Notes: generated by a model from the letters alone, not told the origin. Shown: positions 1 to 60,662, counted from the first letter of the stretch. The stretch is 60,662 nt of DNA from Halothiobacillus sp. (GCA_020061705.1 JAGUXT010000040.1:1-60662), one strand, 5' to 3'. Program-made: numbers and translations.

Positions 1-66
1 GATAAGTGCAGCGCATCCGGCGGGGGGAAGGGCTTGCCGGATGCGCTGCACTTATCCGGCCTACGG
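1..66. repeat. REP-like palindrome (copy 1), inside a reading frame
   Basis: Arms GATAAGTGCAGCGCATCCGG and CCGGATGCGCTGCACTTATC flank a short G-rich loop, followed by CGGCCTACG. The arrangement (GCCGGATGCG...CTTATCCGGCCTAC) resembles enterobacterial REP/PU sequences. A close relative is at 1135-1200. The left arm begins at the window edge, so the element may extend further. Confidence 0.8.
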
Positions 67-1088
67 GCAACAAGATGCAGGCTTGTGGCGAGAATGAGGA
101 GGAGAATGCCGCCTGCGCCTAGGTAGGCAAAGCCTTCGTACTGGTCGTAGTGCGCCTGCCCCAGGCTGGGCAGCAGGCGCGACCATTCGGCGGCCTGCGG
201 GTCGATGCGGTTGAATGTTTCAAGAAAGGCATGCCAGTTCATCGGGTCGAAGTAGGTGAGCAGGTTGGCGGAGTAGTTGCCGTAGCCTTGAGCGGTCAGT
301 GCGGAGCTGCCGGGGACGACGTAGCCAGCAAGCCAGGCGAGCGCGAGCAGCCCCGCCCAGAGGAGGGCGCTGCCGATGAGCAGTTTCGGCAGGCCGAGCG
401 AGCGCTGGATGAGGGCGTGGACGAAGCTGGCGAACCAGAAGGCGGCGACCATCAGCGCGAGGTAAGCGTGGGTGAGCACGGCAAGACCGAGCCACAGCAT
501 CCAGCGGCGGTTACGATACGGATTGAGGGTTTCGTTGATGGCGGCGAGGATCAGCCAGTGCGCCATCAACGCTTCGTGGCCGTAGCCGCGCAAAAGCAGG
601 GGCGGGCTGAGCAGGATGAGTAGTACGCCGAGCAGGCGTATGGCAGCACCCGCCGATGTTGACGGGGGGATCAGGCGAGTCAGCAGCCGCCAGGCAAACA
701 GGGCAAGCAGCAGGTAGCAGCTCAGCATCCACAGGCCGAAGTATTGGAAGGTTCCCGGCAGCAGCGGGTCGAGAAGTTTGAGCGGCAGGGCGAGCAGCGG
801 GATGCTGTCGGTGAAGACGATGGAGGTTTGCAGCGGGGCGGCAAGGCCCACGAGCAGGCCGGGCGGCCAGCCCCAGGGCTCTTGGCGGAAGAAGGCCCAG
901 CCGAAGTAGTGCTGCGCGGGGTCGCCGTGCATCAGCCATTCGATGTGAGCGGGGTTGAGGATGCCGAAACCGAAGGCGGCGTAGAACACGGCTGTGCCTA
1001 GTGCAAGCACGAGCAGCACTTCACCGGGACGTTGCCCGCGCGGTGGTGCAGGTTGCGCAGGTTCGGGCAGGATGAGTGTCGTGGTCAT
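1..1088 (-). CDS. DUF6311-like polytopic membrane protein, partial at the left edge
   Basis: The minus strand is open from an ATG at 1088 to the window edge (about 362 codons, no stop), starting MTTTLILPEPAQPAPP. I see an N-terminal membrane segment, then a loop with HGDPAQHYFGWAFFRQEPW and FTDSIPLLALPLK, then repeated hydrophobic segments (LLVLALGTAVFY, MLSCYLLLALFAWRLL, LIGSALLWAGLLALAWLAGYVV). The D-x-x-x-H-x-x-G-W-x-F-F-R pattern and the TDSIPL loop are what I remember of DUF6311 membrane proteins found in polysaccharide loci; the biochemical role is unknown, possibly GT-C-like. It is the last visible gene of the O-antigen operon, 13 nt after the three-domain glycosyltransferase. Its codons after about residue 339 run straight through a REP-like palindrome at 1-66, so the gene may be altered or truncated there. 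Confidence 0.72.
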   Translation of the reverse strand, partial: MTTTLILPEPAQPAPPRGQRPGEVLLVLALGTAVFYAAFGFGILNPAHIEWLMHGDPAQHYFGWAFFRQEPWGWPPGLLVGLAAPLQTSIVFTDSIPLLALPLKLLDPLLPGTFQYFGLWMLSCYLLLALFAWRLLTRLIPPSTSAGAAIRLLGVLLILLSPPLLLRGYGHEALMAHWLILAAINETLNPYRNRRWMLWLGLAVLTHAYLALMVAAFWFASFVHALIQRSLGLPKLLIGSALLWAGLLALAWLAGYVVPGSSALTAQGYGNYSANLLTYFDPMNWHAFLETFNRIDPQAAEWSRLLPSLGQAHYDQYEGFAYLGAGGILLLILATSLHLVARRPDKCSASGKPFPPPDALHL

Positions 1089-1101
1089 CGGGCGGGCATG
1101 T

Positions 1102-4100
1102 TCATGCTGTTGGCATTGTAGGTTTTGGTTGGCTGGATAAGCGCAGCGCATCCGCTAGGGTGGTGTGGCTTGCCGGATGCGCTGCGCTTATCCGGCCTAC
1201 GCTATTTTTGCCTTGCTCGATCCACGCGGCAATGCGCTGGGCGACACGCGGCCAAGCGTGGGCGTCCAGCCAGTTTTGCTGACGGGCGGCCTGCTGTTCC
1301 AGTGCTTCGGCATCCAGCGCAAGGTGGGCGCGGATGCCGTGCGCCATGGACTCTATATCGGTCGCAGGCAGGCGGTACACCGCGTCTTCAAGGTCATCGA
1401 AGATGGGCAGCGGGGTACAGGCCACTGGCGCGCCGCTGGCCAGACCAAGGCGCACGGCGGCGCTGGATGATTCCTGGGTTTTCTGATAGGGGAAGACGAT
1501 GAGCCGGGTGCGTCCAAGTTGCTGCAGGATGTCGCGTTCGTCGAGATAATCGCTCCGCAATTCAATGGCATGCCGCAGCTCAAGTTCGTCGATCAAGGCA
1601 AGAAGGCGCTGCCTTTCTACATCAGAAATGGGGTCAGGGTGCAGGCTGTTAAGCATGAGTAAGCGTAGTGTCGGGATCTCGCGATGCAAATGTGCGAAGG
1701 CTTGAATCAATTCAGCCAAGCCCTTGTGCGGTATCAGGAAGCCGAAACTGGCGAGGAGAATGGCATTTGCACCCAAGGCCGGCTCAAGGGCTGGGTGGGC
1801 GATTGGGCATTCGTGGCCAAGGCCGCTTCTAACAGGCGAGCTTGCTTGCGAAGGGCTAAGGCCTGAGGCAAGGTCCTTTGCGGCCAAGGCTGTTCCTACG
1901 TGGACACCGTGGGGCAGACGTGTGGCTTGCGCGCTGAGTCCGAAGTCCTTGAGGCGGTTGAGATCATCGATGCCGTGCACGTAGAGCCGCTCGCAACGCG
2001 CCAGCGAGGGGGCAATGTCGCGCAGGCAGTGCAGGACGCCATCCTGCATCACGTCGGCGGTGGAGTGCAGGGTGATGGCGATGCGCACGCCGCGTGCGTG
2101 TAGGCGTTCGATCATCCCCGCGAGGGAGTGAAGCTCGAAGAAGCCGAAATTAAACTGGATGACAAGAACCTGAACGGCATCTTCGATCAGCGCCTGTTCA
2201 AGCCCGGCAAGGCTGGTGTCGCGTAGCTTGGTTGACCATACACGGCGCAGGTTTTCGGGATCGGGAGGCTTTGCCTCGGCATCGATGTTAGCGTAAATGC
2301 GGAAGTCGGCGGGGAGAGTGCCCGCAGGCCAGTTTTGCAGCAGGTAACGGCTGTATTCAGCAATGCCGCAGGCGCTGTTGTAGCTGCTGACCCAGCCGAT
2401 GCGCGGGGTGGCGGCAGATGGGGTATGCTGGCACGCTTGTTCGATGGCCTGCTGGATGCGGCGGGCAGTGTGCGCCCATGTGACGTTTTTGCGGATGCGT
2501 TCGCGAGCGACGTGCACGCGCCTCGCGCTTGCTTCAGGCGTGGTGTCGAACACCGCGCTCATCTGGCGGGCGAGATCATCGGTATCAGGCTCCGCCCAAA
2601 CCGAGCCATAGAGCTTGAAGTGGGTGTGCGCGCGGGCATAGCGAAAATCGACCAGCCATGCGGTGTCGTGGTCGCAGAAGTCGAGCTGCCCGCCGTGGGC
2701 GGTGGTGATAACCGGCAGGCCGAGCAGCATGGCTTCGGCGATGGGCAGGCCGAAACCTTCGCCGCGGCTGGGGGCGACCAGGGCGTGGCAGTTGTCGTAC
2801 AGCCAGCGAATCTGTGCTGCGTCCAGGTCGCGGTTGATGAGCATGACGGGAGCCGCGTTGGGGTATTTCTCACGCCAGGCGTGCAGTTCAGCCTCAATGT
2901 CGTGATGCGGATTGGGGTGGGTTTTAATCACCAGACTGACGTCGTCGTTTTGCTGGAATGCGCGGGCGTAGGCTTCGAGCAGGCTGTCCACGCCCTTGCG
3001 CGGCAGGGCGGAAGAAATGTGCAGAAAGCGGAATCCATGACCGAGCAGGCGGTTGGGCGCCGTGTCAGCATCGTCGTCCGGCGCTTGCGCCGCGTGGCTG
3101 AGGATGTGGTCGGCGCCCAAGCCGACATTGACGATGGGCACGCGCACCCCGCAGTCAATCAGGCTGCGTTCGACATAACTCGACATCACGGTGATCAGCT
3201 CAAGCCTGCGGTTGAATTCATCCACCCACAGCGGCGGAAACTCGGACTCCTCCCAGCCGTAGGCCAGCATGCCGCGCAGCACGCCCTGGATGTCGCTGAC
3301 GCGCGGCGGATAGAGGTTGCGCAGTACGGTATGGCTGTGTTCCCCCGCCTCGCCCGCCTGCCAGAGTGCGGCGACTTCGGGGTTGGCGGCGAGGAAGGCG
3401 GGATTGGGGGGGAAGTCGCCGGGGCCTTCGGTGGAGTGCAGGCCGATGTTCAACGGCAGCGCGGCGAGGGCGAGCGTGCACTGACGGTTGACCTCGGCCA
3501 GACTGTAGCTGGAGTCGAAGGGGCCTTCGATCAACAGGTCAAGCTCGGAGCTTGTCGGCGGAGGGGGCGGCGTGAGCGCCGGGCTCAGGTCGTAACCCAG
3601 TCCGGCGAAAAACTCGATCAAATCGTGTTGCAGGTGCTGCGGGCGGAAGCGCTCGATATTACGGCGTTGGGCTTCGCGCAGGCGGATGCGCGGCCCAGGG
3701 CCAAGCAGCACGTCACGCACCGCGCAGGCCATGCGTGCCGGATCGGCATCTGGCAGCAGGATGCCGCCTTCGCCAAGGGTGTTGGGAATGTTGCTGGTAG
3801 CGCAGGCGATCACTGGCAGGTCGAGAATCATAGACTCGATCAGCGGGATGCCAAAGCCCTCGTGTTCGCTCATGCAAACGAAGGTATCCGCTGCACGGTA
3901 GTAAGAACGAAGAACTTCGTCGCTCACCTTGCCGGGCAGGTGGACGTGGCCGTCGAGCTTGAGCTGTGCGATGCTCGCAAGCAGTTTTTCGTGATATTCA
4001 GGCGATGACACGCCGCCAACAAGATGCAGGTGCAGGCTGCGTTCCGGCAGCAGCTCGCGCAAGGCATGTAACATGTCGATCAAGAGATGCTGGCGCTTGT

Positions 4101-4671
4101 TTTCGGCAATGCGTCCGACAAAGAGCAGGTGAGTGCCTCGGGGGATACCCTCTGGCAGGCCACGATCCCAGGGGGCTCGGGCGAATTGTTCCATGTCGAA
4201 CAGCAGCGGGATGACGCTGACCGGAGCATATCCTGACGCGTTAAGCTCCTCGGCGTTGAGTTCGGAGACGGCGATGGCGCCGATGAAGTGCTTTGGCCAG
4301 GCCGCCAGCTGCTCGCGCCCCAGGCGGCAGTAGAAGCGCGCCGGGCTGTGCAGGGGAAACTGTTCTGCCGGAGTGATGTTGTGATAAATCATCACCTTGG
4401 GCGAGGGGATGCTAAGGACGAACTCCTCAAGGTCAATGCCAATACAGTGGTGCACAAACAGCAACTGGTTCGCGCCATGCGCCGCATCTCGCGGGTAGTC
4501 GCGAATAGGGAGGGCGAGTCCGGCCATTTCAGGTGGAATGTAGCCGCTGAAAACCTCCGACTCGAAGCCCAGATCGCGCAGGATTTTTTGGGTGAACAGT
4601 ACGCCATTGGATACGCCATCCCCTAGGCTGACCGCCGGAGTGAACTGATGAATGGCGATTGGGCGCATCAA
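1102..4671 (-). CDS. Three-domain GT4 glycosyltransferase (O-antigen polymerising type)
   Basis: A 1189-residue protein with three GT-B glycosyltransferase family 4 units. Unit 1 (about 1-365) has LLFVGRIAENKRQHLLIDML and the donor-site EHEGFGIPLIE. A proline-rich linker (about 368-375) leads to unit 2 (about 380-760) with SSALPRKGVDSLLEAY and GEGFGLPIAEAM. Unit 3 (about 765-1155) has ASFGFLIPHKGLAELIQAF but a changed E-x7-E region (QESSSAAVRLGL). Multi-domain GT4 enzymes of this kind (WbdA-like) build mannose O-polysaccharides in the cytoplasm; the linkage made here cannot be read from sequence. Its ATG overlaps the stop of the upstream methyltransferase by 4 nt. Two stretches look foreign: about residues 920-960 (REP-like DNA at 1811-1899, just before the unit 3 donor domain) and the last 30 residues (REP at 1135-1193). 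Confidence 0.88.
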   Translation of the reverse strand: MMRPIAIHQFTPAVSLGDGVSNGVLFTQKILRDLGFESEVFSGYIPPEMAGLALPIRDYPRDAAHGANQLLFVHHCIGIDLEEFVLSIPSPKVMIYHNITPAEQFPLHSPARFYCRLGREQLAAWPKHFIGAIAVSELNAEELNASGYAPVSVIPLLFDMEQFARAPWDRGLPEGIPRGTHLLFVGRIAENKRQHLLIDMLHALRELLPERSLHLHLVGGVSSPEYHEKLLASIAQLKLDGHVHLPGKVSDEVLRSYYRAADTFVCMSEHEGFGIPLIESMILDLPVIACATSNIPNTLGEGGILLPDADPARMACAVRDVLLGPGPRIRLREAQRRNIERFRPQHLQHDLIEFFAGLGYDLSPALTPPPPPTSSELDLLIEGPFDSSYSLAEVNRQCTLALAALPLNIGLHSTEGPGDFPPNPAFLAANPEVAALWQAGEAGEHSHTVLRNLYPPRVSDIQGVLRGMLAYGWEESEFPPLWVDEFNRRLELITVMSSYVERSLIDCGVRVPIVNVGLGADHILSHAAQAPDDDADTAPNRLLGHGFRFLHISSALPRKGVDSLLEAYARAFQQNDDVSLVIKTHPNPHHDIEAELHAWREKYPNAAPVMLINRDLDAAQIRWLYDNCHALVAPSRGEGFGLPIAEAMLLGLPVITTAHGGQLDFCDHDTAWLVDFRYARAHTHFKLYGSVWAEPDTDDLARQMSAVFDTTPEASARRVHVARERIRKNVTWAHTARRIQQAIEQACQHTPSAATPRIGWVSSYNSACGIAEYSRYLLQNWPAGTLPADFRIYANIDAEAKPPDPENLRRVWSTKLRDTSLAGLEQALIEDAVQVLVIQFNFGFFELHSLAGMIERLHARGVRIAITLHSTADVMQDGVLHCLRDIAPSLARCERLYVHGIDDLNRLKDFGLSAQATRLPHGVHVGTALAAKDLASGLSPSQASSPVRSGLGHECPIAHPALEPALGANAILLASFGFLIPHKGLAELIQAFAHLHREIPTLRLLMLNSLHPDPISDVERQRLLALIDELELRHAIELRSDYLDERDILQQLGRTRLIVFPYQKTQESSSAAVRLGLASGAPVACTPLPIFDDLEDAVYRLPATDIESMAHGIRAHLALDAEALEQQAARQQNWLDAHAWPRVAQRIAAWIEQGKNSVGRISAAHPASHTTLADALRLSSQPKPTMPTA
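1135..1200. repeat. REP-like palindrome (copy 2), encoding a protein C-terminus
   Basis: A perfect 20-bp inverted repeat: GGATAAGCGCAGCGCATCCG at 1135-1154 and its complement at 1174-1193, followed by GGCCTAC. It is the same family as the element at 1-66. It lies within the last codons (about residues 1158-1180) of the glycosyltransferase ending at 1102. Confidence 0.88.
1811..1899. repeat. Paired REP-like units inside a glycosyltransferase gene
   Basis: Two direct copies of a GGCCAAGG-centred unit: TGGCCAAGGCCGCTTCTAAC at 1814-1833 and CGGCCAAGGCTGTTCCTAC at 1881-1899. They resemble the GCGGGCAAGCCCGCTCCTAC type of REP common in Pseudomonas, and belong to a different family from the elements at 1-66 and 1135-1200. 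The DNA is read in frame as a low-complexity Ser/Ala/Gly/Pro-rich insert. Confidence 0.65.
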
Positions 4672-5645
4672 TGGGCATCCACAGCCGTGGCGATGGGCTT
4701 GCGCGCGATGAGCGCGTAGTCCTGAGGGCCGAAGGTGAAGCGTTCAATGTCGTTGGCTCCGCCTGCGCGGGCTTGGGCCTCGAGGTATTGCGGGAAAGGA
4801 TGCAGGCGCATGACTTCAACCTGCTCAAACCCCCGATTCTCCGCGACGAAGGCCAGCAGGTCGGGTGGTAGGGGGTGTTGGTGGGTCGGGTCGGTGTAGA
4901 AGTAGCAGGCGCCAACCAGTAGGTTTTCCGGATTGGGAGTTTCCAGAATTAGCACGCCGCCGGGGTGAAGGGCGCGGTTGGCGGCCTCAAACAGGCGAAC
5001 AAGCTCGGCAAAGGGAAAGTGCTCGGCGATATGAAAGCCGCTAATGACGCCCAATTCGTCCTCGCGCAGGCTGGCGAGGTGCTCCAGGGCATTGCCTAAT
5101 CGTGCATCCAGCCCAAGTTCGAGGCACGCGGCGACCATGCTTGGGTCGGTATCTACGCCATAGGCGTCAACCTCGTGCTGAGCCAGAAGTTGCAGCCATT
5201 CGCCGCGCCCACTGCCGATGTCTAGTAGCGGACGTGCGCCGGTTGCAGCTTGTGAAGCCTTAACGATGGGCAAGTAAACCGATTGGCGCGCCTGAATCGC
5301 CTCGAAGCTGCCGCGAAAGCGGTTTTCGAAGGCGAGGTAGAAGCCCTCGGGGAGAGGGGGCGCGGCGTGTTCGATCCCGGAGGGTGTAGCGTCTTGCGTC
5401 AGTCGGTCGCTCCTGAGCTGGAGGGTGAGCAGATCGCGACGTATACGCTCGATGTCACGGTTCGATGCCTTGGTGTCACAATGGGTCTCAAGCTGCACTA
5501 AGCACGCCCGGACTTCGTTGTGGATGGCAGCCAGGCTTTGCGGTGTCTGCCAAATGGCGCGCAGACGCTGCAGGCCACGCCAAACACGACGAGCAAGCGA
5601 GCCGATTACGGGAATGGAGCTGACGAATTTCTTCAATGTGTGCAT
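4668..5645 (-). CDS. SAM-dependent methyltransferase (possible O-chain cap)
   Basis: 325 residues. The first ~100 are an Arg-rich, helical lead (MHTLKKFVSSIPVIGSLARR) with a likely coiled coil. A class I methyltransferase domain follows (about 105-310): LLDIGSGRGEWLQLL is the SAM glycine loop, VDTD the acidic strand-2 end, and SGFHIAEHFPFAELVRLF the region after strand 4. The arrangement resembles the methyltransferase half of O-antigen chain terminators such as WbdD, but no kinase domain is present. It lies between two three-domain glycosyltransferases: 25 nt after the upstream one and overlapping the next by 4 nt. I infer that it methylates the growing polysaccharide or a sugar in it. The substrate is not provable from sequence. 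Confidence 0.82.
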   Translation of the reverse strand: MHTLKKFVSSIPVIGSLARRVWRGLQRLRAIWQTPQSLAAIHNEVRACLVQLETHCDTKASNRDIERIRRDLLTLQLRSDRLTQDATPSGIEHAAPPLPEGFYLAFENRFRGSFEAIQARQSVYLPIVKASQAATGARPLLDIGSGRGEWLQLLAQHEVDAYGVDTDPSMVAACLELGLDARLGNALEHLASLREDELGVISGFHIAEHFPFAELVRLFEAANRALHPGGVLILETPNPENLLVGACYFYTDPTHQHPLPPDLLAFVAENRGFEQVEVMRLHPFPQYLEAQARAGGANDIERFTFGPQDYALIARKPIATAVDAH

Positions 5646-5670
5646 GGACTGGAGTCCGCTTTAATGTGGG

Positions 5671-8600
5671 CTAGGTTCGGGGTGTGCTTGGGTTCATTTT
5701 CATGATTTTTTCCATTAAACCACGGGCGCTTTCTTTCCATGTCAACCACGGAATGGCTGAAGATGGCGGTGTCATGCCGGAGCCTGCGAGTTGAAGCCAG
5801 TCCTTGATCGAGTTTGCCAAATCTTCGGCACGCGTGCCTGAAAAATAGTAGGCATGCTCGCCAGCAACTTCACGGAATACTGGGATATCACGTGCCATGA
5901 TCGGCAAGTTGTGGCGAGCTGCCTCAATAAGGGGCAAACCAAAACCTTCGGCCTCGCTGGCAGCGATCAGGCAGGATGCAGCGCGATAGACTTTTTCAAG
6001 GTATTCGTCACTGATTCCGTTGAGCCAGAAAAAATGCTTCCCGGACTGCGGGTGGATGCGCATACGCTCAATCAAGGCTTCGACCATCCAGCCTTGCTTG
6101 CCGACGATAACGAGGTTGACATCCATTCCTTCTTGCCAAAGCTGTTCGAAGGCTTCAAGCACCATGTCATGCCGCTTGCGTGGTTCAATGGTACTTACCA
6201 TCAAAAATGTGGGGTTGGTATCGAATTTGGCTAGAACACTATTCGCATCAGGGGGCAGGCCAAGGCTTGGGTTGGAGCTTTCGATATCAGCACCAATGTG
6301 TGACCACTGGATATCGAATGGACGTAATCCCTGTGTTAAATGGGCTGCCATACAGTTTTCAAGTGCCTTGGCTGTCGTTGCGGAAATACTTAATACCCCA
6401 TCATTCTCCGAAATCGCCGTAAGCCACTCGGTAAACTCAATGGCAGTGTCCGGTGGAAAGTACTGAGGCGTTTGTAAAGGCAAAAGATCATAAACCATGA
6501 AATACACCTTGCCCCCCCGTCGGCGCAGGGCTTGGTAATAACTTCGCTGTGCAACCTGGATGTTTAGATGCAAGTCCAGACCGAAAAAGATATCACCCGA
6601 CCAGGCTTCAACTGTCTCATCCAAGGCCCAATCGTCCGGAATACCCAGGAATCGACACGTAAAGCGGCGAGCGTAGCGGTAACCCAGCGTGTCTTGCGTG
6701 GCATAAACCGGTTCCACCTGGAATCCGTGAGGCGGATTCTCCAGCCACTCACGCAGGATGGCACGCACCACGCGTTGTATGCCGCTTTTCATGTCGTGCT
6801 GCACCAGTTCGGAAACATCGACCAAAATCTGGCGCGGCCTTGGCGCGGGCGGAAAATTTTTAGCCATGAACACGGCGAGGCGCATTTGCTCATCATCCTG
6901 CATGGCGCCTACATTGAGTGACCGCATCATTCCGCCAAGGGTGTTCCGATCCCGGCGATAGATGAGTTCGATAGCATCAGCGTAGTTCGCTGCGCAGGTC
7001 GCAGGCGCATGTTTTTCGCGGATGACGCGCTGCGCGTGCGCACCAAGAGCCGCACGCGCGGCATGATCACGCCAAAGAGCTTCAAGTGCCTCGATAAGCT
7101 GTTGATCTTCAAATTTGTCCGGCAACAGCAGAACGCCTTCGGGATCCAGGTCAGCCATGCTGCCATTGGCATTGACGATGGTGGCGAGGCCGTGGTTCAT
7201 GCAGTCCAGCACCGTTCCCGAGGTCTCGCCGCGCGAGAGCGTGCGCAGTTGCACGCCAATATCGGCGGCGGCGAGGTAAGTGCGGAACGTTGGCATGTCA
7301 ACCCAGCCGGTCACCCGGATGCGTTTTTTCAGCCCGCTACGTTGTAAGTCTTCGAGTAGCTGCTGCCCATAGTCGCCATGCTCATTACCGCCGACAAAGA
7401 CCAGTTCGGTCGCGGTGTCGTCTGCCAGCTGCGAAGCGAGGAAGGAGGACAACAGGCGGTGATTAAGCTTGGTAGCACCGAGCAGGCCAAAGGCGCAGAC
7501 CAGGGTTGAGTTATCAGCAAGACCAAGTGCATTTCGCGCCTGGTGACGATTCAGCGCATCAGGCGGGGTGCGCAAGTGGGGGATGACGAACCAGTCCGCG
7601 CCGCTGCCGACACCGTACCAGTGCTCAGCCAGTGTGCGCGAGTTTTCGCTGTGCACGATGATGCCCAGAGCATCCTGCAGCACTGGCAGGTTGGCTGGGT
7701 AAGCCCAGACGACATCGGCTTTGTCCTTGGCTACAAAGCGTTCCTTGACAGTGTGGTAGCCGTGACTGATCTGCAACGCACGCACCCAAGCCTGCGGCAT
7801 CAAGCCGAGAAAATCGCGGTGTGCCTGGATGCTGGAAAGAAAAAAATCATGCAATACGACCACCCCGGGAATCTCTTCGATCAGGGCGAACATGTGTTGG
7901 TGGAATTGAGAGTTGCCAAAGTGATACAGCACGCGTGCGTAGTCATGGTGATGGCTGCGCAGCCAGGCGAGGTCGCGCACCTTGCAGTGCTCGTGAATCC
8001 AGGCATCATTGATTTCAGCCTGATCAGCAATGACGTCGATTTCATACCAGTGAATCAGCTCCCGTAGCAGCTCGGCGCTGTAATCGCTGATGCCGCTGCG
8101 CTCCGGGGGGAGAGGGGAGACATAGGCCAGGCGGGGACGGGCGTTTTCTTCTGGCTGAGTCGGTGTTGAGGCAATTTGCCTGAATTTCTCACTCTGACGT
8201 TCGTGCCATTGCTCCATGCCGACGATGGCACGTTGCGCAGTGTCGTCCCAGCCAAAGCGCTGCGCCTGAACAGGGCCGTGGCGCTCCAGCATCTCGCGGA
8301 AGCCTGGATCGGTCAGCGCCTGCTGAATCTTGGCAGCGATAGCGTCTTCATCATGCGGATCGAACAGCGCGTCGGCGTGACCTATGACCTCGGGCAGGCT
8401 GGTCGTGTTGGCCGCGAGCACGGCTTTGCCGCAACGCATGGCTTCCAGTGCGGGTAGACCGAAACCTTCATGCCAGCTTGGGAATACAAATAGAGTGCAG
8501 GTGTTGTACAGCGTGACCAGATCATCTTCCGGCACAAAACCGGTCAACACCAATTCGTCATCAGCCAAGCCAACTTCGCGTGCCAGTTTTACCAGGCGCT

Positions 8601-9411
8601 CTTTTTGTTCAGCGTGGATGGAGCAGACCACGGCCAGCTGGTGGCTTGCGCGCAAGCCAGCGGGGAGGCGCGCATAGGCACGGATCAGCCCTTCGATGTT
8701 TTTACGATAATCGATGCCGCCGGTGTACATCAGGAAGGGGCGCTTCAATCCGTATTTGTGACGCAACGCGGCCTGCTCATCCGGCGAATAATCGTGCGGA
8801 ACGAAGTGGGTGTCGCATCCCGATGAGATATTGATCGTGTTATCGGCGGGGAACCCAAGCCACTCTAAAGCCTCAAGCCGCGAAGACTCGGAGATGGCAA
8901 GCAGCAGGTCGGCGCGCCGCAGGTGCTCGAGCCTCTCCCGGTACCAGGCATCCATGCGAGGATCACCAAGATAGACCTTGGCGTGGATGAGTGGAATCAG
9001 GTCATACAGCACCACAGCCGTGGGCAGGTTCGCGAGCCGCCCGACGCTTAGTGCCGCATTGTCGCCCAGCCCCTCAAACAGGCTGGTGATTAACACCATG
9101 TCGGGGCGAAGCCAGGCAAGGAAGGCCTCGCGCATCACTTCAGCCGTCACGCGCCGCGTGTCGTTGGCAGCATCCGTCGCGGCTACCGGCCCTTCACAAG
9201 ACCATACGTGTATATTCCTTTCCGGGAGTATGTCCATAAAGGCCGCACGCAATGGCTCGATGGTCTCGGGAAACAGGTCATTGAGGGCAATGTGGATCTC
9301 ATGCGCCCCACGATTGCGCGTCACTGCAAGAGCCAGAGACAGGGCGTAACGTCCGATTCCCCGCGTCCTGCTGCCGGTTTGTGCGCCTTGAAGATCGATG
9401 ACAATACGCAT
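5671..9411 (-). CDS. Three-domain GT4 glycosyltransferase
   Basis: 1246 residues with three GT4 units. Unit 1 (about 1-410) opens RIVIDLQGAQTGSRTRGIGR, the start typical of WbdB/MtfB-type mannosyltransferases, with LMYTGGIDYRKNIEGLIRAY and SWHEGFGLPALEAM. Unit 2 (about 425-805) starts RLAYVSPLPPERSGISDYSA and has GETSGTVLDCM in the donor site. Unit 3 (about 855-1240) starts ILVDVSELVQHDMKSGIQRV and has STIEPRKRHDMVLEAF and SEAEGFGLPLIEAA. All three keep the donor-binding acidic residue. The gene lies 2 nt after the FkbM methyltransferase gene. With manC/manB in the same operon, GDP-mannose is the most likely donor for at least some units; this is inference from context. Confidence 0.88.
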   Translation of the reverse strand: MRIVIDLQGAQTGSRTRGIGRYALSLALAVTRNRGAHEIHIALNDLFPETIEPLRAAFMDILPERNIHVWSCEGPVAATDAANDTRRVTAEVMREAFLAWLRPDMVLITSLFEGLGDNAALSVGRLANLPTAVVLYDLIPLIHAKVYLGDPRMDAWYRERLEHLRRADLLLAISESSRLEALEWLGFPADNTINISSGCDTHFVPHDYSPDEQAALRHKYGLKRPFLMYTGGIDYRKNIEGLIRAYARLPAGLRASHQLAVVCSIHAEQKERLVKLAREVGLADDELVLTGFVPEDDLVTLYNTCTLFVFPSWHEGFGLPALEAMRCGKAVLAANTTSLPEVIGHADALFDPHDEDAIAAKIQQALTDPGFREMLERHGPVQAQRFGWDDTAQRAIVGMEQWHERQSEKFRQIASTPTQPEENARPRLAYVSPLPPERSGISDYSAELLRELIHWYEIDVIADQAEINDAWIHEHCKVRDLAWLRSHHHDYARVLYHFGNSQFHQHMFALIEEIPGVVVLHDFFLSSIQAHRDFLGLMPQAWVRALQISHGYHTVKERFVAKDKADVVWAYPANLPVLQDALGIIVHSENSRTLAEHWYGVGSGADWFVIPHLRTPPDALNRHQARNALGLADNSTLVCAFGLLGATKLNHRLLSSFLASQLADDTATELVFVGGNEHGDYGQQLLEDLQRSGLKKRIRVTGWVDMPTFRTYLAAADIGVQLRTLSRGETSGTVLDCMNHGLATIVNANGSMADLDPEGVLLLPDKFEDQQLIEALEALWRDHAARAALGAHAQRVIREKHAPATCAANYADAIELIYRRDRNTLGGMMRSLNVGAMQDDEQMRLAVFMAKNFPPAPRPRQILVDVSELVQHDMKSGIQRVVRAILREWLENPPHGFQVEPVYATQDTLGYRYARRFTCRFLGIPDDWALDETVEAWSGDIFFGLDLHLNIQVAQRSYYQALRRRGGKVYFMVYDLLPLQTPQYFPPDTAIEFTEWLTAISENDGVLSISATTAKALENCMAAHLTQGLRPFDIQWSHIGADIESSNPSLGLPPDANSVLAKFDTNPTFLMVSTIEPRKRHDMVLEAFEQLWQEGMDVNLVIVGKQGWMVEALIERMRIHPQSGKHFFWLNGISDEYLEKVYRAASCLIAASEAEGFGLPLIEAARHNLPIMARDIPVFREVAGEHAYYFSGTRAEDLANSIKDWLQLAGSGMTPPSSAIPWLTWKESARGLMEKIMKMNPSTPRT

Positions 9412-9413
9412 GG

Positions 9414-10781
9414 TTACTTTGTTGTGGCCTGATTTTCGGCAACGCTTTTCATGCGGCGGTACATACGCATCGCCTGTGGGGAAAGGTTGCCGGGAGTGGA
9501 TGGAGTCGGTTTATTTTCGGGGGCAAGAATCTTCGACATGAGGCGCGCATAGACACGCTGGACAGGTGCGTACACTCCCAATGTGTGTGCCAATTTGACG
9601 AGCAGGCGGCGCAAACCACTGTGCTGGTTGATTAGTGCGATCAAACTGGCGGCGAAAGCTTTAATTCCGGCTTTGAGTTTTGCCTTGATTCGGGGAGCAG
9701 TTGGCGCGTCGTCATGCATGCATGGTGCGGTGCTTTGGTTTAACCGATGACGCAGCCAACTTAGGCATTGCCCCAAACCACGCAGCGGAGCGGTGATCCG
9801 CCAGGATGTGCTGGCATGAATCGCATTGAGTTGATCCATGGCTTGCCTGAATTCCATCTCGGCCTTGGCCGCCTGGGCTTGAGCATGCTGAGCCTCGTCA
9901 AGCACCGCCGCCAGCGCGTTGTGGTTTTCTTGTGCGCGTTGTTGGTATTTTTCGCTTCGCGCTGTGATGGTTTTATCCCAGCCTTGCTGATCGCCTAGAA
10001 CATCCGGCAAACCCAGCGATGAAAACAGAATCTCGTCACGTTTCCTTTGGCTGTCCGGGACTTTGTTGCCGAGTACCGATGTATTGATGTAATAGGCATT
10101 TCCCCAGAATATCTGTCCGGCATACACGAGGGTGGTTTGGGTGCTCCAGTCGTCGTGCTTGATCATATCCGTGTTAATCGGGGGCTGGGCGGTTTTGTTT
10201 TGCGAGTAGTGCGTTACTTCTGAAAACCTCCACAGAACAAAACCCATTGATCGAAGAAAGGTATCGATATCCGCGAAAAGGGGTTGACCAAGGTACATGG
10301 GGTTGAACATGACCTCTGCCTGAATGCAGCGTATTTGGGGTAATAAGTCACCGGCACCGCTTAGTACATCAAGATCCGAGCCTTGGGTGTCGATTTTCAG
10401 GTAATCAATCACTTCGACATGGTTTTCCTTGGCCCAGTCGTCCAGTCGACGCACATGAATGGTGGTTTTTCCGGTTTCAATCTGGCAATGAAAGGCGGCA
10501 TGGCTTGAATTCAGCGATGGGTCGGGCTGGTAGAGTGAACTGCACGCGGGATTGACGGTTAGATACAGCTCTTTCTCGGCATTCTCGCTTCCCAGTGCGA
10601 CGGGGATGGCTTTTATCTCAGAAGATGCATAGCGGGCATCAAGGCGTTTGCATTCCTCGTGGTCAGGGTCAAAGCCATAAATCGTGTAACTTTCAGCATC
10701 GGGAAGAAAATCCTCGGCGAAGCCCCAGCGGCAGCCAACATCGGCAACAACAATCCTTCTGTCAAGCATGGTGTTTGCCAA
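9414..10781 (-). CDS. FkbM-family methyltransferase with coiled-coil C-terminus
   Basis: 455 residues. The N-terminal half (about 8-225) is an FkbM-type SAM methyltransferase: VADVGCRWGFAEDFLP, YGFDPDHEECKRL, and VIDYLKIDTQGSDLDVLSGA, the signature FkbM stretch. A charged Ala/Gln/Glu-rich segment (about 285-330) should form a coiled coil, followed by IHASTSWRITAPLR, a short motif often seen at the ends of surface-polysaccharide glycosyltransferases. FkbM enzymes O-methylate sugars or polyketides. Its start overlaps the end of wzt by 20 nt, so it is probably translationally coupled to export. It is a second candidate, besides the methyltransferase at 4668-5645, for modifying the exported chain. 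Confidence 0.85.
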   Translation of the reverse strand: MANTMLDRRIVVADVGCRWGFAEDFLPDAESYTIYGFDPDHEECKRLDARYASSEIKAIPVALGSENAEKELYLTVNPACSSLYQPDPSLNSSHAAFHCQIETGKTTIHVRRLDDWAKENHVEVIDYLKIDTQGSDLDVLSGAGDLLPQIRCIQAEVMFNPMYLGQPLFADIDTFLRSMGFVLWRFSEVTHYSQNKTAQPPINTDMIKHDDWSTQTTLVYAGQIFWGNAYYINTSVLGNKVPDSQRKRDEILFSSLGLPDVLGDQQGWDKTITARSEKYQQRAQENHNALAAVLDEAQHAQAQAAKAEMEFRQAMDQLNAIHASTSWRITAPLRGLGQCLSWLRHRLNQSTAPCMHDDAPTAPRIKAKLKAGIKAFAASLIALINQHSGLRRLLVKLAHTLGVYAPVQRVYARLMSKILAPENKPTPSTPGNLSPQAMRMYRRMKSVAENQATTK

Positions 10782-12000
10782 TCCTGAAGGTCATGGGGTT
10801 CCATTGGGAGCCGACAAAGGTGTATTTATCCACGTTGACGATTTCAAAAATCATTTCCTTTTCTCTCCAGTCGTAGTTTCCTGAGATATGGCTGTCATTG
10901 CTGTGCAGGGAAATTATAACGGAGTAGGAGCTTGGCCCCAGATTCAAAGCAAAATCGACATCAATGTCGTAAACGGCTCCTTGTTCAGGCGCATCTATGA
11001 TTTGTTTGGTGTAGAAGGTATTGGTGCCAAACATCATCTGACCGAGTCTGTCCTTGACGCCACAGCCCATCGTCAGGTTGGGTATGTTTTTGTTCACCCT
11101 GATCGTGGCATGCAAGGTGGCCACTTCGCCCACGGCGAAGCAGGTTGCCGACGTGCCCTCAGCATTGACCAGGTTTACGGAAAGAAACTCGGCTTCCTTG
11201 GTGCCCGATGTAACCGCCACACTACCATCGTCGGCGCGGCCAATGACAATCTGTTGATCCTGGTGCGCCGCAAGGGTCGCATTGTAGTAGTTCAAAACCT
11301 CCTCCGGTTCGCCATCCCGGATGCAGTGTCCCTTTTCAAGCAGGATGGCTCGATTGCATACGGCAAGAATGGCGCCGTGATCGTGGGAAACCAGCAGCAA
11401 GGTTGTGCCCTGTTGCTGGAATTGGCGGATGCGGTCGAAGCTCTTGTGCTGAAAATAGGCGTCGCCGACCGACAGCGCTTCGTCAACGATGAGGATTTCA
11501 GGCCGCCAAGCGGTGGCAGCGGCGAAGGCGACGCGCATCTGCATCCCGCTGGAGTAGGTGCGCACGGGCTGGTCGAAGTACTCGCCGACTTCGGCAAAGG
11601 CTTCGATTTCGCCAATGACGGCATCAATCTGCTCCTGACTGTAGCCCATCAAACCTGCCGTGTGGTAGGCGTTCTGACGGCCGCTCAGGTCGGGGTGGAA
11701 GCCCATGCCGAGTTCGAGAATGGCCGCGACGCGACCGCGCAGTGTGACCTGGCCGCTGCTGGGTTTGAGCGTGCCAGTGATGATTTTAAGAAGGGTACTT
11801 TTGCCCGCGCCGTTTTGGCCGACAATGCCCACGGCCTCGCCGGGCTGGATGCTGAAGTTGATGTGTTGCAGCGTCCAGTGTTCTTCGCGCGGTTTGAGCG
11901 GCAGGCCGAACCAGGAGAGCACGCGCCGCCATTCGCCGCCGTAGTTGCGGTAGGCCTTGCCGATGTCGCGGACTTCGAGCACAGCTTGCATATCTCTCAT
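10762..12000 (-). CDS. wzt: O-polysaccharide ABC exporter ATP-binding protein with cargo domain
   Basis: 412 residues. The ABC domain (about 5-250) has Walker A GQNGAGKST, signature YSSGMQMR, Walker B ILIVDEAL and the switch His in LLVSHDHGAI. The remaining ~150 residues are a beta-rich Wzt C-terminal domain (FLSVNLVNAEG, NLTMGCGVKD, YSVIISLHSND). In E. coli O8/O9a this domain binds the chemically capped, non-reducing end of the finished chain and licenses export; other O-antigen ABC transporters lack that need. Its presence, with two methyltransferases in the same operon, argues for cap-dependent export. The ATG overlaps the wzm stop by 4 nt. A second in-frame Met is three codons in. Confidence 0.95.
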   Translation of the reverse strand: MRDMQAVLEVRDIGKAYRNYGGEWRRVLSWFGLPLKPREEHWTLQHINFSIQPGEAVGIVGQNGAGKSTLLKIITGTLKPSSGQVTLRGRVAAILELGMGFHPDLSGRQNAYHTAGLMGYSQEQIDAVIGEIEAFAEVGEYFDQPVRTYSSGMQMRVAFAAATAWRPEILIVDEALSVGDAYFQHKSFDRIRQFQQQGTTLLLVSHDHGAILAVCNRAILLEKGHCIRDGEPEEVLNYYNATLAAHQDQQIVIGRADDGSVAVTSGTKEAEFLSVNLVNAEGTSATCFAVGEVATLHATIRVNKNIPNLTMGCGVKDRLGQMMFGTNTFYTKQIIDAPEQGAVYDIDVDFALNLGPSSYSVIISLHSNDSHISGNYDWREKEMIFEIVNVDKYTFVGSQWNPMTFRIGKHHA

Positions 12001-12794
12001 AACACGTCCGCCATGTCTTCACCCGCGCGGCGGTAGAGGAAAAGCGCCAGTACAAGACTGCCCGCCCCCAGCAGGATGGGGTAGGTCAGCAGGCTCAGGT
12101 CGGGCGCCTTGTCATAGACCAGGATGTTTTGATAACCCATGACCACGCCGGTCATGGGGTTGAGCAGGAAGGCGTCACGATAGGTTTCCGGCAACATTTG
12201 CGTGGTGTAGACGACGGGCGTCAGCCAGAACCAGAACTGAAGCACGATGGGCATGATCTGACCAATGTCGCGCATGAAGACGTTGACGATGCCAAAGCTC
12301 AAGCCTAGTCCGATGGCGAGCGCAAGGCTGATGAGTGCGAGCAAGGGCAGCCAGAGGATATGCACCGTTGGCAGATGACCCAGCAGGCCGAAGACGGCGA
12401 GGATTGCGGTGAATAGCAGCAAATTGTTGAGCAAGGCGCTGCCGGTGACGATGAGCGGCAGTGCCATGCGTGGGAAGTGCATTTTCTTAATCAGGTTGCC
12501 GTTGTCGATAAACACGCTCAAGCAGCGTCCAAACACTTCAGCGAAGAGCGACCAGCACAGCATGCCCGCCATGAGGTAGATGGCGTAGGCGTACTGGTTG
12601 TCAATACCGGGCAATTTTGCCGAGAGTACGGCGGACAGGATCAATGCATAGATGGCCACCTGCGCCAGCGGGTGCAGGATCATCCATGCACCGCCCAGTC
12701 GGCTGCGCGCGAAGCGGGTGGCAAATTCGTTCTTGATCGAGCCGAAAATGAAGTGGCGGTAATGCCAGAGGGCGAGCAGCATTCCTCGCATCAA
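11997..12794 (-). CDS. wzm: O-polysaccharide ABC exporter permease
   Basis: 265 residues, an ABC-2 type permease of the Wzm/TagG/KpsM class. An amphipathic N-terminus ([18 protein letters not shown]) precedes about six membrane segments ([97 protein letters not shown]). It pairs with the ATPase encoded immediately downstream to move undecaprenyl-linked polysaccharide across the inner membrane. Length and topology are normal for the family. It overlaps manB and wzt by 4 nt each. Confidence 0.95.
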
Positions 12795-14167
12795 ATGCTC
12801 CCGATCAAGGCTTCGATCTCGGCGACATGCTGCTCGACGGCTGGAGCATCACCGCGAGTTTCCACGTTCAGGCGCAGCAGCGGCTCGGTGTTGGAGCCGC
12901 GCAGGTTGAAGCGCCAGTCGACGAATTCAAGGCTGATGCCGTCGGTGCGGTCGATGGACGGGTTCATCGGTGCGTAGTGTTGCAGTACGCGTTCAATGAC
13001 GGTGGGCGCACTCTCTACGCGGTAGTTGATCTCGCCGCTGCACGGGTAGGTGGCCATGCGTGCGTCCACCAGCTCGGCAAGTGTCTTGCAGGTCTTGCTG
13101 ATGAGTTCCGCGATCAGCAGCCAGGGGATCATGCCGGAGTCGCAGTAGGCGAAGTCGCGGAAGTAGTGGTGGGCGCTCATTTCGCCGCCGTAGATGGCGT
13201 CTTCCAGTCTCATGCGCTCCTTGATGAAGGCGTGGCCGGTTTTGGATTGGATGGGAATGCCGCCCGCCTGCCGAACCTGGTCGATGGTGTTCCAGCTCAG
13301 GCGCGGATCGTGGATGATCTTGCCGCCGGGTTCCTTGGCCAGCATGACTTCGGCGAGCAGGCCGACCAAGTAGTAACCCTCGATAAAGCGTCCCGCCTGG
13401 TCGAACAGGAAGCAGCGGTCGAAGTCGCCGTCCCAGGCGATGCCGAAGTCTGCGCCGTGTTCGATCACGGCGCGGGCGGTGATGCCGCGCATTTCCGGCA
13501 GCAGCGGGTTGGGCACGCCATTGGGGAAATCGCCGTCGGGCGCATCGTTGATGAAAACGAATTCAAAGGGCAGGTGCTGCGCCAGCAGGTGCATGGTCGG
13601 CCCGGCGGCGCCGTTGCCGGGGTCGGCGACGATTTTGAGTGGTTTGAGTGTCGCGTGATCGACATAACCGAGCAGGTGCTGGATGTAGGCGGATTTGTCG
13701 GCATCCGGCGTGATCGTGCCGCTGCGCTGTGGCGTGATGAATTGTCCGCCGACGGCGCGGTCGCGGATGGCGAACAGGCCGGTATCGCCGCTGATCGGGC
13801 GCGCACCCTCGCGCACCAGTTTCATGCCGTTGTAGCCCTTGGGGTTGTGGCTGGCGGTGACCATGATGCCGCCGCCCACGTCTTGCGCCTGGCGGTGGAA
13901 AGTCTGGAAGTAGACCTCCTCGGTGCCGCACAGCCCGATGTCGATCACGTCTGCGCCGCCGTCCGTCAGGCCGCGCATCAGCGCTTCGGCCAGCATGGGA
14001 CTTTCCAGGCGCACGTCGCGACCGACCACCACGATTCCGGGCTGAATTTCGTCGGCATAGGCGCGACCGATGCGCCAGGCGAGGTCTTCGTTGAGTTCGG
14101 CGGGGACTTGGCCGCGAATGTCGTAGGCCTTGAAGCAGTTCAGGTTCATGCGCTTATACTCGTCCAT
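12791..14167 (-). CDS. manB: Phosphomannomutase/phosphoglucomutase
   Basis: 458 residues, alpha-D-phosphohexomutase family. Start-proximal [11 protein letters not shown], the catalytic serine loop [11 protein letters not shown] (about 103-113), the metal-binding DGDFDR and the C-terminal phosphate-binding [10 protein letters not shown] are all present. It converts mannose-6-phosphate to mannose-1-phosphate for GDP-mannose synthesis by the ManC encoded just upstream. The ATG at 14167 overlaps the manC end by 14 nt. A second ATG at 14149 ([13 protein letters not shown]) lies 4 nt after the manC stop and matches the usual start of the family, so the shorter form is equally likely. The enzyme may also handle glucose phosphates, as AlgC does. 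Confidence 0.95.
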
Positions 14168-15608
14168 AGGTGTCTTCCAGACGCACGATGTCGTCCTCGC
14201 CCAGGTAGTCGCCGCTTTGCACTTCGATCATCACCAGTTCGATCACGCCGGGGTTTTCCAGGCGGTGCACATGGCCCGCCGGGATGAAGGTGGACTCGTT
14301 GGTGTTGAGCAGGAAGGTGGTGTCGCCGTTGGTGACGCGCGCCATGCCGCTGACCACGATCCAGTGCTCGCTGCGGTGGTGGTGCATTTGCAGCGAGAGT
14401 TTCGCGCCGGGTTTGACTTCGATGCGCTTGATCTTGAAGCGCTCGCCCTCTTCGAGCACGGTGTAGCTGCCCCAGGGGCGGTGTACGGTGCGATGCAGGC
14501 GGTGCGCGTCGTGGCCTTGCAGCTTGAGCTTTTGCACAATGCTTTTCACGTCTTGCGCGCGGTCGCGGTGGGCGATGAGCAGGGCGTCGGGGGTGTCAAC
14601 AATGATGAGTTTGTCTACGCCGACGGTGGCGGTGAGGCGCTCGGGGCTGTGGATGTAGCAGTCGCGGCTGTCGTGTAGTAACGCTTCGCCTTCGACGCGA
14701 TTGCCTTGGGGGTCGGCTTCGATCAGGGCGCTTAACGCATTCCACGAACCGATGTCGTTCCAGCCGATGTCGCAGGGGACGACGGCGACGCGCTTGGAGC
14801 GCTCCATCAGGGCGTAGTCGAGCGAGATGTCTGGTACGGTGGCGAAGTCGTCCATGCCGATTTCACTGACGCGCAAGCCCGCGCCTGCGGTGTGTTGCGC
14901 ACGCTGCATGGCCGACTCAACGCTGTGCAGCACGTCCGGGGCGTGCTGGCGCATTTCGTCGATTAGGCTCGCGGCTTTAAAGCAGAACAAGCCGGCGTTC
15001 CAGAAGTGGCGACCGCTGGCCAGGTATTCCTGCGCGCGCTCAAGCGGGGGCTTTTCCACAAACTGGCGCACCACATGCGCGGCCTGGCCGTTACGCGTGG
15101 CGAGCTGTTCTGCTTCAGCCTCGATATAGCCAAAGCCGGTTTCCGGGTAGTCGGGGCGAATGCCGAAGGTGACCAGCCAGTCCTTTTGGGCGAGTTCGCA
15201 GGCGGTTTCGACGGCGCGGGCGAAGGCGGCTTCATCGGCGATCAGATGATCGGCGGCGAGCACCAGTATGAGCGCGTTATCGCCGTGGGTTTGCGCGACG
15301 TTCAGCGCGGCGGCGGCCACCGCGCCGGCGGTGTTGCGCGCCAGCGGTTCGAGAATGAATTCCAGCGGCAGGGCGGCTTGATTGACCTGCCGGTACTCGT
15401 CCTCGCTTTTGAAGTACAGCTCGCGGTTGGTGACGGTGAGCACGCTGTCAACGCCCGCGAGCGCGGCGGCGCGCAGAAAGGTTTTTTGCAGCAGGCTCTG
15501 CCCATCGGCTAGGCGCAGGAAGGGCTTGGGGTGGGCTTCGCGTGATACCGGCCACAGGCGGCTGCCGGTGCCGCCGGAGAGTATGACGGGGATGAGCATG
15601 GGGGTCAC
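14154..15608 (-). CDS. manC: Mannose-1-phosphate guanylyltransferase / mannose-6-phosphate isomerase
   Basis: 484 residues, the full length of the bifunctional type II PMI-GMP family (AlgA/ManC/XanB). The N-terminal nucleotidyltransferase has [20 protein letters not shown] and [14 protein letters not shown]. The C-terminal cupin (about 365-475) has [20 protein letters not shown] and [17 protein letters not shown] with the metal-binding histidines. It isomerises fructose-6-phosphate and makes GDP-mannose from mannose-1-phosphate. Its 5' end overlaps the membrane-protein gene by 4 nt. Together with manB this gives the operon its own GDP-mannose supply, the main reason for thinking the O-chain contains mannose or a mannose-derived sugar. 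Confidence 0.97.
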
Positions 15609-17065
15609 TTTGTGGTGGAGCTGGATATGTCTATGTCAACGCGGGTCGGATTGAGGGCGTGGATGATGACAAAGATTAGCAGTGGAGCCAAGTAAAGCAG
15701 GCCGCGATTCACCAAGGTTCCATCAATGATGAAGGGTAAAACTCGCGGTGAGGCGTAACTTAGCGCGTAAAGTAGCAGATTGCTTAACAGACTTATGTTG
15801 AGGGCAATTAGCGTGAGATCGTGCGGATTTTGGCGCAGCAGGCGGACGATCAGAATCAGCCACGCGAAGGCGCTGATGCCCCAGAGCATGTGCCATGAGT
15901 CGAGAATGAATAGGTGGAAAAGCATCGGTTCGGCAATGCTACCAAAGTCGGGGGCAACTTTGCCAAGGCCGGGTAGGACGAGTTGTGTGGCTTGCAGGCT
16001 TATGTCACCAAGTACCGGGAGGTGTAGATGGTCATTAGATAGGTTGAGTGCAAGGAATAAGACAGTGCCTACGCACAATGCAACGCCAAAGCCAATGCGC
16101 AGGCGCGGCGGAATAGCGATAAAAATAGCCCAAATCAAGAGAGGGCTAGTGCTGGCGAGCAAGAGCAGCCAGACCTGATGCTTGATCAGCGGCAGGCTGA
16201 ATAGACCAAGCAAAATGAGTATGAGGGCGGCGCGTTGGCGGGCGCCAATCCAGAGTAGAAGGCCGAAAATCAGCTGGCTGTAGGCGAGGGTAAGCCAGAG
16301 ATCGGCATAACCGGCAATGGCAATCTGGGTGTTAAGGATAGGTAGTGAGAGCAGCATCCAAACACCGCCCAGCGTCAGCCATGCAGGGATGTGGCTGCTG
16401 CGCAGTGCGCCGTAAAGAGTCAAGGCAAGAGCAATACCTGCTCCTAACCAGGGCAGGTTGACGAGAGCTTCATCCCAGCGGCCTAGTGCGAGCGCTGCCC
16501 AAAGGTGGATCAGTGAGACCAGGATCGGGTAGTGAGCTGCTTCGCTTTCATAGCTGCCGCTGGGTGCGTTCAGCCATGTTTCGGTGGGGACATAGGGCGC
16601 GAGTTGACCGAGGTAAAACCAGTTTTTGGCACGCTCAGCCCAGATGATCCAGGCATCCCAGGCCGGCATGGCTTGGTGGGTGATTTCAATGCCCAGGCTA
16701 GTCAGGCGCAAGGCAATGAGGGTGAGAAACAGTCCTAGAAATAGCTTTTGCCAGATTGGAATGGCCGGGGGGCTAAAATTTGGACGCACGTTCTGCCAGG
16801 GGCGTGTCCAGACAAGAGTTGCCAATAAAAGGATGAGCCAAAGGCCAAGTGCAGACCAAAAATAGAATGTTCCACCAAGTTGTGCACCTAACCAGAGCAT
16901 GGCAGCGCTAAGCATCATGCCGAGTAAGTAGCCGCTACCGAGGGAAAGTGCCCAATGCGCGTTCTGGTGGGCGCTGGAATTGGACTTCATCAAGGTATGG
17001 AGGATAAGACTTGAGCTTAACCAAGGAAGAATTAAGGCTAAAACGAGCGTCGCCAGGCCATTCAT
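15605..17065 (-). CDS. Unrecognised polytopic membrane protein (possible GT-C type)
   Basis: 486 residues with about 11-12 hydrophobic segments, starting MNGLATLVLALILPWLSSSL. I do not recognise the family. The most informative stretch is the soluble loop at about 130-180 (AWDAWIIWAERAKNWFYLG, WLNAPSGSYESEAAHYPILV), which is Trp- and acid-rich and follows the early membrane segments, as in GT-C glycosyltransferases and Dol-P-mannose-type enzymes. That similarity is in layout only. It is translationally coupled on both sides (4-nt overlaps) and sits at the head of the O-antigen operon, so a role in lipid-linked sugar handling is plausible but unproven. Confidence 0.7.
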   Translation of the reverse strand: MNGLATLVLALILPWLSSSLILHTLMKSNSSAHQNAHWALSLGSGYLLGMMLSAAMLWLGAQLGGTFYFWSALGLWLILLLATLVWTRPWQNVRPNFSPPAIPIWQKLFLGLFLTLIALRLTSLGIEITHQAMPAWDAWIIWAERAKNWFYLGQLAPYVPTETWLNAPSGSYESEAAHYPILVSLIHLWAALALGRWDEALVNLPWLGAGIALALTLYGALRSSHIPAWLTLGGVWMLLSLPILNTQIAIAGYADLWLTLAYSQLIFGLLLWIGARQRAALILILLGLFSLPLIKHQVWLLLLASTSPLLIWAIFIAIPPRLRIGFGVALCVGTVLFLALNLSNDHLHLPVLGDISLQATQLVLPGLGKVAPDFGSIAEPMLFHLFILDSWHMLWGISAFAWLILIVRLLRQNPHDLTLIALNISLLSNLLLYALSYASPRVLPFIIDGTLVNRGLLYLAPLLIFVIIHALNPTRVDIDISSSTTK

Positions 17066-18228
17066 GGTCGGGGCTCCAAATCGGTAGGTCTGGGTATGTG
17101 CGATGGTTTGGCATTGTTGGGATTCACGGCGAGAACCTTGACGACAGCAAGGCGTGCTTCGGCGAGCAGGGCTTTCACCTCAAGAGTGGTCGTGCCAGCG
17201 TAAATTTGATTGTGTGCAAGGTTGGTGTTGATGCCGGGCAGCGGCAAGACAAGGACGAGGTGGTCGTCGCGATGAAGTTGGGGCGAGAGTTGTTCGAGGG
17301 TGCCCGCTTCGGCATGACTGTTGTGTGGTAGCAGGGCGTAGCGCAGGCGTAGGCGATCAAATGGCTTTGCGGAGAGAATGAACACACGTTGTGTTTCTTT
17401 AGGCAGGACGCGTTGGATGCGCTCGGCTTGCAGGTCGATGGCATGGGTGGCGGCAGAGGCGCTTGTGTCAATGCTCTTGCTGTGCTCCAGCCAAAGGTCG
17501 CGTTGCCAGCGCAGATCAACCAGGCTCCAGATCAGCAGGATGAGCAGGGCAAGTGCGGTAAGCTGCACCTCAACCGTGGCGTGTCTGCGGGTGAGCACCC
17601 AGCCGAAAAGTACACTAAGAACAAGCCAGAGCACTCCTGCGAGACTGGGTGAGCTGATATAGGAGGCCTTTTCACCTCCGACGACAAAGTGTGCAGAGTA
17701 AACATTAAGTCCTTCACGGCTAAGCCAGGCTTGCCACAAGGCTTTGTACCCAGCGTGGAGGTTGGCAAGAGAAAACGATGCAGGGTGAGGCTCAAGATCT
17801 ATGTGCAAGATGCTGGAACCCTCGTGGCGCTCACCGTGCAGGGTGAGTTGGAGGGCGTGCAGCGTGCCTGTGGAGGCCAGCGGGAAAATGACGTGCTCGG
17901 TGGTGCTGTCAGTGCTTGCGTTAAGCTCCTGTGTTATGCCGTTGAGCTGCGTTATCTTAAAGCTCATCTGGGTTGGATCAAGCCGTGCACCGCGAATGCT
18001 AAGACGGTTGTAGTGTTCTAACTGAATGTCGGGCGGGATAGGCTTGATGTCGAGGATTAGTAGATCGGTTTTTTTGTGCAGGGTATTGAGCTGATTTGGT
18101 TGCCATTGGATGGAACTGTGTAGGCCGCGCAGACTAAGTGCGCTGGCAAGGATGGCCTGCGTGAAGAAAAAACCTAGCAACACGCTGAGAGCAAAGAGGA
18201 TAACGGTGTGAAGTGTGCTTTTCGGCAT
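17062..18228 (-). CDS. Unrecognised membrane-anchored protein heading the O-antigen operon
   Basis: 388 residues. One membrane segment at the N-terminus (TVILFALSVLLGFFFTQAIL), an extracytoplasmic beta-rich domain (about 35-190), then two close membrane segments (YISSPSLAGVLWLVLSVLFGWVL and VQLTALALLILLIWSLV), and a second soluble domain with RIQRVLPKETQRVFILSAKP and HRDDHLVLVLP. I know no family for it. As first gene of the operon, overlapping the next membrane protein by 4 nt, it probably works with that protein. No promoter was obvious to me in the roughly 90 nt between its start and the rpsT terminator. Confidence 0.72.
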   Translation of the reverse strand: MPKSTLHTVILFALSVLLGFFFTQAILASALSLRGLHSSIQWQPNQLNTLHKKTDLLILDIKPIPPDIQLEHYNRLSIRGARLDPTQMSFKITQLNGITQELNASTDSTTEHVIFPLASTGTLHALQLTLHGERHEGSSILHIDLEPHPASFSLANLHAGYKALWQAWLSREGLNVYSAHFVVGGEKASYISSPSLAGVLWLVLSVLFGWVLTRRHATVEVQLTALALLILLIWSLVDLRWQRDLWLEHSKSIDTSASAATHAIDLQAERIQRVLPKETQRVFILSAKPFDRLRLRYALLPHNSHAEAGTLEQLSPQLHRDDHLVLVLPLPGINTNLAHNQIYAGTTTLEVKALLAEARLAVVKVLAVNPNNAKPSHIPRPTDLEPRP

Positions 18229-18318
18229 GATGCGCGAAGTAGGCCCAAAATTATTGGTTTACATTATGCCCTATCAATGTCTGTTCAATGCCTGTTCCAA
18301 ACATACTTTTGAGGGCAT

Positions 18319-18342
18319 AAAAAAACCGGTCAGCGACCGGTT
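18319..18342 (-). terminator. Rho-independent terminator of rpsT
   Basis: On the minus strand AACCGGT-cgctg-ACCGGTT is followed by a run of seven T. It lies 26 nt past the rpsT stop and separates rpsT from the O-antigen operon. Confidence 0.9.
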
Positions 18343-18367
18343 CTTGGCGTAACAAATGCAAAAAATA

Positions 18368-18631
18368 TCAGGCCATGGCTTTGATATTGCTGTTCAGGCG
18401 ACTTTTGGCGCGCGCTGCGGTGTTACGGTGCAGGATGCCTTTGTTGACCATGCTGTCAATGATCGGCTGGGCTTCCTTGTAGGCGCCTTGAGCTGCAACT
18501 TTGTCGCCGCTCCAGATGGCTTTCAGGGTCTTCTTGATGAAGGTGCGCACGCGTGAGCGCAGTGCAACGTTACGAATGCGGTTTTTTTCATCCTGACGGA
18601 TGCGCTTTTTAGCGGATGCGTTATTGGCCAA
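18368..18631 (-). CDS. rpsT: 30S ribosomal protein S20
   Basis: 87 residues, MANNASAKKRIRQDEKNRIR to the end, the full length and strongly basic composition of S20, which binds 16S rRNA in the small subunit. The start codon is TTG at 18631-18629, preceded by AGGAG 7 nt upstream. E. coli rpsT also starts with UUG, and there the weak start is part of autoregulation by S20. The same logic may hold here. The gene is monocistronic, with its own promoter and terminator. Confidence 0.98.
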   Translation of the reverse strand: MANNASAKKRIRQDEKNRIRNVALRSRVRTFIKKTLKAIWSGDKVAAQGAYKEAQPIIDSMVNKGILHRNTAARAKSRLNSNIKAMA

Positions 18632-18673
18632 GGTGGCTCTCCTGAGAATTCGGGGTATCTAAATGAGGCGGGC

Positions 18674-18701
18674 ATTATCCCTTTATTGTGTTTTCTGTCA
18701 A
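18674..18701 (-). promoter_or_regulatory. Sigma-70 promoter of rpsT
   Basis: On the minus strand a perfect -35 TTGACA (18701-18696), a 16-nt spacer and GATAAT as -10 (18679-18674). The predicted start near 18667 gives a leader of about 36 nt before the TTG codon. Confidence 0.8.
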
Positions 18702-18713
18702 CTGGTTATTGAC

Positions 18714-18814
18714 GGAGTTAGGCAAAATTGCCCCAGCGGCGTTCAAGCGCCTCGCCTTTCTTGGTGTACTGTCTTCGGCGCTTTGCCTTGCTGGAGCAGT
18801 TTATGCGTAAGTCC
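18714..18814. repeat. Dispersed ~100-bp palindromic element, copy A
   Basis: 101 bp with imperfect terminal inverted repeats. It aligns nearly end to end with 43495-43593: both share CTGTCTTCG, the stretch CTTTGCCTTGCT and the GCGTAAG right end. It lies between rpsT and priA, immediately upstream of the rpsT promoter. Confidence 0.8.
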
Positions 18815-18900
18815 TGTATTAATTAAGTCGTTGGACTCAGATAGCTGGGCTCGGATGGCTGGGGTACATTGCGCTCATTGGTTAACGACGTGTTGTGCTC

Positions 18901-21108
18901 ATGACTCAGGAAGCGGTGGTTCTCAAAGTGGCGGTGGATGCCCCGGTGGAGGGGGTGTTTGATTACGTTTTGCCCGTGGGTTGGGAGGGGGGGGGCGACG
19001 CCTTGGCGGGGCGGAGGGTGCGTGTGCCTTTTGGTGCGAGTGTGCGCCTGGGCGTGGTGGTTGATGCTGTGGGTGTGCCGTCGCCGGAGTTGAAGGCTGT
19101 TGAGGCGCTATTGGATGAGACACCCTTGCTGGATGCTGATGATTTGCGTCTGGGGCAATGGTTGGCGGGGTATTACCACGCGCCGTTGGGTGAGGTACTG
19201 GCTTTGATGCTGCCTGCGAGTTTGCGTGGTGGAGCCGCATTGTGCTCTCACGAAATGCGGGGTTGGCGCGTGCTGGCGGGCGCGCCGCAGGAGGTGTCGG
19301 GCGCTGCGCGTCAGTCGCAGGTTCTTCGTCAACTTCATGCGGCGGCAGGGGGCGTTTCTGTGGGGGACTTGCGCGGTATGACGCAGGTACTGCGTGCTCT
19401 GGAACAGCGTGGTTGGGTTGAGCGTTGCGATTTGAGTTTAGGGGTGCATAGGGATGCCTGCGAGGTTGTGGCGGACGTCCCTGTAACGCTGGTGCTGAAT
19501 GCGCAACAGATGGCGGCACATACAGCGATTAGCGCGAGTCTGGGGCAGTTTGCGGCATTTTTGCTGCATGGGATTACCGGCAGCGGCAAGACCGAGGTGT
19601 ATCTGGCAGTGATGACGGCGGCCTTGCAGCGCGGGTCGCAGGTGTTGGTGCTGGTGCCGGAAATCGCCTTGACACCACAGCTTGTGGCGAGGTTTGCCTC
19701 ACGTTTTAAGCCGCTGGGGGCGGAGGCGGTGGCGGTGTTGCATTCGGGTATGACGGCACGCGCGCGTGAATTGGCCTGGCAGGCGGCGCAGTCGGGACGG
19801 GCGCGGGTGGTGTTGGGGACGCGCTCGGCGGTACTTACGCCGATGTCGCGTTTGGGCTTGATTGTGGTGGATGAGGAGCATGATCCATCTTACAAGCAGC
19901 AGGAGGGCTGGCGTTATCACGCGCGGGATTTGGCTGTGGTGCGGGCGCAGCAGCGCGGGATTCCGGTGGTTTTAGGGTCGGCGACACCTTCCCTGGAGAG
20001 CTTGGCCTTAGTGGCACAGGCGCGCTATCGGCTGTTGCGTTTGACCGAGCGCGCGGGCGGGGCGCGGTCGCCTCATCTGGCATTGCTTGATGTGCGCAAA
20101 AGGCCGCTGCAGGACGGCTTGTCTGCGCCTTTGCTGGAGAAAATGAAGGCGCATTTGGTCGCGGGCGGGCAGGTGTTGTTGTTTTTGAACCGGCGCGGGT
20201 TTGCTCCAGCCATGGAGTGCCATGCCTGCGGGCATGTCGAAGCGTGCCGACAGTGCTCCGCGCCAATGACGGTGCACCGAGGGCGTGGGCGGCTGGTATG
20301 TCACCACTGCGGGGCTGAACGTGCTGTGCCGCGTGTGTGCGCGGTGTGTGGTTCGCACGAAGTGATGATGCAGGGCTTGGGAACGGAGCGTCTGGAGCTT
20401 GCTTTGCAGGGCTTGTTTCCGGAGTTTGCGCTGGAGCGTATTGATCGGGATACAACGCGTCGAAAAGGTGAACTGGAAATCAAGCTGGAGCGAGCGCACT
20501 CCGGCGAGGCGAGGATTTTGCTTGGTACGCAGATGCTGGCCAAGGGGCATGATTTCCCCGGGGTGACGCTGGCGGTGATTCTGGATGCGGACAGCGGCCT
20601 GATGAGTAGCGATTTCCGTGCGCCGGAGCGATTGCTGCAGTTGATCGTGCAGGTGGCGGGACGTGCCGGGCGGGCGGACAAACCGGGCGAGGTGCTGATA
20701 CAAACGCATCAACCCGAGCATCCCTTGTTGCAGGCTTTATTGCATGGCGGCTTTGAGCGCGGTGCCGAGCTGTTGATGCGTGAGCGCGAGCTGGCACGCT
20801 TGCCGCCGTTTGCGCATTTGGCCTTGTTGCGCGCTGAAGCGAAGGATGCGGCGCGCGCGCAAGGCTTCTTGGCTCGCTGTGCAACGTTTTTTAAGGATGA
20901 AGCGACCGAGGCGCTGCAGGTTTGGGGGCCCGCACCCGCGCCGCTTGAGCGCCGCGTGGGGCGTTATCGTTTTCAGCTTTTGTTGGTGGGGGCACAGCGT
21001 GCACCCTTGCATCGTGCCATCGAGAAGTTCGCAGTGGCGCAGCAGGCATGGACGGAGCGACGCGGGGTGAAGTGGTCGCTGGATGTTGATCCGCAGGAGA
21101 TGGGCTAG
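18901..21108 (+). CDS. priA: Primosomal protein N' (replication restart helicase PriA)
   Basis: 735 residues from ATG 18901; an in-frame GTG two codons upstream (18895) is the alternative. Walker A GITGSGKTEVYL, DEEHD helicase motif II, a Cys-rich zinc region (CHACGHVEACRQCSAP, CHHCGAERAVPRVCAVCG) in the middle of the helicase, and motif VI QVAGRAGRADKPGEV are all present, in the order of PriA. PriA recognises stalled forks and D-loops and reloads DnaB. The length matches E. coli PriA. The start has no strong Shine-Dalgarno sequence. argS follows 71 nt downstream. Confidence 0.97.
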   Translation: MTQEAVVLKVAVDAPVEGVFDYVLPVGWEGGGDALAGRRVRVPFGASVRLGVVVDAVGVPSPELKAVEALLDETPLLDADDLRLGQWLAGYYHAPLGEVLALMLPASLRGGAALCSHEMRGWRVLAGAPQEVSGAARQSQVLRQLHAAAGGVSVGDLRGMTQVLRALEQRGWVERCDLSLGVHRDACEVVADVPVTLVLNAQQMAAHTAISASLGQFAAFLLHGITGSGKTEVYLAVMTAALQRGSQVLVLVPEIALTPQLVARFASRFKPLGAEAVAVLHSGMTARARELAWQAAQSGRARVVLGTRSAVLTPMSRLGLIVVDEEHDPSYKQQEGWRYHARDLAVVRAQQRGIPVVLGSATPSLESLALVAQARYRLLRLTERAGGARSPHLALLDVRKRPLQDGLSAPLLEKMKAHLVAGGQVLLFLNRRGFAPAMECHACGHVEACRQCSAPMTVHRGRGRLVCHHCGAERAVPRVCAVCGSHEVMMQGLGTERLELALQGLFPEFALERIDRDTTRRKGELEIKLERAHSGEARILLGTQMLAKGHDFPGVTLAVILDADSGLMSSDFRAPERLLQLIVQVAGRAGRADKPGEVLIQTHQPEHPLLQALLHGGFERGAELLMRERELARLPPFAHLALLRAEAKDAARAQGFLARCATFFKDEATEALQVWGPAPAPLERRVGRYRFQLLLVGAQRAPLHRAIEKFAVAQQAWTERRGVKWSLDVDPQEMG

Positions 21109-21179
21109 GTTCTGAGGAGTTAAGTCGTTTGTGCTGTTAGAATGCGCGCCTATTGAATAGTGTTAACGATGGAATTTGT

Positions 21180-22940
21180 GTGAAAGATCAGCTTGAAAGC
21201 CTGTTGTTGTCTGCCCTTGAGTCCTTGCGTGCCGGGGGTTTGGCTGTGCCGGAGGGTGTGGTTCCCGTGTTGACGCGTGCCAAGGATCGCGCGCATGGCG
21301 ACTTCGCATGCAATATAGCCATGCAGTTGGCCAAACCGCTGGGTATGGCGCCGCGTGCCTTTGCCGAGCGTTTCGTTGCCGCGTTGCCGCAGGCGGCTGT
21401 GCTGGAAAAAGTCGAGATTGCCGGGCCTGGCTTCGTCAATTTTTATGTGCGCGAATCAGCTGTGTTTGACGTGGTGCGTCAGACCTTGGCCTTGGGCGAG
21501 CGCTATGGGCGCTCCACGCATGGCGCAGGTAAGAAGGTGATGGTGGAATTTGTTTCCGCGAATCCGACCGGGCCATTGCACGTGGGCCATGGGCGTGGTG
21601 CGGCCTACGGCGCGGCGGTGGCTGACCTGCTGGCGGCGGTGGGTTATGACGTGCATCGTGAGTATTACGTCAATGATGCCGGGCGGCAGATGCACATTCT
21701 GGCAACTTCGGTTTGGTTGCGTTATCTGGAGCTGTGCGGGGCGACCTTTGCCTTTCCGTCGAATGGTTACAAGTCCACCGGCTATGTCTACGAGATTGCG
21801 CAAAAGCTGCGTGATACGCATGGCGCGGCCTACGCAGCCACGGCGGAGCAGGTGTTTGCCGATATTCCCGCTGATGAGCCTGCGGGCGGCGACAAGGATA
21901 CTCATATCGATGCGCTGATTGCGCGTGCGCAGGCTTTGCTTGGAGATCTGCGTTACCGTGAAGTGTTTGACCTTGGCTTGAATGTGATTGTCGAAGACAT
22001 CCGCGAGGATTTGGCCGAGTTTGGTATTCGCTTTGAAGGCTGGTATTCCGAGCGCGGCCTGATGGATCGTGGTGCGGTGAATCGGGCGATTGAGCAATTG
22101 CGTGAGCGTGGGCATATTTTTGAACAGGAAGGAGCATTGTGGTTCCGTTCCACGGCCTTTGGCGATGACAAGGATCGGGTGGTGCAGCGTGCCAATGGTC
22201 AGGTGACCTATTTCGCCTCGGATATTGCCTACCACATGGAAAAATTCGAACGTGGCTTCGAGCGCGTGATTGACGTGTGGGGTGCCGATCATCATGGCTA
22301 TGTCACGCGGGTCAAGGCGGCGCTGGGCGCGCTGGGTTATGACGCAGGCAAGCTGGATGTATTGCTGGTGCAATTCGCGATTTTGTATCGGGGCGGCGAG
22401 CGGGCGCAGATGTCCACCCGTTCCGGCGATTTTGTCACCTTGCGTGAGTTGCGCCATGAGGTCGGTTCAGATGCGGCACGTTATTTTTATGTGATGCGCA
22501 AAAGTGAGCAGCATCTTGATTTTGATCTGGATCTGGCCAAGAGCCAGTCCAACGACAATCCCTTGTACTATGTTCAGTATGCCCATGCGCGGGTGTGTAG
22601 CGTGCTGCGTCAGTTGGAAAGCAAGGGCTGGACGTACGATCAGGCGCGTGGCGAAGCGGGTGTAGGGCTTCTGGAGCAGGCGGCTGAGGCCGAGCTGGCG
22701 CGTTTGCTTGGTCAGTTTCCTGAGCTGGTGCAGCGTGCGGCACTGGCATGTGAGCCGCACCAGTTGGTACATTATTTGCGTGAGTTGGCGAGTGCCTTCC
22801 ACAGTTATTACAACGGGCACGTGTTTCTGGTGGACGATGAAATCTTGCGTGATGCACGTTTGAACTTGATTCTTGCCGTGCGCCAGGTGTTGCGTAATGG
22901 CTTGGGTTTGTTGGGCGTATCCGCGCCCGACACCATGTGA
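21180..22940 (+). CDS. argS: Arginyl-tRNA synthetase
   Basis: 586 residues from GTG 21180 ([20 protein letters not shown]). This start matches the length and opening of pseudomonad ArgS, so I prefer it to the in-frame TTG at 21153. The N-terminal ArgS additional domain is seen in [20 protein letters not shown]. The HIGH motif is [13 protein letters not shown], the KMSKS region is degenerate ([13 protein letters not shown]), and the C-terminal anticodon-binding domain contains [17 protein letters not shown]. It charges tRNA-Arg. A SPOR-domain protein follows 15 nt later, probably co-transcribed. Confidence 0.97.
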
Positions 22941-22955
22941 TTTAAGGAGCGGAAT

Positions 22956-23693
22956 ATGGCGCGAGCATCGCAGGCAGCGCGTAGGCGTTTACCCCCCGTC
23001 AAGGCTGTGCCCACGGGGTTATGGGTCATGGTCGGTGTCGTAGTGCTGTTGTTTGTTGGCATATTGGCGTGGTTGGGTACGCGTCCAGAACAACCACAAG
23101 CCGAGGCCAAAACGCTGCCGTTACAAGCCCCCAAGGAAACCCCGGCGAAAACAGCGAGCCAAGAACCCAGGTCAGAGCGCGGTTCAGCGCAAAAAGATGT
23201 GCGCGAAGTTCGTACCGAGGAAGCCGCCAAGGCCGCAAAACCGCTAGTTCCGCCACCACCGCGCTATGATTTTTACCAAATGCTGCCGGAACAAAGCGTG
23301 GGCACAACCACGTCCGCACCGCCGGAAGTCGTGAATCCTGTAACACCTCCGCCCGCAGCACCGACCGATAAACCCCCGCAAGCGGCGGCCACTCCAGAGG
23401 CCGTAAAAGAAGTGGCATCACTGCCCCCGGCCATTGACAAGGCCAAGCCAGTCCCGTCAACAGCACCTCAGGTCACCTTGCAGGTTGGTTCGTTCCGGCG
23501 TTATGAAGAAGCCGATCGCCGTAAGGCAGAGTTAGCCTTGCTGGGCTTTGCTGCCACTGTTCAGGCGGCCAATGTGAACGGCGAAACCTGGCATCGCGTC
23601 AAAATAGGGCCGATGCCGGATGCCGAGGCGCGCAAACTGCGCGACCGCCTCAAAGCGGTGGGGATGAACCCGATGCTGGTGAAAGGCGGGTAG
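22956..23693 (+). CDS. SPOR-domain cell-division protein (FtsN-like)
   Basis: 245 residues. A basic cytoplasmic tail (ARRRLPPVKAVPTG), one membrane segment (WVMVGVVVLLFVGILAWLG), a long Pro/Ala/Lys-rich periplasmic linker with RYDFYQMLPEQSV, and a C-terminal SPOR domain (about 170-243: VTLQVGSFRRYEEADRRKAE to GMNPMLVKGG). This is the layout of FtsN, whose SPOR domain binds denuded septal glycan. The YDFYQMLPE segment is common in FtsN-like proteins encoded next to argS. RBS AAGGAG precedes the ATG. Confidence 0.92.
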   Translation: MARASQAARRRLPPVKAVPTGLWVMVGVVVLLFVGILAWLGTRPEQPQAEAKTLPLQAPKETPAKTASQEPRSERGSAQKDVREVRTEEAAKAAKPLVPPPPRYDFYQMLPEQSVGTTTSAPPEVVNPVTPPPAAPTDKPPQAAATPEAVKEVASLPPAIDKAKPVPSTAPQVTLQVGSFRRYEEADRRKAELALLGFAATVQAANVNGETWHRVKIGPMPDAEARKLRDRLKAVGMNPMLVKGG

Positions 23694-23813
23694 CTCGTTC
23701 CCGAAATTTGTCGGAACTGTGACAGCATTGAAACTCAGCGTTCATCGTTTCGCCATGCCAAAGTCATCTTGCGGTAGTGAAATAGTCAAAATTCCACAAC
23801 GGAGCTTCGACCT

Positions 23814-24626
23814 ATGCTCACCTACCGCAGTGTATTTATTTCCGATGTTCACTTGGGTACTCAAGATGCCAAGGTGGATTACCTGATCGATTTTTTGTCG
23901 CATGTACAGTGTGAACGCCTGTACTTGGTCGGCGACATTATCGACGTGTGGAAAATGCGCTCCGGCGGCTGGCGCTGGCCGCGCATCAAACACGAACTGA
24001 TTCAACTGTTGCTCAAGCGCGCCAATGAAGGTGTGGAAATCATCTACGTGCCGGGAAACCACGATGAAGCCGTGCGCTACTTGGGGCAGGGAGAAGCCTT
24101 CGGAGTCAAAATACTGCCCGAGCTGGTTCACGCAGGTGCCGATGGTCGGCGCTGGTTGGTGGTGCATGGAGATGGCTTTGATGCCGTGCTGCACTGCAAT
24201 CCGCTGATGCGCTGGGTCGGTGACATGGGTTACGAGTTGCTGATGCGCCTGGCGCGTATCACCCACGGCATTCGCCGCATGGCAGGTCGGCCTTACTGGT
24301 CACTGGCTGCAAGCATCAAAGGCAAAATGAAAAACGCCATGCAATATGTTGAGCAGTATGAACACGCCGCCTACACCCATGCGCGTGATCATGGTTACGA
24401 CGGCATTATCAGCGGCCACATTCACCACGCCCGCCTGCGTGAAGTGGACGGCGTGACCTACGCCAACTGCGGCGACTGGGTGGAAAGCTGCACCGCGCTG
24501 GCGGAAGATGCCAGCGGACAATTCCATCTACTGCACTGGGCGCGCGATCATCTGGAGTTGTTGGATGGTGTGCGTGCGGGGCAGACTCTGCAAGCGCCTG
24601 AAGCTCGCCTGGCAACCACAGCGTAA
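23814..24626 (+). CDS. LpxH-type metallophosphoesterase (UDP-2,3-diacylglucosamine diphosphatase-like)
   Basis: 270 residues, calcineurin-like fold with the complete metal site: SDVHLGT, GDIIDVW, PGNHDE, VHGDGFD and SGHIHHAR. The DVWKMRSGGWRWP segment after the second motif is typical of the longer LpxH2-like branch rather than of E. coli LpxH. LpxH enzymes cleave UDP-diacylglucosamine to lipid X in lipid A synthesis; the exact activity of this branch is less certain. The gene stands alone, about 120 nt after the SPOR protein gene. Confidence 0.85.
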   Translation: MLTYRSVFISDVHLGTQDAKVDYLIDFLSHVQCERLYLVGDIIDVWKMRSGGWRWPRIKHELIQLLLKRANEGVEIIYVPGNHDEAVRYLGQGEAFGVKILPELVHAGADGRRWLVVHGDGFDAVLHCNPLMRWVGDMGYELLMRLARITHGIRRMAGRPYWSLAASIKGKMKNAMQYVEQYEHAAYTHARDHGYDGIISGHIHHARLREVDGVTYANCGDWVESCTALAEDASGQFHLLHWARDHLELLDGVRAGQTLQAPEARLATTA

Positions 24627-24687
24627 AAACCGCGCTTTCCGTCTCCTCTGCTAGACTGGCACAAAACACGTCAGGGAGGGATGGCTC

Positions 24688-25273
24688 ATGGCTCCGCAAC
24701 GTGCTTATAAACCGCATTACACCGCCGAAGAATATCTTGTGCTGGAAGAAACCAGCACCGTAATGACACGAACTCATCCACGGCGAAATCTACGCCATGG
24801 TCGGAGGTACGGCGGCTCATGCCAGTGTTAGCCTTAACGTTGCAAGCGCTCTCAAAAGCCATCTACGCGGCACACACTGCCAAAGCTTCTTGGCCGAAAT
24901 TCGGCTGCATGTTCTAGCCAGCGATGCCTATTTTTACCCCGATGTCTTCGTCACCTGCGGCGCGGAGCAACGCGCTGCACAACAGGCCAAAACCGATGCC
25001 AAGCTGATCGTCGAAGTGCTTTCTCCCACCACGGCCGCGTTTGATCGCGGCGCAAAATTCGGTCATTTCCGCCTGCTACCTGGCCTTACCGAGTACCTGA
25101 TTATCGACATCGAAACCCGCACCGCCGACCTTTACCGCAAAGCGGAAAACAACACCTGGGTTCTGCGCCCCTACAGCGGTAATGATGTTATTGAACTCGT
25201 CAGTGTTGGGTTAAGTGTGGCGCTGGATGCAGTGGTTTTTGAGGATATTGACAGCCCAACGAAGCCCGGGTGA
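24688..25273 (+). pseudogene. Uma2-family endonuclease-like gene, frameshifted
   Basis: An ATG at 24688 behind GGGAGGG opens a frame starting MAPQRAYKPHYTAEEYLVLE, a normal Uma2 N-terminus. It loses homology around 24763-24770 and stops at 24831. The rest continues one frame over (HELIHGEIYAMVGGTAAHAS..., FYPDVFVTCG, LIVEVLSPTTAAFDRGAKFG) to 25273. One extra base near 24766 explains this; rejoined, the protein is about 195 residues, a normal Uma2 length, and the PD...EVLSPT nuclease-like residues are intact. Uma2 proteins have a restriction-endonuclease fold, with no well-established role. A sequencing error is the alternative explanation. Confidence 0.82.
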
Positions 25274-25282
25274 CAACCCGGG
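25265..25282. terminator. GC-rich hairpin over the Uma2 stop codon
   Basis: CCCGGGT-gaca-ACCCGGG, a perfect 7-bp stem without a following T run. It may be a weak terminator or the remnant of a dispersed intergenic repeat. Confidence 0.4.
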
Positions 25283-25370
25283 GATACCCTTCACCATGCG
25301 ACATTCGCCCTGGATTGCGCTACGCTCCGTCAGCACTAAAACGACGCTCAATACTATAAAGAGGTCTTCA

Positions 25371-26543
25371 ATGAACCAATCACAACCCTTCATCGTATTT
25401 GGCGCACCGCAAATCGAGCAGGATGAAATCGACGAAGTCGTCGATAGCATGCGGGCTAGCTGGCTGGGAACCGGCCCCAAGGTAGCTCGTTTTGAGCGTG
25501 AATTTGCCGCGTACAAAAATGTACAACCCGATCATGTCGCAGCCACAAATTCATGCACCGCAGCGCTGCACATCAGCATGCTAGCCGCAGGGTTGAAACC
25601 CGGTGATGAAGTCATCACCACGGCATTGACGTTTTGCGCCACTGTAAATGCGATTATCCATACTGGCGCAACGCCCGTTCTTGTTGATGTTGAAGCCGAC
25701 AGCATGAACATCGACCCGCATGCAGTCGAGGCAGCCATTACCGAGCGCACCCGCGCCATCCTTCCCGTCCATTTTGCCGGGAGACCCAGCGCGATGGATG
25801 CATTGGTCGCAATAGCACGCAAGCACAATCTCAAGTTGATCGAAGACTGCGCCCACGCCATTGAAACCGAATATCACGGCAAAAAAGCAGGAACCTTCGG
25901 TGAGTTTGGCTGCTTTAGTTTTTACGCCACCAAAAACATCACTACGGGTGAGGGTGGTATGGTCGTGGCACAGGATGAACACGACATTGCCCGCATCAAG
26001 GTGCTTGCCCTGCATGGCATGAGCAAAGATGCCTGGCACCGTTTTGGCGATGCAGGCTACAAGCACTACCTTGTGACCGAAGCAGGTTTCAAATACAACA
26101 TGATGGACATTCAGGCCGCGATTGGCATCCACCAGCTTGAGCGCATCGAACAAAACTGGTGCAAACGTCAAACGTTGTGGAACCGCTATCAAGCCGCATT
26201 TTCAGAGCTGCCTGTCACTTGTCCACAAGAGGCGGAGAATGACACGCGACATGCCTATCATCTTTACACCCTGCTTATTGATGAGGCGCGCACAGGAATA
26301 AGCCGCGATGCGTTTCTGGAGCACATGACCCTTTCGGGGATAGGTGTGGGTGTGCATTATCTGAGTATTCCCGAACACCCCTATTATCAGGAGCGCTATG
26401 GCTGGCGCGCTGAAGATTACCCCAATGCCATGAGGATTGGGCGACAGACCGTTAGTCTGCCCTTATCGGCGAAGCTGAGTGATTCAGAAATGTATCGTGT
26501 GATGGATGCGGTTCGCGAGTTCGTGCGTGTTGCAGTCAAGTAG
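25371..26543 (+). CDS. DegT/DnrJ/EryC1 family sugar aminotransferase
   Basis: 390 residues from ATG 25371, preceded by AGAGG 6 nt upstream; the frame is open further upstream but that part has no homology and overlaps the Uma2 remnant. The PLP-binding lysine is in FYATKNITTGEGG, and EDCAHAIE carries the pyridine-binding Asp. NSCTAALHISML and PVHFAGRPSAMDAL are also typical. These enzymes transaminate keto-sugar nucleotides (ArnB, PglE and WecE types) to give amino sugars for surface glycans. It heads a plus-strand operon with a flippase and a methyltransferase. Confidence 0.93.
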   Translation: MNQSQPFIVFGAPQIEQDEIDEVVDSMRASWLGTGPKVARFEREFAAYKNVQPDHVAATNSCTAALHISMLAAGLKPGDEVITTALTFCATVNAIIHTGATPVLVDVEADSMNIDPHAVEAAITERTRAILPVHFAGRPSAMDALVAIARKHNLKLIEDCAHAIETEYHGKKAGTFGEFGCFSFYATKNITTGEGGMVVAQDEHDIARIKVLALHGMSKDAWHRFGDAGYKHYLVTEAGFKYNMMDIQAAIGIHQLERIEQNWCKRQTLWNRYQAAFSELPVTCPQEAENDTRHAYHLYTLLIDEARTGISRDAFLEHMTLSGIGVGVHYLSIPEHPYYQERYGWRAEDYPNAMRIGRQTVSLPLSAKLSDSEMYRVMDAVREFVRVAVK

Positions 26544-26567
26544 GGTTGGCAGAGCAACCACAATTGG

Positions 26568-28022
26568 GTGAAGTTGATGAGACGTACCCGCGCACGCAAT
26601 TTCTTGATTTTGATGGGAACCAACCTCGCAACGAAGGGTGCGTGGTTTATCTCGCTCATTCTCTTGATGAACTACTTCGACTCCTCGCTCTTCGGTGTGC
26701 TTGCTACACTGTGGGCTCTCGGTGCTGTTACCGCTGGCTTTGCTGATCTGGGTGTTGCTCAGGTGCTGTTGCGGGATGGCGCGCGTGAACCCGGATTGGC
26801 TCGCTCCATGGCCAGCAAGACGCTTGTGCTGCAAATCGCCCTTTCGCTGATTTTATTCGGAGTCATTACACTCGGAGCCTTGGCTTGGATGCCTACTCCC
26901 GGAATGAGTGATACAAGTCGATGGGTGGTTATTGCTCTGTCCGTCGCTACCATGCTTATTGATCGTTTGAGCGCCTTGTTCACCGTATTCAGTCAGTTAT
27001 CTGGCGACTATCGCAGGCTTTCCTTTTACAGAAGCTCCTATTTTCTCTGTCTTCTCGGCGCATTCGCACTCGCAATCGATTCACAGGCGAGTTTGGAGTT
27101 CATTGCCCAAATCTATTTTGTTCTGACCATCGTGTTTACAGCGCTAATGGGGGTTGTGACCTGGAAAGAGCTTCCGCCGTTGACTCACCGCACGAATGAG
27201 TCGATGACAAGCCTCATCCGCAAAGGCGTCTGGTTTTTGGGGAATACAGGTCTGTCCATTGCTTATGGGCGGGTCGAGGTTGTTTTGTTGGGCATGTTCG
27301 GTTTTATGGCATTGGCCGGCGCTTACCATGTGGCCTACCAGATCATTCTGTTGTTCTTTTCCTTGTCAGGCATTTTCTTCACCGTGATTTATGCGCGACT
27401 GTATGCCCACCGTGGTCATGCAGGTGCCTTGCGCGAGGATTTCACGGACACGCTGCGCTGGTTGTCCATTTTCGCCTGGACGACGGCACCACTTCTTGTC
27501 ATCTATGCCAGTGAGATCGTTCAGCTCTTAGGAAGCGATGCCTTGCAGGAACATACCGATGTCCTGCGTGTTCTTGCCCTGATGATCTTCCTGTTGCCCG
27601 CCGCCGCAGCCCTGGATTTTCTCCCCACGCTTGAGCTTGCAAGGCAGCGTGTATACGCCGAGGCATCCGGGCTTGGGGTGACAATGGCATCCACCTTGGC
27701 CTTGTTGATGTTGCCTATTCCGCAGGCGGTCAGTTGGGCGGCGCTAGTCGGCTATGCGGTGACAGTGATTCTTGCCTATATTTTTGCATCGGGGAAACGA
27801 GTGCTTGTTCCTGCTGATTTGATGCGTGAATCTTGGCAAATTGCTTGGAGAGCACTGATTTCATTGATTTTTACACTGGGTCTTCCGCTGAGCTGGTGGC
27901 AAGTCGGTTTTCTTTACCCGCTGCTGTTCCTTGCTGTTTTGCTCCTCACCAAGCATCCAAGTGCCACAAAAATCGTTGATACTTGCCGTTCAGAATATAA
28001 AAACCAAGGGCACACTAAATGA
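26568..28022 (+). CDS. Wzx-type polysaccharide flippase
   Basis: 484 residues with about 12-14 membrane segments and the basic start MKLMRRTRARNFLILMGTN. The order of segments and GVLATLWALGAVTAGFADLGVAQVLLRD match the polysaccharide transporter (MOP/PST) superfamily, which flips undecaprenyl-linked repeat units across the inner membrane. GTG 26568 or ATG 26577 could be the start. It lies 24 nt after the aminotransferase gene and its stop overlaps the next ATG (ATGA). No Wzy polymerase is visible nearby, so the flippase may serve a short glycan rather than a polymer. Confidence 0.85.
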   Translation: MKLMRRTRARNFLILMGTNLATKGAWFISLILLMNYFDSSLFGVLATLWALGAVTAGFADLGVAQVLLRDGAREPGLARSMASKTLVLQIALSLILFGVITLGALAWMPTPGMSDTSRWVVIALSVATMLIDRLSALFTVFSQLSGDYRRLSFYRSSYFLCLLGAFALAIDSQASLEFIAQIYFVLTIVFTALMGVVTWKELPPLTHRTNESMTSLIRKGVWFLGNTGLSIAYGRVEVVLLGMFGFMALAGAYHVAYQIILLFFSLSGIFFTVIYARLYAHRGHAGALREDFTDTLRWLSIFAWTTAPLLVIYASEIVQLLGSDALQEHTDVLRVLALMIFLLPAAAALDFLPTLELARQRVYAEASGLGVTMASTLALLMLPIPQAVSWAALVGYAVTVILAYIFASGKRVLVPADLMRESWQIAWRALISLIFTLGLPLSWWQVGFLYPLLFLAVLLLTKHPSATKIVDTCRSEYKNQGHTK

Positions 28023-28789
28023 AACCGCAATCAACTCATTTTAAGCAGGTTGCCTCCGAGTATGACGAATTGGCAGCCAATGGCTTGTATGCAACCCTTG
28101 CGCCGAATAACAAGGGTGGGCGCAAAAGTGAGTATGTGAACGCGGTGTTTGACGCTGCGATTCTTCCCAGACTGCCCGAGACTGGCGTTTGTGGCTGTGC
28201 GCTGGATTTTGGCTGTGGCACGGGCTCGTTCACCCGTGTACTTGCACAACACTGTTCGCAGGTCATTGGGGTTGATGTTTCCGAGCACATGATCGCCACG
28301 GCCACTCAAGTCTGCGAAGGCTATGCACATGTTCGGTTGTTACAGATTGACGGGGAAAGCCTGCCCTTCGAGAACGCAAGCTTTGATCATGTCATCGCCC
28401 GTGAGTCCTTATGTTACGTCCCTGATGACATGCTTGGCGGGGTGCTGGAGGAGATTTACCGTGTACTTAAACCGGGTGGGCGATTCCTTTGGCTGGAGCA
28501 GGTCTCTACCAATCCGTTCTGGCAGGTTCATCCGGGTGCACCTAACCTTGTCAAGCGCGATCCGCGTGTATTGCGTGACGAACTTGCACAGCGAGGTTTT
28601 AAGCTGCTGGAGCAGAGCATGGTTCGTGCGCCACGTTTTCCCTGGATCTATCCCTTGTGGTTTGGCTTGCTTCCTCGCCGCTTGATCCCCGCGCTGGCCA
28701 GATGGGAGGTCGCCTGGCATCGCCGCTTTGATCAACACCCCAGGCGTTGGTGGGACGCGCTGTTCATCGCTGAGCGTCCTAGACCATGA
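28019..28789 (+). CDS. Class I SAM-dependent methyltransferase
   Basis: 256 residues. The SAM-binding glycine loop is LDFGCGTGSFTRVLAQ (about 62-77), followed by IGVDVSEHMIATA and LPFENASFDHVIARESL, the methyltransferase-11 type. YRVLKPGGRFLWLEQV marks strand 5. The substrate is unknown; the operon context (flippase, aminotransferase, FemAB-like protein) suggests sugar modification. ATGA overlaps join it to both neighbours. Confidence 0.85.
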   Translation: MKPQSTHFKQVASEYDELAANGLYATLAPNNKGGRKSEYVNAVFDAAILPRLPETGVCGCALDFGCGTGSFTRVLAQHCSQVIGVDVSEHMIATATQVCEGYAHVRLLQIDGESLPFENASFDHVIARESLCYVPDDMLGGVLEEIYRVLKPGGRFLWLEQVSTNPFWQVHPGAPNLVKRDPRVLRDELAQRGFKLLEQSMVRAPRFPWIYPLWFGLLPRRLIPALARWEVAWHRRFDQHPRRWWDALFIAERPRP

Positions 28790-29868
28790 CTGTGCTCCAG
28801 GCTCGTGAAATTGAGCGCTCTCATTACACCGAATTTCTGCGGCAGGCGACGTCTGGAGCGTTCCAGCCTCTTGAATGGCTGGAGCAGGTCGAGCACGTTT
28901 ATCCCGTGAAGCTATTCACCCTGGGGTATTTCAGTGGAGATGAACTAGTCGCAGTGACCCCTCTGATTCGCAGGCGCATGGGTTTTTTCGAGCTTTGGGG
29001 CAGCCCGATGCGCCAGATTCCTGTGCCGCCTACCACATCCTTTTGCATTCCACAGGAAAAGGGAGAGGCGGCTTGGAGTGCCTTGCAGGTATGGGCGAAA
29101 CAGCATGGACTCGCCTATCTCCAAGTTACTCTGCCCCCCGGTGTCGCTGTGCAGCTAACCCGCGGACTGCATCTCGAATCGGTCGAAAATATTGAGATTG
29201 ACCTGCAACAGCCCATTGAGCAATTGTGGAAAAATGTTTCGCAATTGCCGAAGCGTTGCGTTCGAAACGCGGTAAGAAACGGGGTTAAAGTTCACTGGAA
29301 GCGCGGTCGCGGCGTATTGGACGATCAGGTTACCCTGCTGGAACAAACCTATACTCAGCAAGGTCTTGCGCCGAATTTTCCCCTAGAGTTCTATCGGGTG
29401 CTGCTTGAGCATAAAGATCAGCTTGGATTAAGGATTTTGTGTGCAACGCATGGTGGGCAATGCGTTGCGGTGATATGGGTGATGACAGACAGCGATTGTT
29501 GTTATTACTGGGATGCCGCTGCGCTGGACGAAGGGCGAAAACTCAATGCTAACCATCTGTTGGTGTGGAGTCTGATCCGCTGGGCAAAAAGAAACGGCTT
29601 CAAGACGCTGGATTTTGTCGGTGCGGGCGGGCGTGCGGGTACCAAACCAGGCATCAAACGCTTCAAGATGTCGATGGGTGGGGTGGAAACCTCGCGACAG
29701 ATCCTTTTCCGCATGACCCCGTTGATGCGTCTGGCCCTGAGAGGGTTTCGTCTGATGAACACGATTAAAAACCATCTTGCGTCGAATTTGTCCAGTCGCC
29801 GAAAGCCTGCATCAGAGGGTGATACCCCGGAGAAAGTCAGTGCCGCCAATGAAGCGCCGCGCGCATAA
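28786..29868 (+). CDS. FemAB/GNAT-like acyltransferase
   Basis: 360 residues. The second half (about 140-300) resembles the BioF2/Acetyltransf_6 domain: LPKRCVRNAVRNGVKVHWKR, FYRVLLEHKDQLGLRIL, CVAVIWVMTDSDCCYYWDAA, NHLLVWSLIRWAKRNGFKTLDFVGAGG. Such GNAT-fold proteins transfer aminoacyl or acyl groups to cell-wall or surface-glycan amines. A tail after about residue 325 is basic and Ser-rich. Its 3' end overlaps by 32 nt the 3' end of another FemAB-like gene on the opposite strand. Confidence 0.78.
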   Translation: MTVLQAREIERSHYTEFLRQATSGAFQPLEWLEQVEHVYPVKLFTLGYFSGDELVAVTPLIRRRMGFFELWGSPMRQIPVPPTTSFCIPQEKGEAAWSALQVWAKQHGLAYLQVTLPPGVAVQLTRGLHLESVENIEIDLQQPIEQLWKNVSQLPKRCVRNAVRNGVKVHWKRGRGVLDDQVTLLEQTYTQQGLAPNFPLEFYRVLLEHKDQLGLRILCATHGGQCVAVIWVMTDSDCCYYWDAAALDEGRKLNANHLLVWSLIRWAKRNGFKTLDFVGAGGRAGTKPGIKRFKMSMGGVETSRQILFRMTPLMRLALRGFRLMNTIKNHLASNLSSRRKPASEGDTPEKVSAANEAPRA

Positions 29869-30694
29869 GTTGGCCCTTGATGTTCAGTGGAATGTCGAAG
29901 TGGTTGATTTCATAAACCATGGCACCCCATTTTTTCTTGAACTGAACCAACGAAGGTTGGTCGGCGGGTGAGGGCATGAAATTGAATTCATGGCAGCCTG
30001 CATTGCGCGCCCGTGTTATCGCTTCACCCATTAATACAAAACCAGGTCGGTATTGGGCATGTTTTTCGTCCATGCCACCATGCAGGTAATAGGCAGTGCC
30101 TTCACGGTAAGCGGATATATTGAAACCGCAACGCTCGCCGGAAGGCACTTCGGCAATCAAGGCTACCAATCCGGGCTGTTGGGTGCCTGTTTGGCACAGG
30201 GCATGGAAATAGGATTCGGTGTAGCGCCTATTGCCACCGTGTCGCAACACTGTTTCCAGATACATCCGGAAGATAAAGTTGGCGTCATCGACCGTCGCAG
30301 GGCGCAGGGTGATGCCTTCACGTTTTGAACGTCGAATTTTGTAACGCAAGTCACTGTCCAGGCGCTCTTCCGACCATGTATTCAGTGCAAAAATACTGGC
30401 CTCAGGCAAACGAATACTGCTGAGTTTTGCATACCCGCCAAAACGTTGCGGCCAATTGATGCGTAGAAGATCAGCCCCTATAAGCCGGATAGCTTCCAGC
30501 GTGTCAGGTTCCATGATGCGTGCATGATCATCCTCGCTGCGTATTCCGAACGGGAAGTTAACATAGCCCGCGCGCAGCAGGTACTTCTTGAAAACGGTGA
30601 TATTGGCTGATCCACCCAGGGGAAAACTTTGGGCAGCAAATCCATGATGCAGAATGGAAAACCACGCGGCAGCGTCAATGTCTTGCACGCTCAT
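29837..30694 (-). CDS. FemAB/GNAT-like acyltransferase (second copy type)
   Basis: 285 residues. SDLRYKIRRSKREGITLRPA and DANFIFRMYLETVLRHGGN, then YREGTAYYLHGGMDEKHAQY, GFVLMGEAITRARNAGCHEFNFMPSPAD and VQFKKKWGAM follow the Acetyltransf_6/FemAB pattern. It is divergent from the 360-residue protein encoded convergently and not a recent duplicate. Its ATG overlaps the upstream methyltransferase by 4 nt. A role in adding an acyl or aminoacyl group to the same glycan is likely but inferred. Confidence 0.8.
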   Translation of the reverse strand: MSVQDIDAAAWFSILHHGFAAQSFPLGGSANITVFKKYLLRAGYVNFPFGIRSEDDHARIMEPDTLEAIRLIGADLLRINWPQRFGGYAKLSSIRLPEASIFALNTWSEERLDSDLRYKIRRSKREGITLRPATVDDANFIFRMYLETVLRHGGNRRYTESYFHALCQTGTQQPGLVALIAEVPSGERCGFNISAYREGTAYYLHGGMDEKHAQYRPGFVLMGEAITRARNAGCHEFNFMPSPADQPSLVQFKKKWGAMVYEINHFDIPLNIKGQLMRAALHWRH

Positions 30695-31431
30695 TGCGGC
30701 TTCTCCAGAACGAACACAAAGCCGGGGGAAAGCGGGGTCAAAGCCCGGACTAGCCAGGCGGGAATATAGCGAAGCATGGCGTAGGGCAGGCCGCCTTTTG
30801 GGCCAGGGATGACTTGTTTAACCAGTACGGGCAGGGCGTTTTTCACTTTGAAGTCACGCGTCAACCAGCCGGTGAGTTGCCAGTAATGAGTCGAGTAAGC
30901 GTCCAGATCGTCGGCGTGTTTCGAACCCAGTGCCTTCATCAGTCTGATGGCGAAAGGGCGTGGCAACCAGTGGACAAATGGCCAAAACACATGCGGCTCG
31001 ATGGGGAATAAAAGGTTTGGGCCAGCAAAGTAGACCAGGCCGCCGGGTTTGAGCACGCGGTGGATCAGGTGAATCAGCGCCTGTGGGTCGGGTACATGTT
31101 CATACACCTGGTTGCAGATGATGACATCGACTGAGGCGGGCGGGAGCGTGAGCGTGTCAACGCTGGCCTGAATAAAACGTAGGTTGGTGTGCGCCTGCTC
31201 CCAGTCCTGCCATCGTGCCCAGGGCTCGGGGTCAACGCCGATCATCTGGCGAACCTGCGGCGCGATATATGCGGAGATGCCGCCACTGCCGCAGCCCAAA
31301 TCCAGCCATTGCATTTGAGATAGGTTGTGTTTGCTGTGGTGTTGCAAGGTTTGAAAAATTTGCTCAGCCTTGATGTTGCGATCGTCGGCGCCCCATCGCG
31401 GATCAGTGTTGGTGTGCTGAAATTCATTCAT
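30691..31431 (-). CDS. Class I SAM-dependent methyltransferase
   Basis: 246 residues. WLDLGCGSGGISAYIAPQV (about 43-61) is the SAM loop, IGVDPEPWARW the acidic strand-2 end, VDVIICNQVYEHVPDPQALI the post-strand-4 motif and LKPGGLVYFAGPNLLFP strand 5. A hydrophobic, basic C-terminus may sit at the membrane. It is coupled by 4-nt overlaps to a GT4 glycosyltransferase upstream and a FemAB-like gene downstream. Confidence 0.86.
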   Translation of the reverse strand: MNEFQHTNTDPRWGADDRNIKAEQIFQTLQHHSKHNLSQMQWLDLGCGSGGISAYIAPQVRQMIGVDPEPWARWQDWEQAHTNLRFIQASVDTLTLPPASVDVIICNQVYEHVPDPQALIHLIHRVLKPGGLVYFAGPNLLFPIEPHVFWPFVHWLPRPFAIRLMKALGSKHADDLDAYSTHYWQLTGWLTRDFKVKNALPVLVKQVIPGPKGGLPYAMLRYIPAWLVRALTPLSPGFVFVLEKPQ

Positions 31432-32567
31432 GCTGTCCGCCCCTGAATGCGCTGGGCGAAACGTTGGGCGGATTCGGCAATATCAAAGTGTACACATGCT
31501 GTCTGGATCCCTTGGGTGTAGACGGTTGGTGCAGTATTCAGGGCTTTGCGCAGGGCGGATGCGAACGCTGACGCCGAAATGTCTTCTGCCAGCTCACCAC
31601 AGCCATGCTCATTGAGCAAGGCAGGAAGATCGCCTGTCGGCATGGCAATTACAGGGCGTCCGGCTTGCATGGCATCGGAGAAAATTACGGGGATGCTTTC
31701 GATGCGTGACGGGATCAACACAAAATCCGTCCAGTTCAATAAATCGGTTGCGGCGGACTGGTCGATAAAGCCGCCAATCTCAATCGGGTGTCCATGCTCA
31801 ATCAGTGTTGCGCAACGCTGGTGAACCAGTGCTTCCAAGGGGCCTCCGCCGAAGATGCGTACCTGTTCGATACGTTGCCAGTCCGCTTCATCCAACTGGC
31901 CGAGCGCCTCAAGCAGCAGGTCGATGCCCTTGTTGGAGTGCCAGCGGCCAAGAAATGCCAGTCGATAGGGTGGCGTGTGTGAAAAGAGGCGTGGGTTTGT
32001 CACAACCAGCCGCCTTGCGCTGGGCAAAAAATCGCACGTCGAGCCACTGATACGCGTCACGTCCTGCGCAAGTTGCAGGCCGTCGGCATAGCGGTGTGCT
32101 GCGTTGCGCAACACATGCCCCAACCACTGGCGGATGAGCGGAATCTTGCCCAGGCTCCATATATCGCTGCCAAGCGCCCATGTGCCGTAGGGGATGCCGT
32201 AACGCAGGGATGCCTGCCTTGCCCATGCGCCACTGGGTAGAGCCCATAGCGCGAAGATATAGTCTGGTCGGTCAGTTGCGCAGAGATGATTCACACTGTG
32301 TTGTCCCTGGCGCAGCGTGTGGGCAATCGCCGTCCAATCGCGTGGGTCTTGTGGCTTGAGCAGGGAGAGCGGTAGACGTGGAACAGCGAAGCGTCGAACG
32401 CTCACGCCAGCCTCGTTAGCCGTGCGGCTCGCAGAGCCGGGTGTTATGACGGTAACTTGATGTCCCTGTCCGACCAGGGCTAGTGCAAAATCACGCACAA
32501 AAACACCCGCTGCCGCCGCGCCATCACTTTCGTCCGGGTAGGAGGTGGTGACAATCAATAGTTTCAT
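31428..32567 (-). CDS. GT4 family glycosyltransferase
   Basis: 379 residues, a single GT-B enzyme: N-terminal KLLIVTTSYPDESDGAAAAG with GVFVRDFALALVGQGHQVTV, and C-terminal LAFLGRWHSNKGIDLLLEAL and LIPSRIESIPVIFSDAMQAG as the donor-site region. It probably adds one sugar to a lipid-linked acceptor on the cytoplasmic face. It lies in a minus-strand operon between two methyltransferase genes, overlapping both by 4 nt. Confidence 0.88.
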   Translation of the reverse strand: MKLLIVTTSYPDESDGAAAAGVFVRDFALALVGQGHQVTVITPGSASRTANEAGVSVRRFAVPRLPLSLLKPQDPRDWTAIAHTLRQGQHSVNHLCATDRPDYIFALWALPSGAWARQASLRYGIPYGTWALGSDIWSLGKIPLIRQWLGHVLRNAAHRYADGLQLAQDVTRISGSTCDFLPSARRLVVTNPRLFSHTPPYRLAFLGRWHSNKGIDLLLEALGQLDEADWQRIEQVRIFGGGPLEALVHQRCATLIEHGHPIEIGGFIDQSAATDLLNWTDFVLIPSRIESIPVIFSDAMQAGRPVIAMPTGDLPALLNEHGCGELAEDISASAFASALRKALNTAPTVYTQGIQTACVHFDIAESAQRFAQRIQGRTA

Positions 32568-33334
32568 GCGCGCTTTCTGAACATGGCGGTATAACCCAAG
32601 GGCATAAAGCCATCATCCGGAACCAATCGTGCCATAAGCCATCCTGCAAGATTGATGGCGGGAACCAATAGAAGAACCAAAGGCAAAAGAAGCAAACCAG
32701 GGTGTCGGGTTTGCAGGCTCTCCAACATGCCCTTGGCCAATGCCAGATTGGCCAATACGGCGGCAGTTTCCAGCGGTTTGCCGTGATGCGTCAGTTCGAT
32801 GAGATCAGCCGGGTGGCGCATGGTGTACTGGCGTAATCCTTCGCCAGTCCAGCGTTGAAAGTCATGCGGCAGGTCATGCAGGGGATAAAGAAAGGGGGTT
32901 TGGCTGATGAGGATGCCGCCGGGTTTGAGTACACTCAACATCTCCCTAAAAGCGGCCTCAGGATTGGGCAGGTGCTCCATGACATCCATGATGCTGATGC
33001 AGTCAAAGCTGGCATCTTTGAAGGGCAGGCGCTGCCCGTCGCCGAAGACATCCGCCTTGCCGCTGTAGCCTTTGGCGACCGTGGGCGGGTAGTCGAGGCC
33101 GATGTATTCCACACCGTCACCCAAGAAGGGCATGAGTGGTTTTTCACCGCAGCCTATATCCAGCAGGCGACCATGGATGTGTTGAGCAACCCGTTGTTTA
33201 TGCATCTGCGCATCGCGGAATACTAGCCATTGTGGGTGCAGCGGCGTATGACGCAGCCCGCTGAGTAGGCGGCGAAACTTGGGTGCAATCATGCTGGGGT
33301 TATCCGTGTGAGCGTGTTCTAAGGCTGTGCCCAT
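32564..33334 (-). CDS. SAM-dependent methyltransferase with hydrophobic C-terminal segment
   Basis: 256 residues. LLDIGCGEKPLMPFL is the SAM loop, IGLDYPPT strand 2, and FDCISIMDVMEHLPNPEAAF and LKPGGILISQTPFLYPLHDL follow. The Y-P-x-H-D-x-P-H-D-F segment is typical of a group found beside surface-polysaccharide genes. A strong hydrophobic stretch near the end (LLLLPLVLLLVPAINLAGWLM) should anchor it in the membrane. ATG 33334 is used here; a Met 14 codons later (33292) is the alternative, and neither has a clear Shine-Dalgarno sequence. Confidence 0.84.
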   Translation of the reverse strand: MGTALEHAHTDNPSMIAPKFRRLLSGLRHTPLHPQWLVFRDAQMHKQRVAQHIHGRLLDIGCGEKPLMPFLGDGVEYIGLDYPPTVAKGYSGKADVFGDGQRLPFKDASFDCISIMDVMEHLPNPEAAFREMLSVLKPGGILISQTPFLYPLHDLPHDFQRWTGEGLRQYTMRHPADLIELTHHGKPLETAAVLANLALAKGMLESLQTRHPGLLLLPLVLLLVPAINLAGWLMARLVPDDGFMPLGYTAMFRKRA

Positions 33335-33342
33335 GAGGTTTA

Positions 33343-34626
33343 TTAAAGTCGGCCATCTGAGTCATCTTTGTCCAAAACCCCCTTCACATCAAACAACACG
33401 CCTTCATCCATGCACAAGCTGCGGAACCCGTTCGCGCCCAGCGCCTTGAAAGGCTCATGCGCCACGGCCACGATCACAGCGGCGAAGCGCTCGCTGGGCA
33501 GGGTGGTTTCCAGCGTTTCGCCGTATTCGTGCATGACCTCATCGGCGTTGGCGACCGGGTCGTGAAGGGTGACATGCAAGCCGTATTCACGCAGTTCGCG
33601 CACGATGTCGATGACGCGGGTGTTGCGTATGTCCGGGCAGTTTTCCTTGAAGGTGAAGCCGAGAATCAGGGCGCGTGCGCCCTTGAGCTGAAAGCCGCGC
33701 TGGCCGAGCAGTTTGATGACACGTTGCGCGACATGCGCGCCCATGCCGTCGTTGATGCGCCGTCCGGCGAGGATCATTTCCGGGTGATAGCCAATTTCCT
33801 GCGCCTTGTAGGTCAGGTAGTACGGATCGACACCAATGCAGTGGCCGCCGACGAGGCCGGGGCGGAAGGGCAGAAAATTCCACTTGCTGCCCGCTGCGGC
33901 CAGCACCTCGCTGGAATCCAGCCCCAAGCGGTGAAAAAGAATGGCGAGTTCATTCACCAGGGCGATATTCACGTCACGCTGGGTGTTTTCAATCACTTTG
34001 GCGGCTTCTGCGACGCGAATGGAGCTGGCCAGGTGCGTGCCTGCGCGGATGATGCGGCGGTAGAGGTCATCGACAAAGCGTGCGGCTTCGGGCGAGGAGC
34101 CTGAAGTGACCTTGATGACATCCGGCAGGCGGCGCTGTTTGTCGCCGGGGTTGATGCGTTCCGGGCTGTAGCCGAGGGCGAAGTCTTCATGCAGGCGCAG
34201 GCCGGTGATGCGCTCCAGAATGGGCAGGCAGAACTCTTCGGTGCAGCCGGGATAGACCGTGCTTTCATAAATCACTACATCGCCATGCTTGAGTGCCGCG
34301 CCGACCGCTTCGCTGGCCAAGCGCAGCGGCTCAAGATCGGGGCGGCGTGCCGCGTCCACCGGGGTGGGCACGGTGATAATGAAAACATTGCAGTCCCGTA
34401 ACGCACCGGCCTCTGAGGTGAAGCTTAGATGGCTGGCAATGGCAAGTTCTTCGGCAGATGCCTCGCCGCTACGATCACAACCGGCATGCAGTGCGGCAAC
34501 ACGTTCCGCATTGATGTCCAAACCTACAGTGGGGTACAAGCGGCCAAAGGCAATTGCCAGGGGCAAACCGACGTAGCCCATACCGATAATGCCAATGTGG
34601 GGTGAGGATGGAAGAGAGGCAGTCAT
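33343..34626 (-). CDS. UDP-N-acetylhexosamine 6-dehydrogenase (WbpO/TviB type)
   Basis: 427 residues, complete. NAD-binding GIIGMGYVGLPLAIAFG, the TVPTP motif, YESTVYPGCTEE, the NTQRDVNIALVNELA segment, the catalytic cysteine in GGHCIGVDPYYLTYKAQ, and the C-terminal domain with LGFTFKENCPDIRNTRV. This pattern fits dehydrogenases making UDP-HexNAcA (WbpO, TviB) rather than UDP-glucose dehydrogenase. It heads the minus-strand operon of region 3 and probably supplies an amino-uronic acid to the glycan, perhaps with the DegT aminotransferase. Confidence 0.9.
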   Translation of the reverse strand: MTASLPSSPHIGIIGMGYVGLPLAIAFGRLYPTVGLDINAERVAALHAGCDRSGEASAEELAIASHLSFTSEAGALRDCNVFIITVPTPVDAARRPDLEPLRLASEAVGAALKHGDVVIYESTVYPGCTEEFCLPILERITGLRLHEDFALGYSPERINPGDKQRRLPDVIKVTSGSSPEAARFVDDLYRRIIRAGTHLASSIRVAEAAKVIENTQRDVNIALVNELAILFHRLGLDSSEVLAAAGSKWNFLPFRPGLVGGHCIGVDPYYLTYKAQEIGYHPEMILAGRRINDGMGAHVAQRVIKLLGQRGFQLKGARALILGFTFKENCPDIRNTRVIDIVRELREYGLHVTLHDPVANADEVMHEYGETLETTLPSERFAAVIVAVAHEPFKALGANGFRSLCMDEGVLFDVKGVLDKDDSDGRL

Positions 34627-34707
34627 GCGGGCTCCAAGTTGTTAAGGACGATTTACCAGCGTGGAGTGCACGTCAAAAGCGCAGTATCTCCAATGACATC
34701 CCTCCGC

Positions 34708-35577
34708 TCATTTTCTACCGTGATGCCGAACTTGCATATACGCCAGCTGGGTTAGTTGCTCAGAAATCAGGCCAATCAAGAAAATAATCACTGCACTGGT
34801 TAACAAAAACAGCGTGGCCAGCGACAATCGCCCTTGGTCGATATAGGTGAAGGCGTAGTATCCCAACCCCAGCAGCGCGTGCAGGAGCGCCACAGGACCA
34901 AACAGCTTCATTGGAGCATAAAGCGTGCCGATCTTGAAAATAATCAGCAAGAAGCGCATTCCGTCCTTGAAAAGGTGGATATGGCTTTTGCCAATGCGCT
35001 TGGCCGCATGAATTGGCACATACGCTACGGCATAACCTGCGCGGAAAAACGCCATGGTACTGGTCGTTGGATACGAAAAGCCGTTCGGTAGCAAATCCAG
35101 AAACTCGCGGAACTTATCGGCGCGTACTGCACGGAAACCTGAAGTCAGGTCTTCAATTTTGTGGCCAGTCATATAACTCGCTAGGCGATTGTAAAAGCCA
35201 TTCGCCAGCCCCCGCCCCACGCTTGCCTGCGAGCCCTGACCACGTGCGCCTACCACCATGTCGTAGCCCATGTCCAGGCGATTAAGTAGGCTGCGAATAT
35301 CTACCGGGTCGTGTTGCCCGTCAGCATCCATGAAAACCAAAATGCCCCCACTGGCGGCACGCGCCCCGCTTTTAATTGCCGCACCATTGCCCATGCTGTA
35401 TGGGTGCGAAATTACGCGCGCGCCCGCTTCGGTAGCGAGTCGTACGGTGTCATCCGTGGAGCCATCATTAACGACGATCACCTCGGCGGAGGGGTGTAAT
35501 TCGAGAATTTTAGCCACAGTCAAACCAACCGCACCGGATTCGTTTTTGGCGGGAAGGATAATGGAAAGTTTTGTCAC
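34708..35577 (-). CDS. GT2 glycosyltransferase, polyprenyl-phosphate sugar synthase-like
   Basis: 289 residues from GTG 35577, whose codon overlaps the upstream stop (GTGA); the frame is open 15 codons further but without homology. The GT-A domain has LSIILPAKNESGAVGLTVA, VIVVNDGSTDDT, FMDADGQHDP and LTSGFRAVRADKF. Two membrane segments follow (PVALLHALLGLGYYAF, ATLFLLTSAVIIFLIGLIS). This is the DPM1/GtrB-like layout: a sugar is moved from a nucleotide onto polyprenyl phosphate. It is coupled to the TPR-bearing membrane protein upstream, which could use the lipid-linked sugar. Confidence 0.88.
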   Translation of the reverse strand: MTKLSIILPAKNESGAVGLTVAKILELHPSAEVIVVNDGSTDDTVRLATEAGARVISHPYSMGNGAAIKSGARAASGGILVFMDADGQHDPVDIRSLLNRLDMGYDMVVGARGQGSQASVGRGLANGFYNRLASYMTGHKIEDLTSGFRAVRADKFREFLDLLPNGFSYPTTSTMAFFRAGYAVAYVPIHAAKRIGKSHIHLFKDGMRFLLIIFKIGTLYAPMKLFGPVALLHALLGLGYYAFTYIDQGRLSLATLFLLTSAVIIFLIGLISEQLTQLAYMQVRHHGRK

Positions 35578-37463
35578 TGATTGTCCAATAATGATTGCGC
35601 ACGTACACATGCCTTGTTCCACTCGGCATGACTAAACAGGGCAGACATAGGCTGTGGGGCGCATAGATGGTCGGATACAAAGCGCAGAGCTTTGTCACGC
35701 TGATTCTGTTGCAGCAAATATTGCACAGTACTTAAGCCAAGCTCAGCTCGCGGAGCCGCAGTGTATGTTGCCAGCAACAATTGAACGCTTGCTTCCATGT
35801 TTCCTTTTTCTATGGCTAAAAGATGAAGGTTGTTCAAAACTTGCTGTCGCTTAAGGTTGTACATGGGTAGAGCTCGATCAAGAAGTGAATTGTTCATGCG
35901 CTCTAGCGTGTCCCAGTCGACCAGTGTACACCGCTTTTTTTTCACGAGATTTTGCAGCTGGCTCAATGTGCCCGCCGTGCCACCTGTAACAGGTGCGATC
36001 AATACCTGTTTGAAATATTCAGTGAGGTGTCGGCTGACATCGCTCTGCTTGCCCAGAAGGCAAGATAACTGAATCGCTTGTGCAATAGATGCCAGGCAAT
36101 TGGGGCAATTGGTAACTTGCCGGTCTAGAGTTGCATAGGCTCGCTCGTGTAAATCAAGTTGGGTGTAAATCAAAGCTAGATGTTCAGCCGCTCTGGTTGA
36201 GCCGGGGTTGCGCTCAAACCAAATTTCAGCGGCATGCACAGGACGCCCCCAAAGCGCTGCTGTTTGGTACATCAAAAACCCTAGCAGAAGAATGAAAGCG
36301 CCCAACCCAAAGCGCGCCAATTTTTGGAAGCGTATCGATACGTGCAACGCGCCCCAGACAAGAGCAAACGCGAAGCCGAACCAGGCGATGTACTGACGAT
36401 GCTCATAGTACAGGTCTAATGCCAGTACGCTTGATTCGAGCAGATGTGCAGTTAAAAACCACAATACCGCGAAGCTAAGTACTCGGGAGCGTTTACGATA
36501 AAACCAGGCCAAGGGGATTACAATGACCCAGAAAAGCAAGGCGGCAGCAGCTTCCGGGTGTTCACTGAACGAATGAATTACGGGGTATGCATCATGCAGC
36601 GGGTGAATATCCAAGAAGCGTGGTGCGAACGACTGACGTAAGTACTCAAACAGGATGACAGCCTCTGTCATAACCCGTTCCCAAACATTGAATGCGCGCT
36701 CCCAGTAGACTCCGCCGCTACTCCAAAGGCTATAAACCAAATATGAGAGTAATACCATGAGGCTTGAGAAATAAAGCAGGCCACGTACCCGTCGATATGG
36801 CAGCATAAGGTTCGATAGCAAGGTTGCTTCGATCACTCCTGCGAATAGGGGTAAAAGCGCCCCATTCTCCTTACTGAGTAAGGCCAACCCAGTCATACCT
36901 ATGAGCCCGATGATCTGGAGCGCACGGCCCTGGCTTGGATACTGCAGGGAACGTTGAAGCCCTATTATCCAAAGTAGAAGACCCAGCCAGGTAAAAAATG
37001 CCGACAAACTCGCCATCCGCTGTACCGCGACAAGTACGGTAGCGGCCTGAATGGGAGCCAGCCCCCACAATGCAGCGGTAAAAACTCCCAGCCAAAGCGC
37101 ATGAGGGCTATTCAGGATTTGACCAATGCGCCATGCAAGAAGGCCGACCAGCAAGGTATTGGCGGCATGTAAAGCAATGTTTATGGCAAAAATTGCCTCA
37201 GGGTGCTTCGGATATGCCGTGACTGGCCAAAGAAACGTAGCCATGGACAATGGTCGCCCGAGTGGTCCGGTATAAAAGCCAAAGTTCATGAAGTCTGCGA
37301 CAGGCATCCTTCCCGCAGCCACGTTAGGCAATAGCTGGAGAATGGGTGTGTCGTCGTAAAAAAACGTAGCATTTACCCCAGGTGCGAGAGCCGTGACGAC
37401 CAAGGCTAATACAACAAGAAATGCACTTGCAGCAAGTAAGGATGAGCGGTTTTTTGTCATCAA
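35574..37463 (-). CDS. Polytopic membrane protein with TPR-like tail, GT-C/TMTC-like
   Basis: 629 residues. One membrane segment is followed by a periplasmic loop with FFYDDTPILQLLPN and GPLGRPLSMATF, then about 9-10 more segments to residue ~410. The paired acidic residues in the first loop and the G-R-P-L-S-x-x-T-F stretch recall GT-C O-mannosyltransferases of the TMTC type. The rest (about 415-629) is helical and TPR-like (AAEHLALIYTQLDLHERAYATL, NCPNCLASIAQAIQLSCLLG). It sits between the pilin accessory gene and a polyprenyl-phosphate sugar synthase-like gene, so I infer a pilin glycosyltransferase. I did not find TfpO/PglL ligase motifs. Confidence 0.75.
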   Translation of the reverse strand: MMTKNRSSLLAASAFLVVLALVVTALAPGVNATFFYDDTPILQLLPNVAAGRMPVADFMNFGFYTGPLGRPLSMATFLWPVTAYPKHPEAIFAINIALHAANTLLVGLLAWRIGQILNSPHALWLGVFTAALWGLAPIQAATVLVAVQRMASLSAFFTWLGLLLWIIGLQRSLQYPSQGRALQIIGLIGMTGLALLSKENGALLPLFAGVIEATLLSNLMLPYRRVRGLLYFSSLMVLLSYLVYSLWSSGGVYWERAFNVWERVMTEAVILFEYLRQSFAPRFLDIHPLHDAYPVIHSFSEHPEAAAALLFWVIVIPLAWFYRKRSRVLSFAVLWFLTAHLLESSVLALDLYYEHRQYIAWFGFAFALVWGALHVSIRFQKLARFGLGAFILLLGFLMYQTAALWGRPVHAAEIWFERNPGSTRAAEHLALIYTQLDLHERAYATLDRQVTNCPNCLASIAQAIQLSCLLGKQSDVSRHLTEYFKQVLIAPVTGGTAGTLSQLQNLVKKKRCTLVDWDTLERMNNSLLDRALPMYNLKRQQVLNNLHLLAIEKGNMEASVQLLLATYTAAPRAELGLSTVQYLLQQNQRDKALRFVSDHLCAPQPMSALFSHAEWNKACVRAQSLLDNQ

Positions 37464-37532
37464 GTCGTTTCTTTAATCTTGGTGGTAGGATGGGTTACAG
37501 GAAAAACCTTGAAATGCTGTACGGATAAAAAG

Positions 37533-38306
37533 CTACCAGCCATCCATAGGTAATGTGGTTAATGGTCGTCCGTCGATCTTGTTAATAATGACCACCCAAT
37601 CATTTTGTTCCCTGGTAATAAGGGGAAGATAGGCGAGTTCGCTTTCGTTGACGCCCAATTGTTTAATGGTGCGAGTGATGATTTCGGCATGGAATGAGTT
37701 TTTTCTTGATAGCTCGCTTAATGGTTTCGCTTGTTTCTTTACGTGTTCAATTTGCGTTGAGTAAGCTACCCAGCGTGCCGGGCGAAAAGCTGAGTGGAAA
37801 CCAGCGATAGATTGTTCGATGCTTAGAAGGTAGCCGGGATCATTAGGTGTAAGCGAAGGTACGCCAACTGGTAGCGGGCCACGCCAGCTTAATTGACGCA
37901 TTCCTTCTGGCGCATTAGTTAAATCCGCTTTTGGGATGTCTGCAGCAGTTACTAAGCGGAATGCATCGGCCTCGAAAGCGAGCCATACAGGTCGGGCTTC
38001 AAACGCGGTATTCAGGCCATATATCAGGGCGGCAACCTGCATTAAGGTAATAGCACCAATATCTCGTGCCAACGCGGGTTTTGGCTTGGCAGGATCAAAG
38101 ATCACAAGCGTCAATACCGGCCCCATGACCAGATCGATGATGCCGATCATAAAAATTAAGTTCCGACCACCTGCTAGCTCATCAAATGGTGATGGATACC
38201 ATAGCAAAAATACTAAAGCAGCAGCCAGAACTACGACCCCTAGGCTTATAACAAGGTGAATGCCAGCTGCACGAAGTGCAGAAATATAACGTTGCGTTAG
38301 GGGCAT
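37533..38306 (-). CDS. TfpX/TfpZ family type IV pilin accessory protein
   Basis: 257 residues. The N-terminal half is membrane-embedded: LVISLGVVVLAAALVFLLWYP, then GGRNLIFMIGIIDLVMGPVL and TLVIFDPAKPKPALARDIGA, followed by ARPVWLAFEADAFRLVTAAD. The rest is soluble, ending DWVVIINKIDGRPLTTLPMD. These are hallmarks of TfpX/TfpZ proteins encoded next to particular pilin alleles, needed in Pseudomonas for proper assembly of their cognate pilin. It is 63 nt downstream of the second pilin gene, which fits that pairing. Confidence 0.93.
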   Translation of the reverse strand: MPLTQRYISALRAAGIHLVISLGVVVLAAALVFLLWYPSPFDELAGGRNLIFMIGIIDLVMGPVLTLVIFDPAKPKPALARDIGAITLMQVAALIYGLNTAFEARPVWLAFEADAFRLVTAADIPKADLTNAPEGMRQLSWRGPLPVGVPSLTPNDPGYLLSIEQSIAGFHSAFRPARWVAYSTQIEHVKKQAKPLSELSRKNSFHAEIITRTIKQLGVNESELAYLPLITREQNDWVVIINKIDGRPLTTLPMDGW

Positions 38307-38369
38307 GACGTATTCTGTTAAAAGTGGCTAGAGTATGGCTCCGGGTGAGCCAAATTTAAATGTAACAGC

Positions 38370-38891
38370 TTAAATGTTACGGCACTCGGCGGGCATGTAC
38401 TTGAAAGCTGAAGCATTGCTGACACGGCAGCCCCAAACCATTGAGATGTTCGGCATAATTGGACTGGCAGGTAAGCCATTGGCAACAACACCCGTTCCAG
38501 GTGTGAGTTGTATTGTAGTACTCAACAGGCTTGCTAGCGAGCCCGCAAAAGTAATAATGATTCTTCCCTCACTAACTGCAGGGGCTGCAATATTTGCGAT
38601 TCCTGTTATTTGGATGGAGGCTACCTTTGATGTTGGAACAAAAGTATAACCATAAGAACCTACTAAACTGGCTCCTGTTCCTGCATAGGCCACAATGGCA
38701 CCGGCTGTTGAGGTGGTGAATACTTCCGATACGGCGATTTTTGCCTCAGCGGCCAATGACAAACCCTCAGTAACTTTTGCTCGGGTCACATAATCCTGGT
38801 ATTGAGGTAGTGCAATAGCTGCCAAAATCCCGATGATTGCAACAACGATCATTAACTCTACAAGAGTGAATCCACACGTTTGATTTTTCAT
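38370..38891 (-). CDS. Type IV pilin, second copy
   Basis: 173 residues from ATG 38891. The short leader MKNQTCG precedes the prepilin cleavage site and [20 protein letters not shown] with the conserved Glu5. Two C-terminal cysteines (VWGCRVS and PAECRNI) form the disulfide-bonded loop. The protein resembles the pilin encoded just upstream over its whole length ([29 protein letters not shown]) but differs in the central region. An open frame upstream of the ATG is not pilin-like. It has a weak Shine-Dalgarno sequence and a terminator in front, so expression is probably much lower than that of the first pilin. Confidence 0.94.
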
Positions 38892-38938
38892 TTTGTTTGC
38901 CACACATAATCTGCCTATGTTTAAAGGCCGTTTGCCAT

Positions 38939-38964
38939 AAAAAAACCCCAGCATCGCTGGGGTT
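38939..38964 (-). terminator. Terminator between the two pilin genes
   Basis: On the minus strand AACCCCAGC-gat-GCTGGGGTT is followed by seven T. It lies about 100 nt after the first pilin stop and before the second pilin start, so read-through would control the second pilin and the genes after it. Confidence 0.9.
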
Positions 38965-39061
38965 CAATGTTCGGTTAAACTCAGCCTATCCAGCAATAAC
39001 TATCGCCTTGCAAAGCCAAGCTAAACAGCTACCGTGACTTGAAATCACAGCTGACTAGAGA

Positions 39062-39598
39062 TTAAACAGCGCGGCATTCAGCAGGTACGTACTTGAACGC
39101 GGTGTTAACGCTTACGCGGCAACCCCAAACCACACCGGCACCACGAGCCATGGCAGCAGCTGGCAAGCCAGTGGTTGATGATACTGTTCCGCTGCCGGGG
39201 GTCAGTTGGACAGTTGCGCCCACAGTAGTTGCCAAAGGACCAGCGAAAGTAATGGTAATGCGACCATTGCCAATGGCGGGAGCTGTAGTGTTGGCAATTG
39301 CTGCAATCGCAATTGAAGCAACCTTAGAGGTGGCTGTGAAGTCAAAGCCATAAGAACCGGCAGGGGACAAGCCAGTACCAGGGAAAGCTACGACGCTTGT
39401 AGCGTTAGTGGTGGCAAAGGTCTCCGATACAGCCGTTTTAGCTGCGCTGGCCAAGGACAGCCCCTCGGTAACCTTTGCGCGAGTTACGTAGTCCTGATAG
39501 GCAGGCAGTGCAATTGCGGCCAAAATACCAATGATCGCAACAACGATCATCAATTCGATCAGGGTAAAACCCTGTTGTGCTTTTTTCATCATGTTCAT
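39062..39598 (-). CDS. pilA: Type IV major pilin
   Basis: 178 residues from ATG 39598, with AGGAG 7 nt upstream. The leader [10 protein letters not shown] is cut before [20 protein letters not shown], which has Glu5. The Ala/Thr/Gly-rich globular domain ends with a two-cysteine loop (VWGCRVS, PAECRAV). The upstream sigma-54 promoter, tandem enhancer palindromes, good RBS and following terminator mark this as the highly expressed major pilin, under the PilS/PilR pair encoded just upstream. It is exported to the inner membrane, processed by PilD and assembled into pili. The roughly 75 extra codons in the open frame upstream overlap the promoter and are not coding. Confidence 0.97.
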
Positions 39599-39654
39599 AA
39601 TTGAACTCCTGACTAGTGGGGGGAGGTTTGCCGTTAAATTGGCACTAACAAATA

Positions 39655-39671
39655 ATGCATGTGCCGTGCCA
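39655..39671 (-). promoter_or_regulatory. Sigma-54 promoter of pilA
   Basis: On the minus strand TGGCACGGCACATGCAT matches the -24/-12 consensus TGGCACG-N4-TTGCA with one mismatch and exact GG-to-GC spacing. Transcription should start near 39645, leaving a leader of about 47 nt. Sigma-54 dependence of pilA is well known in Pseudomonas. Confidence 0.92.
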
Positions 39672-39788
39672 ATTGCAATGTTGGGCCTGAATTTTGTTGG
39701 CTGAGCATCCAGCCAGTTCGTTTGGTTGGGGTATGAGATGTTTTTTAATCTGTATATCAGGAGAAATCCTCGCGATTCTTGGCGTAAG

Positions 39789-39824
39789 TTGACAAGCTTT
39801 GTCATCTCTTGACAGGGTTTGTCA
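39789..39824. promoter_or_regulatory. Tandem palindromes, probable PilR enhancer sites
   Basis: TTGACAAGCTTTGTCA (39789-39804) and TTGACAGGGTTTGTCA (39809-39824) have centres 20 bp apart, two helical turns. They lie about 145-180 bp upstream of the predicted pilA start, the normal distance for a sigma-54 activator. The TGTC half-sites agree with PilR sites in Pseudomonas. Confidence 0.82.
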
Positions 39825-40029
39825 GGACTCATTCGAGGTTTGGATCAGCGGATGAAATTTAAGTGTAAGTGGACAGAAAAGCGGTGGTATGGGAAGGCGA
39901 CGTGAGTGTTTTGGAGGGCAAGTGATGAGCAGCAATGCGCACCGTTCGGTGCGATTTCAAACAGAGCTATCAACGTGTCAGTGCGAGAGGTATTTTATCT
40001 CCCTATGCGTCCACGAGCGCAAGTTGGCA

Positions 40030-41394
40030 TTATTTTAGACCCATTTTTTCAAGCCGATAGCGCAGCTGACGCAGGGTGAGTCCAAGCGTTTCGGCGGCGC
40101 GGGTGCGGTTCCAGCGATGGATTTCCAGGGTTTGGATCAGGGTGTGTTCGTCGTCGGGGGCGTGGTTTTGATTTATGGGGGCAGCGTTGAGATGTGATGG
40201 GTGTGCGGTTGCGATTATGCCGCTGCGTTGGGCAGGGAAGCTGAGTTCGCTGGCGTGGATGGGGCCGGTATCGCCGAGGGCGAGGGTGCGTTCCAATATG
40301 TTTTCCAGTTCGCGTACATTGCCGGGGAAGCCGTAGGTCTGGAGTGCGGTAAGCGCTTCGGGGTCAAGTTGGCGCAGGGGAATACCGTCACGCTGGCTGA
40401 GGCGCTGCAGGATGGCGGTGGCAAGGAGGGGGATGTCTTCGGGGTGTTCGCGCAAGGGGGGGGCATCGAGTTGGATGACGTTGAGGCGGTAGTAGAGGTC
40501 TTGGCGAAAGTCGCCGGCATTTACGAGAGCTGTGAGGTCTTTGTGGGTGGCGGAGATAATGCGCACGTCCACGGCTTCTTCATGCGCGGCGCCGACGGGG
40601 CGCACGGCGCGCTCCTGAATGGCGCGCAGGAGTTTGACTTGCATGGCGAGGGGTAATTCGGCGACTTCATCCAGAAAGAGTGTGCCGCCTTTGGCGGCCT
40701 GAAAGAGGCCTTGTTTGTCACTGCTGGCGCCGGTGAAGCTGCCTTTGCGGTGGCCGAAAAACTCGCTTTCCATCAGTTCGCTTGGGATGGCACCGCAGTT
40801 GACCGGGAGGAAGGGCTTGGCGCTGCGCGGGCTGAGGTCGTGAATCAAGCGGGCGATGACCTCCTTGCCGGTACCGGATTCGCCGTGGATGAATATGGGG
40901 GCCTGACTGCGGGAAACTTTGGCGATTTGGGCGCGCAGTTGGCGCATGGCGGGAGCGAGCCCGATAAGGCGATCGGCACCCTGGTCGTCGGCATGGGTGC
41001 CATTTTTGGTGGCGCTTGCCGGGTTGAGGCGTAGGGCGGTTTCGACCATGTCGCGCAGGCGGACGAGATCAAGGGGTTTGTTGACGAAATCAAAGGCACC
41101 GGACTTTAGGGCTTCAATTGCGCTTTGCATATCGCCGTGGGCGGTAATGACGGCGACGGGCAGGCCAGGATGGTTTTGGGCGATTTCGCGTACAAGATCA
41201 AGGCCGTTGCCGTCGGGTAGGCGCATGTCGGTGAGGCAAAAGTCGAAACTCTGCGCAGCAAGGGCAGCTCGGGCTTGCGCGAGGTCGCTGACGGGGTGGG
41301 TTTGAATACCCATGCGCGAGAGGCTGATGCCGAGCAGGGTGAGGATGTCGGCTTCGTCGTCGATGATAAGAGCTTTGCTGGGTATTGGGTTCAT
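40030..41394 (-). CDS. pilR: Sigma-54-dependent response regulator PilR
   Basis: 454 residues, NtrC family. Receiver domain (about 8-120) with phospho-acceptor Asp in FCLTDMRLPDG and Lys in FVNKPLD. AAA+ domain (about 150-385) with Walker A GESGTGKEV, the sigma-54-contact loop GSFTGA and Walker B GGTLFLDEVAELP. C-terminal Fis-type helix-turn-helix NRTRAAETLGLTLRQLRYRL. It activates pilA from enhancer sites when phosphorylated by PilS. It lies beside the pilin genes in the classical position. Its ATG overlaps by 4 nt a small Uma2-like gene that separates it from pilS. Confidence 0.97.
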   Translation of the reverse strand: MNPIPSKALIIDDEADILTLLGISLSRMGIQTHPVSDLAQARAALAAQSFDFCLTDMRLPDGNGLDLVREIAQNHPGLPVAVITAHGDMQSAIEALKSGAFDFVNKPLDLVRLRDMVETALRLNPASATKNGTHADDQGADRLIGLAPAMRQLRAQIAKVSRSQAPIFIHGESGTGKEVIARLIHDLSPRSAKPFLPVNCGAIPSELMESEFFGHRKGSFTGASSDKQGLFQAAKGGTLFLDEVAELPLAMQVKLLRAIQERAVRPVGAAHEEAVDVRIISATHKDLTALVNAGDFRQDLYYRLNVIQLDAPPLREHPEDIPLLATAILQRLSQRDGIPLRQLDPEALTALQTYGFPGNVRELENILERTLALGDTGPIHASELSFPAQRSGIIATAHPSHLNAAPINQNHAPDDEHTLIQTLEIHRWNRTRAAETLGLTLRQLRYRLEKMGLK

Positions 41395-41792
41395 GCGTGG
41401 AATAGGCCAGGCAGGTCGGCGTGGATGTCGCTAAGGCTGATGTCGCAGTCCTGGGCGTCGAGATGGATGCCGCTATCGCTGTGGTTGCAGTACAGCGGGT
41501 GGCGGTCATCGTCGGCGCAGGTAAGCATAAGGTCGGGGTAGCAGAAGTAGGTTTCTCCGGTGTAGTCGTGACCGAGTTTCATGTCCCTGGCGAAGAGTTG
41601 GCAGCCGCGTGCACGGGAGCGAGCGTGTAGTAACGCGGAGAGTGACGTGGTCAGGAGGACGTGCTTTCGATTGGCTCCGGCCATGGCGACAATCTGACCA
41701 TCCAGGTACTCGTGTTTGATGACGCTGGTTTTTTCGCCGAGCAGATAGTCGCCAATGCTGATGGTGGTTTGGAATGTGGGCTGGGCGGTCAT
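41391..41792 (-). pseudogene. Internally deleted Uma2-like gene between pilS and pilR
   Basis: 133 codons. The first ~92 are Uma2-like: FQTTISIGDYLLGEKTSVIK, HEYLDGQIVAMAGANRKHVL, and TYFCYPDLMLTC with the first nuclease-like Asp. The usual EVLSPST...D/EYxLID core is missing. After CADDDRHPLYCNHSDSG the frame jumps to a short C-terminal Uma2-like end (DISLSDIHADLPGL). The protein is about 60 residues shorter than the family norm and should lack nuclease activity. It is translationally coupled to pilR (ATGA) and begins 14 nt after pilS, so it is kept in the operon frame despite being degraded. Confidence 0.75.
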
Positions 41793-41806
41793 GCTTTTCT
41801 CGATGC

Positions 41807-43456
41807 TCAGGTGGCGGGTGGCTCTGTGTTGTCGCGGCAGAATTCTTGTGATGGGAAGGTGATGCGGAAACAGCGTTCGCCGTGAATGTCATGATGATAG
41901 TTCAAGCTGAGCTGGTTGGCTTCGGCCAGCTCGCGGGCAATGAACAGACCGAGGCCGTGGCCTTGGACATGGGTGCTGAAAAAAGGCTCGAACAGGCGGT
42001 GGCGCATGGCTTCAGGGACGCCGGGCCCGTTATCGCGGATTTCGATGCGTGGGCGATTTTGCGCGCCAAAGGCTTGGGCATCAACGCGAATGCGCTGGCT
42101 GCCGACACTGGGTTTGCCGTGTTGGCGGGCGTTGTCAAGCAGGATGGTGATGATTTGTTCGAGGTGGGTTAGATCGACGCGAGCACAGAGGCTGGGGGCG
42201 GCGGTGAGGTCAATTTTAATGCCGTCGAGTGGGGCATAGGTACGGTAGCGTTCGAGTAGGTCGTGTAGCCATGTGGCAAGCGGGATGCGTTCGGGTTTGG
42301 GTTGTTTGCGTTTGGCGGTGTTGAGGACGTTTTCAACCAGTTGGTTTATGCGCTCGACCTGGCTGCGCACGATGCCGAGCATTTGGCGGTCTTCGTCGTT
42401 GTGTGCGGTTTGCTCCAGTAGTTGTCCCGCATGGCCGATGGCGCTAAGCGGGTTGCGGATTTCGTGGGCTATGCTGGCCGTGAGTCGCCCCATGGCGGCA
42501 AGTTTTTCCTGTTGGTGCTTTTCGACGAGGTAGGCATCGTCTTCAATGAAAATAGCGACGGGGCCCTCGGGGTCGTCGGCAAGCGGGCGCAAGCGGATAT
42601 GCAGGCGCATTGGGTAGGTAATACGGGTTTCGCTTAGATCGCTGTCGGGGGTGTCGCGCCAGGCATGGAGCGCATTGTTGAGGTCGGGATTGATGGTAGC
42701 GAGAGGGGGGCGGCTGAGGGTGTTTTCACCAATGCGTTCCAGTGGAATGCGCAGCATTTGGGTGGCGGCTGGGTTGGCATAGCGGATGCGCTGGTCTTCG
42801 TCGACCACGATGACGCCTTCCTGGCTTTGTTCGAGAATGAGGCGGTTAAGCTGGGTTTCGTTGGCAAGGTCGATGCCGCGCTGCTCGGCAAGTTGCTGGT
42901 TAACACTGGCACGTTTGGCGAGGCCGTTGGCTAGGATGGCGACGGCAAAGAGCGCTAGGCCGTTGAGCCCAGCATGGGTGAAGGATACGCCAAGCTCAAT
43001 GCCCAGGCGGTGATCCCAAAAATTCATGGCTAAAAGCATTAGGCTACCGAGGGCGGCATAGGCGAGAGATTGGCGACCACCGAGCAAAAGCGAGGCATAC
43101 GCCATATTAACGACCATGAGGATGTGCAGGTTGTTAATGGGCGAGCCATCCAACGCACCAAGCAGCGCAAGGAAGATAATGTCTAGAGCCAGGCCAAGTT
43201 GCAGGCGCGGGCTGAAGCGCCCTGGGCGCAGTTCGTCGATGGCAAAGAGCAGAAGCGCGAGCAAGGCGTAACTGGCCGCCAGTACTGTGAAAAGGTCAAA
43301 GTTCTCTGCGGAAAAGGCGGGAAGTTGGCGTTGGGCCTGTAAAAATGCGTGAGTGCCCAGCAATAGGCTGGCGACTACCAGTCGGTAGGCGTTGAAAAAA
43401 CGCAAGCCGCGCCAGTTGGGGCGGGGGTTGCTTGAAGGTGTTTCACTTGGGCTCAT
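41807..43456 (-). CDS. pilS: Sensor histidine kinase PilS
   Basis: 549 residues. Six membrane segments in the first ~190 (LVVASLLLGTHAFL, LFTVLAASYALLALLLFAID, LALDIIFLALLGAL and so on), a PAS domain (LILEQSQEGVIVVDEDQRIR), the dimerisation/phosphoacceptor helix with His in ASIAHEIRNPLSAIGHAGQL, and an HATPase domain with DNARQHGKP, RDNGPGVPEA and GHGLGLFIAREL. In Pseudomonas PilS senses inner-membrane pilin and controls PilR. It is the first gene of pilS-uma2-pilR, upstream of the pilins. Confidence 0.96.
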   Translation of the reverse strand: MSPSETPSSNPRPNWRGLRFFNAYRLVVASLLLGTHAFLQAQRQLPAFSAENFDLFTVLAASYALLALLLFAIDELRPGRFSPRLQLGLALDIIFLALLGALDGSPINNLHILMVVNMAYASLLLGGRQSLAYAALGSLMLLAMNFWDHRLGIELGVSFTHAGLNGLALFAVAILANGLAKRASVNQQLAEQRGIDLANETQLNRLILEQSQEGVIVVDEDQRIRYANPAATQMLRIPLERIGENTLSRPPLATINPDLNNALHAWRDTPDSDLSETRITYPMRLHIRLRPLADDPEGPVAIFIEDDAYLVEKHQQEKLAAMGRLTASIAHEIRNPLSAIGHAGQLLEQTAHNDEDRQMLGIVRSQVERINQLVENVLNTAKRKQPKPERIPLATWLHDLLERYRTYAPLDGIKIDLTAAPSLCARVDLTHLEQIITILLDNARQHGKPSVGSQRIRVDAQAFGAQNRPRIEIRDNGPGVPEAMRHRLFEPFFSTHVQGHGLGLFIARELAEANQLSLNYHHDIHGERCFRITFPSQEFCRDNTEPPAT

Positions 43457-43494
43457 GAGGCTAGTGTTAGCGAGAGCAAGGGGCTATGGCAAGT

Positions 43495-43593
43495 GGGCTT
43501 ACGCAAAAGCGCCCCTGTGGTGTTTAATCGCCTCACCATACTGGTGTGCTGTCTTCGTTGCTTTGCCTTGCTTGAGTGCTTTTGCGTAAGCCC
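43495..43593. repeat. Dispersed ~100-bp palindromic element, copy B
   Basis: 99 bp bounded by perfect 16-bp inverted repeats GGGCTTACGCAAAAGC (43495-43510) and GCTTTTGCGTAAGCCC (43578-43593). It aligns along its length with 18714-18814. It lies between the divergent pilS and sucC genes and has no coding capacity, like a MITE or a repeated hairpin. Confidence 0.88.
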
Positions 43594-43678
43594 TATTTCT
43601 GTGTCGGCGTTGTTACGCGCGCAAGAATTCAGCACAATGCGGAGCTTATTGATTTGGATTAACTAACGAAGGCTAGGC

Positions 43679-44860
43679 ATGAATCTGCACGAGTACCAAG
43701 CCAAGGCCCTGTTGCGTGATGCCGGGGTGGCTGTTCCTGAAGGGCGGGTTGTCCGTTCCGTTGATGATGTTGCACACGCGCTCGCGGCCTTGGGTGACGC
43801 GCCCTGGGTGATGAAGGTGCAGGTTCATGCCGGCGGGCGCGGCAAGGCGGGTGGCGTGCGAGTCGTCCAATCGCCGGACGAGGCGCGTGATTTTGCGGCC
43901 AGGTGGCTGGGACAGCGTTTGGTCAGCGTGCAAACCGGGGCGGCAGGCTTGCCTGTCAATGCGCTGTATATCGAACCGGCCAGTCGTATTGCTCGTGAGT
44001 TGTATCTGAGCCTGATTATTGACCGTGCCACGTCGAAGGTCACATTTATTGATTCTGATGCGGGTGGTATGGATATCGAAGAGGTGGCGGCAACCACTCC
44101 AGAGCGGATTCATGCCTTAAGCGTGCATCCCGCGGCGGGGCTGATGCCTTATCACGCACGCAAGCTGGGTTTCGCGCTTGGTTTGAGTGGCGAGGCGGCC
44201 AAGCAGTTTGCCGTCATGCTCAAGGGCTTGTACACGGTGTTCATGCAGAGCGATGCCAGTATGCTGGAGATCAATCCGCTGGCGCTGACCGAGGATGGGG
44301 CTCTGCTGGCGCTGGATTGCAAATTCATTCTCGACTCCAACGCGGCTTATCGTCAGCCTGCCATCGTGGAGCTGCGTGATGAGGCGCAGGAGGACCCGCG
44401 CGAACGCGAGGCAGTCAAGCATCAGTTGAACTATGTCACGCTGGACGGCGATATTGCCTGCATGGTCAACGGTGCCGGGCTGGCAATGGCGACCATGGAT
44501 TTGATTCAGCTTGAGGGTGGGCAGCCTGCCAACTTCCTGGATGTCGGCGGCGGCGCCACGGCGGCGCGTGTTGCCGAGGCGTTCAAGCTGATTTTGTCCG
44601 ATACCAAGGTGCGTGCAATTTTGATTAATATTTTTGGCGGCATCGTGCGTTGCGATTTGATTGCCGAGGGTATTTTGCAGGCGGTGCGCGAGGTTGACCT
44701 GAAGTTGCCGCTGGTGGTGCGACTGGAAGGTACCAATGCAGCTCAGGGGCGGGCCTTGCTGGCCGAGTCCGGCCTGAATCTTACGGCGGAAAACGATTTG
44801 ACCCGTGCGGCGCAGGCGGCGGTGCGTGCAGCCAAGTCAACAGGCAGGGAGGCAAACTGA
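43679..44860 (+). CDS. sucC: Succinyl-CoA synthetase beta subunit
   Basis: 393 residues, full length. ATP-grasp domain starting [20 protein letters not shown], with [17 protein letters not shown] and [14 protein letters not shown]. The C-terminal ligase domain has [25 protein letters not shown] and [17 protein letters not shown]. It forms the TCA-cycle enzyme with SucD, making succinate and ATP (or GTP) from succinyl-CoA. AAGG lies about 8 nt before the ATG. sucD starts two nt after its stop. It is not next to sucAB, so the pair is a separate unit between pilS and nadE. Confidence 0.98.
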
Positions 44861-44861
44861 T

Positions 44862-45752
44862 ATGGCGATTCTGATTGATGGCAATACGCGGGTGATCTGC
44901 CAGGGCTTTACCGGCAAGCAGGGTACGTTTCATTCCGAGGGGGCGATTGCCTACGGTACGCGCATGGTGGGCGGGGTCACGCCGGGCAAGGGCGGCACGA
45001 CGCACCTGGATTTGCCGGTGTTCGATACCGTACATGATGCAGTGAAACATACGGGTGCCGAGGCGAGCATGATTTATGTGCCCGCGCCGTTTGCGGCGGA
45101 CGCCATTCTGGAAGCGGCAGATGCGGGCATTCGCGTGATTGTGTGCATTACCGAGGGTATCCCGGTGCTGGATATGCTCAAGGTGAAGGCGGCGTTGAAG
45201 GACTATCCCGAGACCTATCTGGTCGGGCCGAACTGTCCGGGCGTGATGACGCCGGGTGCGGACGGCACAGGCTGCAAGATCGGCATTATGCCGGGCTATA
45301 TTCATCAAAAAGGGCGCATCGGCATTGTGTCGCGCTCAGGCACGTTGACCTATGAGGCGGTGCACCAAACCACGGGCGAGGGACTGGGACAAAGCACCTG
45401 TGTGGGCATTGGCGGCGACCCGATTCATGGCATGAATTTTATCGACTGCTTGCGCCTGTTTGAGGCCGACCCTCAGACTGAGGGCATCATCATGGTTGGC
45501 GAGATCGGCGGAACGGCGGAGGAAGAAGCTGCCGAGTTCATCAAGGCCAACGTGAGCAAGCCAGTGGTGGCCTATATCGCCGGAGCCACGGCGCCAAGTG
45601 GCAAGCGCATGGGACATGCCGGTGCGATTGTGGCGGGTGGGCAGGGCACGGCGGAAGCCAAGTTCGCCGCGCTGGAAGCCGCAGGCTGCCATATCGTGCG
45701 TTCGCCTGCCTTGATGGGCGCGAAAATGGCCGAAGTGCTGCGTGGTGTTTGA
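44862..45752 (+). CDS. sucD: Succinyl-CoA synthetase alpha subunit
   Basis: 296 residues from ATG 44862, behind GGGAGG at the end of sucC; an upstream extension of the open frame lies inside sucC and is not real. CoA-binding [43 protein letters not shown], and the phosphohistidine loop near [20 protein letters not shown] are present. It carries the phosphorylated His and binds CoA in the SucCD complex. Confidence 0.98.
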
Positions 45753-45759
45753 AAGCCAT

Positions 45760-45860
45760 TTTTAGCCACAGAGGGCGCAGAGTGGCGTTGCATGGGGTTT
45801 ACGCGGGGGATAGCCAAGTCGCCCTCACCTTTGCGTCCTCAGTGCCCTTTGTGGCTAAAA
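45760..45860. repeat. 101-bp inverted repeat between sucD and nadE
   Basis: TTTTAGCCACAGAGGGC (45760-45776) and GCCCTTTGTGGCTAAAA (45844-45860) are complementary with one mismatch. The wording (TAGCCACAGAGG...GTGGCTAAAA) is that of a palindromic intergenic repeat I have seen in many unrelated environmental bacteria. It ends 28 nt before nadE. Confidence 0.82.
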
Positions 45861-45888
45861 CTCAACCCGCTTAAATCGAGGAACAACC

Positions 45889-47493
45889 GTGCGAATTGCG
45901 CTGGCTCAAATTAACTTAACCGTGGGCGATATTGCGGGTAATGCTGCCAGGATTCTCGACTGGACGCAGCGCGCCAAGGCGCAGTTTCAGGCAGATGTGG
46001 TGGTCTTTCCCGAGCTGGCGCTGACCGGCTACCCGCCGGAGGATCTGGTCAAGCGCCCCGATTTCATGGCGGCGGTTGAGGCGGCGGTTGCGCGCTTGCA
46101 ACGCGATCTGCCGCATGGCATCAGTGCGGTGTTCGGCCTGCCGGAAAAAATGCCGCACGGGCGTTATAACGCGGCCTTGGTGTTGCGTGATGGCGAGGTC
46201 GTCACACGTTACTACAAGCAATTCCTGCCAAACGATGGCGTGTTTGATGAGCTGCGCTATTTCACTGCCGGGGTCGAGTCGAGCGTGTTTGGGCAAGGGG
46301 TCGCTCTGAGCATTTGCGAAGACATCTGGCACGCAGACCCGCTCAATCAGGCCAAGGGCGCGGAGGCGCGCTGTGTGCTCAGTCTGAATGCCTCGCCTTA
46401 TCAATACGACAAACCGGACAGCCGTGAGCAGGTTTTGCTTGCGCGGGTGAATGAGAATGGTTTGCCGATCATCTATGTCAATCTGGTCGGCGGTCAGGAC
46501 GAACTGGTATTCGATGGCGGCTCCATGGTGATGGATGCCAGCGGCGCAGTGGTGCATCGCTTGCCGATGTTTGCCGAGGCGCTGGGCTGCGTGGAGCTGG
46601 ATGCCGATGGACACATGACGGTTGTTGACGATCTTCAGGGTGAGACACTTGATGAAACCGCCGCGATCTACCGCGCGCTGGTGCTGGCTGTGCGCGACTA
46701 TGCGCATAAAAACAGCTTCAAGGGCGCGTTGCTCGGCTTGTCCGGCGGCATTGATTCGGCGCTGACCTTGGCGCTGGCGGTGGATGCACTGGGCGCGGAG
46801 CAGGTGGAGGCGGTGTTGTTGCCCAGTCGCTACACCTCGGACATGAGTAATGACGATGCGCGGGCGCAGGCTGACAGCATGGGGGTGCGCCACCACATCG
46901 TGCCGATTGAATCGGCTTACCGCAGTTTTCGCGAGATGCTGACCCCGGTACTGGGTGGCGAGCCGGTGGGGGCGACCGACGAAAATCTGCAAGCCCGTTC
47001 GCGCGGCGTGGTGCTGATGGCGCTGTCGAATGCCAGCGGCAAGCTGTTGCTCACCACCGGCAACAAGAGCGAAATGGCGGTGGGTTATGCCACGCTATAC
47101 GGCGATATGGCGGGCGGATTCGCGCCACTTAAAGATGTGCCAAAAATGCTGGTGTACCGTTTGTCGAATTACCGCAACACGCTGGGCGTGGTGATCCCGG
47201 AGCGGGTCATTACGCGCCCGCCCTCGGCAGAGTTGCGTCCCGATCAAAAGGACGAAGACAGCCTGCCCCCTTATCCCGTGCTGGATGAAATACTTGCGGC
47301 GTATATCGAGCGCATGGAGGGGGTCGAGCAGATTGTGGCACGCGGCTTTGACGAATCCACGGTGCGCCGCATTATCCGCATGGTTGATCTGGCCGAATAC
47401 AAGCGTCGCCAGGCTCCGCCGGGAGTGAAAATCACCGCACGCGCCTTTGGGCGGGAGCGGCGTTTGCCGATTACCAATGGGTTCCGGCGCTAG
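45889..47493 (+). CDS. nadE: Glutamine-dependent NAD+ synthetase
   Basis: 534 residues from GTG 45889, with GAGGA 6 nt upstream. N-terminal nitrilase-type glutaminase (about 1-250) with the catalytic Glu in VVFPELALTGYPPEDL, Lys in YYKQFLPNDGVFDE and Cys in ALSICEDIWHADP. C-terminal synthetase with the PP-loop LLGLSGGIDSALTLALA, LLTTGNKSEMAVGYATLYGD and KRRQAPPGVKI. It amidates deamido-NAD using glutamine-derived ammonia. It is followed by a bidirectional terminator. Confidence 0.98.
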   Translation: MRIALAQINLTVGDIAGNAARILDWTQRAKAQFQADVVVFPELALTGYPPEDLVKRPDFMAAVEAAVARLQRDLPHGISAVFGLPEKMPHGRYNAALVLRDGEVVTRYYKQFLPNDGVFDELRYFTAGVESSVFGQGVALSICEDIWHADPLNQAKGAEARCVLSLNASPYQYDKPDSREQVLLARVNENGLPIIYVNLVGGQDELVFDGGSMVMDASGAVVHRLPMFAEALGCVELDADGHMTVVDDLQGETLDETAAIYRALVLAVRDYAHKNSFKGALLGLSGGIDSALTLALAVDALGAEQVEAVLLPSRYTSDMSNDDARAQADSMGVRHHIVPIESAYRSFREMLTPVLGGEPVGATDENLQARSRGVVLMALSNASGKLLLTTGNKSEMAVGYATLYGDMAGGFAPLKDVPKMLVYRLSNYRNTLGVVIPERVITRPPSAELRPDQKDEDSLPPYPVLDEILAAYIERMEGVEQIVARGFDESTVRRIIRMVDLAEYKRRQAPPGVKITARAFGRERRLPITNGFRR

Positions 47494-47576
47494 GCTTGTT
47501 TGACAATTTCGCCAAATCCCTGCCTTCGGCGCATTGGCTCGTCAAGTCCTCGTTTCACGAACGCAAGCCGAAAACA

Positions 47577-47602
47577 AAAAAGGGAGCCGAAGCTCCCTTT
47601 TT
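47577..47602. terminator. Bidirectional terminator between nadE and aqpZ
   Basis: AAAAAGGGAGC-cgaa-GCTCCCTTTTT: an 11-bp stem with a 4-nt loop; A and T runs on either side let it serve both converging genes. Confidence 0.92.
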
Positions 47603-47615
47603 ACAGTTCAATCAC

Positions 47616-48311
47616 TTAGTCCTTGGCGACATTCACGGCCTTGTACATCAGTGCACCAATCACACCACCGATTATCGGCGCGACCCAGAACAGCCAAAGC
47701 TGCGCCACTGCCCAGCCGCCGACATACACGGCCACACCGGTGCTGCGCGCCGGGTTGACCGAGGTGTTGGTGACGGGAATGCTGATCAGGTGAATCAGGG
47801 TCAGGGTCAGACCAATCGCAAGGCCAGCCATCATCGGATGCGCGTCCTTGTTGGTTGCGCCCATGATGACGAACAGGAACATGGCGGTCATGACGACTTC
47901 GGTAATCAATGCCGCCATCATGGAATAGCCGCCGGGTGAGTGTTCGCCGTAACCGTTGGAAGCAAAGCCCGCGGAAACATCAAAGCCCGCCTTGCCGGTG
48001 GCGATCAGGTAGAGCACGCCGCCCGCGATAATGCCGCCGATCACTTGCGCGGCGATGTAGGGCAGAACCTGTCCCGCCGGGAAGCGCCCGCCTGCCCACA
48101 AACCAACCGAAATCGCCGGGTTCAGGTGGCAGCCGGAGATCGGGCCAATGGCATAAGCCATGGTGACCACGGTCAAACCGAAGGCCAGTGCAACGCCTAC
48201 GAAACCAATGCCCAGTTCAGGGAAAGCCGCCGCAAGCACGGCGCTGCCGCAACCGCCCAACACCAGCCAGAACGTGCCAATGGTTTCGGCCAAGTATGCT
48301 TTCATCATCAT
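47616..48311 (-). CDS. aqpZ: Aquaporin Z
   Basis: 231 residues, six membrane segments and the two NPA half-helices: [17 protein letters not shown] and [15 protein letters not shown]. The Arg after the second NPA (selectivity filter) and His in [13 protein letters not shown] fit water-specific AqpZ rather than a glycerol facilitator. It sits in the inner membrane. RBS GAGG 6 nt before the first ATG (48311); two further ATG codons follow directly ([12 protein letters not shown]). It converges with nadE on the terminator at 47577-47602. Confidence 0.96.
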
Positions 48312-48536
48312 TTAATCCTCGTAAAAGCCTATACAGAAGGTTGTTTGAGGCCGGAGCCGCCCCCCGAAGCTAGATGATGAATCCACTTTGCGCCACCGTG
48401 CTGTTGCAAATAGGACAACACCAAACGTGCTGCGTTTATAAGGTTGCTGAGATATTTATGAGCGCTTCAATAAACTCGCATCTCGTCGTTCTCGCGAAGG
48501 AGCTATCTAAAAATGTGAACTTATTTCAGCAGCCTG

Positions 48537-49592
48537 TCAGGGCTGCGTTTGGGCATTCAATTTGGCCACGACCTGCCCAGAAGGGTCCTTGAGCAGCAGG
48601 GTATTGCCTTCGATACTCCAGCCGGTCACTGTGTCCAGGGCTTTCAGAAAGCTCTGCTCAAGCGCCATGCTGTCTTCGCACATCATCATGGTCGAGGCCA
48701 TTTTGCTGAATTTCAGCGTGCTGCCTTCCAACGTGTAGCCGCCCATGATGCGGTTGCAGCCACCAGAGCCTGCCACGCGATTGTCCTTGCTCATGAGTAC
48801 GAGGTGTGCGCTGGGGCGATCCTTGGGTGTGTTGACGGGCATATCACCGAGCTGCACCAGGTTCCAGGTGCGGTCTTCCAACGAAGTCGCTGGCGTGGTT
48901 TTATCCTCGGGCTTATCGGCTGCCGGGCAGGTGCTCGCCGCGCTTAATTCGATGAATTTCACCACCTTCAAAGCCTGCTCACTGCCTTCACCTTCCACGC
49001 GCGGTTGGCGCAGGATTTGTCCATTCACTTCGGCGAGCAGAGCCATTCCTGGCTTCTTGCGTTGCGCCATGTAGGCACGCTCCAGCGCCAGATAATCACC
49101 TTCCATGCGTACGGGCATCGAAAGCTTGGTGGCGCAGGGAGTGAAGCGTGCCGAGTCAGCAAAATAGCTGAAAAGCCCCTGCATCGTGAGGCTCGGCTTC
49201 ATCGGCTGGTACAGATTCTTGTGCTGGAGCGTGTAATTTAGCTTGGACGGGATGGATTGCCCCTGCATGTCCAGTTTGAGCAGATCATGCGTTTTGCCCA
49301 TGATTTGGAATTGTTCGACCACCTTGTCGCCCTCTTTGAGGATTAGCGTGCCCTTTTCGGCTGTCCACAGTCCGATCTGGTCAAAGCCTGCGCCTTCGCG
49401 TTCCTGATAGGTCATGCGTAACTGAAACTGGCCATCGGGTAGCAGGTTAAGCCGGGTGTCGATACCGGGGCAGTCGGCGCAGGGCAGGGTGCCGACGTAG
49501 CTGGCAGGCAGGGGCTGGGGAAAGGTTGAGTCGGCGTGCAGTGAGTTTGATGAGGCAAGGATCAGGGTCAAAAGGGCGGCGTTGCGCAGCAT
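48537..49592 (-). CDS. NlpE-like/META-domain envelope protein
   Basis: 351 residues from ATG 49592 (GGAG 9 nt upstream), chosen because it starts a clean signal peptide (MLRNAALLTLILASSNSLHA); an ATG ten codons upstream is possible. After cleavage comes an NlpE N-terminal-like domain (ASYVGTLPCADCPGIDTRL with CxxC, LRMTYQEREG), a middle domain with ARFTPCATKLSMPVRMEGDY, and a C-terminal META domain (TWNLVQLGDMPVN, VAGSGGCNRIMGGYTLEGS, MMMCEDSMALEQSFLKAL). NlpE acts in copper and surface stress sensing in E. coli. No lipobox Cys follows the signal peptide, so it may be soluble periplasmic. It lies just after uvrA and may be co-transcribed. Confidence 0.85.
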   Translation of the reverse strand: MLRNAALLTLILASSNSLHADSTFPQPLPASYVGTLPCADCPGIDTRLNLLPDGQFQLRMTYQEREGAGFDQIGLWTAEKGTLILKEGDKVVEQFQIMGKTHDLLKLDMQGQSIPSKLNYTLQHKNLYQPMKPSLTMQGLFSYFADSARFTPCATKLSMPVRMEGDYLALERAYMAQRKKPGMALLAEVNGQILRQPRVEGEGSEQALKVVKFIELSAASTCPAADKPEDKTTPATSLEDRTWNLVQLGDMPVNTPKDRPSAHLVLMSKDNRVAGSGGCNRIMGGYTLEGSTLKFSKMASTMMMCEDSMALEQSFLKALDTVTGWSIEGNTLLLKDPSGQVVAKLNAQTQP

Positions 49593-49618
49593 GGACAGTT
49601 CTCCGGTTTTGGTGTGGA

Positions 49619-52474
49619 TCAATCTTGGAAAAAGCGTTGCAAATAATGCCCGGTATGTGATTCGGCAATCTTGGAAATCTCACGCGGCGTACCCTGCGCA
49701 ATGATTTTGCCACCGCCCTTGCCGCCCTCCGGCCCCAGGTCAATCACCCAGTCGGCCGTTTTAATCACGTCCAGATTATGCTCAATCACCACCACGGTAT
49801 TGCCGTGGTCGCGCAGGGTGTGAATCACCCGCAAGAGTTGGGCAACATCATGAAAATGCAGGCCGGTGGTTGGTTCGTCCAGAATGTACAGCGTGCGTCC
49901 GGTGTCACGCTTGGACAACTCCTTGGCCAGCTTTACGCGCTGCGCTTCGCCGCCGGAAAGCGTGGTCGCATTTTGTCCCAGGCGCAGATAGCCCAGGCCG
50001 ACTTCCTGCAAGGTTTGCAGCTTGCGCGCCAGACTTGGTACGGCGCTGAAAAACTCCACGCCATCTTCCACCGTCATGGCCAGCACATCGGCAATGGTTT
50101 TGCCCTTGTAGCGAATATCCAGCGTTTCGCGGTTGTAGCGTTTGCCTTTGCAGACCTCGCATTCGACGTACACATCGGGCAAAAAGTGCATCTCGACTTT
50201 CAACATGCCGTCGCCTTCGCAGGCTTCACAGCGCCCGCCTTTGACGTTGAAGCTGAAGCGTCCCGGCCCGTAACCGCGCGCGCGCGACTCGGGAACACCG
50301 GCGAACAGGTCACGAATCGGTGTGAACAGGCCGGTATACGTCGCGGGATTGCTGCGCGGCGTGCGCCCAATCGGGCTTTGGTCGATGTCGATGACCTTGT
50401 CTAAATGTTCCATGCCATGCACCGCGTCAAACGGCGCGGGCGTGGTGCTGGCACGGTTCAAGGCTTGCGCGGCGATTTTATACAGCGTGTCGTTAATAAG
50501 GGTGGACTTGCCCGAACCGGACACACCGGTGACGCAGGTAAACAGACCGATCGGGATTTCCAGGGTGTCGCCTTGCAGATTGTTGCCGCGTGCGCCTTCT
50601 AAAATCAGCAGTTTTTCCGCATCACGCGGCACCAGCTTTTCCGGTGGCAGAATCGCCAGGCGACCGCTCAAGTAACCGCCAGTGAGCGAGTTCGGGTTCG
50701 CGGCAATCTCATCCGCCGTGCCGAAGGCGATAATCTGCCCGCCATGCACACCTGCGCCGGGGCCGATATCGACCACAAAATCGGCAGCACGAATCGCGTC
50801 TTCGTCATGCTCGACCACGATGACCGTATTGCCCAATTCACGCAGGCGGGTGAGCGTGCCGAGCAGTCGATCATTGTCGCGTTGGTGCAGGCCGATGGAC
50901 GGCTCGTCCAGAATATAGGTCACACCGACCAGGCCGGAACCGATCTGGCTGGCAAGCCGAATGCGTTGTGCCTCGCCGCCGGAGAGCGTGTCGGCATTGC
51001 GGTCGAGCGATAAATAATTCAGACCGACATTGACCAAAAAGCCCAAACGCGCATGAATTTCGCGCACGATTTTTTCCGCAATTTCGGCTTTCTGGCCGGG
51101 CAGGGCGAGTGTGGCAAAATAATTGGCGGCCTGATCGACCGGCAGGTGCGTGATGGACGGCAAGTTCATGGCGCCGACTTTGACATGTCGCGCGGTGCGG
51201 TTGATGCGCGCGCCGCCGCAGTCCGGGCAGGGCTGCTCGGACAGGTATTTGGCCAGCTCCTCGCGCACCGCCAGGCTATCGCTTTCACGATAACGACGTT
51301 GCATATTCGGCAACACGCCCTCAAACACATGGCTTTTGGCGTTCACCTTGCCGCGCTCACCGACATAGTTGAAGGCGATTTTGACCTTGCCTGAACCATG
51401 TAACACCACATCACGCGCCTGCTGTGTCAGCTCTTGCCACGGCGTTTCCGGGTCAAAACCATAATGCGCGGCCAGACTTTGGATAATGGCGAAAAAATAG
51501 GCGTTACGCCGATCCCAGCCGCGAATCGCGCCGCCCGCCAGGGACAATTCTGGATGCCCGACCACTTTGGCCGGATCCATAAAGCTCTGAATGCCGATGC
51601 CGTCACAGGTCGGGCACGCGCCCTGAGGGTTGTTGAAGGAAAACATGCGCGGCTCAAGCTCGGTGAGCGAAAAGCCGCATATCGGGCAGGCATGGCGCGC
51701 GGAAAAGGTCATGTCGATCGGGCTGGTGCCCACATCAACGACCTCGCCTTCGACCGCCATAGTCACCACTTTGGCCACGCCTTCGGCCAGATTCAACGCC
51801 GTTTCAAACGATTCCGCCAAGCGTTGCGCCGCATCCGGGCGAACCTTGAAGCGATCCACCACCACCTCGACGCTATGTTTTGACTTGGCATCCAGTTCCG
51901 GCACCTCGTCCAGCTCCATCACCACGCCATTCACCCGCACGCGCAAAAATCCCTGCCCGCGCAGCGTGTCAAACAAACGGCGATATTCGCCTTTGCGCGC
52001 ATGAATCACCGGCGCAAGCAGCATCAAACGCGATTCTGCAGGCAAGGCCAAAACATGATCGACCATCTGGCTGACCGTCTGCGCCTGCAAGGGAAGGTCG
52101 TGATCGGGGCAGTGTGGCGTTCCGGCACGTGCAAACAACAGGCGCAGATAGTCGTAAATCTCCGTCACCGTGCCCACGGTCGAACGCGGATTGTGCGAGG
52201 TGGTTTTTTGCTCAATCGAGATCGCAGGTGACAGGCCTTCGATCAAGTCCACATCCGGCTTGTCCATCATCGACAAAAACTGGCGCGCATAGGCTGAAAG
52301 TGACTCGACATAGCGGCGCTGGCCTTCGGCAAAAATCGTATCAAAGGCCAGCGACGACTTGCCTGAACCCGACAAACCGGTCATGACCGTCAGTTTTTCG
52401 CGCGGAATGTCGATGTCAATGTTCTTGAGGTTATGGGTGCGGGCGCCGCGTATGCGGATAAAACTGGTGCTCAT
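49619..52474 (-). CDS. uvrA: Excinuclease ABC subunit A
   Basis: 951 residues from ATG 52474 ([20 protein letters not shown]). The open frame extends 36 codons upstream but UvrA proteins start here. Two ABC ATPase modules: Walker [20 protein letters not shown] and [16 protein letters not shown], signatures [12 protein letters not shown] and [12 protein letters not shown]. Zinc modules [20 protein letters not shown] and [20 protein letters not shown] are present. It recognises DNA damage in nucleotide excision repair with UvrB. No LexA box (CTGT-N8-ACAG) is visible upstream. Confidence 0.98.
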
Positions 52475-53041
52475 CGGTGGGGCAATCTGCAAAAACCTGA
52501 AGTGGGGTAATATACCGCGCATCAAAGGCAAAAGGCGTGCAGAGTGTTGCAGGCCGACATGATTAAGGGTATTCGGGGGCAAAACAATTTGTCCAGCTAG
52601 GCAATGCTATGGGGTAATTTATCTTGTCTTTCCTCCTCGAAGAGACAAATATTTTTGTCCAAATTTCTTTGCTTATGCCTTGTTCCACGCTGCTATGCAA
52701 GAAGAACACTCGTAGCATGCCTAATGCTTCTATTACGTTATCCGATCGGGATAATAGCCAGCTAGTTCGTAGAGACCTTGCCAATTAACCTGCTGAAATC
52801 CAGCTAGTTATAGCAAATCAAAGTTGTTCACTAATTTTGATGGTCTGTTGTCATTTTTAGAGAGCTTGACGATCAAATTTGATGCCAAAGCGCGATTGTT
52901 TGCTCTGATGTTTTTCCTTCAACAGCAGATCGCTCTTTGAGTTCGTTCCGGACTTGGTGAGTAATGTAATCTCAACAAAAATATTTCTGATTTATTCTCT
53001 GTACATGAAGAGAACGACTTGCATAGACTTGGGGTCACACG
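52475..53041. other. AT-rich gap between uvrA and the defence island
   Basis: 567 bases without a convincing gene. The first ~100 are the uvrA leader. From about 52550 base composition drops sharply and no frame looks coding; the longest short frame (52563-52784, minus) has no recognisable motif. I see no tRNA, integrase, attachment-site repeat or clear terminator. It looks like the boundary of the horizontally acquired segment. Confidence 0.6.
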
Positions 53042-53398
53042 TCAGCCATTGAGCCGTAGCGAAATGTTAAAAGCTATCCTTTTGAGCTCTTGTTCGCATG
53101 CTTCAAACTCCCCCAGATGAGCGCGCATCAGGCTTTTCCAGAGTTTGCCGTGGTTGGGAACAGAAAAGTGCAGCAGTTCGTGGACGATCACGTAGTCCCA
53201 CAGCTCGGGTTTCAGGGCGGGCAGTTCGTCGCTGAAATTCAAATGGCCTGCGGTTGAACACGAGGCCCATTTGTTGCGCATGGGCCGCACGCCCAGCCAG
53301 ACGATCTTGACGTCCAGCTTCTCGGCCCAGTGCCGGACGCGCTGTTTGAACTCCGTCCTCTTTGAATCTGCGTCCATCTGCGAAATCTGCGGTTTCAA
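53042..53398 (-). CDS. YgjP-like zinc metallopeptidase (M48/DUF45 group)
   Basis: 118 residues. VIVHELLHFSVPNHGKLWKSL has HExxH followed by a third His and is the YgjP/WLM-type metallopeptidase signature; RNKWASCSTAGHLNFSDEL upstream of it is also conserved. These small peptidases are frequently encoded directly after hsdR in type I restriction operons; their function there is not established. The ATG overlaps the hsdR stop by 4 nt. The first ~14 codons coincide with a CTGCGTCCATCTGCGAAATC-type repeat found between genes in many bacteria, so Met8 (MDADSKR) or a later start is possible. Confidence 0.85.
   Translation of the reverse strand: MKPQISQMDADSKRTEFKQRVRHWAEKLDVKIVWLGVRPMRNKWASCSTAGHLNFSDELPALKPELWDYVIVHELLHFSVPNHGKLWKSLMRAHLGEFEACEQELKRIAFNISLRLNG
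53359..53396. repeat. Dispersed-repeat-like segment at the hsdR end
   Basis: The segment with CTGCGTCCATCTGCGAAATC and TGCGGTTTCAA begins right after the hsdR stop. I recognise it as a widely seen intergenic repeat type (ATCTGCG...ATCTGCGAAATCTGCGG); only one copy is in this window. Confidence 0.5.
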
Positions 53399-56331
53399 AT
53401 CCGGTCCGCCTTTTTCAGCAGCGTAAACAACTCCTCCACCAACGCCGTCACCCGGTCCAGTTCCTCTGTTTCCGCGAAGAGGGCGAAGGTCACTTTCTTG
53501 CGGAGTTCGCGCAGGGCGTTCTCGCTGCGCTTCCAGTTCGGAAACTCGGTGAAGGCGTGGCGAATCTTGCGGCTGACCGCCTCGGCGTTCTCAATCTTCG
53601 CGTCGAGCAGGCTGCGGTAGACAAAATAGGTCAGGCCATCGAAGGCCTTTTCGGCCTGTTCCTTCTTCCGCGTTTCATTGCCCTCCACTTCACGCAGCAA
53701 TTCAGCCAGGGCCTCGGCCGTGCTGGTCTGGCGCTGCTCGAAGCTCTCCTGTACCGCCCTCGCACGTTCCGCCATGGCAATGAGGTAAGGGTCGTCGCTG
53801 CCCTCCTCGGCCAGCTTTTCAATGCTCTTGATCAGGTTGATGACCTTGGTGCCATCCCCGCCCTGCTTGTTCTTGATCAGCTCGATGGTGTTGCCGTCGA
53901 TCGTGACCATCTCGCCCAGACCGCCCACGCCATAACTACCCACCTGCTGCTGCACCAGATAGTTGGTCTTGGCCTGAAACTCGCGATCCACCATCACGGT
54001 TCGGGTGTAGGCCTTGCGGACGACCTGATAGATCGCCGACAAGGTGCCATAGTCGTCAATGAACGGGCGCAGGAAGGCATCGGGCGAGATGATCTCGTAG
54101 AGCATCTCGATCTCTTTGTACTCCTTGAAGAACGCCTTGCGCCGCTCGGGGTCGCGGAAATGCTCGATGAGGGTGTCCACGTCCTTGTCGTTGAAGTTGC
54201 GCTCGATCAGCCCGAGGTAGTCCGGGGCCCTAGACTCCATCTTGTTCTTGAACAGCACCTTGAGCAGCTTCAGATCCTTGACGATGGCGTTGATCTCATC
54301 GCTGTCGAAGGCCAGCGCCTTTTCCAGCTTGTCGAAGATACCGACGAAATCCAGCACGAAGCCATGCGGCTTCACCATCCCCTGCGCCTCGTTCTCGTAG
54401 GGGCGGTTCACCCGGGCGATGGCCTGGAGCAGGGTGTGGTCGCGCATCGGCTTGTCGAGATACATGGCGTAGAGCACCGGCGCGTCGAAGCCGGTGAGCA
54501 GCTTCTCGGTGACGATGAGGATCTTCGGCATCTGGTCGAGCTTGCCGAAGCTCTTGCGGATCTGCCGCTCCTTCTTCGGGTCGAGGTGGAATTCCTTCAG
54601 CAGCTTGGAATCGTTGTTGCTGCCGGTGTAGACCACTTCGGAATACTCGGGCGGCAGGCCCATTTCCTTAAACGCAGCGTCGAGCGCGTGTTTGTAATGG
54701 GCGCAGGCCTCGCGGTCCACGCCGACCAGGAAAGCCTTGTAGCCCAGCGGTTCGACGTTCTCGCGGTAGTGCTCCGCGACGAATTGCGCCACTTGCTGAA
54801 TCCGGTCCTTGCCCTTGAGGAAGTTCTTCAGGTTCACCGCCCGTTCGAGAATCTTGTTCAGCTCCTCGATGTCGGCCACGCCCTCGGCTTCGGCCAGCGA
54901 CAGGAACTCCTTGTCCAGCGTCTCGTGGGGCACCAGCATTTCGTTGGGGGCGAGCTGGTAGTAGAGCGGCAGCGTGGTGCCGTCCTCGATGCTGTCGGCG
55001 ATGGAATACTTGTGCAGATAGCCCTGGTCATCCTCGCAGCCGAAGGTCTTGAAGGTGCCCTTGCCATACACCGTCTTGTCCACCGGCGTGCCGGTAAAGC
55101 CGAGGAAGGTCGCGTTCGGCAGGCCGGCCATGAGGAAGTTGCCGAGGTCGCCGCCGGTGGTGCGATGGGCTTCATCGATCAGGACGTAGATGTTCGCGCG
55201 CGTGTTCAAGTCCGCCGGCATGTCGCGGAACTTGTGGATCATCGTCACGATGATGCCCCGGTAGTCGTCGCGCAGCAGTTGGTTGAGCCGGGCGATGCTG
55301 CTGGCGTGCTCCAGATTGCCCAGGCCGAGCGCGGCGAGGTTCTTGAGCATCTGATCTTCCAACTCGTTGCGGTCGATCATCAGCAGCACGGTGGGCTTGT
55401 CCGCCCCGGGCGCGCGGAACAGCCGCTCCGCCGCCTTGATCATGGTGAAGGTCTTGCCGCTGCCCTGGGTGTGCCAGACCAGGCCGCGCGTGCGATTGGG
55501 ATCGAGGGCGCGGCCGACGGCCACCTCCACCGCGCCGGTCTGGTGCTGGCGCAGGATGTACTTGTTGAGTTCCTCGTCCTTCTCGGCAAAGACGATGTAG
55601 TCCTTCAGGAAGGCGAGCACCTGCGGAATGGCGCAGAAGCTCTTCACCTTCGTTTCTAATTTCCCGACCTCCCCGTCCTTCCAGTTGAAGATGTTCCGCC
55701 GCACCGTGTTCCAGCTCACCCCGTAGGAAAAGCCGATGGCGTCGGTGGCGGTGAAGAGCTGCTGCGACACGAACAGCTCGGGCGTCTCGCGGTGGTAACG
55801 GCGAATCTGGTCCACCCCCAGGGCAATCGCCTCGTCCTTGTTGGCGTTTTTGCACTCGATCACCAGCACCGGGATGCCGTTGATGAGAAAGACCACGTCC
55901 TCCCGCGTGCCGTAGTGGCCGTTGTGAAAGGCCCACTCCTCGGTGACTTCGTACACGTTGCGGCTCGGATCGTCGTAATCGATCAGGATCAGGTCGCGCT
56001 CGCGCTTCTCCTCATGGTCGAAGAACTTGCCCCGGTTGCGCAGATACTCGACAAATTCCCGGTTGCCGTAGATGTCGGTGTGCAGATGGCGGAACTGGCC
56101 GAGCAAAGCGCCCTCGGCCTCGGCGTAGCGCGGGTTGAATTCCCGCAGCTTGGCGTCAAGCAGATCGTCGAAGAACAGCGAGCGGTTCTTGGCGCGGTCG
56201 GCCGGCGGGACTTCCGGATCAAACCCGCGCCGCTGCTCGGCTTCCTCGCGGGGCACAAAGGTCCAGCCGATGGCCTCGGCGTAGCCGAGGATGCGGGACT
56301 GGACGGTTTTGTGTTCTCCGGGCGTGGGCAT
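53395..56331 (-). CDS. hsdR: Type I restriction enzyme, R subunit
   Basis: 978 residues. N-terminal nuclease domain with GIPVLVIECKNANKDEAI (PD-(D/E)xK core, about 150-170). Superfamily 2 helicase: Walker A WHTQGSGKTFTMIKA, motif II LIDEAHRTTGG, FLGFTGTPVDKT, and QAIARVNRPYEN. A long helical C-terminus should contact the methylase core. It translocates and cuts unmethylated foreign DNA in complex with HsdM and HsdS. It starts 2 nt after the UvrD-like gene and has no clear RBS, so it seems coupled to it. GC content is visibly higher (near 60% in places) than in the two genes before it. hsdM is not in the window. Confidence 0.96.
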   Translation of the reverse strand: MPTPGEHKTVQSRILGYAEAIGWTFVPREEAEQRRGFDPEVPPADRAKNRSLFFDDLLDAKLREFNPRYAEAEGALLGQFRHLHTDIYGNREFVEYLRNRGKFFDHEEKRERDLILIDYDDPSRNVYEVTEEWAFHNGHYGTREDVVFLINGIPVLVIECKNANKDEAIALGVDQIRRYHRETPELFVSQQLFTATDAIGFSYGVSWNTVRRNIFNWKDGEVGKLETKVKSFCAIPQVLAFLKDYIVFAEKDEELNKYILRQHQTGAVEVAVGRALDPNRTRGLVWHTQGSGKTFTMIKAAERLFRAPGADKPTVLLMIDRNELEDQMLKNLAALGLGNLEHASSIARLNQLLRDDYRGIIVTMIHKFRDMPADLNTRANIYVLIDEAHRTTGGDLGNFLMAGLPNATFLGFTGTPVDKTVYGKGTFKTFGCEDDQGYLHKYSIADSIEDGTTLPLYYQLAPNEMLVPHETLDKEFLSLAEAEGVADIEELNKILERAVNLKNFLKGKDRIQQVAQFVAEHYRENVEPLGYKAFLVGVDREACAHYKHALDAAFKEMGLPPEYSEVVYTGSNNDSKLLKEFHLDPKKERQIRKSFGKLDQMPKILIVTEKLLTGFDAPVLYAMYLDKPMRDHTLLQAIARVNRPYENEAQGMVKPHGFVLDFVGIFDKLEKALAFDSDEINAIVKDLKLLKVLFKNKMESRAPDYLGLIERNFNDKDVDTLIEHFRDPERRKAFFKEYKEIEMLYEIISPDAFLRPFIDDYGTLSAIYQVVRKAYTRTVMVDREFQAKTNYLVQQQVGSYGVGGLGEMVTIDGNTIELIKNKQGGDGTKVINLIKSIEKLAEEGSDDPYLIAMAERARAVQESFEQRQTSTAEALAELLREVEGNETRKKEQAEKAFDGLTYFVYRSLLDAKIENAEAVSRKIRHAFTEFPNWKRSENALRELRKKVTFALFAETEELDRVTALVEELFTLLKKADRI

Positions 56332-56333
56332 GG

Positions 56334-58097
56334 TTATGCGGTTGCTTCCCGAATTGCGGTAATTAGCGCTGATTCGGTGTGAGCGTATAACAGATGAACT
56401 TCACTCTTTGCCCGAGTTACCCCGACGTAGAACAAACGAGCTGCTTCCTCTATTTCATCGTCGGCAGTCGCATACTGGCTTGGAAAGTCACCGTGTTCGA
56501 GGCCGACCATTACAACCGCTTGGAATTCCAGCCCCTTAGAGCTGTGCAAAGTGATAAGGCTAATCTGATCCTTGCTTCGTCCTTGGTTGGCGAAGATATC
56601 AACAGTGAAGTGTTCGAGAGGTTTTCCCTCTTTCGTCAATGCGTAGAGATTTTTCAACGTCTCGTACTCATCAGCCAAGCCTGGCTCGGCCGCGAAAGCC
56701 TCTTTCAACGCTGATGTGTAGAGCAGGCCAATCCACTTCCTCAAAGGAATTGAACCGTCGCGATTCTCAAATAGGCAGCGAATCAGAGGGACCCTAGCCG
56801 TAAGGGCGCTTGCTTCATTCTTGAGGCCCGGACGAAGAAGTCGCCATGACTTCAAAATCTGCCCAAGTGTGACATTTCCAGTTTGCCACCCGCTGGTGCA
56901 CCAGACCGCAGCATCCGTTAAAAACTCGATCAATCGCGTGCGCTTGATGAGAACGCCGTTATCCAGCCTGAAGTAACGAAGGCCGCGCTCTTCGGCTGCT
57001 TTCGCTATCGAACTTCCCTCGCGAAATGTTCGATAAAGAAATGCGATGTCTCCGAGCTGCCAATCCGGATGATCTTCAAGCATCTTGGGAACAAGTTCGT
57101 CCAGTGCATAGCGGGCTTGTCCTTCTACATTTTCACCGACTTCATGGATCGTAATCACACCCTGCCGCCCATCATGAGACTCTGAATCCGGCGGATCATC
57201 AAGTAGGGCCTTCGACGCATCAATGATCTGCGTCGCGCAACGATAATTGAGCTTGAGGTGGATGCCTTCCACTTGAGGCATGCTGTGAAGGTCTCGCAGC
57301 AAGCTGGGCTTAGCACCAGTGAAGCCGTAGATTGACTGATCTGGATCTCCAACGGCTATGATCCGGACGCCCGCTTCCAGCATCAGCTTGCACATCATCT
57401 GGTGAAGCGGCAAACCCAGGTCTTGATACTCATCGATCACAATCACAGGAAACTTCGATCGAAGGCACTTCCGTACCCACTCAAAGCGTTCGATGATTTG
57501 AAGTCCGGCCAAAACTAAGCCGTCAAAGTCGATCAAGCCGCTATCAAGTAGTAGCCGCTCATATTCCTCAATAATCGCTGTCTGCTGGCCGTTGGATGCT
57601 TTCCATTCAGCAGAGCTCTTGTCAGGGACAGTCCTCCGAAGCCGATCAAGGCTCATTCGATACCACTTGCCCGGCGGAACCCCCTTGATGGTCTGATAGG
57701 CCTGCTTAAACAGCTCCTCGGATTTTGAGGGTGCAGCGACGGCGATTGGATTCGGAACTGCGATTCCTGCCATCGCGGCATAAGGCATCACTATTTCCGT
57801 TAACGCGAATGAATGGACTGTGGAAACAAGGATTCTGGACCGATCGTCAACACCCAGAGCATTGAGTCGACCACGGAGTTCACGGACGCATTCATTGCTG
57901 TAGGTTATGCAAGCCAGACGCTGCGGTCGCCGTATTTCCTCCTCAAGAGTGCGGGCTATCTTAATCGTGACTGTCTTCGTTTTTCCGCTGCCGGGTCCTG
58001 CGAGAATGGCGCAGTTTTCTTCAGATTCATACGCCCGCCACTGGCCTTCGTTCTCACGAAGTTCTTCGGCCGCTTCGATGTATGCCGCCGAGCTCAT
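56334..58097 (-). CDS. gajB: UvrD-like superfamily 1 helicase, GajB-like
   Basis: 587 residues. Walker A AILAGPGSGKTKTVTIKIAR (about 29-48), motif II VIDEYQDLGLPLHQM, motif III AVGDPDQSIYGFTGA, motif IV-like LGDIAFLYRT, motif V ITLHSSKGLEFQAVVMVGLE and motif VI LFYVGVTRAKSEVHLLY: a complete UvrD/Rep helicase. It is shorter than UvrD (about 720) and somewhat longer than the GajB of the studied Gabija system. Its ATG overlaps the OLD-nuclease stop by 4 nt, the usual OLD-UvrD pairing of class 2 OLD nucleases. I infer a Gabija-like defence role. The gene is nested in a type I restriction operon. Confidence 0.87.
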   Translation of the reverse strand: MSSAAYIEAAEELRENEGQWRAYESEENCAILAGPGSGKTKTVTIKIARTLEEEIRRPQRLACITYSNECVRELRGRLNALGVDDRSRILVSTVHSFALTEIVMPYAAMAGIAVPNPIAVAAPSKSEELFKQAYQTIKGVPPGKWYRMSLDRLRRTVPDKSSAEWKASNGQQTAIIEEYERLLLDSGLIDFDGLVLAGLQIIERFEWVRKCLRSKFPVIVIDEYQDLGLPLHQMMCKLMLEAGVRIIAVGDPDQSIYGFTGAKPSLLRDLHSMPQVEGIHLKLNYRCATQIIDASKALLDDPPDSESHDGRQGVITIHEVGENVEGQARYALDELVPKMLEDHPDWQLGDIAFLYRTFREGSSIAKAAEERGLRYFRLDNGVLIKRTRLIEFLTDAAVWCTSGWQTGNVTLGQILKSWRLLRPGLKNEASALTARVPLIRCLFENRDGSIPLRKWIGLLYTSALKEAFAAEPGLADEYETLKNLYALTKEGKPLEHFTVDIFANQGRSKDQISLITLHSSKGLEFQAVVMVGLEHGDFPSQYATADDEIEEAARLFYVGVTRAKSEVHLLYAHTESALITAIREATA

Positions 58098-59935
58098 TCC
58101 AACTTACCTTTCAGATAGGACAGGGCGTCAGCTATGTAGGGTGGGCACACATTGAGTTTGTCCTTCTGGAGCACGGCGGCTAAGCGCTGAGCAAAACGAC
58201 CTTTGCCTACGGAATTGATGTCCTTCAGAAGTTGTTTTGGGTCCAGAGCGTCCGGATCTTCGGCAAGTGCATTAAACCTCTCGTGGATCTTCTTATTTGA
58301 TGTGAGGTCCTTGATAGCCACAGCGAATGCCTTATGCGCACCGTTCTTGAACAGGTCAATTTCGAAGGTGAACTCGTTGACGAAAACACCATAATCTGGC
58401 GCAGCTCCCAGCACTTCTTCGAATGTAGCGTCCTCCCATTCTTCTTCGGGGAACAGGTGCAGCATGATTGAATTCACAACACGAGTCGCTCCGTAGCTCT
58501 CTTGTTGAACCTCGTCATCTGGATCGCCGTCTTCCTGACTAACTTCCTCATCAACGGGGTCAAAATCCGTGAGAACGACGAACGGGCAATTCAAACCCTT
58601 CTGTCCAAGTAGCTGAACATAGGGCCCAAAATTCGTTCCTGAAATGGAGCAAACCGTTATTCCATACTCGTCAAAATCAAAGTCGGGCTCATGAAGTCTT
58701 GCCAGTGTAGGCAACAGAAATTTCTCGGAGTCACCTTCGACAAGAATCACTCCTTTGGAAAAGAACAGCTCTCCTCGCGTCACATCGATATAGCGTTCAA
58801 GGTCCTCAATTTCGGCATTCTGAAGGTCAATTCCATGAAACGATCGTCCGACTGTATGGTCTCGTCCGGCTGAGTGCCGGAGCACCACGACGTTCTTCAA
58901 AGGTGCAACGCTTGCGATGTTGGGTGAGTGGGTGGTTAGTATGATGTTTCGAGCGGGCAGCTCCTCTTTGGCATCACCCTTTACGTTCAGATAGTTTCGG
59001 TAAATCCGACGTTGAAGATGCGGATGCAAATGAGCCTCGGGCTCTTCAATCGCCAAGAATGTGTGCTGCCGGACCCCCTCATTGACGAGATGCTGATTCT
59101 CGAGTTGCTTGAGCGCCAAATAAAGGACATTTGCTGAGCCAAGACTGGCTTCGGATACGCCCCGTTTTCCTCCGTCTATCATCAGTTGAAGAGCGCGCAA
59201 CAGTTTCCCCGGATCAGTAGGCGCGAAACCGAGGGCTGTTTCGATTGCGTGCTGATCCCCGACCATGTCGGTCAGTTGGGAGTTCACGTCATCAACGATC
59301 TTCGAGAGCTCGGGTAGTTCGGCAATTTTCTCCGTCGTCTCCTGAACTTCATCGGCGATCTCCTGGAGCGCCGATGCGTCAATGTCCGCAGCCGCACGAT
59401 CAAGAAGTGGTCGGAACGGAGAACGCGCCCAGCGCGCCAAATCTCCCTCGGCGTCCCGCAATGCCGGAAACAAGTCCATTGGCATCCATCGCCTTAATTC
59501 GTATCCGATGGAGTTTTCAACTCGCTCTCCCCCGAAAAGGATGAATTCGTAATCTGCCTCGCTGCGGGGCGCGGCTGCTAATCCCGAAATCGGTTGGAAC
59601 CGATATGTAATGCGCGCCACCATTGGGTCCGGCTTAACCAAGCTGTCGGCAAGTATTGCAAGAAGATTCTCGTTGTCCTCAAAGTCGCGAAATTCGACTG
59701 AAATCTCGATGACATCGTCTAACTTTAGTGGACGCTCTAACCCATCCCAGAAGTCGTCCAAGCGGAGCTGCCTGGCAGAGTCCGGCAACGACGGATCAAG
59801 AATCAGACGCAAGGCGAATAGAAGATTCGTTTTGCCAACCTTGTTCTCACCAAGGACTACTGCATGTTCGCCTAGCCGCACATTCAGATTTTTGAAGTTC
59901 CTGAAGTTTTTGATCTTGATTCGGCTAAGTCTCAT
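58094..59935 (-). CDS. gajA: OLD-family ATPase/TOPRIM nuclease, GajA-like
   Basis: 613 residues. N-terminal ABC-type ATPase: RLSRIKIKNFRNFKNLNVRL, Walker A VVLGENKVGKTNLLFALRLI, a helical insertion (about 190-250), a signature-like VSEASLGSANVLYLAL, Walker B HTFLAIEEPEAHLHP and switch LTTHSPNIAS. C-terminal TOPRIM (about 385-500): VILVEGDSEKFLLPTLARL and FVVLTDFDP. An acidic stretch (VDEEVSQEDGDPDDEVQQES) follows the DxD. The end GKGRFAQRLAAVL and PYIADALSYL is typical of OLD nucleases. In Gabija, GajA nicks DNA when nucleotides are depleted and works with GajB. It begins 21 nt after hsdS. Confidence 0.9.
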   Translation of the reverse strand: MRLSRIKIKNFRNFKNLNVRLGEHAVVLGENKVGKTNLLFALRLILDPSLPDSARQLRLDDFWDGLERPLKLDDVIEISVEFRDFEDNENLLAILADSLVKPDPMVARITYRFQPISGLAAAPRSEADYEFILFGGERVENSIGYELRRWMPMDLFPALRDAEGDLARWARSPFRPLLDRAAADIDASALQEIADEVQETTEKIAELPELSKIVDDVNSQLTDMVGDQHAIETALGFAPTDPGKLLRALQLMIDGGKRGVSEASLGSANVLYLALKQLENQHLVNEGVRQHTFLAIEEPEAHLHPHLQRRIYRNYLNVKGDAKEELPARNIILTTHSPNIASVAPLKNVVVLRHSAGRDHTVGRSFHGIDLQNAEIEDLERYIDVTRGELFFSKGVILVEGDSEKFLLPTLARLHEPDFDFDEYGITVCSISGTNFGPYVQLLGQKGLNCPFVVLTDFDPVDEEVSQEDGDPDDEVQQESYGATRVVNSIMLHLFPEEEWEDATFEEVLGAAPDYGVFVNEFTFEIDLFKNGAHKAFAVAIKDLTSNKKIHERFNALAEDPDALDPKQLLKDINSVGKGRFAQRLAAVLQKDKLNVCPPYIADALSYLKGKLE

Positions 59936-59956
59936 TTAATTTGAGCTCCGGCGGTT

Positions 59957-60662
59957 TTAAGGGGTGAGTTCGTGAACGCGGGTCTTCGCGGTCATCAGTT
60001 CGTGAAGGAGGGTGCGGAAGAGGTCTTTCAGTACCGTGACTTTCTTCTCGGCGACTTCAACTTTTGTTTCGAGTGCGACCAGCGGCTTGGCGATGGCTTG
60101 CTGCTCTTCAACTGACGAAGGGATTGCAACGACGATTGATGTGAAGCGCCCCTTGCTGAGGATTGGAACGGGACCGAATGTCGCGAAGCTCTTCCAGTAT
60201 TCCCAGCGGTAGCTCAGGAGGTAATAGAGGAACTCAGGGTCTCTGCCTTTTTTGCAGATGATCGAATTGATCTGCTGATTCGTTGCCGACTCGTCTCGGT
60301 AGCTCATGCCGACCTTGCCAATGCTTGACCCTATACAGACACACATCACGGCGTTTTTTGGGATTGGCCGGATGGTGGCCATTCCCTCGGGAGAAATCTT
60401 CTTCTCTGAATCGTAAACGTAGCGATGTGCACCGAGGTCGGCTGGAGCAATGAAGTCTTCGCTGGGCGGGTCGTAGAAGGCCGCCACTTTTGTTTTCGGC
60501 GTCGAGCCGGTGACGCACTTACCGAGGTCACCAATCTCCACCACCTCCCAGCTTTCAGGGACGGGGCCGATTTCGGTTTGTTTTTGGGGTTCGTTGCGGA
60601 GGCCTTCGGTGAAGAGCTTGTGCATGAGGGCCTTTTTCAGCTCGGTGGTGGTCTGAATGATC
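59957..60662 (-). CDS. hsdS: Type I restriction enzyme, specificity subunit, partial at the right edge
   Basis: The frame is open past the window edge (about 235 codons seen). It begins inside the central conserved region (TELKKALMHKLFTEGLR), followed by the standard entry to the second target-recognition domain (IGPVPESWEVVEIGD). TRD2 runs to about SKGRFTSIVVAIPS, then EEQQAIAKPLVALETKVEVA, the C-terminal conserved helix, and LFRTLLHELMTAKTRVHEL. The 222-residue stretch from the internal Met (60625) is not a separate gene. It gives the methylase and nuclease their target sequence. hsdM and the first half of hsdS should lie beyond the right edge. Confidence 0.93.
   Translation of the reverse strand, partial: IIQTTTELKKALMHKLFTEGLRNEPQKQTEIGPVPESWEVVEIGDLGKCVTGSTPKTKVAAFYDPPSEDFIAPADLGAHRYVYDSEKKISPEGMATIRPIPKNAVMCVCIGSSIGKVGMSYRDESATNQQINSIICKKGRDPEFLYYLLSYRWEYWKSFATFGPVPILSKGRFTSIVVAIPSSVEEQQAIAKPLVALETKVEVAEKKVTVLKDLFRTLLHELMTAKTRVHELTP

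Follow-up and report, generated by a model that had tools for sequence, protein, structure and literature searches.

Glycosylation of pilins protects some bacteria from phages that bind the pilus, and few routes to this modification are known. TfpO and PglL are O-antigen-ligase-like enzymes that transfer glycans carried on lipid diphosphate, and tfpO is a pilin-linked O-glycosylation gene residing downstream of pilA. ArnC and ArnT divide the work: a GT2 makes the undecaprenyl-phosphate sugar with which a GT-C enzyme then modifies lipid A. Three-component periplasmic glycosylation of the GtrABC type likewise combines a GtrB-type GT2 with a GT-C on the periplasmic face (PMC11127046). In Pseudomonas group IV strains, the GT-C protein TfpW is encoded beside pilA and equips the pilin with sugar from a polyprenyl-linked donor, and a tfpX gene accompanies the group IV pilins (PMC11841053). 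The sugar is D-arabinofuranose, and formation of its lipid donor has been proposed to begin with a PRPP-dependent synthase (PMC11127046). The O-mannosyltransferases TMTC1-4 consist of a GT-C core followed by TPRs and transfer a single sugar from a lipid-phosphate sugar; full-length TMTC-like homologues have been reported in poorly characterised prokaryotes with no role assigned (PMC7801869).

Here, we analyzed a stretch of 60,662 nucleotides, referred to as the window, from a genome of 2.27 Mb (contig C7) that belongs to the Gammaproteobacteria in the GTDB sense, as judged by its relatives. Its minus strand carries a cassette in which pilS and pilR are followed by genes for two type IV pilins, a TfpX/TfpZ protein, a GT-C protein and a GT2:

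41807..43456, minus strand: pilS-like sensor kinase (ORF; homologues directly 5' of pilR-pilA-GTC in many loci)
40030..41394, minus strand: pilR-like sigma54-dependent response regulator (ORF; syntenic)
39656..39671, minus strand: sigma54 (RpoN) promoter-like site TGGCACGGCACATGCA, located 5' of the first pilin
39062..39598, minus strand: first type IV pilin (PF00114 and N_methyl; the listed ORF extends to 39832)
38943..38965, minus strand: intrinsic terminator between the first pilin and the remaining cassette genes (10-pair stem and T run)
38370..38891, minus strand: second type IV pilin (PF00114 and N_methyl; listed ORF to 38954, likely start ATG 38891)
37533..38306, minus strand: TfpX/TfpZ family pilin accessory protein, 257 residues (NF041437)
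35574..37460, minus strand: predicted membrane glycosyltransferase of GT-C fold bearing a periplasmic TPR tail, 628 residues (AlphaFold2 model, fold matches, invariant residues)
34708..35577, minus strand: predicted GT2, a GtrB/ArnC/DPMS-type polyprenyl-phosphate sugar synthase, 289 residues (PF00535, phrog_841, AlphaFold2 model)

The first pilin, probably the major pilin, is likely to start with the ATG at 39598, which is preceded by AGGAG and lies inside the longer listed ORF. The sequence TGGCACGGCACATGCA is the sole exact match to a sigma54 site in the window. Since 4.55 chance matches are expected when up to one mismatch is allowed, the main support for this site is its position downstream of pilRS, and a sigma54-type element 5' of the first pilin would, as expected, agree with control by PilRS. 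A terminator following pilA is known from pilin accessory-gene cassettes (PMC11841053). The ORF of the GT-C gene spans 35574-37463 with a TTG start; the ATG at 37460, one codon further in, is the likelier start. For the GT2 gene, the listed ORF starts at 35622; initiation at the GTG at 35577, which shares bases with the stop codon of the GT-C gene (GTGA), yields the protein of 289 residues. The original prediction, which placed the last three genes of the cassette downstream of two pilins and saw the GT2 coupled to the GT-C gene by GTGA, described this layout correctly. Located 3' of the GT2 gene is a polysaccharide-type cluster comprising genes for a sugar dehydrogenase, a GT4, methyltransferases and a FemAB-like protein.

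The 628-residue protein does not match any family above cut-off in Pfam or NCBIfam, its membrane domain included. Its AlphaFold2 model, based on 71 homologues (pLDDT 94.5, pTM 0.93), was dominated by TPR proteins in Foldseek's PDB ranking, and the GT-C core was seen in a second structural alignment. There, residues 1-434 matched Stt3 (8age; Z 19.3, 324 residues, rmsd 4.5), Pmt4 (9i5k; Z 17.0), AglB (16.5), PglB (15.3) and AftB (13.4), with lower scores for DPY19 (11.8) and AftA (11.7); all of the 17 highest-ranking structural matches belong to GT-C transferases (Z 13.4-19.3). Residues 418-628 matched TPR proteins including PilF (Z 12.1) and PilW (Z 11.4). Judged by the fold of its model, the protein belongs to the GT-C enzymes and carries its TPR tail externally. 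The first external loop, FFYDDTPIL, directly follows TM1 (helix 2-30) and contains D36 and D37, which are invariant in 71 sequences and which we infer to be catalytic. R69, H98, Q147, R148, K197, E342, E353, H354 and R355 are invariant as well. The TPR tail of the window copy is too divergent for the Pfam models and found only ANAPC3 below cut-off (17 bits), while TPR_19 was matched by 27 of the 39 homologues examined with Pfam; a weak PMT match occurred in only one of them. The polytopic architecture with its acidic first loop and TPR-like tail, as originally proposed, is borne out by these data, as is the GT-C fold in the suggested structural comparison with Pmt. Neither TMTC_DUF1736 (PF08409) nor the Wzy_C/PglL (O-antigen ligase) domain was detected by Pfam in the window protein or among the families shown for the 39 homologues; a Pfam scan of 299 genomes for TMTC_DUF1736 did not give any match, and the controls were likewise without match. 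A profile match to an unrelated transporter or ligase, named in advance as evidence against the GT-C assignment, was not obtained with the window protein. The fold and the domain matches of the homologues speak against a transporter or a Wzy/WaaL-type ligase.

The GT2 matches PF00535 in Pfam and, over nearly its full length, phrog_841, a GtrB-like phage family (96 bits). In model and alignment it combines a GT-A fold, a DxD motif (MDADGQH, invariant in 23 orthologues) and C-terminal membrane helices modelled at 221-247 and 252-285, in keeping with the two membrane segments noted at the outset. The AlphaFold2 model (pLDDT 90.4) matches dolichol-phosphate-mannose synthase best (Z 26.9), along with ArnC (25.1) and GtrB (21.6). 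The claim of a DPM1-like enzyme is therefore well founded, and the model supports assignment as a polyprenyl-phosphate sugar synthase of the DPM1/ArnC/GtrB type. No named equivalog of known sugar reaches cut-off: the GT2 scored far below all NCBIfam cut-offs for AglJ, PpgS, ArnC and PgfS (for ArnC, 61.9 bits against a cut-off of 529).

In a sample of 369 gammaproteobacterial genomes spread evenly over the class, 105 encoded a member of the GT-C family and 97 the GT2 (E 1e-60 or better), the latter nearly always as a single copy. Both were present in 94 genomes, GT-C only in 11 and GT2 only in three (Fisher p 8e-71, a value that takes no account of shared ancestry among genomes covering well over 100 families). 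Identity to the GT2 of the window is about 50-72% for orthologues, and the GT-C homologues in the alignment show 21-38%. A single-sequence scan of genome contigs with the GT-C protein gave no match and an alignment-based query was needed, which confirmed at least 589 GT-C loci in named genomes, among them Thauera, Colwellia, Methylotuvimicrobium, Halopseudomonas, Comamonas, Acinetobacter proteolyticus and Marinobacter. The GT-C query did not match any plasmid.

In the class set, which comprises 39 loci with an intact GT-C gene, 28 of the 35 loci with enough upstream sequence have a pilin gene there within 1.5 kb, and one locus has it downstream; a GT2 gene follows at the same distance in 30 of the 39 and precedes GT-C in none. 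With wider limits, a set from named genomes, which has some genomes in common with the class set, gave a pilin upstream in 52/68 and a GT2 downstream in 36/70 loci. Many families share the order pilS-pilR-pilA-GTC-GT2, and pilS-pilR are often found ahead of the remaining genes. With the same arrangement in dozens of families, chance is excluded as its cause. Some loci, such as those in Ectothiorhodospira, Rhabdochromatium and Nitrincola, do not carry the usual GT2 and have a divergent GT2 instead, which scores best against models for polyprenyl-phosphate-hexose synthases. Seven GT-C loci were found without a pilin in view (L074, L079, L080, L084, L091, L092, L098). Sister genomes were also checked for an empty site: G024 has pilRS without pilins, and in G025 the locus is broken by a contig end. 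In some loci GT-C genes are arranged in tandem, up to three in a row (L140, L159), and because of these copies more than one sugar or site is possible.

The TfpX/TfpZ gene behaves differently. It is a genuine family member (NF041437, 205.6 bits at a cut-off of 200), as had been claimed, and is not conserved with GT-C. TfpZ was not found in any other genome of the window's family, and in the 369-genome class sample TfpZ and GT-C occur together in 17 genomes when about 17.6 are expected by chance, i.e., the two are statistically independent. TfpZ lies inside the cassette in Comamonas suwonensis (L131), where it is split into two frames, and in G359 (L222), where the order pilA-pilA-TfpZ-GTC is the same as in the window. 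TfpY, to which it is related, is not a glycosyltransferase but promotes assembly of the pilus (PMC11841053), and TfpZ is therefore best seen as a probable assembly helper that occasionally rides in the cassette. TfpZ was rejected as a member of the core module.

Further insight came from 32 loci, each of which contained a single pilin, GT-C and GT2. Distances between pilins correlate with those between GT-C proteins (r 0.56), and the value for pilins and GT2 is -0.04. The partial correlation of pilin and GT-C given GT2 is 0.60 (0 of 2000 permutations), and in a non-redundant set of 29 loci it is 0.47 (0 of 1000 permutations). The membrane part and the TPR part of GT-C both contribute. Co-divergence fits an enzyme adapted to its own pilin; note that joint transfer of the pilin and GT-C genes could give rise to the same signal. 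No conserved Ser/Thr acceptor was found in the alpha-beta loop of the linked pilins, and linked and unlinked pilins could not be told apart by their Ser/Thr content. GT-C and GT2 are tied to pilins by synteny, by their co-occurrence and by correlated divergence.

We consider it probable, at roughly three in four, that the pair forms a dedicated O-glycosylation module for type IV pilins, in which a TMTC-like GT-C enzyme draws on a polyprenyl-phosphate sugar. The GT2, acting on the cytoplasmic side, would load undecaprenyl (polyprenyl) phosphate with a sugar, probably of the hexose type, taken from a nucleotide donor. Flipping of this lipid-bound sugar may be left to a protein encoded outside the cassette: no flippase is present within it, and the only GtrA match in the genome belongs to a separate Gtr-like cluster (G000:C26). 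In the periplasm, the GT-C enzyme would use an Asp of its first external loop as catalytic residue and pass the sugar to a Ser/Thr of the globular domain of the pilin while the latter still resides in the inner membrane. The periplasmic TPR tail may help to recognise the pilin, and TfpZ would act as a separate helper of pilus assembly, sometimes included in the cassette. Of the new glycosylation module in the original prediction, the GT-C fold, the GT2 type and the link to pilins stand, and the inclusion of TfpZ does not.

A different reading, in which the GT2/GT-C pair acts on a lipid-linked polysaccharide of the periplasm such as O antigen or capsule and the pilin neighbourhood reflects location only, appears rather unlikely. 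GtrB/Gtr enzymes decorate polysaccharides of this kind, and the GT2 falls into a GtrB-like group (phrog_841); in the window, moreover, the cluster with sugar dehydrogenase, GT4, methyltransferase and FemAB-like genes follows directly 3'. On the other hand, it is pilS, pilR and pilA that are conserved neighbours across families, GT-C divergence follows that of the pilin, and the enzyme possesses a periplasmic TPR domain, a feature more usual with protein partners. We judge it improbable that the GT-C protein is an oligosaccharyltransferase of the TfpO/PglL or PglB kind that moves a multi-sugar lipid-linked glycan to the pilin, with the GT2 adding one sugar. Stt3, AglB and PglB are indeed its nearest solved folds, and for TfpW itself an additional role as oligosaccharyltransferase has been put forward, according to the title of a work cited in PMC11841053. 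However, Pmt4, a protein O-mannosyltransferase, is matched nearly as well, Wzy_C/PglL is missing from the Pfam families shown for the 39 homologues, and tight pairing with a polyprenyl-monophosphate-sugar synthase suits a single-sugar donor. That the GT-C protein is catalytically idle and uses its TPR tail to aid pilus assembly or to act as a chaperone is hardly credible: the tail does resemble PilF and PilW, though TPR-TPR matches are non-specific, but the membrane core is better conserved (mean identity 35% versus 18% for the tail) and harbours the invariant acidic pair and the Arg/His/Lys set, and strict pairing with GT2 would be left without explanation.

The logic of the dedicated pilin module resembles, by analogy, that of TfpW and GtrABC, and it has further precedents in other three-component systems, in ArnC/ArnT and in eukaryotic O-mannosylation by TMTC proteins. 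Going by the published description, the proposed distinction from TfpW holds for the donor enzyme, a DPM1-type GT2 here, and for the TPR tail; it does not extend to the general scheme, as both are GT-C enzymes acting on pilin with a lipid-linked sugar. Unlike GtrABC, the cassette is devoid of a flippase and the predicted acceptor is a protein rather than O antigen. ArnC is among the best matches of the GT2 in structure and sequence, but the GT2 stays below the ArnC cut-off and ArnT acts on lipid A. From TfpO and PglL the module differs in that the O-antigen ligase domain is not seen, and from TMTC proteins in that TMTC_DUF1736 is not matched and that the link is to pilins instead of cadherins. 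The GT-C/GT2 pair beside pilins was not described in the literature searched, whose coverage excludes preprints and most subscription journals, and its novelty is provisional.

We lean slightly towards a pilin glycosylation system of its own kind, unnamed and present in about a quarter of gammaproteobacterial species, in which a TPR-bearing TMTC-like GT-C co-diverges with the pilin, a highly conserved private synthase provides the polyprenyl-phosphate sugar, and expanded GT-C arrays add sugars or serve several pilins. If true, few pilin modification systems of Gammaproteobacteria would be more common than this one, which would also provide a substrate for uncharacterised prokaryotic TMTC-like proteins and would constitute a simple pathway of protein O-glycosylation, each part of which can be tested.

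The entire cassette of pilin, TfpZ-type accessory gene, GT-C glycosyltransferase and GT2 polyprenyl-phosphate sugar synthase looks accessory within the genus of the window, because the same-genus genome G024 (contig C64, locus L211) retains pilS and pilR near argS, with no pilin, TfpZ, GT-C or GT2 gene near pilRS. The window's exact order, pilA-pilA-TfpZ-GTC, is found in a genome of a different family (L222:1983-6017; G359:C9), where the GT2 gene is located on the opposite strand, about 9 kb away. In Comamonas suwonensis, TfpZ (L131:7901-8724) is flanked by GT-C and GT2 and is broken across two reading frames.

In the window, a polysaccharide-type cluster lies immediately downstream of GT2, and the same genome (G000) also contains a second, Gtr-like cluster (L212) apart from the cassette:

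Window 29837-34626: polysaccharide-type cluster; TviB-like nucleotide-sugar dehydrogenase, two methyltransferases, GT4, FemAB/GNAT-type protein
G000:C26:6000-14000: Gtr-like cluster; polytopic protein (716 aa), GtrB-like GT2 (348 aa), GtrA (165 aa)

Broken GT-C copies occur at L099 (G060:C1) and L082:5016-6985, each next to a pilin or GT-C gene that is itself intact, a pattern that turnover of the locus would be expected to leave. At L140:6001-11725 and L159:5932-11685, three GT-C paralogues in tandem precede a single GT2, which suggests multiple sites, sugars or pilins. Elsewhere, a GT2 of another subfamily, resembling polyprenyl-phosphate-hexose synthases, adjoins GT-C in place of the usual partner (L117:3476-4516, L128:5990-7024, L132:7974-8969), and this exchange perhaps represents a change of sugar.
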